DNA from: Burkholderia sp.
Lineage (GTDB): Bacteria; Pseudomonadota; Gammaproteobacteria; Burkholderiales; Burkholderiaceae
DNA: 64,000 bases
Reading direction: 5' to 3'
NCBI GenBank assembly: GCA_040954445.1
Contig: CP144361.1
Coordinates: 1,364,001-1,428,000 of the forward strand
The notes under the pieces were generated by a model. It made no database searches and was not told the origin of the DNA. It worked only from the letters and a program-made list of their open reading frames with translations. The translations under genes and the position numbers were made by a program. Each line of letters starts with the position of its first letter. The stretch's first letter is position 1. Shown here piece by piece: positions 1-64,000 of the stretch.

Positions 1-458
1 TGCTCGACCAGATTCCACGCGAAGAACAAATCGATGTCATCGGCGGTGACGGTGCCTACGAAACCGAACCATGCCATGCGGCCATTGCTGCATGCGGTGC
101 TATTCCTTCGATTCCGCCACGCGAGGGTGCCGCTCATTGGCCAGCGGATATGCCCGGTGCGGCGTGGCGTAATGGCGCGGTTGATGCAATTGCCCGTGAC
201 GATCGTCGAGAATGGAAGCAACACAGTGGCTACCACCGGCGATCGCTTGCCGAGAATGCGATGTATCGCGGTTCAAGACCCTCACCGGCAACTGTCTCTG
301 GGCGCTTCACATCGACTCGCAGGCGCCCGAGGTCGCCGTTCGCGGCGGCGTTCATCAGCCGCATGGCGGACCTCGCTCGTCCGCAATCCGTTCGTATCGC
401 CTGAAATTATGCCCGTCGATGCCATTGCGTCTTCACGCTCGATTTATGCAACAACGCC
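1..458 (+). mobile_element. IS903-group IS (IS5 family), 3' part, truncated by window edge
   Basis: The reading direction is plus. The segment encodes the C-terminal part of a DDE transposase ([16 protein letters not shown]) and ends in the 18-bp terminal repeat at 441-458. A 2-base insertion after the codons for AMYR shifts the frame, so this copy is dead. The right flank abuts the 3' end of hscB. Confidence 0.9.
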
Positions 459-483
459 TCTTGAAACTGTCAATGATGCCGGA

Positions 484-1014
484 TCAATAATCTTCGAGAC
501 GCGCGATCTGCGTCTTCACTTCGGCGGCAACCTGCTCGAAGAACATCAGCTGCCGCACCGCCTCGACCTCGCCCTGGGTCGAGGGCCTATCGAGTAGGGC
601 CTCGAGCTTATCGAGCCGCGCATGCTCCTCCTTGCGCAATTTACCGAGCAGCGCGTCGAGCGCATCGGCATTCTTCGCGCCGACTGCATCTTCGATCGCC
701 TCACGCCATTCCATCTGCTGCATCAAGAAGGCCGGCTCCATCGTTGTGATGTTTTCGGCACCGACCTCGACCCCGCGTAGCGACAGCAGGTAGATCGCGC
801 GTTTCAGCGGATCACGCAGCGTCTGGTAAGCCTCGTTAGCGCGCGTGGCCCATTGTATCGCGATGCGCTTCTGCGCGTCGCCGACCGCCGCGAAGCGATC
901 TGGATGCACCTCGGACTGCACCGCGCGGTACGCCGCGTCAAGTGCGGGTATATCGAGCGCGAACTGCGTCGGCAGGTGAAAGAGTTCGAAGTAGCTGTCT
1001 TTCAGCGAAATCAT
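484..1014 (-). CDS. hscB: HscB, J-domain co-chaperone for Fe-S cluster assembly
   Basis: HscB delivers the scaffold IscU to the Hsp70 HscA during Fe-S cluster transfer. The 176-residue product has an N-terminal J domain with the HPD motif (residues 37-39) and a C-terminal helical IscU-binding domain. This is the normal family length with no internal stop. A TTG lies one codon upstream, but the ATG at 1014 is preferred. Only six bases separate this ATG from an IS903 end at 1021, and no Shine-Dalgarno sequence is visible. In relatives the gene sits in iscRSUA-hscBA-fdx. Here both neighbours are gone and IS copies flank it on both sides, so its expression is uncertain even though the reading frame is intact. 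Confidence 0.93.
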
Positions 1015-1020
1015 CAAATG

Positions 1021-1201
1021 GGCGTTGTTGTATAAATCTGGCGAGAGCCGGTAACGTTTACGCGCCAGAGTCGAGGCGAACCCCTGTTATCAAATCAAAT
1101 TTAGGCGTAAATTCTCGGCTTTTACTAAGAAGATGCGTAGGAAAACACGCAAGACATGCGAGCGGAAAGTAGGGTACCGTGTCAAGTAGAGAGTTCCGCA
1201 T
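1021..1201 (+). mobile_element. IS903-group left-end fragment
   Basis: The segment starts with a slightly mutated terminal repeat (GGCGTTGTTGTATAAATC) and keeps a degenerate leader. It is cut off where the next IS begins at 1202. No coding capacity remains. It sits directly against the hscB start codon. Confidence 0.8.
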
Positions 1202-2324
1202 GGCGTTGTTGCATAAATCGAGCGAGAGGACGCAATGGCATCGACGGGCATAATTTCAAGTGATATGAACGGATTGCGGACGAGCGAGGGCCGCCATGCG
1301 GTTGAGTTCGCCGACGCGAACGGCGAATGCAGTCGCCTGCGAGTCGATGTGACGCGCCCAGAGAGAGTTTCCGGTGAGGGTCTTGAACCGATACATCGCA
1401 TTCTCGGCAAGCGATCGCCGGTGGTAGCCACTGTGTTGCTTCCATTCTCGACGACCGTCACGGGCAATTGCATCAACCGCGCCATTACGCCACGCCGCAC
1501 CGGGCATATCCGCTGGCCAATGAGCGGAACCCTCGCGTGGCGGAATCGAAGGAATAGCACCGCTATGCAGCAATGGCCGCATGGCATGGTTCGGTTTCGT
1601 AGGCACCGTCACCGCCGATGACATCGATTTGTTCTTCGCGTGGAATCTGGTCGAGCAACTTGGCCAGAGCGTCACCGTCAGCCACATTTTGATGCGTCAT
1701 TAGCGCGGCATGTGCACTTGACCCGTATTCGTGTTGAGCGCGAGATGGACTTTACGCCACGTGCGCCGCTTCGAGTAGCCGTGCTGGCGCATCTTCTATT
1801 CACCTTCGCCATAGACTTTCAGACCGGTGCTGTCAACATCCAGATGGATCGGTTCGTTGTCGCGAAGGATCGGCAGTTCGACATCAAGCGTTTTTGCCCA
1901 GCGACAGAGCGTGGTGTAATTAGGCACCGGCAAGCCCTGGAAAGCCAAATCGCGCAAACTTTGGTGAAACCTTGCAGAGCGCGTAACGTCAGTCGATAGA
2001 CGGTCTTCACGCAAAGTAATGCCTAAATCAGCGTATCGCCGTATAGACACAGGCGACCACGTGTGGGTATGGCGTCGGATATTCTGGCAAGGACGGCTTC
2101 ATTTATCCATATCGTCACGTTCCCCCTGTTGATCAGGGCCTTCATTATAGGCCGCCCATTTCCTGACACAGTAGCGTGCCTTTGGCTCATCTGTCTTGTG
2201 TATGTCCTCGCGCATTTTCTTGTGAAAAATTAGACAGTTACTCTTGAATTTGACTTGATAGGGGGCCGTGACCGTTGCGCATAAACGTCAACGGATCTCG
2301 CTCGATTTATGATGCAAAAACGCC
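1202..2324 (-). mobile_element. IS903-group IS, full length but with a dead transposase
   Basis: Both terminal repeats are recognisable; the left one at 2303-2324 carries a 3-base insertion. Transposase segments with the RRAKTLDVELP and DGDAL-type motifs lie in different frames, so the gene is a pseudogene. No 9-bp target duplication is visible. Confidence 0.88.
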
Positions 2325-2330
2325 GTTCGG

Positions 2331-2463
2331 CATGATATCATGAACCTGATCAACCGGGGGAATACGACGATATGGATAGATGAAGCTGTCCTTGCCAGAA
2401 TTCGTGACGCCCTCTCATACCTACTCGTGGTCCTCCGCGTCTGTACAGCGCGATACACTGATT
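2331..2463 (+). mobile_element. IS903-group internal fragment
   Basis: A short piece of the transposase N-terminal region (LINRGN, TIWIDEA) without ends. It is degenerate in its second half. Confidence 0.7.
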
Positions 2464-2811
2464 GAAATATTACTTATTGATCAATAATATGTGAACTTGA
2501 CTAAAGTTGCATACCAAATGGGTTTGTGCATGAAATAGCGCGCGATACGGTTGTGGTGATTTCTGGAGACGAAAGTAGATGGCTGATGACCGCTTTTTGA
2601 GATGACCCTTGGTCCGTGCCGGAGCCTGTTTCGTCAAGTTCGCCTTCAGGCCAGCATTGAGTATCTCGTCAGAATTTAGTTCCGGGCTGTACGACGGCGG
2701 GTGAAACACTTCGATCTCGTCGAAGTGCTCGGCCAACTACGCCGTGACCAGCCTTGCGTGATGAACCTTCAGGTTGTCGAGAATCAGCAACACCTTCTTG
2801 CTGCACATGTT
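2464..2811 (-). mobile_element. IS630-family 3' fragment
   Basis: On the minus strand this encodes the C-terminal part of an IS630-type transposase, with the hallmark PPSYSPELNSDE (final catalytic Glu/Asp region), followed by the right terminal sequence TATTGATC near 2468. The 5' part is absent. It is homologous to pieces at 52.4-53.1, 54.9-55.3 and 63.9-64.0 kb. Confidence 0.8.
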
Positions 2812-2851
2812 TTTATTGATTTGAAATTCAAGATTGCGAATTTCGGCTCAA
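2812..2851. repeat. 40-bp IS630-type palindrome
   Basis: Begins TATTGATTTGAA and ends TTCGGCTCAATA. The two arms are imperfect inverted repeats matching IS630 ends, with no internal sequence. It is joined directly to a truncated IS903 end at a TA. Confidence 0.65.
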
Positions 2852-2911
2852 TAAATCGAGCAAGAGCCATTGACGTTGACGCGCAACGGATCTTGCGCGA
2901 TTTATGCAACA
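2852..2911. repeat. Pair of IS903 ends with interior deleted
   Basis: A left-end subterminal stretch runs almost directly into another IS903 end (GATTTATGCAACAACACC). About 60 bp remain in total and nothing is coded. Confidence 0.6.
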
Positions 2912-3221
2912 ACACCCATCGTCGGCGATAATATCGCTTTGTTCGTCGCGTGCAATCTGGTCGAGCAACTTGGCCAGAGCCTCACCGTCAGCCACATTTT
3001 AATACGTCATTAGCGCGGCATGCACTTGACCCGTATTCGCGTTGAGCGCGAGATGGACTTTACGCCACGTGCGCCGCTTTGAGTAGCCGTGCTGGCGCAC
3101 CTTCCATTGACCTTCGCCATAGGCTTTCAGACCGGTGCTGTCGACAATCAGATGGATCGGTTCGTTGTCGCGAAGGATCGGCAGTTCGACATCAAGCATT
3201 TTCCCCGGCGACAGAGGGTGG
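2912..3221 (-). mobile_element. IS903-group internal fragment
   Basis: A minus-strand transposase piece around the first catalytic Asp (VDSTGLK). It is cut at 3222 by the next IS903 copy. Confidence 0.8.
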
Positions 3222-4315
3222 GGCGTTGTTGCATACATCGAGCGAGATCCGTTGACGTTTACGCAACGGTCGCGGGGCCAGCCTCCTATCAAGTCAGATT
3301 CCAGAGTAACTGCCTAATTTTTGCCAAGAAAATGCGCAAGGAAATACACAAGAAAGGTGAGCCGAAGGCACGCTACCGTGTCAGGAATTGGGCGGCCTAT
3401 AATGAAGGCGTGATCAAACGGGATAACGTAACAATATGGATAGATGAAGCCGTCCTTGCCAGCATACCCGATGCCATACCCACACGTGGTCGCCTGTGTC
3501 TATACGGCGATACGCCTGATTCAGGCATTACTTGGCGTGAAGACCGTCTATCGACTGACGTTGCGCGCCCTGTAAGGTTTTACCAAAAGTCTGCGCGATC
3601 TGGCCTTCCCGAGCTTGACGGTGCAGAATTACACCACGCTCTGTCGCCGGGCAAAAACACTTGATGTCGAACTGCCGATCCTTCGTGATAATGCACCGAT
3701 CCACCTGGTTGTCGACAGCACCGGTCTGAAGGTCTATGGCGAAGGTGAATGGAAGGTGCGTCAGCACGGCTACTCGAAGCGGCGCACGTGGCGTAAAGTC
3801 CATCTCGCGCTCAACGCGAATACGGGTCAAGTGCATGCCGTCGCTCATGACGAATCAAAATGTGGCTGACGGTGACGCTCTGGCCCAGTTGCTCGACCAG
3901 ATTCCACGCGAAGAACAAATCGATGTCATTGGCGGTGATGGTGCCTACGACACCAAGCCATGCCATGCGGCCATTGCTGCACGCAGTGCTATTCCTTCGA
4001 TTCCGCCACGCGAGGGTGCCTTTCATTGACCAGCGGATATGCCCGGCGCGGCGTGGCGTAATGACGCGGTTGATGCAATTGCCAGTGACGGTCGTCGAGA
4101 ATGGAAGCAAGACAGTGGCTACCACCGGCGATCGCTTGCCGAGCATGCGATGTATCGGTTCAAGACCCTCACCGGAAACTGTCTCTGGGTGCGTCACATC
4201 GACGCGCAGGCGACCGAGGTCTCCGTTCGCGTCGGCGTCATCAACCGTATGGTGGACCTCGCTCGTCCGCAATCCGTTCCATCTCGTCCTCGCGCTCGAT
4301 TTATGCAACAACGCC
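3222..4315 (+). mobile_element. IS903-group IS with a frameshifted transposase
   Basis: A near full-length copy. The N-terminal frame breaks at about 3510 (an extra C in the YGDTLIQ region) and again near 3850. A deletion of about 30 bp just before the right end removes the normal transposase stop, leaving the C-terminal frame open into miaB. Confidence 0.88.
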
Positions 4316-4347
4316 CCCGCAATCACCACTGCGAACGGCGAACCCAG

Positions 4348-5760
4348 ATGACGAAAAAAATCTATATTAAGACTTTCGGCTGCCAGATGAACGAGTACGA
4401 CTCGGACAAGATGGTGGACGTGCTCAATGTTTCCAAAGGTCTCGTGAAGACGGATCGGCCCGAGGACGCGGACGTGATCCTGTTTAATACCTGCTCGGTG
4501 CGCGAAAAAGCGCAGGAGAAGGTGTTCTCGGACCTCGGTCGGGTGCGCGAACTGAAGAAAGTAAATCCGAACCTGATCGTTGGCGTGGGCGGCTGTGTGG
4601 CGAGCCAGGAAGGCGCGAAAATCGTCGCGCGAGCACCCTACGTGGACGTGGTGTTCGGCCCGCAGACGCTGCACCGCTTACCACAGATGATCGACGCGCG
4701 CCGTACCAGCGGTCGCTCCCAGATCGACATCAGTTTCCCCGAGATCGAGAAGTTCGACTACCTATCGCCCGCGCGCGTCGAGGGCCCGAGCGCTTTCGTG
4801 TCGATCATGGAAGGCTGCAGTAAGTACTGCAGCTACTGCGTGGTGCCCTACACGCGCGGAGACGAGGTCTCGCGCCCCTTCGACGACGTGCTCACCGAGA
4901 TCGCGGGCCTGGCCGACCAGGGCGTGCGCGAAGTGACCTTGCTGGGCCAGAACGTCAACGCCTATCGAGGCGCGCTGACCCAGGGCTCGGAGGAGATCGC
5001 CGATTTCGCTACCCTGATCGAATACGTGGCCGAGCTGCCAGGCATCGAGCGGATCCGCTACCTTACCTCGCATCCGAAGGAATTTACCCAGCGCCTACTT
5101 GACGTCTATGAGTACGTGCCCAAGCTGGTGAACCACCTGCACCTGCCGGTCCAGCATGGCTCAGACCGCATTCTGATGGCCATGAAGCGTGGGTACACGG
5201 TGCTTGAGTACAAGTCGCTGATCCGCAAGCTGTACACGATCCGCCCCGATTTGTCGCTGTCGACCGACATCATCATCGGCTTCCCCGGCGAAACCGAAGC
5301 CGATTTCGACAAGACCATACAGCTGGTGCGCGAGATGCGCTACGACACTAGCTTTTCGTTCATCTATAGTCCTCGCCCCGGAACACCGGCGGCCAACCTA
5401 CACGACGACACACCGCGCCAGGTCAAGCTCAAACGCCTACAACATCTGCAGGCCACCATCGAGGAAAACGTCACTCGCATCAGCACGTCTATGGTCGGTC
5501 GCATCGAGCAGATCCTGGTGGAAGGGCCGTCGCGCAAGGATCCAAACGAGTTGGCGGGACGCACAGAGAATAACCGCGTGGTCAACTTCCCCGCGCCGCT
5601 CGCCTCGCACGCGCGCCTGATCGGCCAGATGATCGACGTACGGATCAACTATGCTTACCCGTATTCTCTGCGCGGCGAGTTGGCACTCGAACACGATGCC
5701 GCCAGCACCGCCCCCGCTGATACCGAGTGCCCAACGCAGGAAAGCCCACGCCACCTTTGA
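4348..5760 (+). CDS. miaB: MiaB, tRNA-2-methylthio-N6-dimethylallyladenosine synthase
   Basis: Radical-SAM methylthiotransferase that adds the 2-methylthio group to i6A37 of tRNAs. The 470-residue product starts [15 protein letters not shown]. The N-terminal domain has cluster ligands Cys12, Cys49 and Cys83. The radical-SAM motif CX3CX2C is at Cys157, Cys161 and Cys164, and a C-terminal TRAM domain follows. The ATG at 4348 is chosen from the family start. The same frame stays open upstream through the remnant of an IS903 transposase (from 4039), so a longer fusion is possible but unlikely to be functional. phoH and ybeY, which normally follow miaB in Burkholderia, are missing. Confidence 0.95.
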
Positions 5761-5767
5761 AGCGCTA

Positions 5768-5807
5768 TCTATTGATCAGAAATACGTGATTTTGAATCAA
5801 GCTGCAT
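5768..5807 (-). mobile_element. IS630 right-end tip
   Basis: About 40 bp starting TATTGATCAGAAATACG. It is the same right terminal sequence as at 2468, 28549 and 63889, and it is cut by an IS903 end at 5808. Confidence 0.6.
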
Positions 5808-5993
5808 GGCGTTGTTGCATAAATCTAGCGAGAGCTGGTAATGGTTTACGCGCAACGGTCAGGGCCAGCCTTTTTTATCAAGTCAGATTCCAGAGTAACT
5901 GCCTAATTCTTTCCAAGAAAATGCGCAAGGACATACACAAGACAGGTGAGCTGAAGGCACATTACCGTGTCAGGAATTGGGAAGCCTATAATG
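5808..5993 (+). mobile_element. IS903-group left-end fragment
   Basis: Terminal repeat plus leader and the first transposase codons (MRKDIHKTGE). It is interrupted at 5994 by another IS903 copy in the opposite orientation. Confidence 0.85.
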
Positions 5994-7111
5994 GGCGTTG
6001 TTGCATAAATCGAGCATGAGGACGCAATGGCATCGACGGGCATAATTTCAGGCGATACGAACGGATTGCGGACGAGCGAGGTCCGCCATGCGGTTGATGA
6101 CGCCGACGCGAACGGCAACCTCGACCGCCTTGCGAGTCGATGTGACGCGCCCAGAGACAGTTGCCGCTGAGGGTCTTGAACCGATACATCGCATTCTCGG
6201 CAAGCGATCGCCGGTGGTAGCCACTGTCCTGCTTCCATTCTCGACGACCGTCACGGGCAATTGCATCAACTGCGCCATTATGCCACGCCGCACCGGGCAT
6301 ATCCGCTGGCCAATGAGCGGAACCCTCGGGTGGCGGAATCGAAGGAATAGCACTGCGTGCAGCAATGGCCGCATGGCATGGCTTGGTGTCGTAGGCACCG
6401 TAACCGCCGATGACATCGATTTGTTCTTCGCGTGGAATCTGGTCGAGCAACTTGGCCAGAGCGTCACCGTCAGCCACATTCTGATGCGTCATGAGCGCGG
6501 CATGCACTTGACCCGTATTCGCGTTGAGCGCGAGATGGACTTTACGCCACGTGCGCCGCTTCGAGTAGCCGTGCTGGCGAACCTTCCATTCAGTTTCGCC
6601 ATTGACCTTCAAACCGGTACTGTCGACAACCAGATGGATCGGTTCGTTGTCGCGAAGGATCGGCAGTTCGACTTCAAGCGTTTTTGCCCGGCGACAGAGC
6701 GTGGCGTAATGGCACAGGCAAGCTCGGGAAGGCCAGATCGCGCAGACTTTGGGTGAAACCTTGCAGGGCGCGCAACGTCCGTCGATAGACGGACTTCACG
6801 CCAAGTAATGCCTGAATCAGCGCATCGCCGTATAAACACTGGCGACCATGTGTAGGTATGGCGTCGGGTATTCTGGCAAGGACGGCTTCATCTATCCATA
6901 TCGTCACGTTTCCCCGGTTGATCAGGCCTGCATTATAGGCCTCCCAGTTCCTGACACGGTAGCGTGCCTTTGGCTCACCTGTCTTGTGTATGTTCTTGCG
7001 CATTTTCTTGGAAAAATTAGGCAGATTACTCTGGAATCTGACTTGATAGGGGGCTGGCCCCGCGACCGTTGCGCATAAACACCGGCTCTCGCTAGATTTA
7101 TGCAACAAGAC
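5994..7111 (-). mobile_element. IS903-group IS, dead transposase
   Basis: Full-length copy on the minus strand. The transposase is split by frameshifts near 6610 and 6710. The left end is damaged (GATTTATGCAACAAGACG). It ends about 30 bp before trpA and probably removed the native trp operon upstream region. Confidence 0.88.
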
Positions 7112-7141
7112 GTATCGTGATCGAATCCAGGAAACGACATC

Positions 7142-9365
<2,224 letters not shown>

Positions 9366-9504
9366 TGTCACGAATGCGGTATCTCTCCCGTACGGCAGGA
9401 ATCGCGTGTGGTATTTTCGTCGGGCCGGTCACGAATTTTTTTGCGAAAGGGCTTGGAAAGCCAGAAAAGATTATTCTATAGTTTTTTGCCAAAACGAGAC
9501 TATT

Positions 9505-9531
9505 TATTGATCTTCAATTTGAGATCTTGAG
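9505..9531. repeat. Possible decayed IS630-type palindrome between serS and tRNA-Ser
   Basis: TATTGATCTTC...GAGATCTTGA resembles one arm of the IS630-derived palindromes. The remainder of the 183-bp gap holds no gene that I can see. Confidence 0.35.
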
Positions 9532-9548
9532 GTTGTAAAGTAGGAGAA

Positions 9549-9639
9549 GGAAAGGTGGCAGAGAGGTCGAATGCGCCGGACTCGAAATCCGGTGTACGGA
9601 TATGCCGTACCGTGGGTTCGAATCCCACCCTTTCCGCCA
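9549..9639 (+). tRNA. tRNA-Ser (anticodon CGA)
   Basis: 91 nt including an encoded CCA. The acceptor stem is GGAAAGG paired with CCTTTCC, with discriminator G. The anticodon loop CTCGAAA gives CGA, which reads UCG codons. A long variable arm typical of tRNA-Ser and the T-loop GGTTCGAATCC are present. Confidence 0.97.
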
Positions 9640-9667
9640 AAATATAAACTCGCGTAAGCGATCCGGA

Positions 9668-10350
9668 TATTGATCCACAATTCGTTATCTTGAAATTTAA
9701 AAATCGTTTCTCATGTGAGGGACATGGAAAACAAGACATGAGATCGCTTCTTCCTGAGGTAGGTGAAGAGCGGCGACGTCAGGTGATCAACTTGCACACG
9801 CGCGGCTCTGGACCTACGACGAGATTGCCGAGCATACGAACCTATCGCGCACGAGTGTGTTTGATGTTTGCGTGTGGCTGGATTGCGAGATAAGCCGAGA
9901 GGCGAAGCGGTGAACCCAAGCCGAGCCCTGAGTGAGCAGTAGGAAGTGGAAATTTGCATGCTGTTGCACGGACCAGATGCCGGAGCAGCTGAAGATGTCG
10001 TTCGCGTTGTGGACGTGACATGCCGTGCGGGAGTTGATCCGGCAGCGATGTGGTTTGATACTGACGTTGCAATGTGTCGGCTTGTATCTAGCGCGCTGGG
10101 GCTGTACTCCACAAAGCCGATGAAGCGGGCCTACGAGCAGAGACCGGAAGCGGTGCAGGCATGGCTGAACGAGACGTACCCAGAGATTGCGCGGCGGGCA
10201 AAAGCCTGAAGGCGCGGGAATTTAGTGGGGCGACGAAACGGGGCTGCACTCGGATGATGCACGAGTGCGGTTCTTAAGCCCCCAATGGGCAAGACACCCG
10301 AGCGGCGCGTGGCGAGCTGACGCGAGAAGGCTTTCCGGTGAAGGCGCCGG
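9668..10350 (+). mobile_element. IS630-family 5' part, pseudogene
   Basis: Starts at the left terminal sequence TATTGATCCACAA. A stem-loop (CTCATGTGAGG...CATGAG) leads into transposase codons: helix-turn-helix region TYDEIAEHTNLSRTSVF, then NETYPEIARRAKA and a WGDETGL-type catalytic segment. Several stops and frameshifts break it. It is cut at 10351 by a small IS903 palindrome. This copy shows which part of IS630 the 117-120 bp palindromes came from. Confidence 0.82.
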
Positions 10351-10415
10351 GGCGTTGTTGCATAAATCGAGCGCGATGCCATTACGTCCTCGCGCTCGAT
10401 TTATGCAACGACGCC
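10351..10415. repeat. 65-bp IS903 right-end palindrome
   Basis: Two facing copies of the IS903 right end (about 24 bp each) with a short centre. No 9-bp duplication flanks it. It lies 46 bp upstream of the metN start. Confidence 0.8.
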
Positions 10416-10461
10416 CCAAAACGCCACGATTGGCTTCGCAGCTTCCTGCTGTTTTGTTTAC

Positions 10462-11496
10462 ATGATCGAAATTCGCAACCTTTCGCAGCGATTTGCTGGG
10501 CCGCACGGCTGGGTGGAGGCGCTGCACAACGTCAACCTGACGATTTCCCGCAGCGAGGTGTTCGGCATCATCGGTCGAAGCGGTGCCGGCAAGAGCACGC
10601 TAGTACGCACCATCAACCTGCTCACGCGTCCTAGTGAGGGTAACGTGGTGCTAGATGGCCACGACCTGACCGCACTGTCGGCGGTTGATCTGCGCGCCAC
10701 GCGCCGCGACATCGGCATGATCTTCCAGCACTTTCACTTGCTGTCCTCGCGCACCGTCTACGAGAACGTAGCCCTGCCGCTCGAGCTGGCCGGCGTGAAG
10801 CGCGCGGAGATTGAGGCAAGCGTACTTTCCCTCCTCGAGCTAGTCGGCCTGACGGCGCAGAAGGATCGTTACCCGGCCCAGCTCAGCGCCGGCCAAAAGC
10901 AGCGTGGGGGCATCGCACGCGCTCTGGCCAGCAAGCCTAAGGTGCTGCTGTCGGACGAGGCGACCTCGTCACTGGATCCGGAAACCACGCGCGCGATCCT
11001 CGACCTGCTGCGCAGGCTCAATCGCGAACGGGGGCTGACCATCGTGCTAATTACCCACCAGATGGAGGTGATTAAGCAGGTCTGCGATCGTGTGGCGGTG
11101 CTCGACGCCGGTCGCGTGGTCGAGACTGGGCCGGTGATCGAGATCTTCGTACAGCCGCACCACGAGGTCACGCGCGCGCTGATCGGTAACGTGATTGCGC
11201 AGGAACTGCCGCCGGTATTGAAGGCGCGCGTCGCCGAGCGCCTGAAGAGCGGTCGCAGCCACCTGCTGCGCCTGGCCTTCACTAGCAGTGGCGTAGACCA
11301 GCCGATCCTGTCGGAAACGATCCGTCGCTACAAACTGAATTTCAACATCCTGCACGGCCAGATCGATGAGATCCAGGGCCAGGCCTTTGGCTCACTGTCA
11401 GTGCTGGCGGACGGCGAGTCCGGCAAGGTCGGCGAGGCGCTTGCCTATCTGCGGGCGCAGGGCGTGGTGGTCGAGGAGTTTTCGCCTGTTGAGTGA
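10462..11496 (+). CDS. metN: MetN, methionine ABC transporter ATP-binding protein
   Basis: ATPase of the MetNIQ D/L-methionine importer, acting at the cytoplasmic face of the inner membrane. The 344-residue product has Walker A GRSGAGKS (about residues 38-45), Q-loop FQHFHLL, a signature written LSAGQ rather than LSGGQ, Walker [14 protein letters not shown], a switch His (LITHQ) and a C-terminal NIL regulatory domain (about 265-344). It overlaps the possible TTG start of metI. The native promoter region has been displaced by IS debris 46 bp upstream. The Gly-to-Ala change in the signature may lower ATPase activity. Confidence 0.94.
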
Positions 11497-11497
11497 A

Positions 11498-12139
11498 ATG
11501 CTGGATATGTTCGTGCAATCGTTCTGGGAGACGATGATCATGGTCAGCATCGCAGGTATGGTTGGCGCACTGGTCGGCCTACCGCTCGGCGTGCTGCTGT
11601 ACCTGACCGATCGCCAGGGCGTGCTGCAGAACCTGGGCGTCAATCGCATGCTGGGCGGGCTCGTCAACGCGGTGCGCTCGACGCCCTTCATCATCCTGCT
11701 AGTTGCGGTGATTCCATTCACGCGCCTGATCGTCGGTTCGTCGATCGGCACGGTCGCCGCCGTGGTACCGCTGACGCTGGCTGCGGCCCCGTTCATCGCG
11801 CGCCTGGTCGAGACGGCGCTGCGTGAGGTCGACCGCGGGCTCATCGAGGTCGCGCTGGCGATGGGTGCCACCACCCGCCAAATCGTGTTCAAGGTACTGC
11901 TTCCCGAAGCCTTGCCCGGCATCGTGGCGGGGCTGACCATCGCCTTCGTTTCGCTGGTCGGCTACTCGGCGATGGCAGGCGCGATCGGCGGAGGCGGGCT
12001 CGGCGACCTCGGGATCCGCTACGGCTACCAGCGCTACGAGCCGGAAGTAATGTGGACCGTGGTGGTGATCCTGATCGTGTTCGTGCAGATCGTGCAGTCG
12101 TTCGGCGACTGGCTGGTGCGGCGGCTGAGCCGACGTTGA
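11498..12139 (+). CDS. metI: MetI, methionine ABC transporter permease
   Basis: Integral membrane subunit of the MetNIQ importer. 213 residues with about five predicted membrane segments and the EAA coupling loop (EVALAMGATTRQIVFKVLLP) that contacts MetN. The ATG at 11498 is one base after the metN stop. An alternative TTG at 11489 would overlap metN. The substrate-binding lipoprotein gene metQ, which should follow, is missing; the next recognisable feature is an IS903 copy at 12235. Confidence 0.93.
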   Translation: MLDMFVQSFWETMIMVSIAGMVGALVGLPLGVLLYLTDRQGVLQNLGVNRMLGGLVNAVRSTPFIILLVAVIPFTRLIVGSSIGTVAAVVPLTLAAAPFIARLVETALREVDRGLIEVALAMGATTRQIVFKVLLPEALPGIVAGLTIAFVSLVGYSAMAGAIGGGGLGDLGIRYGYQRYEPEVMWTVVVILIVFVQIVQSFGDWLVRRLSRR

Positions 12140-12234
12140 GTCGTTGCTCGGCACAGCCGTACCGCCCTCAATCTCTTCGAGTTTTATTCTAGACCGGAGC
12201 GGTGTTCAAAATGCAGCTGGAGGTGGCGTTTTTG

Positions 12235-13358
12235 GGCGCTGTTGCATAAATCGAGCGTGAGGACGCAATGGCATCGACGGGCATAATTTCAGGCGATACG
12301 AACGGATTGGGGGTGAGCGAGGTCCGCCATGCGGTTGATGACGCCGACGCGAACGGCGACCTCGGTCGCCTGCGCGGCGATGTGACGCGCCCAGAGACAG
12401 TGGCCGGTGAGGGTCTTGAACCGATACATCGCATTCTCGGCAAGCGATCGCCGGTGGTAGCCACTGTGTTGCTTCTATTCTCGACGACCGTCACGGGCAA
12501 TTGCATCAACCGCGCCATTACGCCACGCCGCACCGGGCATATCCGCTGGCCAATGAGCGGCACCCTCGCGTGGCGGAATCGAAGGAATAGCACTGCGTGC
12601 AGCAATGGCCGCATGGCATGGCTTGGTGTCGTAGGCACCGTCACCGCCGATGACATCGATTTGTTCTTCGCGTGGAATCTGGTCGAGCAACTTGGCCAGA
12701 GCGTCACCGTCAGCCACATTCTGATTCGTCATTAGCGCGGCATGCACTTGACCTGTATTCGCGTTGAGCGCGAGATGGACTTTACGCCACGTGCGCCGCT
12801 TCGAGTAGCCGTGCTGGCGCACCTTCCATGCACCTTCTCCATAGACCTTCAGACCGGTGCTGTCGACAACCAGATGGATCGGTTCATTGTCACGAAGGAT
12901 CGGCAGTTCGACATCAAGCGTTTTTGCCCGGCGACAGAGCGCGGTGTAATTCGGCACCGGCAAGCTCGGGAAGGCCAGATCGCGCAGACTTTGGGTGCAA
13001 CCTTGCAGGGCGCGCAACGTCAGTCGATAGACGGTCTTCACGCCAAGTAATGCCTGAATCGGCGTATCGCCGTATAGACACGGGCGACCACGTGTGGGTA
13101 TGGCATCGGGTATTCTGGCAAGGACGGCTTCATCTATCCATATTGTTACGTCCCCCCGGTTGATCAGGCCTTCATTATAGGCCGCCCAATTCCTGACACG
13201 GTAGCGGTGCCTTCGGCTCACCTTTCTTGTGTATGTCCTTGCGCATTTTCTTGGCAAAAATTAGGCAGTTACTCTGGAATCTGACTTGATAGGAGGCTGG
13301 CCCAGCGACCGTTGCGCGTAAACGTCAACGGATCTCGCTCGATTTATGCAACAACCCC
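12235..13358 (-). mobile_element. IS903-group IS, transposase with nonsense codon
   Basis: Both ends are present (right end GGCGCTGTTGCATAAATC at 12235). The transposase is intact from [10 protein letters not shown] to DGRRE, where the expected Trp codon is TAG (about 12475). The N-terminus is also shifted near 13200. No 9-bp duplication is visible. It replaces the position of metQ. Confidence 0.9.
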
Positions 13359-13392
13359 GTTCTTTTTTACAAAAAAGTTGCACAGCCCGGTC

Positions 13393-14568
13393 TTACAAGC
13401 GTTCGTGCAAAAGCTTGCCGAGCCGCGCAACGCCTTGTTCGATCTGCTCGGGCGGCACCGTCACGAACGACAGGCGCAGGGTGTTCGCCTGCGCGTCGTT
13501 GGCGAAAAACGGCGCGCCTGGCACAAAGGCCACGTTCTGGGTGATCGCGGCCTTGAGCAAGGCCATGCTGTCGATGCTCGCAGGCAACTGCACCCAGACG
13601 AACATGCCACCCTCAGGGCGATTCCAGCTCACCCCGGCGGGCATGTGCCGCGCCAGCGCGTCGAGCATCACGTCGCATTGTGCGGCATACAGCGCGCGGA
13701 TACCGGGAACATGCTCGTCGAGGAAGCCGTCTCGGATCACTTCATAGGCGATCCTCTGGGTCAGAGAGGGGGTGTGCAGATCGGTGGCCTGCTTGGCTTG
13801 AACCAGCTTGAAATGCAGCAACTCGGGCGCGATCAGATAGCCGATCCGTAGCCCCGGCGCGAGCACCTTGGAGAAGCTGCCGAGATGGACCATGTGCCCT
13901 GGTGCCATCGACAGCATCGTCGGCAGCGGCTCGCCGCAGTAGTTGAGCGCCCCATAGGGATCATCCTCGATCACCGGGAACGGGCTTGACTGAGCGAAAG
14001 CCGCTAGCGTACGACGGCGCTCCATCGGCAGGCGGCGCCCAGTCGGGTTTTGGAAGTTTGGCTGCGCGTAGAATAGGCGCGCACCGGCGGTCAGTTCGGG
14101 TGTGAGCGCCTCGGGAACCAGGCCGAACTCATCGCTGGGCACCTGCACGTAGTTCGGTTCGTGCAATGAGAAGGACTGGAGAGCGCCGAGGTAGGTAGGC
14201 GTCTCCACCAGAACGTGACTGGCCGGGTCGATCAGCACTTTGCCAAGTAGGTCTAGCGCCTGCTGGGAGCCAGTGGTGATCAGCACCTGGCTGGCCCGCA
14301 CGCGATGGCGCTCGGCGATCCACTCGCGCAGCGGCAGGAAGCCTTCGGTGGCACTATATTGCAGCGCAGCGACGGGCGTGTCGCACAGCACGCGGTCGGC
14401 AGCTGAGCGCATGCGCTCAGCCGGAAAAGTCGATGGGGCTGGTAGTCCGCCCGCGAACGAAATGACATTGGACTGCTCGGTAACCTTTAGGATCTCGCGG
14501 ATCGCGGAGCTGGTCAGCTTGCGAGCGCGATCGGAGAGGGGCCAGTTCGGTTGGGACAGCTCACTCAT
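13393..14568 (-). CDS. PLP-dependent class I/II aminotransferase (2-aminoadipate/LysN-like)
   Basis: Fold-type I aminotransferase of 391 residues without an attached DNA-binding domain. The PLP-binding lysine is Lys234 in the motif GSFSKVLAPGLRIGY. NPTG is at 174-177 and the ring-stacking and Asp region DDPYG is near 202-206. The family transfers amino groups between aromatic, branched or aminoadipate substrates and 2-oxoglutarate, and the substrate cannot be fixed from sequence. The gene is full length and ends 34 bp from an IS903 end at 13358. Upstream, 160 bp of unassigned DNA separates it from another IS903 copy. No operon partner remains. Confidence 0.85.
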   Translation of the reverse strand: MSELSQPNWPLSDRARKLTSSAIREILKVTEQSNVISFAGGLPAPSTFPAERMRSAADRVLCDTPVAALQYSATEGFLPLREWIAERHRVRASQVLITTGSQQALDLLGKVLIDPASHVLVETPTYLGALQSFSLHEPNYVQVPSDEFGLVPEALTPELTAGARLFYAQPNFQNPTGRRLPMERRRTLAAFAQSSPFPVIEDDPYGALNYCGEPLPTMLSMAPGHMVHLGSFSKVLAPGLRIGYLIAPELLHFKLVQAKQATDLHTPSLTQRIAYEVIRDGFLDEHVPGIRALYAAQCDVMLDALARHMPAGVSWNRPEGGMFVWVQLPASIDSMALLKAAITQNVAFVPGAPFFANDAQANTLRLSFVTVPPEQIEQGVARLGKLLHERL

Positions 14569-14729
14569 GATGTTTACGTCGGGGTATGTAGCTGATCCGG
14601 TTGTTCGGACACGCTTTTATGATCAGGCCACGAGCGTCAATAAGCTGGCCTGATGGGCTTCGAGGGGTGATTTGAAGCCTGGTTTTTCAAGATGTTATGC
14701 GCGATTGTATCGATCCTGGAGTTCTGCGC
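14569..14729. other. Intergenic DNA with possible unknown-IS end
   Basis: No gene. On the minus strand it contains AAAAGCGTGTCCGAACAACC, which resembles sequences at about 21183 and 43915. It may be the tip of a third, otherwise lost mobile element. Confidence 0.4.
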
Positions 14730-15851
14730 GGCGTTGTTGCATAAATCGAGTGTGAGGATGCAATAGCATCGACGGGCATAATTTCAGGCGATACGCACGG
14801 ATTGCGGACGAGCGAGGTCCGTCATACGGTTGATGACGCCGACGCGAATGGAGACCTCGGTCGCCTGCGAGTCGATGTGACGCGCCCAGAGACAGTTGCC
14901 GATAAGCGTCTTGAACTGATACATCGCATTTTCGGCCAGCGATCGCCGGTGGTAGTTACTATCTTTCTTCATTCTCAACGACCGTCACGGGAAAGTGCAT
15001 CAACCGCGCCGTTACGCCACGCCGCACCGGGCGTATCCGCTAGCCAATGAGCGGCACCCTCGCGTGACGGAATCGAAGGAATAGCACTGCGTGCAGAAAT
15101 GGCCGAATGACATGGCTTGGTGTCGTAGGCACCGTCGTCGCCGATGACATTGATCTGTTCTTCGCGCGGAATCTGGCCGAGCAACTTGGCTAGAGCGTCA
15201 CCGTCAGCCACGTTCTGATGCGTCATTAGTACGGCATGCACTTGACCCGTATTTGCGTTGAGCGCGAGATGGACTTTATGCCACGTGCGCCGCTTCGAGT
15301 AGCCGTGCTGGCGCACCTTCCATTCACCTTCTCGATAGACCTTCAGACCGGTGGTGTCGACAACCAGATGGATCGGTTCATTGTCACGAAGGATCGGCAG
15401 TTTGACATCAAGCGTTTTTGCCCGGCGACAGAGCGTGGTGTAATGCGGCACCGGCAAGCTCGGGAAGGCCAGATCGCGCAGACTTTGGGTAAAACCTTGC
15501 AGGGCGCGCAACGTCAGTCGATAGATGGTCTTCACGCCAAGTAATGCCTGAATCAGCGTATCACCGTATAAACACGGGCGACCACGTGCGGGTATGGCAT
15601 CGGATATTCTGGCAAGGACGGCTTCATCTATCCATATTGTTACGTTCCCCCGGTTGATCGGGCCTTCATTATAGGCCGCCCAATTCCTGACACGTTAGCG
15701 AGCCTTCGGCTCGCTTTTCTTGTGTATTTCCTTGCGCATTTTCTTGGCAAAAATTAGGCAGTTACTCTGGAATCTGACTTGATAGGAGGCTGGCCCCGCG
15801 ACCGTTGCGCGTAAACGTCAACGGATCTCGCTCGATTTATGCAACAACGCG
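14730..15851 (-). mobile_element. IS903-group IS, frameshifted transposase
   Basis: Both ends are present; the left end finishes CGCG instead of CGCC. The transposase loses frame after DALSRDGR (about 14975). About 430 bp (14879-15315) are almost identical to the copy at 20087-20520, including this frameshift, while the flanking parts of the two copies differ. Confidence 0.9.
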
Positions 15852-16235
15852 CCCCCATGCGGCCATTGCTGCACGCAGTGCTGTTCCTTCGATTCAGCCA
15901 CGCGAGGGTGCAACTCATTGTCCAGCGGATACGCCCGGTGCGGTGTGGCGTAACGGCGCGGTTGATGCAATTGCCCGTGACGGTCGTCGAGAATGGAAGC
16001 AAGACAGTAGCTACCACCGGCAATCGCTTGCCGAGAATGCGATGTATCGGTTCAAGACGCTTACCGGAAACTGTCTCTGGGCGTCTCACACCGACTCGCA
16101 GGCGACCGAGGTCGCCTGTGAGTCGGTGTCATCAACCGCATGGCGGACCTCGCTCGTCCTCAATCCGTTCGTATCGCCTGAAATTAGGCCCGTCGATGCT
16201 ATTGCGTCCTCACACTCGATTTATGCAACAACGCC
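15852..16235 (+). mobile_element. IS903-group 3' fragment
   Basis: Plus-strand transposase C-terminal third and right terminal repeat ending at 16235. It abuts the previous copy head to head. No start remains. Confidence 0.85.
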
Positions 16236-16277
16236 GATCCGAATAACTGAATCTCCTACAAGCCACGTAGCGCCAAT

Positions 16278-16304
16278 AAAAAAACCGCGGCGAGAGCGCC
16301 GCGG
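16278..16304 (-). terminator. Rho-independent terminator of lon
   Basis: Perfect 8-bp stem CCGCGGCG/CGCCGCGG with loop AGAG, followed on the minus strand by a run of seven T. It lies 58 bp after the lon stop. Confidence 0.9.
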
Positions 16305-16361
16305 GTTCATTTACTGTTTCTGGAAGGCTTCATGCCTCGAAGCTCACACTGTGGGATGAGC

Positions 16362-18779
16362 TCAGTGCTTGACGACTTCTGTCGAGGCGTCCTTCAGAGC
16401 TTCGACAACCGGTGCCGCAGTCTTCGCCTCGTCCTCGGGCAGCGCGTTTGGCGTACGTGCGAGCGCCACCTCGAGCATCTTGTCGATCCAGCGGACCGGC
16501 ACGATCTCGATGGCGTTCTTCACGTTGTCCGGAATGTCGGTGAGGTCCTTCACATTCTCTTCCGGAATCAGCACAAGCTTGATGCCGCCGCGATGCGCCG
16601 CCAGCAGCTTCTCCTTCAGCCCGCCGATCGGCAGCACTTCGCCGCGCAGCGTGATTTCACCCGTCATCGCGACATCAGCGCGGACCGGGATACCAGTTAA
16701 CACTGACACCAGGGCCGTGGTCATCGCAATACCGGCGGACGGACCGTCCTTCGGCGTCGCGCCTTCAGGCACATGGATGTGGATGTCCTGCTGCTCAAAA
16801 GCCTCGTCCTTTATACCCAGACGGCGCGAACGAGAACGCACCACCGAACGTGCGGCCTCGACCGATTCCTTCATCACGTCGCCGAGCGAGCCGGTACGGA
16901 TCACGTTACCTTTGCCAGGCATTACGGCTGCTTCGATCGTCAGTAGATCGCCGCCAACTTCCGTCCAGGCCAGGCCCGTGACCTGACCCACCTGGTTTTT
17001 CTTGGCGGCCAGGCCGAAGTCGTACTTGCGCACACCGAGAAAGGTGTCGAGGTTGCCAGAATCGACCTTCACCTGGCTCACTGCTTTCTTCAGTAGCAGC
17101 ATCTTCACGACCTTGCGGCAAATCTTCGAGACTTCGCGCTCGAGCGAGCGCACGCCTGCTTCACTAGTGTAGTGGTGAATGATATCGCGGATCACTTCCT
17201 CCGTGACGTCGATCTCACGGTCCTTTAGCCCATTATTTTTCTTTTGCTTCGGCAGCAGATAGCGTTGCGCGATACTGACCTTCTCGTCTTCTGTGTATCC
17301 AGACAAGCGGATCACTTCCATTCGGTCCAGCAGCGGCGGAGGGATGTTCAGCGAGTTCGAGGTGGCCACGAACATCACGTCCGACAAGTCAAAATCGACC
17401 TCGACGTAGTGATCGGCAAACGTATGGTTCTGTTCGGGATCAAGCACCTCGAGCAGGGCTGAGGACGGATCACCACGGAAGTCCATGCCCATTTTGTCGA
17501 CTTCGTCGAGTAGAAAGAGCGGATTACGCACGCCGAGCTTGCTCAAACTCTGCAGGATCTTGCCCGGCATCGAACCGATGTAGGTCCGGCGGTGGCCGCG
17601 GATCTCGGCCTCGTCACGTACGCCGCCGAGCGCCATGCGCACGAACTTACGGTTCGTGGCGCGGGCGATCGACTGGCCGAGCGAGGTCTTTCCGACGCCT
17701 GGGGGCCCGACTAGGCACAGGATCGGGGCTTTAACCTTGTCAACGCGCTGTTGCACCGCGAGATACTCGAGGATCCGTTCCTTGACCTTCTCGAGGCCGA
17801 AGTGGTCCTCGTCAAGCACCTGTTCGGCATTCGACAGGTCGTCGTTGACCTTGCTTTTCTTGCGCCACGGCAGGCCGATCAGCGTGTCGATGTAGTTGCG
17901 TACCACGGTAGCCTCGGCCCACATCGGCGACATCAGCTTAAGCTTCTTGAGCTCGGCATCGGCCTTTTTCTTTGCTGCCTTGGGCATGCGCGCGACATTG
18001 ATGCGCTTCTCAAGCTCCTCGAAATCGACGCCTTCCTCGCCCTCGCCCAGTTCCTTCTGAATCGCCTTTACCTGTTCGTTCAAATAGTACTCACGCTGGC
18101 TCTTCTCCATCTGACGCTTGACGCGACCGCGGATGCGCTTTTCCATCTGCAGGATTTCGATCTCGGCTTCGAGCTGCGCGAGCAGATACTCGAGACGCTC
18201 GATGACGGAGAACATTTCCAGGATGTGCTGCTTCTGGTCGAGCTTGAGCGGAAGGTGCGCGGCGATCGTGTCAGCCAGGCGGCCCACTTCGTCGATGCCC
18301 GACAGCGAAGCCAGGATCTCCGATGGAACCTTTTTGTTCAGCTTCATGTATTGATCGAACTGCGCTACGATTGCGCGACGCAGTGCCTCGGTTTCGGCGC
18401 TATTGTTGTGGTCGAGTTCGAACGGCAGCACTTCGCACGAGAACTGGATTTCCTGTTCCTCGATCGACAGTGCCTGGGCGCGCTGCTGGCCTTCGACGAG
18501 GACCTTCACGGTACCGTCCGGTAGCTTCAACATCTGCAGGATGTTGGCGATACAGCCGACCTCGTACATGTCCTTGTCGGTCGGCGCGTCCTTTGCGGCG
18601 ATCTTCTGGGCGACCAGCATGATGTACTTGTGGCCTTCCATCGCCGCCTCGAGGGCCTTGATCGACTTCGACCGACCCACAAAGAGCGGGATCACCATAT
18701 GCGGGAAAACGACGACATCCCGCAGCGGCAGCAGCGGGAGCGTAATGCGTTTCGGCGGGAGAAGTTGGGTGCCTGACAT
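16362..18779 (-). CDS. lon: Lon, ATP-dependent protease La
   Basis: Cytosolic AAA+ serine protease that removes misfolded and regulatory proteins. The 805-residue product has an N-terminal substrate domain (about 10-200), a coiled-coil region and the AAA+ module with Walker A GPPGVGKT and Walker B FLLDEVDK. The C-terminal protease domain has catalytic Ser in [13 protein letters not shown] and Lys in [10 protein letters not shown]. The ATG at 18779 is preferred over 18785 because GGGGAA then lies six bases upstream. The gene is complete, with its own terminator. It is the first of the block lon, clpX, clpP, tig, all on one strand and separated by repeats and terminators, so each may be transcribed separately. 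Confidence 0.97.
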
Positions 18780-18816
18780 TTTCATTTCCCCATGAGTGGT
18801 GTCAATTGTTCGGTAG

Positions 18817-18915
18817 ATGAAGTTCTTCGCCCCAAGGGGCGAGGTATCAAACCCCGAAAGTCAAATGCAAAAGTGAGCGTCCCAAAGGACGGGGAATCCA
18901 CCTGAAGAGATTGAA
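18817..18915. repeat. Intergenic repeat copy A (upstream of lon)
   Basis: About 99 bp. It begins ATGAAGTTCTTCGCCCC, has an inner hairpin (TCGCCCCAAGGGGCGA), and runs through GGTATCAAACCCCGAAAG to GAAGAGATTGAA. Close copies lie at 21339, 23532, 36118 and 63837. Confidence 0.8.
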
Positions 18916-18989
18916 GAAGGTGGACCTGCAGGAAGGTGCGCTGGCGGCGACAGGGGGAGCGCGTAGCGTGACTGTAGACGCCGCCAGTG

Positions 18990-19935
18990 CCGCTGAATGC
19001 AAACAGTAGTTAGTCGAGAGCGCAAGCGTTCTTTCGCCCTGCGCTTGCTGCGCAGCGAATCCGTTAATGTCATTTTTCGCGAAGTCAGCATCACGTTCGC
19101 TAAGCTAGAGCAATGGCGTGCATTTAGCGTGGCATGCATTGAAGCCAGCCTAAAGTCGCGCCAGACTGATCCGTTGGAAGTCAAGCTCAAGGAAGCCGTG
19201 TACCGCGGCGGAGCACTGACCATGGAGGTCGAGATTCTGCGCATGCAGCCAGAGTGGAAAGAACGCCGTCCTTTGATCGCCCGGAGGTCGTCTCCATGAG
19301 CTATACGATCACCACGGTAGGCAAACCCTTTGAATTGCAACGGGTATGCCTGATGCTCAACTTCCCGCGCTCGAAAATCTATGCCGGGCATGCCAGGATG
19401 CTCAGTAACGTCACCCCACTTACCCTGGTCTGACGGGGCTCCAAGCCCAAGGTACCTGACCACGAACTGCTCGCGGTCATCCGTGCCGATCTGGCTCGCA
19501 CGGTGTTCGTCGGCAAGGGTGTACGCAAGGTCTAGTCGCGCCTGCGTATCCAGGACGACATCCGCGTGTATCGTGTCCAGGTCTCCTGGTTGATGCGCAA
19601 ACACGGCCTGCTTTGGCCCTATTGGCAATACCCCCTCCCACCGGCCAATCTCCACACTAGCCAATCTCCACGATGTGGTCACATCGCGACCGATCAACCC
19701 AATGAGGCGTCGGGCACTGATGGAATCAAGGTCCAATCTGTCGTTGAGGAACTGGTCTGGATCTTCGCTGCAGTCGAGCATTCTGACGTGATGTGCGTCG
19801 GCACCCACGTCACTAAGGTGGGTGACCGATTGACAGCCTTGGAACCCATCAGCCAGCAGCTGCCGAAATACTTCGGTTCGATCGAAGTCGACGTCAGTCG
19901 CGGACTGTGGCTGCGAATGGATTACGGCTCGCAAT
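18990..19935 (+). pseudogene. IS3-family element relic (orfA-orfB)
   Basis: Plus-strand remains of both IS3 reading frames. First comes an OrfA-like piece (about 18997-19299). Then OrfB follows, starting MSYTITTVGKPFELQRVC and continuing to conserved GTDGIKVQSVVEELVWIFAAV and THVTKVGDRLTALEPIS. Several stops interrupt it (for example at about 19432 and 19533). The 3' end is lost where an IS903 copy begins at 19936. The assignment rests on the integrase-type DDE region. Confidence 0.72.
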
Positions 19936-21174
19936 AACGTTGTTGCATAAATCGCGCGTGAAGACGCAATGGCATTGACGGACATAATTTCAGGCGATAC
20001 GAACGGATTGCGGACGAGCGAGGTCCGCAATGCGGTTGATGACGCCGACGCGAACGGCGATCTCATTCGCCTGCGCGTCGATGTGACGCGCCCAGAGACA
20101 GTTGCCGATAAGCGTCTTGAACTGATACATCGCATTTTCGGCCAGCGATCGCCGGTGGTAGTTACTATCTTTCTTCATTCTCAACGACCGTCACGGGAAA
20201 GTGCATCAACCGCGCCGTTACGCCACGCCGCACCGGGCGTATCCGCTAGCCAATGAGCGGCACCCTCGCGTGACGGAATCGAAGGAATAGCACTGCGTGC
20301 AGAAATGGCCGAATGACATGGCTTGGTGTCGTAGGCACCGTCGTCGCCGATGACATTGATCTGTTCTTCGCGCGGAATCTGGCCGAGCAACTTGGCTAGA
20401 GCGTCACCGTCAGCCACGTTCTGATGCGTCATTAGTACGGCATGCACTTGACCCGTATTTGCGTTGAGCGCGAGATGGACTTTACGCCACGTGCGCCGCT
20501 TCGAGTAGCCGTGCTGGCGCACCTGCCATTCACCTTCGTCATAAACCTTTAGACCGGTGCTGTCGACCACCAGATGGATCGGTGCGTTGTCGCGAAGGAT
20601 CGGCAGTTCGACATCAAGCGTGTTTACCCGGAGACAGAGCGTGGTGTAATTCGGCATCGGCAAGCTTGGAAAGGCGAGATCGCGCAGATTTTTCGAGAAA
20701 CCTCGCAGGGCAAGCAACCTCCGTCGATAGACGGTCTTCACGCCAAGTAATGCCTGAATTAGTGTATCGCCGTATAGACGCAGGCGAACACGCGTGGGTA
20801 TAGCGTCGGGTATTCTGCCAAAGACGGCTTTATCTATCCATATCGTCACGTTCCCCCAGTTGATCAAGTCCACGTTATAGGCCGCCCAATTCCTGACACA
20901 GTAGCGTGCCTTTGGCTCACATGTCTGGTGTATGTCCCTGTGCATCTTTTTTGAAAAAATTGAGAGTTTACGTCGTAATCTGACTTGATAACAGGGTGCT
21001 GATCCTGACTATTTATCCACAATTCGTGATCTTGAAATTAGAAAATCATCCCTCATGTCTCGTTTTTCCATGCTCCTCACATGAGGGACGATTTTCTAAT
21101 TTCAAGATCACGAATTGTGGATAAATTTTGCGTGTAAACGTCACCAGCTTTCGCTAGATTTATGCAACAACATC
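19936..21174 (-). mobile_element. IS903-group IS with nested 117-bp palindrome
   Basis: The right end is mutated (AACGTTG) and the left end is at 21157-21174. The transposase runs from MHRDIHQTCEPK to DALSRDGR and then frameshifts, as in the copy at 14730. An IS630-type palindrome (21010-21126) interrupts the left-end leader; IS903 leader sequence resumes after it. Confidence 0.88.
21010..21126. repeat. IS630-derived palindrome (117 bp)
   Basis: Arms begin TATTTATCCACAATTCGTG and include CCTCATG...CATGAGGG near the centre. The whole unit is a near-perfect inverted repeat with no coding. It is inserted inside an IS903 left end. Confidence 0.85.
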
Positions 21175-21280
21175 CCTGATCGCAAAAGCGTGTCTGAAGC
21201 ACCGAATCCTCTACATCGAGAATATTCGGTAAAAAATGCGCTGTGCAGCGGGAACTCGATATTACCCACAAGACTAAACG

Positions 21281-21315
21281 AAAAAAGCCGTTCACGACGC
21301 CATGAACGGCTTTTT
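21281..21315. terminator. Bidirectional terminator downstream of clpX
   Basis: Stem AAAAAGCCGTTCA/TGAACGGCTTTTT with an 8-nt loop and T runs on both strands. It lies 119 bp after the clpX stop and most likely ends clpX transcription. Confidence 0.85.
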
Positions 21316-21338
21316 ACTTCCTCAGATAGTCAAGCCGA

Positions 21339-21437
21339 TCAATCTTCTTCGGGTGTCTTCCACGTCGCTTTGGACGCTCACTTTTGCATTTCATTTGCGG
21401 AGTGTGATACCTCACCCCTTTGGACAAGGCGCTTCAT
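21339..21437. repeat. Intergenic repeat copy C (clpX 3' end)
   Basis: Inverted orientation relative to copies A and B. It begins TCAATCTTCTTCGGGTG and ends CAAGGCGCTTCAT. It is more diverged than copies A and B, and its last bases overlap the clpX stop. Confidence 0.72.
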
Positions 21438-22705
21438 TTCGAACGCGCCACTTTGGGTACGTCCTCGTAGATCAGAAGTGGTTTGCCGTCGCCATCGAGA
21501 ACATTGCCGTCGATGATAACCTTGTTCACCCTCTTCAAGGTTGGCAATTCATACATCACGTCGAGCAGCGTCTGCTCGATGATCGAACGTAAGCCGCGCG
21601 CGCCAGTCTTACGGCAGATCGCCTTGCGTGCCACCGCCTGCAGTGCGTTGGGGCAGAGTTCCAACTCCACATGCTCCATCGCGAACAGTTTCTGATACTG
21701 CTTGACCAGCGCATTCTTCGGCTCGACCAGGATCTTCATCAGGGCGGTCTCGTCGAGCTTGCCGAGCGTAGCGACCACCGGAAGGCGACCGATCAGCTCG
21801 GGAATCAACCCGAATTTAAGTAGGTCTTCCGGCTCGACCTCGCGCAGTACCTCGTCCGAATCGCGCTCCTGCTTACTCTTCACGGAGGCGCCGAAACCGA
21901 TACCAGTCTTTTCAGTACGATCCGTGATAACTTTCTCTAAGCCGTCGAACGCGCCGCCGCAGATGAACAGGATGTTGGTCGTGTCGACCTGGATGAAATC
22001 CTGATTCGGATGCTTGCGCCCCCCTTGGGGGGGCACCGAGGCCATAGTGCCCTCGACCAGCTTAAGCAGCGCCTGCTGGACTCCCTCGCCCGACACGTCG
22101 CGGGTGATCGAGGGGTTGTCTGCCTTTCGGCTGATTTTGTCAATCTCGTCGATATAGACGATGCCGCGCTGGGCCTTCTCAACCTCGTAATTGCAGTTCT
22201 GCAACAGCTTCTGGATAATGTTCTCGACATCCTCGCCCACGTAGCCGGCTTCGGTCAGCGTGGTCGCGTCAGCGATCACGAAGGGCACGTTTAACAGGCG
22301 AGCCAGGGTTTGCGCGAGCAGCGTCTTTCCCGATCCGGTTGGCCCGATCAGCAGGATGTTGCTCTTCGAAAGCTCGACCTCGTCTTTCTTGTCGAGATGC
22401 TTAAGACGCTTGTAGTGGTTGTAGACGGCCACCGCGAGGATCTTCTTCGCGCGCTCTTGCCCGATCACGTATTGATCGAGGATCGCGCGGATTTCCTGAG
22501 GTCTCGGCAAGGCCGATTTCGGCAGCCTGACTTCGACCCCGGATGCGGCGCTTTCTTCGCGGATGATGTCGTTGCAGAGATCGATGCACGCATCGCAGAT
22601 AAACACCGCCGGGCCTGCGATGAGTTGACCCACTTCATGCTGGCCTTTCCCACAAAATGAGCAATGCAAAAGCGTTTCGCTGTTCGAACCTTGTTCGTCC
22701 ACCAT
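21434..22705 (-). CDS. clpX: ClpX, ATPase subunit of the ClpXP protease
   Basis: AAA+ unfoldase that feeds substrates to ClpP. The 423-residue product has an N-terminal zinc-binding domain with Cys15, Cys18, Cys37 and Cys40, Walker A GPTGSGKT, Walker [10 protein letters not shown], the pore loop GYVGED and the ClpP-docking region in the middle of the AAA+ domain. The ATG at 22705 ([10 protein letters not shown]) matches the family; eight more codons upstream are in frame but not supported. The zinc finger differs slightly from close relatives ([14 protein letters not shown]) but all ligands are kept. The gene is complete and followed by a strong terminator. Confidence 0.96.
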
Positions 22706-22751
22706 AGATGTATGAGCCTCTGGACACACGAGTTACATAATACGCCGTCTA

Positions 22752-22784
22752 GCCAGCCACCCATGATCGCCATGGGTGGCTGGC
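22752..22784. promoter_or_regulatory. 14-bp perfect hairpin between clpP and clpX
   Basis: GCCAGCCACCCATG pairs with CATGGGTGGCTGGC around a 5-nt loop. No T run follows, so it is not a standard terminator. A second, weaker hairpin (GGTGCTGCCC/GGGCGGCACC) lies at about 22809-22834. The pair may attenuate or process a clpP-clpX transcript. Confidence 0.6.
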
Positions 22785-22850
22785 CGCGCTGTTCTTGCCG
22801 CAGATGCTCAAGGTGCTGCCCGTTTTGGGGCGGCACCGCGTGTGCTGGGA

Positions 22851-23504
22851 TTACAGACGCTTGGCCGTCACGTGGTCGATCAAGCCGTAAGCCTTGGCAA
22901 CGTCGCTGGACATGAAATTATCACGATCTGTATCCCGTGCGATCTGTTCAACGTTTTGGCCTGTGTTGTTCGCCAGGATCTTGTTTAGGCGCGTGCGCAG
23001 GTACAGAATCTCGCGCGCCTGGATCTCGATGTCCGAAGCCTGGCCACGTGCTCCGCCCAGCGGCTGGTGAATCATCACGCGCGCGTTGGGCAGCGCGTAG
23101 CGCTTGCCTTTGGCGCCGGAGGACAGCAAGAAGGCACCCATGCTGGCCGCTAGACCCATGCACAGCGTCGACACGTCTGGCTTGATGAACTGGATCGTGT
23201 CGTAGATCGCAAGGCCCGCCGAAACCGAACCGCCCGAGCTGTTGATGTACAGGCTGATGTCTTTGTCCGGGTTTTCACTTTCAAGGAACAGCAGCTGCGC
23301 AACCACTAGGTTCGCAGTCTGGTCGTTCACTTCGCCCACCATGAACACGATTCGCTCCTTGAGCAGACGCGAGTAGATGTCGTATGAACGCTCGCCACGG
23401 CCACTGGTCTCCACCACGATCGGCACTAGCCCGAGCGCCTGCGCCCCAAAATCCTGGGGAGCAGGGGAAGCCAGCGTATCCAGCAATTCAGCGCGATTGA
23501 TCAT
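22851..23504 (-). CDS. clpP: ClpP, ATP-dependent Clp protease proteolytic subunit
   Basis: Barrel-forming serine protease that partners ClpX (and ClpA). The 217-residue product has the catalytic triad Ser121 (GLAASMGAF), His146 (MIHQPLGG) and Asp195 (DTDRDNFM). It starts [10 protein letters not shown] and has a short propeptide-like N-terminus before [10 protein letters not shown]. All catalytic and handle-region motifs are intact. The tig terminator at 23693-23735 separates it from tig, and a repeat copy fills its upstream region. Its promoter must therefore lie within or beside that repeat, unless tig transcripts read through. Confidence 0.97.
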
Positions 23505-23531
23505 GCAATGAGCCTTGTCCGAAATAAAAAA

Positions 23532-23624
23532 GAAGTACCCCCCCAGGGGGAGGTATCAAACCCCGAAAGTCAAATGCAAAAGTGAGCGTCCCAAGGGACG
23601 GGGAATCCACCCGAAGAGATTGAA
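23532..23624. repeat. Intergenic repeat copy B (upstream of clpP)
   Basis: Nearly identical to copy A over AGGTATCAAACCCCGAAAG to GAAGAGATTGAA. The hairpin tip has changed to CCCCCCCAGGGGG. Confidence 0.8.
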
Positions 23625-23692
23625 CAGAAGAAAGGACCGCCGTCGCGCAGTTTCGCGTCGACGAAGATTGGCGCTGGGCCAGTCCTCGACGT

Positions 23693-23735
23693 AAAAAACG
23701 GCGTGCCGACCGTCGCTCCGACAGCCGGCACGCCG
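23693..23735 (-). terminator. Rho-independent terminator of tig
   Basis: 10-bp stem CGGCGTGCCG/CGGCACGCCG with a 17-nt loop, followed by TTTTTT on the minus strand. It lies 13 bp after the tig stop. Confidence 0.88.
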
Positions 23736-23747
23736 CTGAAACGACGC

Positions 23748-25094
23748 TTAAGCCTGCGCGGATGCGCTGGCTAGTGCCTCGAAGCTCACTTCCTTGTCCG
23801 TCACGTGCGCTTTGCCGAGCACGAAGTCGACGATGTTGCTTTCAACGACGAACGCTTCCATTTCAGCCAGGCGCTGCTGGTTCGAATAATACCAGCGGAC
23901 CACTTCCTTTGGGTCTTCGTAGCTCTTCGCGAGCTCGTCGACTTCGGCGCAGATCTGTTCGGGCTTCGCTTCCAGGCCGTTAGCCTTGACCAGCTCAGCG
24001 ATCACCAGGCCCAGTTTGACGCGACGCTCGGCCTGCTCCTTGAACATCTCGACCGGAATCAGGGCGTTCGCTGCGTTCGGCGCGCTGCGCTGCACGAGAT
24101 CCTTGCGCACCATTTCGACCAGGCGCTGCTGGTCCTGCTCGACCAGTGCGTTTGGCACGTCCAGCTCTGAGATCTTCAGGACCGCGTCCATCACCTGGTT
24201 CTTGACCAGGGATTGCGTGTGGCGCTTGGCTTCTCGCTCGAGATTGTTCTTGATTTCGCTGCGCATCTTGGCAGTGTCGCCGTCCTCGATACCGAGCGCC
24301 TTAGCGAACTCGCCGTCGATTTCCGGCGAGTGTGGCCACTCGACCTTCTTCATCGTGGCCGTGAACTTCGCCGTCTGACCGGCGACATCCTTCTCATGAT
24401 GGTCCTCGGAGAAAGTCAAATTGAACTCGCGCGTCTCGCCGACCTTCAGGCCTAGCGCAGCCGTCTCGAATTCCGGCAGCATGCGGCCTTCTCCGAGCAC
24501 AAACGGGAAGTCCTCGGCGGTGCCGCGCGGGAAAGCAACGTCGTTAATCTTGCCGACGAAGTCAACCGTCACGCGGTCGCCGTTCTGGGCGGCGGTGTCT
24601 GCGCCGCCGTCGCCATGCTCGCCGCCTTCTCCGCGAACGTGGAAGTGCACGCGCTGCTTGCGCAGGATGTCTAGGGTACGATCGATCTCGGCTTCGCCGA
24701 TGCTGGTGGTCGAACGCTCAACTGCAGCGGTGGCTAAATCGCCGATCTTCACTATCGGGTAAATTTCGAATGTCGCATCGAACGCGTAGGCGTCAGTGGC
24801 TGCCCCGGCCTTCGGCGCGAAGCTCGGCTGGCCTACCACGCGCAAGTTCTCGGTGCGGCTGACTTCGAAGAACTCCTGGCCGATTTTATCGCTTAACACT
24901 TCCGCCTCGACCTGGCCCGCGTATTGTTTTGCGACCATCTTGAGCGGAACCTTCCCCGGGCGGAAGCCCGGCATGCGCACGTTCTTCGCGAGTTTCTGAA
25001 TACGGGCGTCGATTTCCTTCTGCACAACTGCCTTGGACAGGGAAATCGTGACACGGCGTTTGAGCTTTCCGAGGTTTTCAACAACGTTAGCCAT
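23748..25094 (-). CDS. tig: Tig, trigger factor (ribosome-associated chaperone, peptidyl-prolyl isomerase)
   Basis: Binds near the ribosome exit tunnel and assists folding of nascent chains. The 448-residue product has a ribosome-binding domain with the signature [12 protein letters not shown] (about residues 44-55), an FKBP-type isomerase domain (about 165-250, [14 protein letters not shown]) and a C-terminal chaperone domain. The start at 25094 ([15 protein letters not shown]) is the family start. The open frame runs further upstream but is not conserved. It is the first gene of the tig-clpP-clpX-lon order typical of proteobacteria. The upstream side ends in an IS630-derived palindrome at 25263, leaving about 170 bp of native upstream DNA. 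Confidence 0.96.
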
Positions 25095-25262
25095 AACTTC
25101 AATTGTCCTAAAATAATTCGAACGAATCAGTTTTCCTTTCCGAACCTGCCTCGCAGGGCGATAGCCATCGCACCGCGGCGGTTTCCATTCTTCGGCACCG
25201 CCCCTGGCGAAGCGCGATGCCTTCGGCTTGAAAAGCACGGCTTTGACTGAAAAGATTGATTA

Positions 25263-25380
25263 TATTTATCAAAAATTTGTGATCTTGAAATTATAAAAGC
25301 CCCCTTCATGTGAGGAGCATGGAAAAATGAAACATGAGGGACGATTTTATAATTTCAAAATCACGAATTTTTGATAAATA
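25263..25380. repeat. IS630-derived palindrome (118 bp)
   Basis: Arms TATTTATCAAAAATTTGTG...GAATTTTTGATAAATA with a central ATG-rich hairpin (TTCATGTGAGG...ACATGAGGG). It separates tig from an IS91 relic. Confidence 0.85.
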
Positions 25381-25800
25381 TGTAACAATGCCGCGTGATG
25401 TGTTGCCAGCGCCTTTGCGGCGCGACCCACTAGTCGGTCGTTTTCTTGCCATAGGTCGGACAGACCTGGCTCTTGCAGCTAAAGCAGACCTTCTTGCAAT
25501 GTTCGAACGCGGAGTTGGTACAGCAGTGGGCTGCGTAGCCCATCACTTCCAGCCCGCACGCCAACATACGGTTGACGTTGTCAACGAACACAGGACAAAT
25601 CTCGTCACGGTTCTCCTGCACATATCGCCACCAGGCGGCGCCACGCTGGAACAGCTGTTTTATTGGGCTGACGGTTCGAATGATGAGTACCTCACATGGA
25701 CGCGCACGCATCCGACTTTACCATCATCTCGTGCTGATCGCACACACATGACTGCCTTTCTGCGAGCGTGAGCCTTCGCGAACCCGCGCCTTTAGTCGCC
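25381..25800 (-). pseudogene. IS91-family transposase N-terminal relic
   Basis: The minus-strand reading includes the zinc-binding segment HCKKVCFSCKSQVCPTYGKK typical of IS91-type (Y2, rolling-circle) transposases. It is truncated after about 93 residues. A homologous plus-strand relic lies at 51975-52431. Confidence 0.7.
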
Positions 25801-25820
25801 GCGTAGCGGCCTACCTTGAA

Positions 25821-25940
25821 TATTGATTTACAATTCGTGATGTTGAAATTTAAAAAATCGCCTCATCATGTGATGAGCATCGAAAAAACGAGAAATGAAA
25901 GACGGTTTTAAATTTCAAGATCACGAATTGTAAATCAATA
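25821..25940. repeat. IS630-derived palindrome (120 bp)
   Basis: Arms TATTGATTTACAATTCGTGA...TCACGAATTGTAAATCAATA. The centre has decayed more than the arms. Confidence 0.85.
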
Positions 25941-26019
25941 TTCACTACGCGCCGCCAGCCTCTGACTCATTAGTCAGAAATATAGGCGACATTTGGATAT
26001 CTGAAGAAGGGTTATACCA

Positions 26020-26725
26020 GATTTATGCAACAACGCCCCGCCAAGCGACAGCGAACCGATTCACGTGGTGGTCGACAGCACCGGTCTGAAGGTCTATGGC
26101 GAAGGTGAATGGAAGGAGCGCTGCGGCACAGTACGGCGACTTGAAGCGGCGTACGTGGCGTCAAGTCTATCTCGCCCTCAACACGAATACGGGTCAAGTG
26201 CATGCCACGTTAATAACGCATCAGAATGTGGCTGATGGTGACGCTCTAGGCAAGTTGCTCGACCAGATTTCGCGCGACGAACAAATCGATGTCATCGGCG
26301 GCGAAGGTGCCTACGACACCAAGCCATGCGGCCATTGCTGCATGCAGGGCTGTTCCTTCGATTCCGCCACTGGAGGGCGCGCCACTCATTGGCCAGCGGA
26401 TACGCCCGGTGTGGTGTGGCGTAACGGCGCGGTTGATACAATTGGCGCGGTTGATACAATCGCTCGTGACTGTCGTCGAAAATGGAAGAAAAACAGTAGC
26501 TACCATCAGCGATCGCTTGCCGAGAATGCGATGTATCGGTTCAAGACGCTCACCGGAAACTGTCTCTGGGCGCGTCACATCGACGCGCAGTCGACCTCAG
26601 TCGCCTGCGCAGCGGCGTAATCAACCGCATAGCGGACCTCGCTCGTCCGTAATCCGTTGGTATCGCCTGAAATTATGCCCGTCGATGCCATGTGCGTCCT
26701 CGCGCTCGATTTATGCAAGAACGCC
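26020..26725 (+). mobile_element. IS903-group 3' part plus detached end
   Basis: An isolated end (26020-26038) is followed by a transposase fragment from the first catalytic Asp (VVDSTGLKVYGEGEW) to the right end at 26725. The frame is broken by several insertions, including a duplicated stretch near 26430-26455. Confidence 0.85.
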
Positions 26726-26802
26726 CCTCATTCCTCGTTTGTTCATGCCCCTGACATGAGGAATGATTTTTTAATTTCAAAATTACGAATTTTTGATTAA
26801 TA
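26726..26802. repeat. Half of an IS630-derived palindrome
   Basis: The right arm only, from the central hairpin (CCTCATTCC...GACATGAGGAATG) to TTTTTGATTAATA. The left arm is cut by the IS903 end at 26725. It ends 35 bp from the etfA stop. Confidence 0.75.
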
Positions 26803-26837
26803 AACGGATCTGCTACAGCGCGGATTCTGCTTGCAGC

Positions 26838-27773
26838 TCAGCCGAGCGCAGACACCAGCTCCGGAACTACCGTGAACAGGTCGCCGACGATGCCATAGTC
26901 GGCCACGCCGAAGATCGGCGCTTCCTCGTCTTTATTAATCGCCACGATCACCTTCGAGTCTTTCATCCCGGCCAGGTGCTGGATCGCACCCGAGATCCCC
27001 ACCGCGATGTATAGCTGCGGAGCCACGATCTTTCCGGTCTGGCCGACCTGGTAATCGTTTGGTACGTAACCCGCGTCGACCGCTGCGCGCGAGGCACCCA
27101 GAGCCGCCGACAGCTTTTCGGCCAGCGGCTCCAGCACCTGCGTGTAGTTTGCACCGCTGCCCAGACCTCGACCGCCCGACACGATGATGTTCGCGCTGAT
27201 CAATTCCGGACGGTCGAGTGTGGTTACTTCACGGTTCACGAATTGCGACTTACCGCTGTCGACCGCCGCCTCGATCTTCTCAACCGACGCGCTGCCACCT
27301 TCGGCCGAGACCGGATCGAAGCCCGTCGAACGCACCGTGATGACCTTGATCACATCGCTCGACTGCACCGTTGCGATCGCGTTACCGGCGTAGATTGGGC
27401 GCTTAAAGGTAGTGGCGCTGTCCACTGCCGTGATGTCCGAGATCTGCGCTACGTCTAGCTTCGCGGCGATGCGTGGTGCCACGTTCTTGCCGTAGGCCGT
27501 GGCCGGAGTCAGGATGTGCGAATATTTTTTTGCGATGTTCAGTACCGTGGCTTCCACGTTCTCCGCCAGGCCTGCAGCTAGTTGTGGCGCGTCGGCCAGC
27601 AGCACCTTCGCTACGCCGGAGATCTTTGCCGCCGAGTCGGCTGCACCCTGTGCGTTACCACCCGCTACCAGCACGTGGATATCGCCGCCGATCTTTTGCG
27701 CGGCTGCCACCGTGTTCAGCGTCGCCGCCTTGATCGTAGCGTTGTCATGTTCGGCAATGATTAGAATCATCAT
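26838..27773 (-). CDS. etfA: EtfA, electron transfer flavoprotein alpha subunit
   Basis: FAD-carrying subunit of the EtfAB heterodimer that moves electrons from acyl-CoA and other dehydrogenases to ETF-ubiquinone oxidoreductase. The 311-residue product has an N-terminal nucleotide-binding-like domain and a C-terminal FAD domain with SGGRGLGSG and the signature [27 protein letters not shown] precedes the ATG at 27773 with a 7-nt spacer. etfB ends 15 bp upstream, so the two form an operon. The gene is complete. Confidence 0.95.
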
Positions 27774-27788
27774 GTGCTGTCTCTCCCC

Positions 27789-28538
27789 TTACAGAACTTT
27801 CGCTTCGGTTTTCAGCTTTTCAACCAGCGTCTTTACGTCTGCCACTTTCACACACGCCGCGCGCTTGGACGGCTCCAACACCTTCAGCGTCTTCAGGCGC
27901 GGGCTCACGTCCACGCCTAGGTCTTCCGGCTTCACCACCTCCAGCCGCTTCTTCTTCGCTTGCATGATGTTGGGCAGCGTCGCATAGCGCGGCTCGTTCA
28001 GGTTCAGGTCGGTGGTCACCACTGCAGGTAGCATCAGTGATAGGGTTTCCGAACCGCCGTCTACTTCGCGCACGACCGTTGCTTTACCCTCGGCGACCGT
28101 CACCTTCGAGGCAAAGGTCGCCTGCGGCAGGCCCGCTAACGCGGCTAGCATCTGGCCCGTCTGGTTCGAATCATCGTCGATTGCCTGCTTGCCGAGGATC
28201 ACCAGTTGCGGTTGCTCCTTGTCAACCAGCACCTTCAGGATCTTCGCCACGCTCAGCGGTTCAACGCCTTCACCGGCCTCCACTAGGATCGCCCGGTCGG
28301 CACCGCTCGCCAGCGCCGTGCGCAGCGTCTCCTGCGCCTGCACAGCGCCGATCGACACGACGATCACTTCTGTCGCCATGCCTCCTTCCTTCAGCCGCAC
28401 CGCCTCTTCAACGGCGATCTCATCGAAGGGGTTCATCGACATCTTCACGTTTGCGATATCGAGGCCCGTTCCGTCCGACTTCACGCGAACCTTCACGTTG
28501 TAGTCGACCACTCTCTTTACCGGCACTAGGATTTTCAT
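27789..28538 (-). CDS. etfB: EtfB, electron transfer flavoprotein beta subunit
   Basis: AMP-binding partner of EtfA. The 249-residue product starts [14 protein letters not shown] and contains the conserved [16 protein letters not shown] segment and the AMP/ETF signature around [20 protein letters not shown]. The ATG at 28538 is used because it is the family start, although the frame continues two codons upstream. The normal promoter region is replaced by an IS630 end at 28549, only about 10 bp away, followed by a palindrome. Transcription may therefore come from IS-borne or newly formed signals. Confidence 0.95.
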
Positions 28539-28548
28539 ACACACGCTC

Positions 28549-28660
28549 CAAATTTATTGATCTGAAATACGTAATCTTGAATTAAGCTGCATAATGTATT
28601 AGTTTATGAGCAAAATAGAGAGCGACGCGCTTTGGTGCTTTGGGGAGACGGATTCCGTTG
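28549..28660 (-). mobile_element. IS630 right-end relic
   Basis: Starts TATTGATCTGAAATACGTAATC and continues through about 100 bp matching the right ends at 2468 and 63889 but more decayed. No coding remains. Confidence 0.65.
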
Positions 28661-28662
28661 TT

Positions 28663-28779
28663 TATTGATCCACAATTTGTGATCTCGAAATTTAAACATC
28701 GTCCCTCATGTCTTGTTGTTCTATGCCCTCACATGAGGGACGATGTTTAAATTTCGAGATCACAAATTGTGGATCAATA
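28663..28779. repeat. IS630-derived palindrome (117 bp) with palindromic flanks
   Basis: Near-perfect inverted repeat with arms TATTGATCCACAATTTGTG. The symmetry continues outside the element: GGATTCCGTTGT on the left mirrors ACAACGGAATCC on the right. Confidence 0.88.
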
Positions 28780-28896
28780 AACAACGGAATCCACTACAGT
28801 GACAATTTTTTATTACGCAGCCATCTTGTCTTTAGTTGCAAGATCTCTAGACTGTTTATCTCAAGCTTTTATCCATGCTATATAGGAGACGATTCC

Positions 28897-29262
28897 ATGC
28901 GCCTCACGATCCGGATCAACGCAAGCAACCAGACCACCCAGCGACAAGCTTCGTACGCGGTGCTGTGGATCGATACAGATGAGCAGCTCTGGTCGCGGGA
29001 GGCGCATCAGGGCATCGACCTGCCGCAATGGGGGAAGGTGAAGCATCTCGAGGGCTCGGTCGCGCTCTGTGCGGCCGAGGGCGACGCAGCGCTGTGCCGG
29101 CTGCAGGGCTTATCAATTGACCGCGTGATGGGCGTTGCGGGCGATGCCGGCCAGGGCACCGCTCTGCTCGGCAGCAGCAGCTCGGATGGCGCATGGCGGC
29201 TTCAGGCCATTGATCGCTGTGTCAAGCCATCGGAAAACCACGGCTTTACTGTGGTTCGCTAA
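28897..29262 (+). CDS. Unrecognised 121-residue protein
   Basis: A complete small gene that I cannot assign. It has a good Shine-Dalgarno (AGGAGA, 28884-28889) before the ATG at 28897. The predicted protein is soluble, with no signal peptide or membrane segment. It starts MRLTIRINASNQ and contains Cys, Trp and His residues without a clear metal motif. Codon use resembles the housekeeping genes, and it is not IS-derived. It stands alone between an IS630-derived palindrome and an IS630 left end. Its short tail (CVKPSENHGFTVVR) could be native or a result of truncation. Confidence 0.6.
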   Translation: MRLTIRINASNQTTQRQASYAVLWIDTDEQLWSREAHQGIDLPQWGKVKHLEGSVALCAAEGDAALCRLQGLSIDRVMGVAGDAGQGTALLGSSSSDGAWRLQAIDRCVKPSENHGFTVVR

Positions 29263-29292
29263 AGTTTCTCGTTGGTATTGCTCGTTTATGTT

Positions 29293-30607
29293 GCATATTG
29301 ATTCGCAATTCGTTATCTTGAAATTAGAAAATTCTGCCTCATGTGACGGGCATGGAAAGACGAGACATGAGATCGCTTCCTCGTGAGGGCGTTGTTGCAT
29401 AAATCGAGCACGCAGTCGCATGGCATCGACGGGCACAATTTCAGGCGATACGAATGGATTGCGGACGAGCGAGGTCCGCCATGCGGTTGATGACGCCGAC
29501 GCGAACGGCGGCCTCGGTGGTCCGCCTGCGCGTCGATGTGACGCGCCCAGAGACAGTGGCTGGTGAGGGTCTTGAACCGATACATCGCATTCTCGGCAAG
29601 CGATCGCCGGTGGTAACCACTGTCTTGCTTCTATTCTCGACGACCGTCACGGGCAAGTGCATGAACCGCGCCATTACGCCACGCCGCACCGGGCATATCC
29701 GCTGGCCAATGAACGGCACCCTCGCGTGGAGGAATCGAAGGGAGAGCACTGCGTGCAGCAATGGCTACATTGATGTCGTAGGCACCGTCACCGCCGATGA
29801 CATCGACTTGTTCGTCGCGTGGAATCTGCTCGAGCAACTTGGCCAAAGCGTCACCGTCAGCCACATTCTGATTCGTCATTAGCGCGGCATGTACTTGCCC
29901 CGTATTCGCGTTGAGCGCGAGATGGACTTTACGCCACGTGCGGCCACGTGCGCCGCTTCGAGTAGCCGTGCTTGCGCACCTTCCATTCACCTTCGCCATA
30001 GACCTTCAGACCGGTTCTGTCGACAACCCGATGGATCGGCAGTTCTACATCAAGCGTTTTTGCCCGGCGACAGAGTGTGGTGTAATTCGGCACCGACAAG
30101 CTCGGGAAGGCCAAATCACGCAGACTTTGGGTGAAACCTTGCAGGGCGCGCAACGTCAGTCGATAGACGGTCTTCACGCCAAGTAATGCCTGAATCAGAG
30201 CATCGCCGTATAAACACGGGCGACCACGTGTGGGTATGGCGTCGGGTATTCTGGCAAGGACGGCTTTATCTATCCATATCGTCACGTGCCCCGGTTGATC
30301 AGGCCTGCATTATAAGGCCGCCCAATTCCTGACACGGTAGAGTGCCTGCGGCTCACCTGTCTTGTGTATGCCCTTGCGCATTTTCTTGGAAAAATTAGGC
30401 AGTTACTCTGGAATCTGACTTGATAGTGGGCTGGCCGGCGAGCGTTGCGCGTAAACGTCAACGGCTTTCGCTCGATTTATGCAACAACGCCCCTCGTGAG
30501 GCACTTGAAGAGCGGAGTCGGCAGGTAATCAATCTGCGCAGGTGAGGCTCGACCTACGACGAGATTGCCGAGCATACGAACCTGTCGCGCACCGGCGTGT
30601 TCGATTT
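29293..30607 (+). mobile_element. IS630-family 5' fragment interrupted by IS903
   Basis: The left terminal sequence and stem-loop are at 29293-29387. The transposase start (EERSRQVINLRR, TYDEIAEHTNLSRTGVF) resumes at 30492-30607 after an inserted IS903. It is then truncated at a junction with IS903-like sequence. Confidence 0.8.
29388..30491 (-). mobile_element. IS903-group IS with perfect 9-bp target duplication
   Basis: CCTCGTGAG occurs at 29379-29387 and again at 30492-30500, directly flanking the terminal repeats. The transposase is broken by an internal duplication (about 29935-29955) and small deletions. Confidence 0.93.
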
Positions 30608-30631
30608 ATGCAACACCCCCCGTCGGGGTGC

Positions 30632-32627
<1,996 letters not shown>

Positions 32628-32643
32628 CGAAGACAGCCTGAGA

Positions 32644-32716
32644 AGCGTTGTTGCATAAATCGAGCGTGAGGACGCAATGGCATTGCATCCTCACGCTCGA
32701 TTTATGCAACAACGCC
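32644..32716. repeat. 73-bp IS903 right-end palindrome
   Basis: Two facing right ends sharing GTTGTTGCATAAATCGAGCG followed by TGAGGACGCAATG. The second arm is an almost perfect mirror of the first. No 9-bp duplication is seen. Confidence 0.85.
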
Positions 32717-32730
32717 GATCATATGTGACA

Positions 32731-33051
32731 GCAGGATATCCACAAGCTTGCCAACAAAAATGTGGATAAACCGGGGAACTGGTAGGGCGCGGGCATCGCC
32801 GCCGAGGTTTCCAGCTCGCGCGAGCATCGCGCGTGGCGCGGGATCGAGGCGGACAGTCGCCTCGGCATGAGGCCATTTCCGACCGAAAATCTGGTTCTAG
32901 ATCCTTGATCACATTGATATTTTTGTGTTTTGACCGTGCATGGAAACGCTGCCGAAGCGCGTTCTGCTGGAAAGGATCGGAATCAAATCAAGGACTTGGC
33001 TAGTTCGCTAGCGGGATATCCACAAGCTTGCTCACAAAAACTGTGGACAAG
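32731..33051. other. Origin-like region: paired repeats with DnaA-box-like sites
   Basis: Two direct repeats of about 38 bp (32734-32770 and 33014-33051) each carry GGATATCCACAAGCTTG followed by ACAAAAA and a TGTGGA motif. One site (32761-32769) is a perfect inverted DnaA box, TGTGGATAA. Three others match 8 of 9 bases (32736-32744, 33016-33024, 33042-33050). An AT-rich, GATC-bearing stretch sits between them (about 32899-32935). No gene is visible in 32717-33132. Confidence 0.5.
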
Positions 33052-33178
33052 CCATGCGCGCGAGGTGCGTAGTGAGGCTGCCTGCCGCATGCCTGCAATT
33101 GGAAAAAAACGTGCGCGCCAAGGTAGGTCGCCGTTCGAGTCGACGTAATCAACCGCATGGCGGACCTCGCGCGTCCGC

Positions 33179-34304
33179 GGCGTTGTTGCATAAATCGAGT
33201 GTGAGGATGCAATAGCATCGACGGGCATAATTTTAGGCTATACGAACGGATTGCGGACGAGCGAGGTCCGCCCCCATACGGTTGATGACGCCGACGCGAA
33301 TAGAGACCTCGGTCGCCTGCGAGGCGATGTGACGCGCCCAGAGACAGTTGCCGGTGAGGGTCTTGAACCGATAGATCGCATTCTCGGCAAGCGATCGGCG
33401 GTGGTAGCCACTGTCTTGCTTCCATTCTCGACGACCGTCACGGGCAATTGCATCAACCGCACCATTACGCCACGCCGCACCGGGCATATCCGCTGGCCAA
33501 TGAACGGCACCCTCGCGTGGCGGAATCGAAGGAATAGCACTGCGTGCAGCAATGGCCGCATGGCATGGCTTGGTGTCGTAGGCACCATCACCGCCGATGA
33601 CATCGATTTGTTTTTCGCGTGGAATCTGGTCGAGCAACTTGGCCAGAGCGTCACCGTCAGCCACATTCTGATTCGTCATTAGCGCGGCATGCACTTGACC
33701 CGTATTCGCGTTGAGCGCGAGATGGACTTTACGCCACGTGCGCCGCTTCGAGTAGCCGTGCTGGCGCACCTTCCATTCACCTTCTCCATAGACCTTCAGA
33801 CCGGTGCTGTCGACAACCAGATAGATCGGTTCATTGTCACGAAGGATCGGCAGTTCGACATCAAGCGTTTTTGCCCGGCGACAGAGCGTGGTGTAATTCG
33901 GCACCGGCAAGCTCGGGAAGGCCAGATCGCGCAGACTTTGGGTGAAACCTGGCAGGGCGCGCAACGTTAGTCGATAGACGGTCTTCACGCCAAGTAATGT
34001 CTGAATCAGCGTATCGCCGTATAGACACGGGCGACCACGTGTGGGTATGGCATCGGGTATTCTGGCAAGGAGGGCTTCATCTATCCATATTGTTATGTTC
34101 CCCCGGTTAATTAGGCCTTCATTATAGGCCGCCCAATTCCTGACACGGTAGCGTGCCTTCGGCTCACCTGTCTTGTGTATGTCCTTGCACATTTTCTTGT
34201 CAAAAATTAAGCAGTTACTCTGGAATCTGACTTGATAGGGGGCTGGCCCCGCGATCGTTGCGCGTAAACGTCAACGGATCTCGCTCGATTTATGCAACAA
34301 CGCC
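33179..34304 (-). mobile_element. IS903-group IS, intact (1126 bp)
   Basis: Both 18-bp ends are complete and the transposase frame is open. Flanks differ (CGCGTCCGC versus CCGCTGCAG), so recombination or deletion followed insertion. A 46-bp piece of another copy lies on its left (33133-33178). It separates nuoF from the rest of the nuo operon. Confidence 0.95.
33233..34192 (-). CDS. IS903-group DDE transposase (complete)
   Basis: 319-residue transposase of the IS5 family, IS903 group. Catalytic residues are Asp128 (VVDSTGLK), Asp202 (GGDGAYDT) and Glu270 (HRRSLAENA), with the Y-R-K signature region following. It is full length, with one extra residue (MGADLARPQ) compared with sister copies. 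It could supply transposase in trans to the defective copies and mini-elements in this window. Confidence 0.92.
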   Translation of the reverse strand: MCKDIHKTGEPKARYRVRNWAAYNEGLINRGNITIWIDEALLARIPDAIPTRGRPCLYGDTLIQTLLGVKTVYRLTLRALPGFTQSLRDLAFPSLPVPNYTTLCRRAKTLDVELPILRDNEPIYLVVDSTGLKVYGEGEWKVRQHGYSKRRTWRKVHLALNANTGQVHAALMTNQNVADGDALAKLLDQIPREKQIDVIGGDGAYDTKPCHAAIAARSAIPSIPPREGAVHWPADMPGAAWRNGAVDAIARDGRREWKQDSGYHRRSLAENAIYRFKTLTGNCLWARHIASQATEVSIRVGVINRMGADLARPQSVRIA

Positions 34305-34323
34305 CCGCTGCAGTGACACCACC

Positions 34324-35619
34324 CTACGGATGTTCGCCGATCAAGCAATGCTTGTGCTCGACGTGATACGCGAACTCGTCCCAGTAGTGCTTCAGCATGC
34401 CGCGCACCGGCATAGTCGCGGCGTCGCCAAGCGCGCAGATGGTGTGACCGATGATATTCTCAGCCACTGAGTTTAGCAGGTCCAAATCCTCAACGCGGCC
34501 CTCGCCGTTCTCGATGCGCTTTACCATGCGATAGAGCCAGCCCGTGCCTTCACGACAGGGCGTGCACTGGCCGCACGATTCCTCATAGTAAAAGTATGAC
34601 AGACGCATCAACGCACGCACCATGCAGCGCGTCTCGTTCATCACGATCACCGCGCCAGAACCGAGCATCGAACCCGCCTTCGCGATCGAGTCGTAGTCCA
34701 TGTCGGTTTGTATCATCATTTCGCCGGGAATCACCGGCGCAGACGAGCCACCGGGAATCACGGCTTTCAGCTTGCGACCGCCACGCATCCCGCCGGTAAG
34801 CTCCAGCAGCGCTGCGAACGGTGTGCCAAGCGGAACTTCGTAGTTACCAGGACGCTCGACGTCGCCCGACACCGAGTAAATCTTGGTGCCGCCGTTGTTC
34901 GGCTTTCCGATCTCGAGGTAGGCCTGGGGGCCGACCGTCAGCAGGAACGGCACTGCCGCGAAGGTTTCTGCGTTGTTGATGGTGGTTGGCTTTCCGTACA
35001 CGCCGAAGCTTGCCGGGAACGGTGGCTTGAAGCGCGGCTGACCCTTCTTGCCCTCAAGCGATTCGAGCAGCGCGGTTTCCTCGCCGCACACATAGGCACC
35101 ATAACCATGATGCGCATGCAGCTGGAACGAGAATGCCGAACCAAGGATGTTGTTGCCGAGATAACCAGACTCGCAGGCCTCTTCTAAAGCCTCCTCGAAG
35201 CGTCGATAGACCTCGAAGATTTCACCGTGGATGTAGTTGTAGCCGACCGTGATTCCCATCGCATAAGCACCGATCGCCATGCCCTCAATCACTGAGTGCG
35301 GATTCCAGCGCAGGATGTCGCGATCCTTGAAGGTGCCCGGCTCGCCTTCGTCTGAGTTGCAGACCAGGTATTTTTGGCCCGGGAACTGGCGCGGCATGAA
35401 GCTCCATTTCAGGCCAGTCGGGAACCCCGCGCCTCCGCGTCCACGCAGGCCCGAGGCCTTGACGTCGGCAATCACCTGCTCAGGGCTGATTTTTTCTTTG
35501 ATGATGCGGCGCAGCTGCCTGTAGCCGCCGCGCGCGATGTAGTCTTCGAGACGCCAATTCTCTCCGTTCAAATGGGCCAGGATTAGCGGTTTAATATGAC
35601 GATCGTGGAGGGACGTCAT
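34324..35619 (-). CDS. nuoF: NuoF, NADH dehydrogenase I subunit F
   Basis: Peripheral-arm subunit of complex I that binds NADH and FMN and holds an Fe4S4 cluster. The 431-residue product has the NADH-binding glycine-rich segment [16 protein letters not shown]-binding [14 protein letters not shown] and the cluster-binding [13 protein letters not shown] near the C-terminus. The ATG at 35619 overlaps the nuoE stop (ATGA). Downstream, an IS903 copy begins 20 bp after the stop. nuoG to nuoN are not in this window, so the operon is cut here. Confidence 0.95.
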
Positions 35620-36101
35620 TTCGAAAGCTCCCCAAGAAGTTGATCGATCTTCTCTCGGTTCATGAAGCTGCACATCTTGTGGTTATTGAGCAGCAGCACC
35701 GGCGCATCGCCGCAGGCGCCGAAACATTCGCCTTCCTTCAGCGAGAACTTGCCGTCAGGCGTGGTTTCTCCGAGATCGATCCCTAGCTTCTGCTTCAGAT
35801 AGTCGACCATGGCTCCGGCGCCGCCATGCGGACCGAGCTGGCACGGGAGATTTGTGCAGAGCGTGAGCTTGTGCTTTCCGACCGGCTTCAGTTCGTACAT
35901 CGTGTAGAACGTCGCAACCTCCTGCACGGCGACGGCAGGCATGCCGAGATAATCCGCGACGCACTGCATTAGTTCGGACGAGAGCCAGCCGTGCTCGTCC
36001 TGAGCGATGGCCAGGGCTGACATCACGGCTGACTGTTTCTGATCCGCTGGATATTTCGCAATCACGCGATCGATTTCTTTCAAGCCTTCAGCTGAGATCA
36101 T
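35616..36101 (-). CDS. nuoE: NuoE, NADH dehydrogenase I subunit E
   Basis: Thioredoxin-like Fe2S2 subunit of the complex I NADH module. The 161-residue product has cluster ligands Cys82 and Cys87 (LCTNLPC) and Cys126 and Cys130 (GECFGAC). The ATG at 36101 ([11 protein letters not shown]) is the family start. Its stop overlaps the nuoF start by the usual ATGA, implying translational coupling. Upstream, 285 bp separate it from nuoD where relatives have almost none. The gap holds a repeat copy with a nested palindrome. Confidence 0.95.
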
Positions 36102-36117
36102 TTCTAGACACGACTCT

Positions 36118-36240
36118 TTCAATCTTTTCGGGTGGATTCCTGTTCCCTTGGGACGCTTATTGATCCGAAATTGATGATCAATGCTTGTGCATTTTCCTTT
36201 CTGGGTTTGATACCTCACCCCTTTAGGCGAGGAACTTCAT
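36118..36240. repeat. Intergenic repeat copy D, inside the nuo operon
   Basis: Inverted orientation: TTCAATC...TTCGGGTGGATTCC through GGTTTGATACCTCACCCC to GAGGAACTTCAT. It matches the reverse complement of copies A and B except for an inserted 26-bp palindrome at 36158-36183. Confidence 0.8.
36158..36183. repeat. 26-bp IS630-type palindrome inside repeat D
   Basis: TATTGATCCGAAATTGATGA followed by TCAATG. It is absent from the equivalent position of the other repeat copies, which read GACGCTCACTTTTGC. Confidence 0.75.
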
Positions 36241-36386
36241 CTGCATACCGAACAAACATCCTGCCTCGAGGATACGAGACGATAAATCTAGTGCTCACGA
36301 TTGCCTGACCGCGCATGCACACCAGCACGGTACGCAGCGCCAAGCATAATTGCTCGCCGTCCGCTCGCCGCAGACGAGCGTGACGA

Positions 36387-37640
36387 TCAACGGTCGATTT
36401 CGCCGAACACGATGTCCTGCGTACCGATGATTGTAACCGCGTCGGAAATCATGTGGCCACGCGCCATTTCGTTGAGTGCGGAGAGATGCGCGTAACCGGG
36501 CGCGCGAATCTTCAGACGGTAGGGCTTGTTCGCACCGTCGGAAACGAGGTAAATGCCGAACTCACCTTTTGGATGTTCCACCGCTGCGTAGGCTTCTCCT
36601 TCCGGAACATGAAAACCTTCGGTGAATAGCTTGAAATGGTGAATCAGGTCTTCCATGTTTGACTTCATGTCAAGCCGTTTTGGGGGGGTAATTTTGTGAT
36701 TGTCGGTCATCACCGGTCCCGGATTCTTCCGGAGCCACTCAATACACTGTTTCGCGATTCGACAGGACTGGCGCATTTCCTCGACCCGAACCAGGTAACG
36801 ATCGTAGCAATCGCCGTTCACCCCGACCGGGATGTCGAAGTCGAGCTTTTCATAGACCTCGTAGGGCTGCTTCTTGCGAAGATCCCATGCGATGCCAGAG
36901 CCGCGCAACATCGCGCCCGTCTGGCCGAGCTGCAGCGCGCGCTCCGGGCTCACCACGCCGATCCCGACCAGGCGTTGCTTCCAGATCCGGTTGTCGGTCA
37001 GCAGGGTTTCGTATTCGTCCACGCATTTCGGGAAACGCGTAAAAAAATCGTCGATGAAATCAAGTACAGAGCCCTGACGTGTATCGTTCATTTGCTCAAG
37101 GGTCTTGGCATTGCGGATCTTCGACGCCTTGTATTGCGGCATGGCGTCAGGCAGATCCCGGTAGACTCCGCCCGGACGATAGTAGGCCGCGTGCATACGC
37201 GCGCCCGACACTGCTTCGTAGACGTCCATCAGGTCCTCGCGCTCTCGGAACGAGTAGAGGAACACCGCCATCGCGCCGACGTCAAGGCCATGCGAGCCGA
37301 TCCACATCAAGTGGTTCAGCACGCGGGTGATTTCATCGAACAGCACGCGGATATATTTGGCGCGTTCCGGCACCTCGATACCGAGCAGTTTCTCGATCGC
37401 TAGCACGTAGCCGTGTTCGTTCACCATCATCGACACGTAGTCTAGACGATCCATGTACGGCACCGACTGAATAAAGGTCTTGTTCTCAGCAAGCTTCTCG
37501 GTGGCCCGGTGCAGCAGGCCGATGTGCGGGTCGGCACGCTGGATCACCTCACCGTCGAGCTCGAGCACAAGGCGCAGCACGCCATGCGCGGCCGGGTGCT
37601 GTGGACCGAAGTTGAGCGTGTAGTTCTTGATGTCAGCCAT
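36387..37640 (-). CDS. nuoD: NuoD, NADH dehydrogenase I subunit D
   Basis: 49-kDa-type subunit at the quinone-binding junction of complex I, related to hydrogenase large subunits. The 417-residue product starts with [19 protein letters not shown], the conserved quinone-site motif, and ends EIDR as in relatives. The ATG at 37640 lies 12 bp after the nuoC stop. All conserved blocks are present. A spacer of about 285 bp after its stop (36102-36386) is unusual for this operon; its remainder (36241-36386) shows no gene. Confidence 0.95.
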
Positions 37641-37652
37641 AATACGGCCCTC

Positions 37653-38255
37653 TCAATGTTTCAGGCCGCCATAGAGATCCTCGCGGATGACGCGAGGCGT
37701 GATTTCTCTGGGCTCGATCGTCACCGTCTGGTAGACAACGCGCTTTTCCTCCGGGTCGTATCGCATTTCGATGTAGCCAGAGAGCGGGAAGTCCTTGCGG
37801 AACGGATGGCCGATGAAGCCATAGTCGGTAAGGATGCGGCGCAGGTCAGGATGGCCTTCGAAGACGATTCCGAATAAGTCGAAGGCTTCGCGTTCGTACC
37901 AGTTCGCCGAGCTCCAGACCTCAACCATCGAGGCCAGGATCGGTAGATCGTCGTCTGGTGCGAACACGCGTAGACGCAAGCGCCAATTGTTGGCGATCGA
38001 TAGTAGATGCAGCGTCGCTGCGAAGCGGGGGCCGTCGTAGACACCGTCGCCGTAGGTTTGATAGTCGACGCCGCAGAGGTCGATCAGTTGCTCGAAGCCG
38101 AGCTTGCGGTCGTCGCGCAATCGGGTGGCCACCTCGACATAATCGTTGGCACGCACGACCAGGGTCAGCTCGCCGATCGCTTCGGTCAGGCTGAGCAGGC
38201 AGTCGCCGAATGCTGCCTTGAGGTTGGCTTTCAGGGTCGCGATTTTGCTGGCCAT
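37653..38255 (-). CDS. nuoC: NuoC, NADH dehydrogenase I subunit C
   Basis: 30-kDa-type hydrophilic subunit of the complex I connecting module. The 200-residue product contains the signature [20 protein letters not shown] and ends [10 protein letters not shown]. It is a separate gene, not fused to nuoD as in enterics. ATG at 38255, 19 bp after the nuoB stop. Complete. Confidence 0.95.
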
Positions 38256-38274
38256 ATTGTAGGTGCTCTGGACT

Positions 38275-38754
38275 TTATTGACGGGCGATGGTGCTGGTCC
38301 TGCGGATCTTCGCTTGCAACTGAATCACGCCATAGAGGAGCGCCTCGGCAGTTGGCGGACACCCTGGCACATAGACGTCAACAGGCACAATACGATCGCA
38401 GCCACGCACAACGGAATAAGAGTAGTGATAGTAGCCGCCGCCATTGGCGCAGGACCCCATTGAGATTACCCAACGCGGCTCGGCCATCTGTTCATAGACG
38501 CGGCGCAGCGCCGGTGCCATTTTGTTGCAGAGCGTGCCGGCGACGATCATCACGTCGGACTGGCGCGGACTCGGACGGAACACCACGCCAAAGCGGTCGA
38601 GATCGTAGCGGGCTGCGCCAGCGTGCATCATCTCGACCGCGCAGCATGCGAGACCGAACGTCATCGGCCACAGCGAGCCAGTACGCGACCAGTTGATCAG
38701 TTTGTCCGCCGTGGTTGTGACAAACCCTTCCTTTAAGACGCCTTGAATACTCAT
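38275..38754 (-). CDS. nuoB: NuoB, NADH dehydrogenase I subunit B
   Basis: Carries cluster N2, the last Fe4S4 centre before quinone. The 159-residue product has N2 ligands Cys37 and Cys38 (adjacent cysteines), Cys102 (GSCANGGG) and Cys132 (PGCPP). ATG at 38754, about 64 bp after the nuoA stop. Complete and normally placed between nuoA and nuoC. Confidence 0.96.
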
Positions 38755-38818
38755 TACTTTTTACTCCTGACAAGCGGCGGAGAGTGCCGCATCACGCAAA
38801 CCGGTGAAAATTTCCCCG

Positions 38819-39178
38819 TTACTCCCAGTTCAGGCCACCTTTTCTCCAGATATAGGCGAAGCCACACAAAAATTCGAGCAGGAAGATCATCATGACCATG
38901 AGACCGGGCCAACCGATGTCGCGGAAAGCGACACCCCATGGAAACAGGAAAGCGGTTTCTAGATCGAAGATGATGAATAGAATGGCGATGAGGTAGTAGC
39001 GCACGTCGAACTTCATACGCGCATCCTCGAAGGCTTCGAAACCGCACTCGTATGGTGAGTTCTTTTCTCTGTTTGGCTTGTTGGGACCGAGGACCTTGCC
39101 GATGCCAATCAATGCCACTCCAAAAACAAAGCCCACGATGAGAAACAGCAAGACGGGATAATAGGCGGTGAGGTTCAA
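38819..39178 (-). CDS. nuoA: NuoA, NADH dehydrogenase I subunit A
   Basis: Small membrane subunit of complex I. The 119-residue product has three hydrophobic segments and the conserved [21 protein letters not shown] loop. It uses a TTG start at 39178 (MNLTAYYPV) with AGAGGA about six bases upstream. First gene of the nuo operon. An IS903 fragment begins at 39229, so only about 50 bp of native upstream sequence remains and the promoter may be lost or altered. Confidence 0.93.
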
Positions 39179-39228
39179 GACGATCCTCTATCAGATAGTT
39201 TTGCTTATTTTAGAGCATATCACGGCGG

Positions 39229-39545
39229 GGCGTTATTGCATAAATCTAGAAAGCTGGTAACGGTTTACGCGCAACGCTCGCCGGCCAGCCCCCTATAAAG
39301 TCAGATTCCAGAGTAACTGCCTAATTCTTTCCAAGAAAATGCGCAAGGACATACGCAAGACAGGTAAGCCGAAGGCACGCTACCGTTTCAGGAGTTGGGC
39401 GGCTTATAATGCAGGCCTGATCAACCGGGGGAACGTGACGATATGGATAGATGAAGCCGTCTTTGCCAGAATACCCGACGCCATACCAACACGTGGTCGC
39501 CCGTGTTTATACGGCGATGCGCTGATTCAGGCATTACTTGGCGTG
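39229..39545 (+). mobile_element. IS903-group left-end fragment
   Basis: The terminal repeat (GGCGTTATTGCATAAATC), leader and first 70 or so transposase codons, cut at CTTGGCGTG by the next copy. A related 3' piece continues at 40669, with about 44 bp missing between. Confidence 0.88.
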
Positions 39546-40668
39546 GGCGTTGTTGCATAAATCGAACGTGAGGACGCCATGGCATCAGACGGGCATAATT
39601 CAGGCGATGCGAACGGATTGCGGACGAGCGAGGTCCGCCATGCGGTTGATGACGCCGACGCGAACGGCGACCGAGGTCGCCTGCGCGGCGATGTGACGCG
39701 CCCAGAGACAGTGGCCGGTGAGGTTCTTGAACCGATACATCGCATTCTCGGCAAGCGATCGCCGGTGGTAGCCACTGTGTTGCTTCCATTCTCGACGACC
39801 GTCACGGGCAATTGCATCAACCGCGCCATTACGCCACGCCGCACCGGGCATATCCGCTGGCCAATGAGCGGCACCCTCGCGTGGCGGAATTGAAGGAATA
39901 GCACTGCGTGCAGCAATGGCCGCATGGCATGGCTTGGTGTCGTAGGCACCGTCACCGCCGATGACATCGATTTGTTCTTCGCGTGGAATCTGGTCGAGCA
40001 ACTTGGCCAGAGCGTCACCGTCAGCCACATTCTGATTCGTCATTAGCGCGGCATGCACTTGACCTGTATTCGCGTTGAGCGCGAGATGGACTTTACGCCA
40101 CGTGCGCCGCTTCGAGTAGCCGTGCTGGCGCACCTTCCATTCACCTTCTCCATAGACCTTCAGACCGGTGCTGTCGACAACCAGATGGATCGGTTCATTG
40201 TCACGAAGGATCGGCAGTTCGACAGCAAGCGTTTTTGCCCGGCGACAGAGCGTGGTGTAATTCGGCACCGGCAAGCTCGGGAAGGCCAAATCCCGCAGAC
40301 TTTGGGTGAAACCTTGCAGGGCGCGCAAGGTCCGTCGATAGACGGTCTTCACGCCAAGTAATGCCTGAATCAGCGTATCGCCGTATACACACGGGCGACC
40401 ACGTGTGGGTATGGCATCGGGCATTCTGGCAAGGACGGCTTCATCTATCCATATTGTTACGTTCCCCAGGCTGATCAGGCCTTCATTATAGGCCGCCCAA
40501 TTCCTGACACGGTAGCGTGCCTTCGGCTCACCTTTCTTGTGTATGTCCTTGCGCATTTTCTTGGCAAAAATTAGGCAGTTACTCTGGAATCTGACTTGAT
40601 AGGAGGCTGGCCCCGCGACCGTTGCGCGTAAACGTGACTAGCTTTCGCTCCATTTATGCAACAACACC
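39546..40668 (-). mobile_element. IS903-group IS, intact
   Basis: 1123 bp with both ends (the left end has two substitutions) and a complete transposase. Its right-end variant (CGAACGTGAGGACGCCATGG) is shared only with the copy at 44423-45543, so the two are sisters. Confidence 0.93.
39600..40556 (-). CDS. IS903-group DDE transposase (complete)
   Basis: 318 residues, from [20 protein letters not shown] to ARPQSVRIA. The three catalytic acidic residues are in VVDSTGLK, GGDGAYDT and RRSLAEN. It is one of two transposases in the window that are uninterrupted from start to the normal C-terminus. Confidence 0.92.
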   Translation of the reverse strand: MRKDIHKKGEPKARYRVRNWAAYNEGLISLGNVTIWIDEAVLARMPDAIPTRGRPCVYGDTLIQALLGVKTVYRRTLRALQGFTQSLRDLAFPSLPVPNYTTLCRRAKTLAVELPILRDNEPIHLVVDSTGLKVYGEGEWKVRQHGYSKRRTWRKVHLALNANTGQVHAALMTNQNVADGDALAKLLDQIPREEQIDVIGGDGAYDTKPCHAAIAARSAIPSIPPREGAAHWPADMPGAAWRNGAVDAIARDGRREWKQHSGYHRRSLAENAMYRFKNLTGHCLWARHIAAQATSVAVRVGVINRMADLARPQSVRIA

Positions 40669-40919
40669 TCACCCAAAGTCTGCGGAATTTGGCCTTCCCG
40701 AGCTTGCCGGTTCCAAATTACACCACGCTTTGTCGCCGGACAAAAACGCTTGCTGTCGAACTGCCGATCCTTCGTGACAATGAACCGATCCATCTGGTTG
40801 TCGACAGCACCGGTCTGAAGGTCTATGGAGAAGGTGAATGGAAGGTGCGCCAGCACGGCTACTCGAAGCGGCGCACGTGGCGTAAAGTCCATCTCACGCT
40901 CGATTTATGCAACAATGCC
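40669..40919 (+). mobile_element. IS903-group internal fragment joined to an end
   Basis: Transposase middle part (TQSLRNLAFPSLPVPNYTTL to KRRTWRKVHL), then an abrupt jump to the right terminal repeat ending at 40919. Confidence 0.85.
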
Positions 40920-41390
40920 GCGTGAACTGATCGTGCCCGGCACCACCGCCGTCCAAGCCGGGCGTCAGTTCGATATCCAAACCGAATCGGATCTGATTAA
41001 GGCCGCTCAGCTGAGCGGCCAAAGCTGTGGCGGTACGCTGCATCAATGTCGCGGATCCGTCACAACCGCGTGCTATCATGATCGATAGCGCTTATCCTAG
41101 CGGATGCTAGCGGCGCGATCCGTCCCCGACGCTTGCGCGCACCACCCCGACAACGACAGCTGGCCTTGAGCTGGTCTCTCTCAAGTGCGTGCGAGGCTCG
41201 GTCTGTTTCGAGCGTCGTGCGTTTTCCCCCATAAGCGCTTGTGCGGCAGCAATTGCGTCACGGTGCCGAGTGTATCCGGCGCGCGTTTGAGCGCATAAAA
41301 TTACTAACCCGTCAGATGGGCGCCCCGATTGGGGGATTTCGATGCAACAGTCACGTTTAGCAGTCGCATTGCGCAGAACAGGGGTGGATC
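40920..41390. other. About 470 bp without a supported gene
   Basis: A 58-codon open stretch (RELIVPGTTAVQAGRQFDIQ...) follows the IS end and stops at about 41086. It may be the 3' end of a deleted gene, which I do not recognise. The rest shows no coding signal; a GC-rich hairpin (CCCCGATTGGGG) is near 41322-41333. Confidence 0.4.
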
Positions 41391-42266
41391 ATGAACATCA
41401 TGCTTTATCCGGAACTCTACAAATCGCTCGAAGCCGTCCGCTGGGACATGGAGCAAGACATCCCTTGGGGCAAGTTTGACGCCTCGCTCTTGACTGACGA
41501 GCAGGCGAAGACAATCAAGATGAACGCGATTACCGAGTGGTCGGCGCTGCCAGCAACGGAAATGTTCCTGCGCGATAACCACCACGACAGCGACTTCTCC
41601 GCCTTCATGAGCGTCTGGTTCTTCGAGGAGCAGAAGCATTCGTTGGTGCTGATAGAGTACCTGCGCCGCTTCAAGCCCGAGATGATGCCGACCGAAGACG
41701 AGCTGCACGCGGTGCGCTTCGAGTTCGACCCGGCGCCGCCGCTGGAAACCTTGATGTTGCACTTCTGCGGCGAGATTCGCCTGAACCACTGGTACCGCCG
41801 CGCGGCCGAGTGGCACACGGAACCGGTCATCAAGCACATCTACGCAACCATTTCGCGCGACGAGGCACGCCATGGCGGTGCCTACCTCCGCTACATGAAG
41901 AAGGCGTTGGTGAACTGCGGCGACGTAGCGCGTTCGGCTTTCGCCAAGATCGGCGTGCTGATGGCCTCCGCGCGCCGCACCGAGAAGCCGCTACATCCTA
42001 CTAATCTGCACGTGAACCAGTCACTGTTCCCGCGCGACACCGTGCAGTCACGCCTGCCCGATCCAGAATGGCTCGAGCGCTGGCTCGACGAGCAAATCCG
42101 TTTCGACGGCGAATGGGAGAAGAAGGTGGTCGACCGGATTCTGCACAACCTATCAATCCTGTTCGAGCGTACCTTCGCCACTGCGCAGGAGCTGAACCGC
42201 TACCGCAAGGAAGTTACGGGGCATCTGCAGACGCCTGAGAGCGGTGCCACCACACAGCTAGCCTGA
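41391..42266 (+). CDS. Ferritin-like/acyl-ACP-desaturase-like diiron protein
   Basis: 291-residue protein predicted to form a four-helix bundle binding two irons. It has two ExxH motifs, Glu80-His83 (EEQKH) and Glu158-His161 (DEARH). Further candidate carboxylate ligands are Glu49 or Glu57 and Glu128. This pattern fits the ferritin-like superfamily branch that includes acyl-ACP desaturases and N-oxygenases. Substrate is unknown. GGGGTGG lies just upstream of the ATG. The gene is complete and isolated, with no operon partner and IS debris on both sides. Confidence 0.78.
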   Translation: MNIMLYPELYKSLEAVRWDMEQDIPWGKFDASLLTDEQAKTIKMNAITEWSALPATEMFLRDNHHDSDFSAFMSVWFFEEQKHSLVLIEYLRRFKPEMMPTEDELHAVRFEFDPAPPLETLMLHFCGEIRLNHWYRRAAEWHTEPVIKHIYATISRDEARHGGAYLRYMKKALVNCGDVARSAFAKIGVLMASARRTEKPLHPTNLHVNQSLFPRDTVQSRLPDPEWLERWLDEQIRFDGEWEKKVVDRILHNLSILFERTFATAQELNRYRKEVTGHLQTPESGATTQLA

Positions 42267-42349
42267 CGCGGCAGTCGCTTCATCAATTTCTTCGTATCTG
42301 CTTTCCTGCCGATTGCCCCGTAAACGGTGGGGCATGGTGTTGTTGCAAC

Positions 42350-42465
42350 TTGATCCGAAATTCTTAATCTTGAAATTAGAAAATTGTCACCTATGTGATG
42401 GGCATGGCAAAACGAGACATGAGAAGCGATTTTTAAATTTCAAAATCATGAATTTCTGATTAATA
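42350..42465. repeat. IS630-derived palindrome (about 116 bp)
   Basis: Arms TTGATCCGAAATTC...GAATTTCTGATTAATA, with a central hairpin as in the other copies. It is joined to an IS903 left-end remnant at 42478. Confidence 0.82.
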
Positions 42466-42477
42466 ATACGGGTCAGA

Positions 42478-42543
42478 CCCCCGCGACCGTTGCGCGTAAA
42501 CAACCAACGTTAACGGCTCTCGCTCGATTTATGCAACAACGCC
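42478..42543 (-). mobile_element. IS903 left-end remnant
   Basis: Leader (CGCGACCGTTGCGCGTAAAC) and terminal repeat ending at 42543. The following 246 bp up to the SET gene hold nothing I recognise. Confidence 0.8.
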
Positions 42544-42789
42544 CCACGCGCCAGCATCCCCATGTTTTGGACGATGTATCATGATAGGCACGAGATGCCC
42601 ATCTTCGTTGCCAGTCCACGTCGTTTTGCCCGATTGGTTACGCAGCCAGGCTGAGCGTGTAGCATGTGGTTAGCTCTTCACGGCGGTTTGTCGCCGGGGC
42701 ATGCTGTGCGTCGCGCGAGTGCTTTCGCATGCGCAGGCGGACGCCGTCACGCCGGCGCTCTATTTCATCGTCTTCACAAGGATTTATCG

Positions 42790-43311
42790 ATGCGTTCACG
42801 CAGGATCGTAGTGCGCCGTTCCAGTGTTCACGGAAAGGGCGTATTCGCGGTTGCACCGATCCGCGAAGGTGAGCGCGTGGTCGAGTACAAGGGCGAACAG
42901 ATCTCCTGGAAAGAGGCGCAGCGCCGGCATCCGCATAATTTGAATGAGCCCAACCACACTTTCTATTTCGCACTTGAGGAAGGCGGCGTGATCGACGGTA
43001 AGGTCGATGGCAATAGCGCGCGCTGGATTAACCATTCCTGCGAGCCGAACTGCGGGGCCCAGGAAATCGTCGGGCACGTGTATATCCACGCGCTGCGCGA
43101 CATCACGGTCGGTGAGGAACTGTGCTACGACTATGGCCTGGTCATTGACGCTAAGCTGACCAAGGAGCTCAAACGCGAATACGTTTGTTATTGCGGCACT
43201 GCGAGCTGCCGAGGCACGCTGCTTGCCGTCAACGACGAGGACAAGAAGAAAAAAGAGGGGAAAGAAAGACGCCAGGTCGGAGAAAGACGAGAAGGTGGGC
43301 AAGGCCAATAA
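42790..43311 (+). CDS. SET-domain protein lysine methyltransferase, lysine-rich tail out of frame
   Basis: SAM-dependent lysine methyltransferase of the bacterial SET family. The 173-residue reading starts MRSRRIVVRRSSVHGKGVF and contains NHSCEPNCG and YDYG (SAM and substrate sites). A post-SET zinc motif CYCGTASCRG follows near 135. After NDEDKKKK the frame yields an unlikely tail. Removing one A from the A6 run at about 43251 restores a lysine-rich tail of about 30 residues (ARSEKDEKVGKANKALRKGK...KKKK) ending at 43363. The catalytic domain is unaffected. Partners are unknown. Confidence 0.85.
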   Translation: MRSRRIVVRRSSVHGKGVFAVAPIREGERVVEYKGEQISWKEAQRRHPHNLNEPNHTFYFALEEGGVIDGKVDGNSARWINHSCEPNCGAQEIVGHVYIHALRDITVGEELCYDYGLVIDAKLTKELKREYVCYCGTASCRGTLLAVNDEDKKKKEGKERRQVGERREGGQGQ

Positions 43312-43570
43312 GGCCTTGCGCAAGGGGAAAGGCGCTGAAAAGGGTGCCAAAAAGAAGAAGTAGGATATAGCAGTCCACGCCCCCGCCCCTTGTGCGGCAC
43401 CGACCGATCGGCTGACGATCAGGTCGCCTGTTTATGAATGGGCTTACTAAGTTTACAGGGCGGTAACGCTTCGTAGTTGTCAGCCGTTTGCTCGAGCCGC
43501 AGCGCCTCGAGCAGGTGAATCAGGTACCGATTGAATCACCCTGGGTTTCGCGGCGATTATTTTATTTGAG

Positions 43571-43712
43571 TCAGGCAGCCTTGGCGACGCCCTCAAACTT
43601 CCGATCGTAAACTTGCTCGGCTTCCGCCGAGCTGGAAGTCACCGATCGGGCCGCGCAGCGGCTTATTGTTGAACGAGTAGTCGACCCATGCGAGCGTGGC
43701 CAGCTCGGACGG
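43571..43712 (-). pseudogene. IS3-family orfB C-terminal relic
   Basis: The minus-strand reading ELATLAWVDYSFNNKPLRGP then, after a frame change, AEQVYDRKFEGVAKAA and a stop. This resembles the C-terminus of IS3-type integrase-like transposases. The surrounding 43364-43992 contains no supported gene; AAAAGCGTGTCTGAACC near 43915 may be another element end. Confidence 0.6.
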
Positions 43713-43992
43713 CCTGCTTGCTACACCACGGACCATGCCAATAGGCATTTTTGCATATTGATCTCGCATTGAGAATCCATAAAATCACTAAGTTCATGCT
43801 GCCGTCGTCGTGTTCCAAGATGGATACAATTTCGAAGAGAGTCTCGAAAAGACGGGCTTTAAAGCATCCCTTGAAGCTTGTCAGGTCAGCCTCTTAAGGC
43901 TCGCGGCCTAATCGGAAAAGCGTGTCTGAACCGACTCCGCTACACGCACTACACAGTAGTGATCACCAAAATCAAAGAGAAGAAGGGGTAGG

Positions 43993-44018
43993 TATTGATC
44001 CGAAATTCGTGATCAATA
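43993..44018. repeat. 26-bp IS630-type palindrome
   Basis: TATTGATCCGAAATTCGTGA then TCAATA. It abuts an IS903 right-end piece exactly at the TA in GGGCATAATTTC. Confidence 0.78.
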
Positions 44019-44068
44019 TGCCCGTCGATGCCATTGCGTCCTCGCGCTCGATTTATGCAACAACGCCT
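44019..44068 (+). mobile_element. IS903 right-end tip
   Basis: TGCCCGTCGATGCC through the terminal repeat ending at 44068; 50 bp only. Confidence 0.75.
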
Positions 44069-44422
44069 CGTCAGCCACATTCTGATTCGTCATTAGCGCG
44101 GCATGCACTTGACCCGTATGTGCGTTGAGCGCGAGAGGGACTTTACGCCAGGTGTGCCGCTTCGAGTAGCCGTGCTGGCGCACCTTCCATTCACCTTCCC
44201 CATAGACCTTCAGACCGGTGTTGTCGAAAACCAGATAGATCGGTTCGTTTTCGCGAAGGATCGCCAGTTCGACATCAAGCGTTTTTGCCCGGCGACAGAG
44301 CGTGGTGTAATTCGGCACCGGCAAGCTCGGGAAGACTAGATCGCGTAGAGTTTGGGTAAAACCTTGCAGGGCGCGCAACGTCCGTCGATAGACGGTCTTC
44401 ACGCCAAGTAATGCCTGAATCA

Positions 44423-45543
44423 GGCGTTGTTGCATAAATCGAGCGAGATCCATTGATGTTTACGCGCAACAGTCTCGGGGCCAGATCCCTATCAAGTCAG
44501 ATTCCAGAGTAACTGCCTAATTTTTCCAAGAAAATGCGCAAGGACATACACAAGACAGGTGAGCCGAAGGCCAGCTACCATGTCAGGAATTGGGCGGCCT
44601 ATAATGAAGGCCTGATCAACCGGGGGAACGTGACGATATGGATAGATGAAGCCGTCCTTTCCAGAATACCCGATGCCATACCCACACGTGGTCGCCCGTG
44701 TCTATACGGCGATACGCTGATTCAGGCATTACTTGGCGTGAAGACCGTCTATCGACGGACCTTGCGCGCCCTGCAAGGTTTCACCCAAAGTCTGCGCGAT
44801 TTGGCCTTCCCGAGCTTGCCGGTGCCGAATTACACCACGCTCTGTCGCCGGGCAAAAACGCTTGATGTCGAACTGCCGATCCTTTGTGACAATGAACCGA
44901 TCCATCTGGTTGTCGACAGCACCGGTCTGAAGGTCTATGGGGAAGGTGAATGGAAGGTGCGCCAGCACGGCTACTCGAAGCGGCGCACGTGGCGTAAAGT
45001 CCATCTCGCGCTCAACGCGAATACAGGTCAAGTGCATGCCGCGCTAATGACGAATCAGAATGTGGCTGACGGTGACGCTCTGGCCAAGTTGCTCGACCAG
45101 ATTCCACGCGCAGCACAAATCGATGTCATCGGCGGTGACGGTGCCTACGACACCAAGCCATGCCATGCGGCCATTGCTGCACGCAGTGCTATTCCTTCGA
45201 TTCTGCCACGCGAGGGTGCCGCTCATTGGCCAGCGGATATGCCCGGTGCGGCGTGGCGTAATGGCGCGGTTGATGCAATTGCCCGTGACGGTCGTCGAGA
45301 ATGGAAGCAACACAGTGGCTACCACCGGCGATCGCTTGCCGAGAATGCGATGTATCGGTTCAAGACCCTCACCGGCCACTGTCTCTGGGCGCGTCACATC
45401 GCCGCGCAGGCGACCGAGGTCGCCTGCGCGGCGGCGTCATCAACCGCATGGCGGACCTCGCTCGTCCGCAATCCGTTCGTATCGCCTGAATTATGCCCGT
45501 CCGATGCCATGGCGTCCTCACGTTCGATTTATGCAACAACGCC
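44423..45543 (+). mobile_element. IS903-group IS (inner), perfect 9-bp target duplication
   Basis: CCTGAATCA at 44414-44422 is repeated at 45544-45552, directly outside the terminal repeats. Recent insertion into an older IS903 copy. Confidence 0.95.
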
Positions 45544-45610
45544 CCTGAATCAGGCGCATCGCCGTATAAACACGGGCGACTACGTGTGGGTATGGCGTCG
45601 GGTATTCTGA
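44534..45610 (+). CDS. IS903-group transposase with altered C-terminus
   Basis: The 358-residue frame keeps all three catalytic positions (VVDSTGLK, GGDGAYDT, RRSLAEN). A deletion near 45418 shifts the last part from the usual [16 protein letters not shown] to AAASSTAWRTSLVRN. It then reads through the right end into the outer IS. Whether the altered tail allows activity is uncertain. Confidence 0.75.
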   Translation: MRKDIHKTGEPKASYHVRNWAAYNEGLINRGNVTIWIDEAVLSRIPDAIPTRGRPCLYGDTLIQALLGVKTVYRRTLRALQGFTQSLRDLAFPSLPVPNYTTLCRRAKTLDVELPILCDNEPIHLVVDSTGLKVYGEGEWKVRQHGYSKRRTWRKVHLALNANTGQVHAALMTNQNVADGDALAKLLDQIPRAAQIDVIGGDGAYDTKPCHAAIAARSAIPSILPREGAAHWPADMPGAAWRNGAVDAIARDGRREWKQHSGYHRRSLAENAMYRFKTLTGHCLWARHIAAQATEVACAAASSTAWRTSLVRNPFVSPELCPSDAMASSRSIYATTPLNQAHRRINTGDYVWVWRRVF

Positions 45611-45911
45611 CGAGGTCGGCTTCATCTATCCATATCGTCACGTTCCCCCGGTTGATCAGGCCTGCATTATAGGCCGCCCAATTCCTGACATGGTAGCTGG
45701 CCTTCGGCTCACTTGTCTTGTGGTATGTCCTTGCGCATTTTCTTGGAAAAATTAGACAGTTACTCTGAAATCTGACTTGATAGGGGGCTGGCCGGCGAGC
45801 GTTGCACGTAAACGTCAACGGCTTTCGCTCGATGTATGCAACAACGCCATCAATAAGTATGCAATACGAGGTGGCCTAAGCGGGCACGGGGCACCTTCGT
45901 TAGTGTCTCGT

Positions 45912-45940
45912 TTGGCCAGGTAGAGCTTATTTAGTATAAA
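45912..45940 (+). promoter_or_regulatory. Possible promoter of leuC
   Basis: TTGGCC (45912-45917), 17-bp spacer, TATAAA (45935-45940). It lies in the 211-bp gap between the IS903 end and leuC, about 120 bp upstream of the leuC ATG. Judged by eye only. Confidence 0.4.
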
Positions 45941-46059
45941 ATACTACTCAACTTACTGTTTTTATTGGTTTTTTTATTCACGTAGTGCCGTTCTTCAATT
46001 TTGGGAGCATAATCGACTGAACCCAGAAGAAACCATCTTCACCAGAAACCCCGCATGCC

Positions 46060-47469
46060 ATGGCACAGACTCTCTACGACAAATTGTGGAATTCGCATGT
46101 CGTTCACACCGAGGAAGACGGCACCGCATTGCTCTACATCGACCGTCACCTGCTGCACGAGGTGACGAGCCCGCAGGCGTTCGAGGGGCTGAAGATGAGC
46201 GAGCGCCCAGTCTGGCGCATCAGCGCCAACCTCGCAGTGTCGGACCATAACGTGCCGACCACCGATCGCACCCACGGCATCGCCGATCCAGTCTCGAAGC
46301 TACAGGTCGACACGCTCGACGCGAATTGCGACAGCTTCGGCATCACCCAGTTCAAGATGAACGACATGCGCCAGGGTATCGTGCACATCGTCGGGCCGGA
46401 GCAGGGCGCGACGCTGCCGGGCATGACTATCGTCTGCGGCGATTCGCATACCTCTACGCACGGTGCATTCGGCGCGCTGGCGCACGGCATCGGAACTTCG
46501 GAAGTCGAGCACGTGCTGGCCACCCAGACGCTGCTGCAGAAAAAGAGCAAGAACCTGCTGATCAAGGCCGAGGGGCAACTGCCAAGCGGCTGTACCGCTA
46601 AGGACATCGTGCTAGCTATCATCGGCAAGATCGGCACGGCTGGCGGAACCGGCTACGCGATGGAATTCGGCGGCTCGATGATCCGTTCGCTGTCGATGGA
46701 AGGCCGCATGACGGTCTGCAACATGGCGATCGAGGCGGGCGCGCGCGCCGGCATAGTCGCGGTGGACGACACCACCATCGACTACCTGAAGGATCGCCCG
46801 TTCTCGCCGACCGACACCGAGTGGGAGCAAGCCGTGCAGTACTGGCGGGGTTTCCGCTCCGACGATGGGGCGCAGTTCGATCGCGTGGTCGAGCTGAGCG
46901 CGACCACCATCGTCCCGCAGGTGACCTGGGGCACCTCGCCGGAAATGGTCACGGCGGTTGACAACCGCGTGCCTGATCCCGAGCGCGAGAAGGACCCGGT
47001 TAAGCGCGCCGCTATGGAGCAGGCACTGAGCTACATGGCGCTCGAGCCAAATATGCCGATTGAATCGATCAAAGTCGATAAAATTTTCATTGGCTCTTGT
47101 ACCAATGCACGCATCGAGGACATCCGAGCAGCCGCCTACGTGGTGAAAAAGTTGAACCGCCGCGTTGCCGCCAGCGTGCGCCTGGCGATGGTGGTGCCGG
47201 GCTCGGGCCTGGTAAAAGGGCAGGCCGAGCGCGAAGGGCTCGACAAGGTATTCAAGGACGCCGGCTTTGAATGGCGCGAGCCGGGCTGCTCGATGTGCCT
47301 GGCTATGAACGCCGACCGCCTTGAACCGGGCGAGCGCTGCGCTTCCACCTCGAACCGTAATTTCGAGGGTCGTCAAGGCACGGGTGGTCGCACCCATTTA
47401 GTCAACCCGGCGATGGCGGCAGCCGCTGCCATCGAGGGCCATTTCGTCGATATTCGCGGACTCAGATAA
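46060..47469 (+). CDS. leuC: LeuC, 3-isopropylmalate dehydratase large subunit
   Basis: With LeuD, isomerises 2- to 3-isopropylmalate in leucine synthesis; aconitase family with an Fe4S4 cluster. The 469-residue product has cluster cysteines in [10 protein letters not shown] and GCSMCLAMN, and the substrate region [15 protein letters not shown]. Complete, with the family start [10 protein letters not shown]. It heads leuC-(ecn relic)-leuD-leuB. In relatives gltA lies upstream and asd follows leuB; both are missing. Confidence 0.96.
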
Positions 47470-47522
47470 GCATACGCAGCAACCGCAACCTCATCGTCGA
47501 CCGCCTGGCGGAGACCCTCGCC

Positions 47523-47639
47523 CTGGCGAGCGCAGTGTCTTCTGGCTGGTGGCCGGGCCACGCCTGCCAAACCACAGTGGTCGGCGTTGGCGAGGACAGC
47601 AATGCTGCATGCCGCATGATCACATGCGCCGCGAAATGA
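47523..47639 (+). pseudogene. Entericidin-like lipoprotein remnant
   Basis: Between leuC and leuD, where Burkholderia often carry a small entericidin-type lipoprotein gene. The frame ending TGA at 47637 reads CQTTVVGVGEDSNAACRMIT...AAK, matching the CNTVxGxGEDxxxAGxxIxxAAK pattern of that family. The signal peptide part is lost and no start codon remains. The rest of the 248-bp gap is otherwise empty. Confidence 0.5.
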
Positions 47640-47717
47640 GGGCCGCCTGAATGATGGACTAACCGACGAACAGCCAAGCGCCGGTCTCGTGGACGGCGTC
47701 CAATTTAGCAACGGATC

Positions 47718-48368
47718 ATGGAAAAATTCACAGTGCATACCGGCGTCGTAGCACCGCTCGATCGCGAAAACGTCGACACCGATGCAATCATCCCGAAGCA
47801 GTTCCTCAAGTCGATCAAGCGCACCGGCTTCGGCCCAAACGCCTTCGACGAATGGCGCTATCTCGACCACGGGGAGCCAGGCCAGGACAATTCCAAACGC
47901 CCACTCAATCCAGACTTCGTGCTGAACCAACTGCGTTACCAGGGCGCTTCTGTGCTGCTGGCGCGCAAGAACTTCGGCTGCGGAAGCTCGCGCGAGCACG
48001 CACCCTGGGCTCTGCAGCAATACGGCTTTTGCTCCATCATCGCGCCGAGCTTTGCCGACATCTTCTTCAACAACTGCTTCAAGAATGGCCTGCTGCCGAT
48101 CGCGCTGACCGAGCAGCAGGTCGACCACCTATTCAACGACACCTATGCGTTCAACGGCTACCAGCTGACCATTGACCTGGAGGCGGAACTGGTGCGCACC
48201 GGCAAAGGCCGTGAATACCCGTTCAAGGTGTCGGGTTTTCACAAGTACTGCCTGCTCAATGGCTTCGACGACATCAGCCTGACCCTGCGCCACGCCGACA
48301 AGATCCGACAGTTTGAGGCCGAGCGCCTGACCAAGCAGCCCTGGCTCAACAACCGTCTGATCGGCTGA
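47718..48368 (+). CDS. leuD: LeuD, 3-isopropylmalate dehydratase small subunit
   Basis: Swivel-domain partner of LeuC. The 216-residue product has [22 protein letters not shown] near the start and [14 protein letters not shown], the conserved small-subunit motif. It starts [18 protein letters not shown], with GGA just before the ATG. Ends 52 bp before leuB. Complete. Confidence 0.96.
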
Positions 48369-48420
48369 AGGCGCGCACGGCGTGCGGGCTCCGAACTCAA
48401 AACTCTTCCAGGAAAATTGC

Positions 48421-49488
48421 GTGAAGATTGCAGTGCTGCCAGGCGACGGCATCGGCCAGGAGATCGTCACCGAAGCGGTCAAGGTGCTGCATGCCCTCGA
48501 CGAGCAATTCGAATTTGAACAGGCACCGGTCGGCGGCACCGGTTACGAGGCCTCCGGCCACCCGCTGCCCGAGGCCACGCTGAAGCTAGCCAAGGAAGCC
48601 GACGCGATCCTGTTCGGTGCTGTGGGCGACTGGAAATACGACTCGCTGGAGCGCGCACTCCGACCGGAGCAGGCGATCCTCGGGCTACGCCAGCACCTCG
48701 AGCTATTCGCCAACTTCCGCCCGGCGATCTGCTACGAGCAGCTGGTACACGCCTCGCCGCTGAAGCCTGCGCTGATTTCGGGCCTCGACATACTGATTGT
48801 GCGCGAGCTGAATGGCGACATCTACTTTGGCCAGCCGCGCGGCACACGCGAGGCACCTGACGGCCCGTTCACCGGAGCGCACGAAGGTTTCGACACAATG
48901 CGGTATTCGGAGCCCGAAGTACGCCGCATCGCCCACGTCGCGTTCCAGGCCGCGCAAAAGCGCAACCGCAAGCTGTTGTCGGTGGACAAAGCCAATGTGC
49001 TCGAGACTTCGCAGGTTTGGCGCAACATCATGAGCAACGTGTCGGAAGAATACGCCGAAGTCGTGCTCTCGCACATGTACGTCGACAACGCGGCGATGCA
49101 ACTGGCCAAGGTACCCAAGCAGTTCGACGTGATCGTCACCGGCAACATGTTCGGCGATATCCTCTCGGATGAGGCCGCGATGCTGACCGGCTCGATCGGT
49201 ATGCTACCCTCGGCATCGCTCGACAAGAACAACAAGGGCCTGTACGAGCCTTCACACGGTTCGGCACCGGACATCGCCGGCAAGGGAGTAGCCAATCCGC
49301 TGGCGACTATCCTATCGGCCGCGATGCTGCTGCGCTACTCACTCAATCGTGGCGAGCAGGCCGTGCGTATCGAGCGCGCGGTGCAGAAGGTACTGGAGCA
49401 GGGCTACCGGACTATCGACATCGCCACACCGGGCTGCAAGCAGGTCGGCACGGCCCAGATGGGTGACGCGGTGGTCGCTGCGTTATAA
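48421..49488 (+). CDS. leuB: LeuB, 3-isopropylmalate dehydrogenase
   Basis: NAD-dependent oxidative decarboxylation of 3-isopropylmalate, third step of leucine synthesis. The 355-residue product starts at GTG 48421 ([15 protein letters not shown]) with AGGA upstream; the frame extends further upstream without conservation. It has catalytic Lys in [14 protein letters not shown], metal-binding Asp in [13 protein letters not shown] and an NAD-binding region near [14 protein letters not shown]. Complete. The asd gene that normally follows is missing; 96 bp later a 49-bp palindrome and an IS903 copy begin. Confidence 0.96.
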
Positions 49489-49584
49489 GGCATGACCACC
49501 GGTCGGGCGGCACGCCGCGCGCAACGATGGTGCGGCGGCGGCTCCGGCGGAGCGCGAAGGCGAAGTCGGCACTCATGCCAGGCC

Positions 49585-49633
49585 TATTGATCCGAAATTT
49601 GTTATCTTCAACATAACGAATTTTGGATCAATA
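49585..49633. repeat. 49-bp IS630-type palindrome
   Basis: TATTGATCCGAAATTTGTTA...TAACGAATTTTGGATCAATA with only a few bases at the centre. The adjoining IS903 left end lacks its first bases (reads TTGCCTAAATC). Confidence 0.8.
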
Positions 49634-50751
49634 TTGCCTAAATCGAGCGAGCTCCGTTGACGTTTACGCGCAATGGTCTCGGGGCCATCCCCCTATCAAG
49701 TTAGACTCCAGAGTAACTGCCTAATTTTTTTCCAAGAAAATGCGCAAGGGCATACACAAGAGAGGTGGGCCAAAGGCACGCTACCGTGTCAGGAATTGGG
49801 CAGCCTATAATACAGCGCTTATTAACCCGGGGAACGTGACGATATGGATAGATGAAGCTGTCTTTGCCAGAATACCCGACACCACACCCACGAGTGGTCG
49901 CCCGCGTCTATAACGGCGATACGCTGATTCAGGCATTACTTGGCGTGAAGACCGTCTATCGACTGGTCTTGTGCGCCCTGCAAGGTTTCACCCAAAGTCT
50001 GCGCGATTTGGCCTTCCCGAGCTTTCCGGTGCCGAATTATACCACGCTCTGTCGCCGGGCAAAAACGCTTGATGTCGAACTGCCGATCCTTCGTGACAAT
50101 GAACCGATCCATCTGGTTGTCGACAGCACCGGTCTGAAGGTCTATGGAGAAGGTGAATGGAAGGTGCGCCAGCAGGGCTACTCGAAGCGGCGCACGTGGC
50201 GTACAGTCCATCTCGCGCTCAACGCGAATACAGGTCAAGTGCATGCCGCGCTAATGACGAATCAGAATGTGGCTGACGGTGACGCTCTGGCCAAGTTGCT
50301 CGAGCAGATTCCACGCGAAGAACAAATCGATGTCATCGGCGGTGACGGTGCCTACGACACCAAGCCATGCCATGCGGCCATTGCTGCACGCAGTGCTATT
50401 CCTTCGATTCCGCCACGCGAGGGTGCCGCTCATTGGCCAGCGGATATGCCCGGTGCGGCGTGGCGTAATGGCGCGGTTGATGCAATTGCCCGTGCCGGTC
50501 ACCGAGAATGGAAGCAAAACAGTGGCTACCACCGGCGATCGCTTTCCGAGAATGCGATGTATCGGTTCAGGACCCTCACCGGCAACTGTCTCTGGGCGCT
50601 TCACATCGTCGCGCAGGCGACCGAGGTCTCCGTTCGCGTCGGCGTAATCAACCGTATGGCCGACCCCGCTCGGCCGCAATCTGTTCGTATCGCCTGAAAT
50701 TATGCCCGTCGATGCTATGGCGTCCTCACACTCGATTTATGCAACAACGCC
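49634..50751 (+). mobile_element. IS903-group IS, 5'-truncated end and frameshift
   Basis: The left end is damaged by the palindrome; the right end is intact at 50734-50751. The transposase is open from GDTLIQALLGVK to SVRIA (about 49915-50697), but an inserted base near 49912 disconnects the N-terminus. Confidence 0.9.
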
Positions 50752-51270
50752 TCGAAGATCGACTCGCGCACAATTCTCGACCGGATAGGTGCCGAAGCGC
50801 TGCTCGGCATGGGCGAAATGTTTTACCTTGTGCCTCCCACCGGCAGCAGCCTGCTGGGGGGTGAACGGCGCCTTTGTGTCCGACGACGAGGTGCACCGCG
50901 TAGTCGAGAAGCTCACAGAGCACGGCGAACCGAACTATTGATCCACAATTCGTGATCTTGAATTTCGGATCAATATATGTAGAGGGCCTGCTCGAGGGCG
51001 GCCTGGCCTACGGCGAAGAAGGCTCGACCGGAACCGGAACTAGCGAGGGTGGCGTCAAGTCAAACCTCTCTTGACGACCAGGCTGTCGAGAGAGTCGTCA
51101 AGAGCCGCCGCACCTCGATCTCGCTGGTGCAGCACATCCTCTGCGCATCAGTTACAATCGTGTCGCGCGATTGCTTGAACAAATAGAGCAATCGGGGCTC
51201 ATGTCAGCCATGTCGTCCAACGGCAATCGCGAAATTCTGGTGCCGACTCGCCCCTCTCAGGGAGAAAATT
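50752..51270 (+). pseudogene. ftsK: ftsK 3' remnant (gamma domain)
   Basis: Reads [33 protein letters not shown], then after a frame change [25 protein letters not shown]. Further on comes [20 protein letters not shown], the DNA-reading winged helix of FtsK. The motor domain is missing, removed at the IS903 end at 50751. At least two frameshifts, a stop and a 40-bp palindrome break it. ftsK normally precedes lolA in Burkholderia, which supports the identification. A functional ftsK would have to lie elsewhere. Confidence 0.8.
50936..50975. repeat. 40-bp IS630-type palindrome inside ftsK remnant
   Basis: TATTGATCCACAATTCGTGA then TCTTGAATTTCGGATCAATA. It separates two pieces of the former FtsK C-terminus. 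Confidence 0.8.
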
Positions 51271-51275
51271 ACCCC

Positions 51276-51970
51276 ATGCAAGCATTTTCGTTCGTTCAGT
51301 TCCCTGCGGTCCGCCGCTTCGTCACAGCGCTGGCCGGTGCCTCGCTGATGACAGTCGCCTCGCAGTCCTTCGCGGGTGGAACCGACCAGCTCAAGGCCTT
51401 CATCGCCCAGGTCAAGACCGCGAAGGGCAGCTTCACCGAGCAGATCATCAAGATCCCCCCCCCAAGGGGGCCCACGGCGCGCCGACGCCCATAAAGCTAA
51501 CCGAAAGTTCCAGCGGCAGCTTCGTGTTCGCTCGCCCCGGCAGGTTCGTCTTGTCCTACGAGAAGCCTTACTACAAACTGCTGCAGGCCGACGGCGACAG
51601 GCTCTATGTCTACGATAAGAAACTGAATCAGGTCACCGAGCGCAAGCTCTCGGGAGCGCTCGGCGAGAGCCCGGTCGCGATCCTGTTCGGCAGCAACGAC
51701 ATCGAGAAGAACTACACACTGCACGATGCGGACGAGAAGGGCGGTATCGACTGGGTCGAAATGCAGCCGAAGTCGCGGGAAACGCAGTTCCAGCGTATCG
51801 GCATCGGCTTCAAGGGTGGCACATTGGCAGGGATGGAGCTGCTCGAGGTGTCTGGCAACCTCACCCTGCTGACTTTCACCAATATGCAGACGAATCCCCT
51901 TCTGCCGGGTGATACTTTCCATTTCGTGGTGCCCAAGGGGGCCAACGTGATCAAGGTGGGCCGCTACTAA
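51276..51970 (+). pseudogene. lolA: LolA, periplasmic lipoprotein carrier, frameshifted at a C tract
   Basis: LolA carries lipoproteins across the periplasm from LolCDE to LolB. AGGGAGA precedes the ATG at 51276. The start has a signal peptide ([21 protein letters not shown]) and the LolA N-terminus [20 protein letters not shown]. At 51455-51463 a run of nine C shifts the frame. The rest ([22 protein letters not shown] to [14 protein letters not shown]) continues in another frame to 51970. One more C would restore a single product of about 231 residues. The upstream ftsK remnant reads into lolA in the same frame. LolA is essential in most Gram-negatives, so true loss, slippage or an error in the sequence must be weighed. 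Confidence 0.85.
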
Positions 51971-51974
51971 AAGC

Positions 51975-52431
51975 GTGGGTTCGCGAAGGCTCACTCTCGA
52001 AGAAAGGCAGACGTATGTGTGCGAGCAGCACGAGATGGTAAAGCCGGATGCGTACTCGTCTATGCGAGGTACGCATCCTTCGAACCGTCAGCCCAATTAA
52101 GCAGCTGTGCCAGCGTGGCGCCGCTTTGGGGGGTAATATGTGCAAGAGAACGGTGACGGGATCCGTCCGGTGGCCGTCGACAAGGACATATTGGCCTGCG
52201 GGCAGGCAGTGATGGGCTACGCAACCCACTGCTTTACTAACTCCGCTTGCGAATATCGCAAGAAGGTCTGCCTCAGCTGCAAGAGCTAGTTCTGTCCGAC
52301 CCGTGGTAAAAGGAGACCGACCAGTGGATCGCGACGCAAACAACGCGATTGCTGTGCATACGCTGGCAACACATCACGTTGATGATGCCGTCGGCGCTGT
52401 GGAGGGTGTTCAGCCTGAACCGTGGGTTGCA
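51975..52431 (+). pseudogene. IS91-family relic
   Basis: Plus-strand counterpart of the relic at 25381-25800. It has the zinc-binding region (YRKKVCLSCKS, then a stop) and WQHITLMMPSALWRVFSLNRGLQ, typical of IS91-like transposases. Several frame breaks. It is fused to an IS630 piece at about 52432. Confidence 0.7.
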
Positions 52432-53066
52432 GATTAATAATCAGCTGCTTCAGGAAATCGAGCAGGATGTCGGCGTTCATCGCACCTTCGAAGACTTTCC
52501 AGCGCACCTGGCCATGGTTTGTCACTGTCTTCATTACTGACAGGCCTGCGCGTCGACTCGCTACCCCCACCCACTCGGGTGTCTTGTCAATCGGCCCGTA
52601 GGAGCGGCTTCGCACATCGTGCGAGCGTGGCCCCGTTTCATCGGCTTTTGCGGCGTGTGAAATTCCAGTACGCCAAATACTGGCCGACACCCTGCAGCGT
52701 CAGGGTCAAACCGCATCGCTGCCGGATCAACTCTCGCACGGCCTGTCGCGTCCACAACTCAAACGCCATCTTCAACTGGTCCGGCATCTGATTGCGCAAC
52801 AGCGTGCGTATTTCTATTTGCTGCTGCTCACTCAGGGCACGGCGTGGGTTCACTGCTCCGCCGCTCGGCTTGTCACGCAAGCCAGCCCCACTTTCGTGGG
52901 CGTAGCGTTTGCAAATATCGAACACGCCGGTGCGCGACAGGTTCGTATGCTTGCCAATCTCGTCGTAAGTCCAGCCGCGCGTGCGCAGGTTGATCACCTG
53001 ACGTCACCGCTCTTCTCGTGCCTTACAAGGAAGAGATCTCATATCTCTTTTTTCTATCTCCCTCAC
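52432..53066 (-). mobile_element. IS630-family relic (5' two thirds)
   Basis: On the minus strand: INLRTRGWTYDEIGKHTNLSRTGVFDICKRY (helix-turn-helix), then LSEQQQIEIRTLLRNQMPDQ and later TNHGQVRWKVFEGAMNADILLDFL. Frames change and the terminal sequence is removed by the IS903 copy at 53067. Confidence 0.8.
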
Positions 53067-54187
53067 GGGGTTGTTGCATAAATCGAGCGAGAGCCGTGGA
53101 CGTTTACGCGCAACAGTCTCGGGGCCAGATCCCTATCAAGTCAGATTCCAGAGTAACTGCCTAATTTTTTCCAAGAAAATGCGCAAGGACATACACAAGA
53201 CAGGTGAGCCGAAGGCACGCTACCGTGTCAGGAATTGGGCGGCCTATAATGAAGGCCTGATCAACCGGGGGAACGTAACAATATGGATAGATGAAGCCGT
53301 CCTTGCCAGAATACCCGATGCCATACCCACACGTGGTCGCCCGTGTCTATACGGCGATACGCTGATTCAGGCCTTACTTGGCGTGAAGACCGTCTATCGA
53401 CTGACCTTGCGCGCCCTGCAAGGTTTCACCCAAAGTCTGCGCGATTTGGCCTTCCCGAGCTTGCCGGTGCCGAATTACACCACGCTCTGTCGCCGGGCAA
53501 AAACGCTTGATGTCGAACTGCCGATCCTTCGTGACAAGGAACCGATCCATCTGGTTGTCGACAGCACCGGTCTGAAGGTCTATGGAGAAGGTGAATGGAA
53601 TGTGCGCCAGCACGGCTACTCGAAGCGGCGCACGTGGCGTAAAGTCCATCTCGCGCTCAACGCGAATACAGGTCAAGTGCATGCCGCGCTAATGACGAAT
53701 CAGAATGTGGCTGACGGTGACGCTCTGCCAAGTTGCTCGACCAGATTCCACGCGAAGAACAAATCGATGTCATCGGCGGTGATGGTGCCTACGACACAAA
53801 GCCATGCCATGCGGCCATTGCGGCACGCAGTGCTATTCCTTCGATTCCGCCACGCGAGGGTGCCGTTCATTGGCCAGCAGATATGCCCGGTGCGGCGTGG
53901 CGTAATGGCGCGGTTGGTGCAATTGCCCGTGACGGTCGTCGAGAGTGGAAGCAAGACAGTGGCTACCACCGGCGCTCGCTTGCCGAGAATGCGATGTATC
54001 GGTTCAAGACCCTCACCGGCCACTGTCTCTGGGCGCGTCACATCGACGCGCAGGCGACCGAGGTCTCCATTCGCGTCGGCGTCATCAACCGTATGGCGGA
54101 CCTCGCTCGTCCGCAATCCGTTCGTATCGCCTGAAATTATCCCGTCGATGCTATTGCATCCTCACACTCGATTTATGCAACAACGAC
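53067..54187 (+). mobile_element. IS903-group IS, single-base frameshift
   Basis: Both ends are recognisable. The transposase is intact from MRKDIHKTGE to NVADGDAL, where one G is missing (GCTCTGCCAAG at about 53724). The second half (LDQIPREEQIDVIGG to SVRIA) is open in another frame. It is a nearly functional copy. Confidence 0.92.
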
Positions 54188-54878
54188 CTTCGCGTGGAAT
54201 TGGGTCGCGCAACTTAGCCAGAGCGTCACCGTCAGCCACATTCTGATTCGTCATTAGCGCGGCATGCACTTGACCCGTATTCGCGTTGAGCGCGAGATGA
54301 ATTTTACGCCAGGGGCGCCGCTTCGAGTAGCCGTGCTGGCGCACCTTCCATTCACCTTCTCCATAGACCTTCAGACCGGTGCTGTCGACAACCAGATGGA
54401 TCGGTTCGTTGTTGCGAAGGATCGGCAGTTCGATATCAAGCGTTTTGCCAGGCGACAAAGCGTGGTGTAATTCGGCACCGGCAAGCTCTGGAAGGCTAAA
54501 GCGCGTAGACTTTTGAAACCTTGCAGGGCGCGCAACGCCAGTCGATAGACGGTCCTCACGCCAAGTAATGCCTGAATCAGCGCATCGCCGTATAAACACG
54601 GGCGACCACGTGTGGATATGGCGTCGGGTATTCTGGCAAGGACGGCTTCATCTATTATCCATATCGTCACGTTCCCCCGGTTGATCAGGCCTGCACATTA
54701 TAGGCCGCCCAATTCTTGACATGGTAGCGTGCCTTCGGCTCACCTGTCTTGTGTATGCTCTTGCGCATTTTCTTGGAAAGAATTAGGCCGTTACTCTAAA
54801 ATCTGACTTGATAGAGGCTGGCCGGCGAGCGTTGCGCGTAAACGTCAATGGCTTTCGCTCGATTTACGCAACAACGCC
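54188..54878 (-). mobile_element. IS903-group 5' part
   Basis: Minus-strand left half, ending at 54861-54878. The transposase start region is interrupted by small indels (for example an extra TTA in TCTATTATCC). Confidence 0.87.
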
Positions 54879-55266
54879 TCGACACGGTGACAAATCATGG
54901 CCAGGTGCGCTGGAAAGTATTTGAAGGCGCGATGAACGCAGACGTCCTGCTCAACTTTTTGAAGAGACTGATCAAAGACATGCGCAGCAAGCAAGTGTTT
55001 CTGATTCTCGACAACCTGAAGGTGCATCACGCCAAGCCGGTCAAGGCGTGGTTGGCTGAGCACGGCGACAAGATCGAGGTGTTCTACCTTCCCTCCTACA
55101 GTCTGGAGCTCAATCCAGACGAGATGCTCAACGCGGATCTGAAAGCGAACGTGACGAAGCAGGCTCCGGCGCGAACCAAAGGGCATCTCAAGAAATCCGG
55201 CATCAGCCGTCTGCGTCTTCTCCAAAAATCACCAAAGCGTGTCACTCTCTAATTGCGGATCAATAT
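54879..55266 (+). mobile_element. IS630-family 3' fragment
   Basis: Plus-strand C-terminal part: QVRWKVFEGAMNADVLLNFL, KQVFLILDNLKVHHAK and YLPSYSLELNPDEMLNADLK, the DDE-type end with catalytic Asp and Glu. Open for about 120 codons, then a remnant terminal sequence (GGATCAATA). No start. Confidence 0.82.
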
Positions 55267-55441
55267 GCAACAACGCCCTGTGCGTGCAACTTGCTGCTTC
55301 TCTTTTGTGTAGGGGTGAGCAGTAGTCAGTCCCCCGGCGCAAGTAAAATAGTAGTTTGCGCTTGCGAATCATGCAAGCCGCCCGAAACTGGCGGATCCGA
55401 TCGCCTAGAGCAGAATGATGCCGTGGAAAATTATATTCAGG

Positions 55442-56446
55442 ATGAATGAGTTAGGAAAAATTTCTCAGAAAACGTTCGCAAGCGGTCAGGTTGCCATGGT
55501 CGAGATCGGCGAGGAAGCCGCCGGTCAACGTATTGACAATTTTCTCCTGCGCGTCTGCAAAGGTGTGCCAAAAAGTCACATCTATCGCATCCTGCGCAGC
55601 GGAAAAGTCCGCGTCAACAAGGGCCGGATTGATGTCCAGTACCGGCTCGCTCATGGCGACGTGGTGCGTATCCCACCGATTCGGATTGCTGCGACGGATC
55701 TCTCACGCGAGTCCGTGTCGGTACCGGTCGCCGAATTCGCAGTGGTGTTCGAGGACGAGGCAATGCTAGTCATTAACAAGCCGGTCGGCGTGGCCGTGCA
55801 TGGCGGCAGCGGGGTGTCGTTCGGCGTCATCGAACAATTGCGCAAGGCCCGTCCAGAGGCGCGCTTCCTTGAGCTAGTGCATCGCCTCGACCGCGATACC
55901 TCGGGTATCCTAATGATCACGAAGAAGCGGTCGGCCCTGGTCGGGCTGCACCAGCAGATCCGTGACAACCGAATGGATAAGCGCTATTACGCTGCCGTGC
56001 ATGGCGAATGGACCGCAGACTGGGGCTGCCGGCACGCCGTCAAGGTGCCTCTATTCAAGTATTCAACCCCGGACGGAGAGCGCCGCGTTCGGGTCCAGAA
56101 CGACGGGCGGCCCTCGCATACCGTCTTTAACCTGATCGACCGGTGGCGAGACTATGCGTTTTTGGAAGCGGAACTGAAAACGGGTCGGACCCATCAGATA
56201 CGCGTACACTTGGCACATCTCGGACTGCCGATTGTCGGTGACGAAAAGTACGGCGATTTCGTCCTGAATAAGGCGCTGGCCCGCGCGAATGCGCGCCCGT
56301 CGCTGACACGGATGTTCCTGCACGCGTATCGCCTGAAACTCACGCATCCGCTGTCAGGCGAGACGCTGCAGTTCGACGCGCCGTTGCCAGACGAATGTCA
56401 GCGCTTCCTCGATCAACTCAACGAACTGCGCGCGTCCGGCGCATGA
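55442..56446 (+). CDS. rluC: RluC, 23S rRNA pseudouridine synthase
   Basis: Makes pseudouridines at the 955/2504/2580-type positions of 23S rRNA. The 334-residue product has an N-terminal S4 RNA-binding domain (about 28-85, QRIDNFLLRVCKGVPKSHIYRILRSG). The catalytic domain has HRLDRDTSG with catalytic Asp150. The start MNELGKIS at 55442 matches relatives. rne, which is normally divergent upstream, is missing; 55277-55441 holds what is left of that intergenic region and shows no gene. Complete. Confidence 0.95.
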   Translation: MNELGKISQKTFASGQVAMVEIGEEAAGQRIDNFLLRVCKGVPKSHIYRILRSGKVRVNKGRIDVQYRLAHGDVVRIPPIRIAATDLSRESVSVPVAEFAVVFEDEAMLVINKPVGVAVHGGSGVSFGVIEQLRKARPEARFLELVHRLDRDTSGILMITKKRSALVGLHQQIRDNRMDKRYYAAVHGEWTADWGCRHAVKVPLFKYSTPDGERRVRVQNDGRPSHTVFNLIDRWRDYAFLEAELKTGRTHQIRVHLAHLGLPIVGDEKYGDFVLNKALARANARPSLTRMFLHAYRLKLTHPLSGETLQFDAPLPDECQRFLDQLNELRASGA

Positions 56447-56718
56447 ACCGCACGGGCCCGACAGCAATTGACCTGATCATGGCGTTGTTGCATAAATCGA
56501 GCGAGATCCGTTGACGTTTACGCGCAACGGTCGCGGGGCCAGCCTCTATCAAGTCAGATTTTAGAGTAACGGCCTAATTCTTGCCAAGAAAATGCGCAAG
56601 AGCATACACAAGACAGGTGAGCCGAAGGCACGCTACCATGTCAAGAATTGGGCGGCCTATAATGCAGGCCTGATCAACCGGGGGAACGTAACAATATGGA
56701 TAGATGAAGCCGTCCTTG

Positions 56719-56880
56719 GGCGTTGTTGCATAAATCAAGCGCGAAGACGCAATGGCATCCACGGGCATATTGATCACGAATTTCGGATCAATAATTTCAG
56801 GCGATATGAACGGATTGCGGACGAGCGAGGTCCGCAATCCGTTCCGTTGCGTCCTCACACTCGATTTATGCAACAACGCC
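56719..56880. mobile_element. 162-bp IS903 mini-element (two right ends) with 9-bp target duplication
   Basis: It has complete IS903 ends at both sides, both derived from the right end, in inverted orientation. CCGTCCTTG precedes it (56710-56718) and follows it (56881-56889), which is the target duplication size of IS903. It codes for nothing, so it must have been moved by a transposase acting in trans. Confidence 0.92.
56768..56793. repeat. 26-bp IS630-type palindrome nested in the mini-element
   Basis: Intact IS903 ends read GGGCATAATTTCAGG. Here the TA is replaced by TA-TTGATCACGAATTTCGG-ATCAA-TA. Removing 24 bp restores the IS903 sequence exactly, as expected for insertion with TA duplication. 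Confidence 0.85.
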
Positions 56881-57859
56881 CCGTCCTTGCCAGAATACCC
56901 GATGCCATACCCACACGTGGTCGCCCGTGTCTATACGGCGCGATACGCTGATTCAGGCATGACTTGGCGTGAAGACCGTCTATCGATTGACATTGCGCGC
57001 CCTGCAAGGTTTCACCCAAAGTCTGCGCGCTCTGGCCTTCCCGAGCTTGCCGGTGCCGAATCACCACGCTCTGTCGCCGGGCAAAAACGCTTGATGTCAA
57101 ACTGCCGATCCTTCGTGACAAGGAACCAGATCCATCTAATTGTCGACAGCACCGGTCTGAAGGTTTATGGAGAAGGTGAATGGAAGGTTGCACCAGCACG
57201 GCTACTCGAAGCGGCGCATGTGGCGTAAAGTCCATCTCGCGCTCAACGCGAATACGGGTCAAGTGCATGCCGCGCTAATGACGAATCAGAACGTGGCTGA
57301 CGGTGACGCTCTGGCTAAGTTGCTCGACCAGATTCCACGCGAAGAACAAATCGATGTCATCGGCGGTGATGGTGCCTACGACACCAAGCCATGCGACCAT
57401 TGCTGCACGCAGTGCTATTCCTTCGATTCCGCCACGCGAGGGTGCCGTTCATTGGCCAGCGGATATGCCCGGTGCGGCGTGGCGTAATGGCGCGGTTGAT
57501 GCAATTGCCCGTGACGGTCGTCGAGAATGGAAGCAAGACAGTGGCTACCACCGGCGATCGCTTGCGATGTATCGGTTCAAGACCCTCACCGGCAACTGTC
57601 TCTGGGCGCATCACACCGACTCGCAGGCGAACCCGAGGTCGCCGTTCGCGTAGGCGTCATCAAAAAACCGCATGGCGGACCTCGCTCGTCCACAATCCGT
57701 TCGTTTCGCTGAAATTATGCCTGTCGATGTCACTGCGTCCTCACGCTCGATTTATGCAACAACGCCCATTTTCTTTGCCATGCACGGAATTTACGAGTTG
57801 GCGAAGATATTGCACTTCAGATTTGAGGCCACTGGAATTCGATAACGGGCGCGGTGCTC

Positions 57860-58135
57860 TCACACGCCGCGCAACATTTCCAGCAGCCGCGCAACATCCG
57901 CGCCGGCAAGGTCGCCTTCCGGTTCCTTGCGTGCAAGCAGCAAGTCTATCAGGTCGTTGTCGGATAGTTCGAGCAGGCGGGTTAACGCGCCCACGTCGGT
58001 ATCGGTGAGGTCATGCGCGTATCTGATGAAAAAACGCTCGATTATGAGATCGTTCTCCAGCAGACCGCGCCGCGCGCGCCAGCGCAGGCGCGCGCGGCGG
58101 TGCGGGTCGGACTGGTGGGACTGTTCGTACAACAT
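57860..58135 (-). CDS. sdhE: SdhE, FAD assembly factor for succinate dehydrogenase
   Basis: Small protein that promotes covalent flavinylation of SdhA. The 91-residue product has the family RGxxE motif in WRARRGLLENDLIIERFF (about 19-36). ATG at 58135, 11 bp after the sdhB stop, so it is co-transcribed with sdhCDAB. gltA, which should follow, is absent; a 93-bp unassigned stretch (57767-57859) then leads into an IS903 copy. Complete. Confidence 0.9.
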   Translation of the reverse strand: MLYEQSHQSDPHRRARLRWRARRGLLENDLIIERFFIRYAHDLTDTDVGALTRLLELSDNDLIDLLLARKEPEGDLAGADVARLLEMLRGV

Positions 58136-58146
58136 GTAGAATCAGC

Positions 58147-58848
58147 TCAAACCGCGCGGCGAACCATCAATTCCTTGATCTTGCTGATCGCCTTGGTCGG
58201 GTTCAGACCTTTCGGGCAGACGTCGACGCAATTCATGATCGTATGGCAACGGAATAGACGGTACGGATCCTCGAGATTGTCGAGGCGTTCGGCGGTGGCC
58301 TCGTCGCGACTGTCGGCGATAAAGCGGTAGGCCTGCAGCAGGCCAGCCGGGCCGACGAACTTGTCCGGGTTCCACCAGAAGCTGGGACACGAGGTCGAGC
58401 AACTGGCGCACAGGATGCACTCATAGACGCCGTCGAGCTCCTCGCGCTCTTCCGGCGACTGCAGGCGTTCCTTCTCGGGCGGCGGCGTGTCGTTGAGCAG
58501 GAACGGCTTGATCGAGTGATACTGGTTGAAGAAGTGCGTCATGTCGACGATCAGATCGCGCACCACCGGCAGGCCCGGCAGAGGTCGTAGCACAATCTTC
58601 TGCGGCAGCTCGTTCAGGTTCGTGAGGCATGCCAGGCCGTTCTTGCCGTTGATGTTCATTGCGTCCGAGCCGCACACGCCTTCGCGGCAGGAACGACGGA
58701 ACGACAGAGTTTCGTCGACTTCCTTGAGCTTGACGAGCGCATCGAGCAGCATACGTTCATGCGTGAGCCCGAGCTCGTACGTCTGCATATGTGGTGCCGC
58801 ATCCTTGTCCGGATCGTAACGATAGATTTCGAAAATGCGTTTTTTCAT
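58147..58848 (-). CDS. sdhB: SdhB, succinate dehydrogenase iron-sulfur subunit
   Basis: Carries the 2Fe-2S, 4Fe-4S and 3Fe-4S centres between SdhA and quinone. The 233-residue product has [22 protein letters not shown] (2Fe-2S), [12 protein letters not shown] and [15 protein letters not shown]. Complete. ATG at 58848, 25 bp after the native sdhA stop. Confidence 0.96.
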
Positions 58849-58873
58849 GGTCGGATTCCTCCACGGATTTGGC

Positions 58874-60650
58874 TTAGAACGTACGCGCCTTGGGCGGGAT
58901 AGATTCGACCGTCAGCGGCTGCATGTGGACCGGCTGGTAGTCGAGGCGGTCGCCTTCGCTGAACCACAGCGTGTGACGCATCCAGTTTTCGTCGTCGCGA
59001 TGTGGAAAGTCGTCCTGCGCATGCGCGCCGCGGCTTTCTTTGCGGGCTTCGGCCGAGCACCATCGTGGCACGCGCCACTTCAACGAGGTTCGCCACTTCG
59101 AGCGCTTCGACGCGCGCGGTATTGAACACCTTCGACTTGTCCTTCAGGTGGATGTGCTGGACACGCTCGGCCACTTTCTTGATGTCCTGCACGCCTTTGG
59201 CCAAAAGCGCCGAGGTGCGAAATACGCCCGCATGCTTCTGCATCGAACTGCGGATCTCGCTGGCGACGGTCTGCGCATATTCTCCCGAGCTTAAACTGTC
59301 GAGTTTGGCTAAGCGAGAGAGCGCGAAATTAGCTGCGTCTTTCGGCAGCGGCTTGTGCGTACGCTGCTTCTTGACGTATTCGACGATATGGTTACCAGCC
59401 GCGCGACCGAACACCAGCAAGTCGAGCAGCGAGTTGGTACCCAGTCGGTTCGCGCCATGCACTGAGACGCACGAGCACTCGCCGACGGCGTAGAAGCCGT
59501 TGATCGGGTCTGCATAGCCCTTCGAGGTACCAACCACCTGCCCATGGATATTGGTTGGGATGCCGCCCATCTGGTAATGGATAGTCGGCACAACTGGGAT
59601 CGGTTCCTTGATGCAGTCGACGTTCGCGAACTTCAGCGCGATCTCACGAATCGTCGGCAGACGCTTCATAATCCTCTCGGAACTAATGTGCGACAGATCG
59701 AGCAGCACGTAGTCTTTGTTCGGGCCCATGCCGCGGCCTTCCTTGATTTCCCGGTCCATCGAGCGCGAGACGAAGTCGCGCGGTGCCAGGTCCTTCAGCG
59801 TCGGTGCGTAGCGCTCCATGAAGCGCTCGCCGTCTGAGTTGCGCAGGATACCGCCTTCACCGCGTACGCCTTCGGTGATCAGCACGCCCGCACCGGCCAC
59901 TCCGGTCGGGTGGAACTGCCAAAACTCCATGTCCTGCAGAGGGATGCCTGAGCGGGCCGCCATGCCAAGGCCGTCACCGGTGTTGATAAAGGCGTTGGTC
60001 GAGGCCACGAAGATCCTGCCAGCACCACCAGTGGCGAACAGCGTGGTCTTGCCTTCGAGGATGTAGACGTCACCCGTTTCCATTTCTAAGGCGGTCACAC
60101 CGAGCACGTCGCCGTCCGCGTCACGGATTAGGTCGAGCGCCATCCATTCGACGAAGAACTGCGTCTTAGCCGCGACGTTCTGCTGGTACAGCGTGTGCAG
60201 CAGCGCGTGGCCAGTACGGTCAGCTGCCGCGCAGGCTCGCTGCACCGGTTTTTCGCCGTAGTTCGCGGTATGGCCGCCGAATGGGCGCTGGTAGATCGTG
60301 CCGTCGGCGTTACGGTCAAACGGCATGCCGAAGTGTTCGAGTTCGTAAACAGCATTCGGCGCTTCACGGCACATGAATTCGATCGCATCCTGGTCGCCAA
60401 GCCAGTCAGAACCCTTGATCGTGTCGTAGAAGTGGTAGTGCCAGTTATCTTCGCTCATATTGCCCAGCGAGGCGCCGATCCCTCCTTGTGCGGCTACCGT
60501 GTGCGAGCGCGTCGGGAAGACTTTCGACAGCACGCAGACCGACAGGCCCGCCCGCGCGAGTTCCAACGAGGCGCGCATCCCCGAGCCGCCCGCGCCGACA
60601 ATGACCACGTCGAACTTGCGACGCGGAAGAAAAGTATTGATTGCAGACAT
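58874..60650 (-). CDS. sdhA: SdhA, succinate dehydrogenase flavoprotein subunit, frameshifted near the C-terminus
   Basis: FAD subunit that oxidises succinate to fumarate. It has [14 protein letters not shown] (FAD), the flavin-linking His in SHTVAAQGG, and active-site HPTG and RGEGG loops. Codons run normally to VARATMV. There, at about 59057, one extra base shifts the frame. The native tail ([16 protein letters not shown] to PPKARTF) continues in another frame to the TAA at 58874. As written, translation ends at about 58845 with a foreign tail of about 65 residues, overlapping sdhB. The lost part includes the conserved RESRGAH motif, so activity is doubtful unless the base is an error. Confidence 0.88.
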
Positions 60651-60653
60651 ATT

Positions 60654-61022
60654 TTACTCTCTCCAGAGGATCTGCGCAGCATAGCCCGCGCACGCGAGCA
60701 GCCAGACGATTGTCAACGATTGCAGCAGCAGCCGCACGCCGAACGGCTTCACGTAATCCATCCAAATATCGCGAATGCCGATCCAAGCGTGATAGAACAG
60801 CGCCAACAGCGTGACGAAGGTCGCGAGCTTAATCCATTGCGTAGTGAAGATCGATGCCCAGCCGTCGTAGGAGAAATTGTGTGCAGCAAAGAACCAAGCG
60901 AGCAGGATCACAGTGTAGACCGCCATGATGACGCCGGTGATCCGTTGCGCGAGCCAGTCGCGCAGGCCGTAGTGAGCGCCGACGACGAGACGCTTCGAGC
61001 CGATTCGGTTGTTACTTGCCAT
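60654..61022 (-). CDS. sdhD: SdhD, succinate dehydrogenase membrane anchor
   Basis: Second heme b/quinone anchor subunit. The 122-residue product has three membrane segments. The heme-ligand His is in FYHAWIGIRDIWMDYVKP. ATG at 61022, four bases after the sdhC stop. Stop at 60654, immediately before the sdhA ATG. Complete. Confidence 0.94.
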   Translation of the reverse strand: MASNNRIGSKRLVVGAHYGLRDWLAQRITGVIMAVYTVILLAWFFAAHNFSYDGWASIFTTQWIKLATFVTLLALFYHAWIGIRDIWMDYVKPFGVRLLLQSLTIVWLLACAGYAAQILWRE

Positions 61023-61026
61023 TTTC

Positions 61027-61443
61027 TTAAAATGCTCCGAACAGTTTGAGCGCGAACACCAGCGTCAACGCTAGCGACACGACGAACACGACGATGGCCG
61101 TGCGTTTGCCGCTTTCCTTGGTGCTAGCGTCATGGTTGACGTCCATCAGCAGGTGGCGGATGCCGGCGCAGAAATGATGGAGAAACGCCCAGCCCAGCAC
61201 GAGGACGACCAGCTTGACGATGACGTTGGAGAGGAAGGCCTTGAAGACGTCAAAGCTGATTTCGGACGCCAGGCTCTTGTCGAGGAGGAACAGCAGGAAT
61301 GGAAGCGACAGGAATAGCAACGCACCGCTAATCCGGTGGAAGATCGAGAGTTGCCCCGCGATCGGTAGGCGGTAATGGCGAGTTATGTCTCCGATGCCGA
61401 TGTTCCGATACTTCGGTCGCGTTTTTTTTACTGCTTCAGTCAT
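61027..61443 (-). CDS. sdhC: SdhC, succinate dehydrogenase cytochrome b556 subunit
   Basis: First membrane anchor of complex II. The 138-residue product has three membrane segments. SIFHRISGALLFLSLP contributes to the quinone site, and HHFCAGIRHLLMDVNH contains the heme-ligating His. It is the first gene of sdhCDAB-sdhE. Only about 30 bp of native upstream sequence remain before an IS630 tip at 61475-61504, so its normal promoter is probably gone. Confidence 0.94.
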   Translation of the reverse strand: MTEAVKKTRPKYRNIGIGDITRHYRLPIAGQLSIFHRISGALLFLSLPFLLFLLDKSLASEISFDVFKAFLSNVIVKLVVLVLGWAFLHHFCAGIRHLLMDVNHDASTKESGKRTAIVVFVVSLALTLVFALKLFGAF

Positions 61444-61474
61444 GCTAGGCCTAATGTGTAGTTACACTCATTTA

Positions 61475-61504
61475 TGATTCAAGATCACGAATTTTTGATC
61501 AATA
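61475..61504 (+). mobile_element. IS630 right-end tip
   Basis: TGATTCAAGATCACGAATTT then TTGATCAATA; 30 bp matching the right terminal sequence, joined to an IS903 piece. Confidence 0.6.
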
Positions 61505-61918
61505 GAGCGGCATGCACTTGACCCATATTCACGTTGCAGCGGTTCGCTGTCGCGAAGGATCGGCAGTTCGACATCAAGCGTTTTTGCCCGGCGACAAAGT
61601 GTGGTGTACTTGGGCACTGGCACGCCTGGGAAGGCTAGGTCGCGCAGACTTTGGGTGAAACCTTGCAGGGCGCGCAACGTCAGTCGATAGACGGTCTTCA
61701 CGCCAAGTAATGCCTGAATCAGCGCATCGCCGTATAAACACGGGCGACCACGTGTGGGTATGGTGTTGGGTATTCTGGCAAGCACGGCTTCATCTATCCA
61801 TATCGTCACGATCCACCGGTTGATCAGGGCTGCATTATAGGCCGCCCAATTCCTGACACGGTAGCGAGCCTTCGGCTCATATGTCTTGTGCATGTCCTTG
61901 CGCATTTTCTTGGAAAAC
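61505..61918 (-). mobile_element. IS903-group internal fragment
   Basis: The transposase N-terminal half ([20 protein letters not shown] to LPILRDSEP) is open for about 125 codons, then deleted. No ends. Flanked on both sides by IS630-type sequence. Confidence 0.85.
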
Positions 61919-61920
61919 CC

Positions 61921-61942
61921 TTGATCCCGAATTGCGGATCAA
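61921..61942. repeat. 22-bp IS630-type palindrome
   Basis: TTGATCCCGAATTGCGGATC then AA. Smallest member of the palindrome series. It abuts the truncated IS903 start region. Confidence 0.65.
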
Positions 61943-61980
61943 CACTGACTTGTTCGCACGCCACGGTTCCCGGATCACGT

Positions 61981-62253
61981 ATGAAAACCCCTGAGCAGTC
62001 CGCCCCGTCCTCCTTGCCCAGCCAGTCCGAATCGCCGCTCGTGCCTGTCCCCAGCGACGTTCCGTTTGAGCCGAAGTCGATCCTCGCACAATTGCCGCAC
62101 CTGCCTGGCGTGTATCGCTACTACGCCGCTGGCGGCGCGGTGCTCTACGTTGGCAAAGCACGTAACCTGAACAAACGCGTCTCGAGTTACTTCAACAAGA
62201 CCCAGCCATCACTGCGAATCACGATGATGGTCACGCGCATTCGCAAAATCGAG
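61981..62253 (+). pseudogene. uvrC: UvrC N-terminal remnant
   Basis: UvrC makes the two incisions in nucleotide excision repair. The first 91 residues are present, including the GIY-YIG region ([23 protein letters not shown]) and TRIRKIE. At AAATCGAG the sequence switches into an IS903 right end and then an IS630-derived palindrome. The UvrB-interaction and RNase-H-like domains (about 600 residues) are gone, so the product cannot function in repair. Reading continues into a short IS-derived tail ending at 62301. Confidence 0.88.
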
Positions 62254-62281
62254 CGTGAGGACGCCATGGGATCAACGGGCA
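62247..62281 (-). mobile_element. IS903 right-end piece at the uvrC break
   Basis: AATCGAGCGTGAGGACGCCATGG...ACGGGCA. The first bases are shared between uvrC and IS903. It is cut at the GGGCA-TA site by the palindrome at 62282. Confidence 0.75.
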
Positions 62282-62399
62282 TATTGATCTGCAATTCATA
62301 ATCTTGAAATTTAAAAATCGCCCCTCATGCCTCGTTTTTTCATGGTCATTACATGAAGGAAGATTTTTCAATTTCAAAATCAAGAATTGCGAATCAATA
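62282..62399. repeat. IS630-derived palindrome (118 bp)
   Basis: Arms TATTGATCTGCAATTC...GAATTGCGAATCAATA with central CCTCATGCC...GGTCATTACATGAAGG. Moderately decayed. Confidence 0.83.
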
Positions 62400-62430
62400 A
62401 AAACGGTGGCGAATATCGCCGCCACCGTGC
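62399..62430 (-). terminator. Rho-independent terminator of glmM
   Basis: Stem ACGGTGGC/GCCACCGT with an internal GCGAATATCGCC extension, and TTTT following on the minus strand. 18 bp after the glmM stop. Confidence 0.8.
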
Positions 62431-62447
62431 ATTTTAATCACGCAGAC

Positions 62448-63801
62448 TCAGGCCGTTGCGAGTCGCACGGTGCCGGCAATCGCCTCAGCATGGCGCTGGG
62501 CATCGGTCGCCTCGCGGGCTTCGACCATCACGCGCAGCACCGACTCGGTGCCCGAAGTGCGGATCAGCACGCGTCCGCTTTCGCCGAGCTCGCGCTCGGC
62601 TGCGGCGATCGCGACCTGAATCGAGGCCTTGCCCTTCCAGTCGGCACCGGCCTTCATGCGCACGTTGATCAGCGTCTGCGGAAATAGCGCCACTCCTTCG
62701 AGGAGCTCGGCCAGCGTCTTTCCGCTGCGTTTGAGCGCCGCCAGTACCAGCAGCGCAGAGACGATGCCATCTCCGGTCGAGTGGCGGTCTAGCGAGAGGA
62801 TATGGCCCGAGCCCTCTGCGCCGAGCTTCCAGCCGCGCTTTCGCAACTGCTCAAGCACGTAGCGGTCGCCTACTGCCGCGCGCACGAAGGGCACGCCGAG
62901 CTTGTTGAGCGCGACCCCGACCGCAAGGTTCGTCATCAGCGTTCCGACCGTGCCAGGCACTTTACCGTCGGTCTCGATGCGATCCTTCGCCAGCACATAA
63001 AGCAGTTCATCGCCGTTGTAGAGACGCCCGACCGCGTCGACCACCAGCAGGCGATCAGCGTCGCCGTCCAGTGCGATGCCGAGATCTGCGCCATTTTCCT
63101 TGACGGTCGTGATCAGCGCCTCGGGCGCGGTCGTGCCAATCTTGTCGTTGATGTTGAAGCCGTTCGGCTTGACGCCGATCGGCACGATATCGGCACCCAG
63201 CTCGTGGAACACGTGCGGCGCGATCTGGTAGGCCGCGCCGTTCGCGCAATCGACCACCAGTTTCATGCGGCGCAGATCAAACGAAGCTGGGAAGGTGCTC
63301 TTGCAGAACTCGATGTAGCGACCGTTTGCGTCGTCGAGCCGGCGCGCCTTGCCGAGCCCGTCAGAGGCCTTACAAGCAAGCGGCTTGTCGAGCCAAGCCT
63401 CGATCTCGGCCTCGGTCTTGTCCGGAAGTTTGTTTCCGTCGGCAGAAAAACTTGATGCCGTTGTCATGATAGGGATTATGCGAGGCGCTGATCACCACCC
63501 CTGCGGCCAGGCGCAGCGCGCGCGTCAGGTAGGCAACCCCCGGCGTGGGCATTGGTCCAGCCAGCATCACATCCACGCCGGCCGCCGAGAAACCCGCCTC
63601 AAGCGCGGCCTCGAGCATGTAGCCCGAGACGCGCGTGTCCTTGCCGATCAGCACGGTCGGGCGACCGCTCGACGCGCGCGCGGTCGAATGCGCGAGGACC
63701 TTGCCGGCCGCGTAACCGAGCCGCAGCACGAAGTCGGGCATGATCGGCGACTCGCCGACCATGCCGCGGATCCCGTCCGTACCGAAATAACGACGTCCCA
63801 T
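62448..63801 (-). CDS. glmM: GlmM, phosphoglucosamine mutase, frameshifted
   Basis: Converts glucosamine-6-phosphate to glucosamine-1-phosphate for peptidoglycan and LPS. A strong AGGAGG lies before the ATG at 63801. The N-terminal part has GTDGIRG and the phosphoserine loop [15 protein letters not shown]. At a five-base T run (63446-63450) the frame shifts. The rest, [20 protein letters not shown] with metal-binding DGDADR and phosphate-binding [15 protein letters not shown], is open to 62448. If the shift were repaired the protein would have the usual length of about 452 residues. The enzyme is normally essential, so slippage or sequence error is possible. folP and ftsH, normally upstream, are missing. 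Confidence 0.87.
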
Positions 63802-63836
63802 GAATTTATTCCTCCTCGCATATTCATGCTTTGTGA

Positions 63837-63871
63837 ATGAAGTTCCTCGCCCAAAAGGGCGAGGTATCAAA
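63837..63871. repeat. Intergenic repeat copy E (truncated, upstream of glmM)
   Basis: ATGAAGTTCCTCGCCC then AAAAGGGCGAGGTATCAAAC. Only the first third of the repeat; the rest is cut by an IS903 tip. Confidence 0.75.
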
Positions 63872-63876
63872 CTGCG

Positions 63877-64000
63877 TTGTTGCATAATTGATCAAAAATA
63901 CGTTATCTTGAATCAAGTTGCATAACGAATTGGTTTGTGCATGAAATAGCGAGCGACACGGCGTGGTGATTTCTGGAAACGACGTAGATGGCTGATGAAC
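63877..64000 (-). mobile_element. IS903 tip joined to an IS630 right end (runs off the window)
   Basis: GCGTTGTTGCATAA (IS903 terminal repeat, first 14 bases) passes at a TA into ATTGATCAAAAATACG, the IS630 right end. About 110 bp of IS630 3' sequence follow, as at 2468. Confidence 0.75.

What the first reader, a model, noticed from the sequence alone, without database searches (positions are those of the whole stretch)
56481..57766. Three-level nest: IS903 > 162-bp IS903 mini-element > 26-bp IS630-type palindrome
A 162-bp unit bounded by two inverted IS903 right ends sits inside an IS903 transposase gene. It is flanked by a perfect 9-bp duplication (CCGTCCTTG at 56710-56718 and 56881-56889), so it moved as a unit, in trans. 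Inside it, a 26-bp palindrome occupies a TA (56768-56793), and removing 24 bp restores the known IS903 sequence. This gives the order of events. It shows that an element made of two copies of one end is mobile, and that a 26-bp piece resembling two fused IS630 tips also inserts with TA duplication. I know of no named element this small.
Basis: partly seen in the sequence, partly recalled or inferred. Interest (0 to 1): 0.82.

Follow-up and report, generated by a model that had tools for sequence, protein, structure and literature searches.

The report
Mini-transposon made from one end
A 162-base "jumping gene" fragment in a beetle-symbiont bacterium appears to consist of two mirror-image copies of the same end of a larger transposon, carries a remnant of a second transposon inside it, and is found in many places in the genome.

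Summary
The nest is real at the stated coordinates. A 162-bp unit (56719-56880), made of two inverted right ends of an IS5-family, IS903-like element, interrupts a copy of that element and has a perfect 9-bp duplication. A 26-bp TA-bounded palindrome (56768-56793) sits in its left arm.

One duplication could not show that the 162-bp form moved. Protein searches support it: 32 of 44 protein records examined show the same two-right-end junction, 16 with the 26 bp and 16 without (a 138-bp form), running into different flanks. 27 of the 32 have a longest contig whose length matches a replicon of LvStB_2023, the Burkholderia symbiont of Lagria villosa. The unit is best read as a multicopy MITE; its other copies were seen as proteins, not DNA.

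The claim that the 26 bp inserts by itself is not supported, though not excluded. It is best read as a collapsed IS630-type MITE that hitchhiked.

New here: the MITE's centre coincides with a natural hairpin of the IS right end (GCGGAC-7-GTCCGC), and the IS630-type MITEs, apparently two left ends, are centred on the strongest hairpin of that end. Both fit birth by fold-back copying of one end; this is inferred.

The parts
56481..57766 (+). Host copy of the IS5-family (IS903-like) element, interrupted by the unit; no full-length transposase frame
   Evidence: transposase family named on an intact-length copy (39600-40556) by NCBIfam NF033579 and Pfam PF13737/PF01609
56710..56718 (+). Left copy of the 9-bp target duplication CCGTCCTTG
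56719..56880 (.). 162-bp mini-element: two inverted IS right ends
   Evidence: same junction in 16 protein records with the 26 bp and 16 without
56719..56816 (+). Left arm: right-end sequence read from the tip inward, with the 26-bp palindrome (24 bp extra) in it
56768..56793 (.). 26-bp TA-bounded palindrome TATTGATCACGAATTTCGGATCAATA, read as a collapsed IS630-type MITE
56817..56835 (.). Centre: GCGGAC-GAGCGAG-GTCCGC, the natural hairpin of the IS right end, after which the sequence turns back (AATCCGTTC instead of CATGCGG)
56836..56880 (-). Right arm, with a 29-bp gap relative to ordinary right ends
56881..56889 (+). Right copy of the 9-bp target duplication CCGTCCTTG
43993..44067 (-). Partial second copy: unit bases 1-75 (96% identical), cut off exactly at the end of the 26 bp
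39600..40556 (-). Intact-length IS5-family transposase ORF, possible trans-acting enzyme (another at 33233-34192)
28663..28779 (.). 117-bp IS630-type MITE, apparently two left ends; its palindrome extends 13 bp into both flanks (28650-28792, 62-bp perfect arms)
62282..62399 (.). 118-bp IS630-type MITE at the same TA of another IS right-end fragment

Best explanation
The unit is a non-autonomous mini-transposon (MITE) of an IS5-family, IS903-like element. It consists of two inverted copies of the right end and was most likely moved in trans by that element's transposase, which makes 9-bp duplications. Shown: the structure, the duplication here, and recurrence of the same junction in many contexts (as protein records). 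Inferred: trans action. Its birth was probably fold-back copying of one right end at the natural hairpin GCGGAC-7-GTCCGC, with a 29-bp loss in one arm (inferred). The 26-bp palindrome is most likely what remains of an IS630-type MITE that entered a TA of the left arm and collapsed between GATC repeats (inferred); it hitchhiked in the 162-bp form, while a 138-bp form lacks it.
For: 9-bp duplication and 16 empty target sites. 32 of 44 protein records match a junction pattern (up to 2 substitutions allowed), with 15 different right flanks for the 162-bp form and 14 for the 138-bp form. 27 of those 32 have a longest contig of 1,892,292, 551,157 or 59,773 bp, matching LvStB_2023 (passages). P0121 has the unit after another stretch of IS sequence. 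A natural IS hairpin lies at the centre. IS630-type MITEs share one centre, which is the strongest hairpin of the presumed IS630 left end. In the 26 bp the two tips meet at a shared GATC.
Against: Copies other than the window's were seen only as translated proteins, so their 9-bp duplications are untested. Eight of the 14 flanks of the 138-bp form begin with leucine, so the first flank codon is not random; this may be a target preference (two IS duplications in the window begin CCT) or part of the element. Three other two-tip palindromes in the window lack a duplication. The 26 bp and the 29-bp gap do not follow one simple tree (P0121, P0139, P0142, IS 3222-4315). A unit with a full IS630-type insert was not seen.
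Confidence: 0.8

Rival explanations
1. The two-right-end unit arose by a deletion between two neighbouring inverted IS copies (as in an inverted composite transposon such as Tn903, recalled), not by fold-back; it was mobile afterwards all the same.
For: The two arms differ at several bases and by the 29-bp gap, and an IS copy with the same gap exists at 3222-4315. The 6-bp shared sequence at the centre would serve a deletion equally well.
Against: The centre falls on a close hairpin (7-base loop), and the IS630-type MITE centre on another (19-base loop). Arm differences can be later changes.
Confidence: 0.38
2. The 26-bp palindrome is itself a mobile element that inserts with TA duplication.
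For: Two other 26-bp palindromes of the same build lie in the window, 36158-36183 (3 mismatches) and 61919-61944, and TATTGATC occurs 24 times against 1.4 expected. The protein searches used right-end queries and could not have found 26-bp copies elsewhere, and the genome is not held, so only 64 kb was searched for independent copies.
Against: In the window the exact 26 bp is found only at one TA of the right end. The two others differ in sequence and are not TA-bounded on both sides. Palindromes of 40, 49 and 117-120 bp with the same tips form a graded series, as expected of collapsed MITEs. A full 118-bp MITE sits at the same TA of another right-end fragment. A scan of genome contigs for this build gave one hit in an unrelated genome.
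Confidence: 0.2
3. A longer element bounded by two right ends inserted here and shrank to 162 bp in place.
For: A single duplication cannot exclude it.
Against: The same centre and the same 29-bp gap recur with different flanks.
Confidence: 0.05
4. Segmental duplication or recombination between IS copies explains the 9-bp repeat and the copies.
For: P0130 and P0146 on the plasmid-length contig share one flank, so some flank duplication occurs; P0139 and P0142 suggest exchange between right ends.
Against: The unit follows different stretches of the IS in the window and in P0121, and 15 and 14 flanks are distinct. The 2020 draft of this symbiont was reported to lack recA and other recombination genes (PMC7042692 passages).
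Confidence: 0.04

Closest known systems
IS903 group of the IS5 family (parent element)
   Same: NCBIfam IS5 transposase match (321 bits); 18-base tip GGCGTTGTTGCATAAATC resembles the IS903 tip (recalled); 9-bp duplications, as listed for IS5/IS903 elements in a table of PMC3281130 (passages)
   Different: The unit has no transposase and two right ends instead of a left and a right
Bacterial MITEs, for example MITEPsy1 of Pseudomonas syringae (100 nt, 18-nt repeats, 4-nt duplication; PMC3189936 passages)
   Same: Short, no gene, tips of a resident IS, target duplication, several copies, some inside other mobile elements
   Different: Here both ends are copies of one IS end, the inside is a palindrome, and a remnant of a second MITE is nested within
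MITEs of the IS630/Tc1-mariner group
   Same: Most of the 117-120-bp elements and the 26-bp piece are bounded by TA and share the tip TTGATCCRCAATT with an IS630-family remnant at 54848-55265 (DDE_3 86.7 bits; NCBIfam IS630 85.7 bits, under its cut-off of 100)
   Different: The 117-120-bp elements look like two left ends; the left end itself (9668) is assigned by sequence, with only a weak HTH_33 match downstream (22.9 bits, cut-off 25)
Fold-back inverted duplications (for example PMC3907307, human genome; search listing and start of abstract only)
   Same: Inverted duplication by a fold-back mechanism
   Different: There large chromosomal pieces; here a mobile mini-element

Membership tests
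MITE of an IS5/IS903-type element | Short element without a transposase gene | tested here: met
   162 bp; only short frames run over it
MITE of an IS5/IS903-type element | Terminal inverted repeats equal to those of a resident IS | tested here: met
   18-base tips identical to many IS tips in the window
MITE of an IS5/IS903-type element | Target duplication of the parent's length (9 bp) | tested here: met
   9 of 9 at this copy; 2 of 10 full-length IS copies have 9 of 9 and one has 8 of 9
MITE of an IS5/IS903-type element | Several copies at different sites | tested here: met
   32 of 44 records, 15 and 14 different flanks; seen as proteins, not as DNA
MITE of an IS5/IS903-type element | Moved in trans by the parent transposase | not testable with these tools
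   Intact-length transposase ORFs at 33233-34192 and 39600-40556; no assay
MITE of an IS630-type element (the 26-bp piece) | TA duplication at insertion | tested here: met
   Filled site has TA on both sides; of 11 sites without insert 10 have one TA
MITE of an IS630-type element (the 26-bp piece) | Tips shared with an IS630-family element | tested here: met
   IS630-family remnant ending in TTGATCCGCAATT at 55265; presumed left end at 9668, weakly supported by protein domains
MITE of an IS630-type element (the 26-bp piece) | Independent copies of the same piece at different sites | tested here: inconclusive
   Exact copies only at one TA in 64 kb; two diverged 26-bp palindromes elsewhere; rest of the genome not searchable

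The most novel reading that the evidence does not exclude
MITEs can be born by fold-back copying of one IS end at a natural hairpin near that end. It happened at least twice in this genome, in unrelated families (IS5-type right end, IS630-type left end), each time giving a palindromic element with two like ends that the resident transposase then amplified. Loss of DNA repair genes in the symbiont would favour both the birth and the later collapse to tiny palindromes.
Probability: 0.33. Interest if true: 0.65.

Novelty: new variant of a known kind. Interest (0 to 1): 0.45.

Why it matters
How MITEs arise from insertion sequences is not settled. A genome with two families whose centres coincide with natural hairpins of one end, with longer and shorter forms side by side, makes a specific birth mechanism testable. 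It also means that some 'hypothetical proteins' recorded for this symbiont are MITE sequence, which bears on its gene and pseudogene counts.

Tried and rejected
Own-genome search and file: not held. Relatives: not available without a genome handle. Scan of genome contigs for 26-bp palindromes of this build: one hit, in an unrelated Syntrophaceae genome; by my own estimate chance gives about 0.5. Plasmid collection: 30 records with IS matches, the best-covering one 75.4% identical over 87%; no near match for 44534-45543; no match for the 117-bp MITE. Phage collection: one short match. A 12-bp palindrome at 2475-2486 looked like the end of the collapse series but is part of a longer single tip, so I dropped it. 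Literature searches: (no paper); some lists were capped (15 of 24, 15 of 47, 12 of 81). In the listings and the passages read, none describes this element. Waterworth et al. 2020 (PMC7042692, passages) mention many copies of a '155-bp hypothetical gene'; this may be the mini-element, but I could not test it. In one search the identity of the 26-bp form to my composite MITE is by construction and is not used. On checking I withdrew a claim that the palindrome at 28650-28792 cannot come from transposition: insertion at the TA of an existing palindrome would give it too. I also lowered the claim about the 26-bp piece, because the protein searches could not see copies outside IS right ends, and raised that rival from 0.15 to 0.2.

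Full report
Where it is. The window is very probably part of chromosome 1 of LvStB_2023, the Burkholderia symbiont of the beetle Lagria villosa. The window's own LeuB (P0001) is listed with a longest contig of 1,892,292 bp, the length given for LvStB_2023 in PMC11542224 (passages), which also reports a 0.55-Mbp second chromosome, a 59.77-kbp plasmid and an assembly from long reads only. PMC7042692 (passages) reports, for a draft assembly of this symbiont, many transposase genes, a multicopy IS5 transposase, a truncated uvrC, a broken polA and missing recA and ruvABC.

The observation. All three levels exist at the stated places. The unit 56719-56880 is 162 bp and bounded by two IS right ends in inverted orientation, with CCGTCCTTG on both sides. 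The window holds 16 uninterrupted versions of the target site, so the repeat is a target duplication. The 26-bp palindrome 56768-56793 adds 24 bp at a TA; 11 right-end sites in the window lack it, 10 of them with the TA. The unit folds on itself far better than its shuffles (z -8.4, 0 of 200 as good).

What one duplication can and cannot show. It shows that something bounded by these two tips inserted, not that it was 162 bp long then. Copies elsewhere are needed, and the genome is not held. I used the reading frames that happen to cross the unit as probes of the protein database.

Copies elsewhere. The forward frame found one protein, P0121, on a 551,157-bp contig: IS sequence in another frame (compare ORF 33238-33666), then the unit's tip, the 26 bp (HIDHEFRI) and the two-right-end junction (ERGPQSV), but followed by VRIA as in a right end without the 29-bp gap. 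The reverse frame found 43 proteins at E up to 1. Of these 43 plus P0121, 32 match the junction pattern (up to 2 substitutions): 16 with the eight extra codons IDPKFVIN (or HIDHEFRI) and 16 without. Of the other 12, seven carry the 26 bp without a recognised junction, some because the record starts too late, and five have neither. After the tip the sequences run into different flanks: 15 distinct of 15 readable for the 162-bp form, 14 of 14 for the 138-bp form; eight of the 14 begin with leucine. By longest contig, 27 of the 32 match LvStB_2023 replicon lengths (12 with the 26 bp, 15 without). Of the 43, 42 are named as MAG proteins of Burkholderia sp. or B. gladioli with the tags V3Q69, VB140 or E5299; P0162 is an ordinary IS end in Burkholderia lata. 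So the claim that a two-right-end element moves as a unit is well supported, though duplications at the other copies are unseen.

Results that do not fit neatly. P0139 and P0142 read as ordinary IS right ends with the 26 bp; P0144 and P0145 have the 26 bp with another centre. The IS copy at 3222-4315 has the 29-bp gap. P0130 and P0146, both on a 59,773-bp contig, share one flank but one has the 26 bp and the other does not. Some exchange between right ends must have happened, or some steps happened twice.

The 26-bp piece. TATTGATC occurs 24 times in the window against 1.4 expected. These are tips of an IS630-type family: MITEs of 117-120 bp (25263, 25821, 28663, 42347, 62282, and 21010; four of the six TA-bounded on both sides) and palindromes of 49 bp (49585), 40 bp (2814, 50936) and 26 bp. 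In the 26-bp form the two tips meet at a shared GATC, in the 40-bp form at GAA, in the 49-bp form at about two bases (my reading). This is what deletion between short repeats in a palindrome leaves. A full 118-bp MITE sits at the same TA in another right-end fragment (62282). In the window the exact 26 bp is found only at this TA. So it most likely entered as a MITE and shrank; a mobile 26-bp form is not excluded.

How such elements may be born. The 117-120-bp MITEs look like two copies of one end: the sequence at 9668 follows them through their loop and then diverges. That 9668 is an IS630 left end rests on this tip and on a weak winged-helix match downstream (HTH_33, E 6.4e-5, under its cut-off; nothing in NCBIfam). 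Their centre is the strongest hairpin of that end, TCTCATGT-19-ACATGAGA; 15 of 300 shuffles have a stem as long. The centre of the 162-bp unit is GCGGAC-7-GTCCGC, the tightest but not the longest of three hairpins with stems of 6 or more (loops up to 40) in the first 130 bases of the IS right-end consensus; 159 of 300 shuffles have such a stem. So the hairpins themselves are ordinary or nearly so; their coincidence with the two centres is the point. At 28650-28792 the palindrome runs 13 bp past the MITE into both flanks, with 62-bp perfect arms; copying of a folded strand gives this, but so would insertion at the middle of an existing palindrome. Of seven palindromes with perfect arms of 16 or more and loops up to 60 in the window, each lies in IS or MITE sequence by position; one shuffled window had none. 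A deletion between two inverted IS copies remains possible.

Verdict. The finding is a real and apparently multicopy MITE of an unusual build: two right ends with a nested remnant of another MITE.

Noticed in passing
28650-28792: A 117-bp IS630-type MITE whose palindrome continues 13 bp into both flanks (62-bp perfect arms): copying of a folded strand in place, or insertion into an existing palindrome.
   Followed up: partly
P0130 and P0146 (contig of 59,773 bp): Two proteins share nearly the same flank, but one carries the 162-bp form and the other the 138-bp form of the mini-element.
   Followed up: no
43993-44067: A partial copy of the unit that stops exactly at the end of its 26-bp palindrome, then runs into unrelated DNA.
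   Followed up: partly
62230-62399: A reading frame that I take for uvrC (by eye; a truncated uvrC is reported in PMC7042692) is cut by an IS right-end fragment lacking its tip, followed by a 118-bp IS630-type MITE.
   Followed up: partly
7937-8033, 10351-10415, 32645-32716: Three further short palindromes of IS tips without 9-bp duplications; by eye the joins share 2-3 bases.
   Followed up: partly
3222-4315: A long IS copy whose right end has the same 29-bp gap as the right arm of the mini-element.
   Followed up: partly
45400-45433: A perfect palindrome with 16-bp arms inside an IS copy, possibly a hairpin made perfect by strand switching.
   Followed up: no
Protein records such as V3Q69_04495, V3Q69_01960, E5299_00459: Records named hypothetical protein that are translated mini-element sequence; may relate to the '155-bp hypothetical gene' named in PMC7042692.
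   Followed up: no
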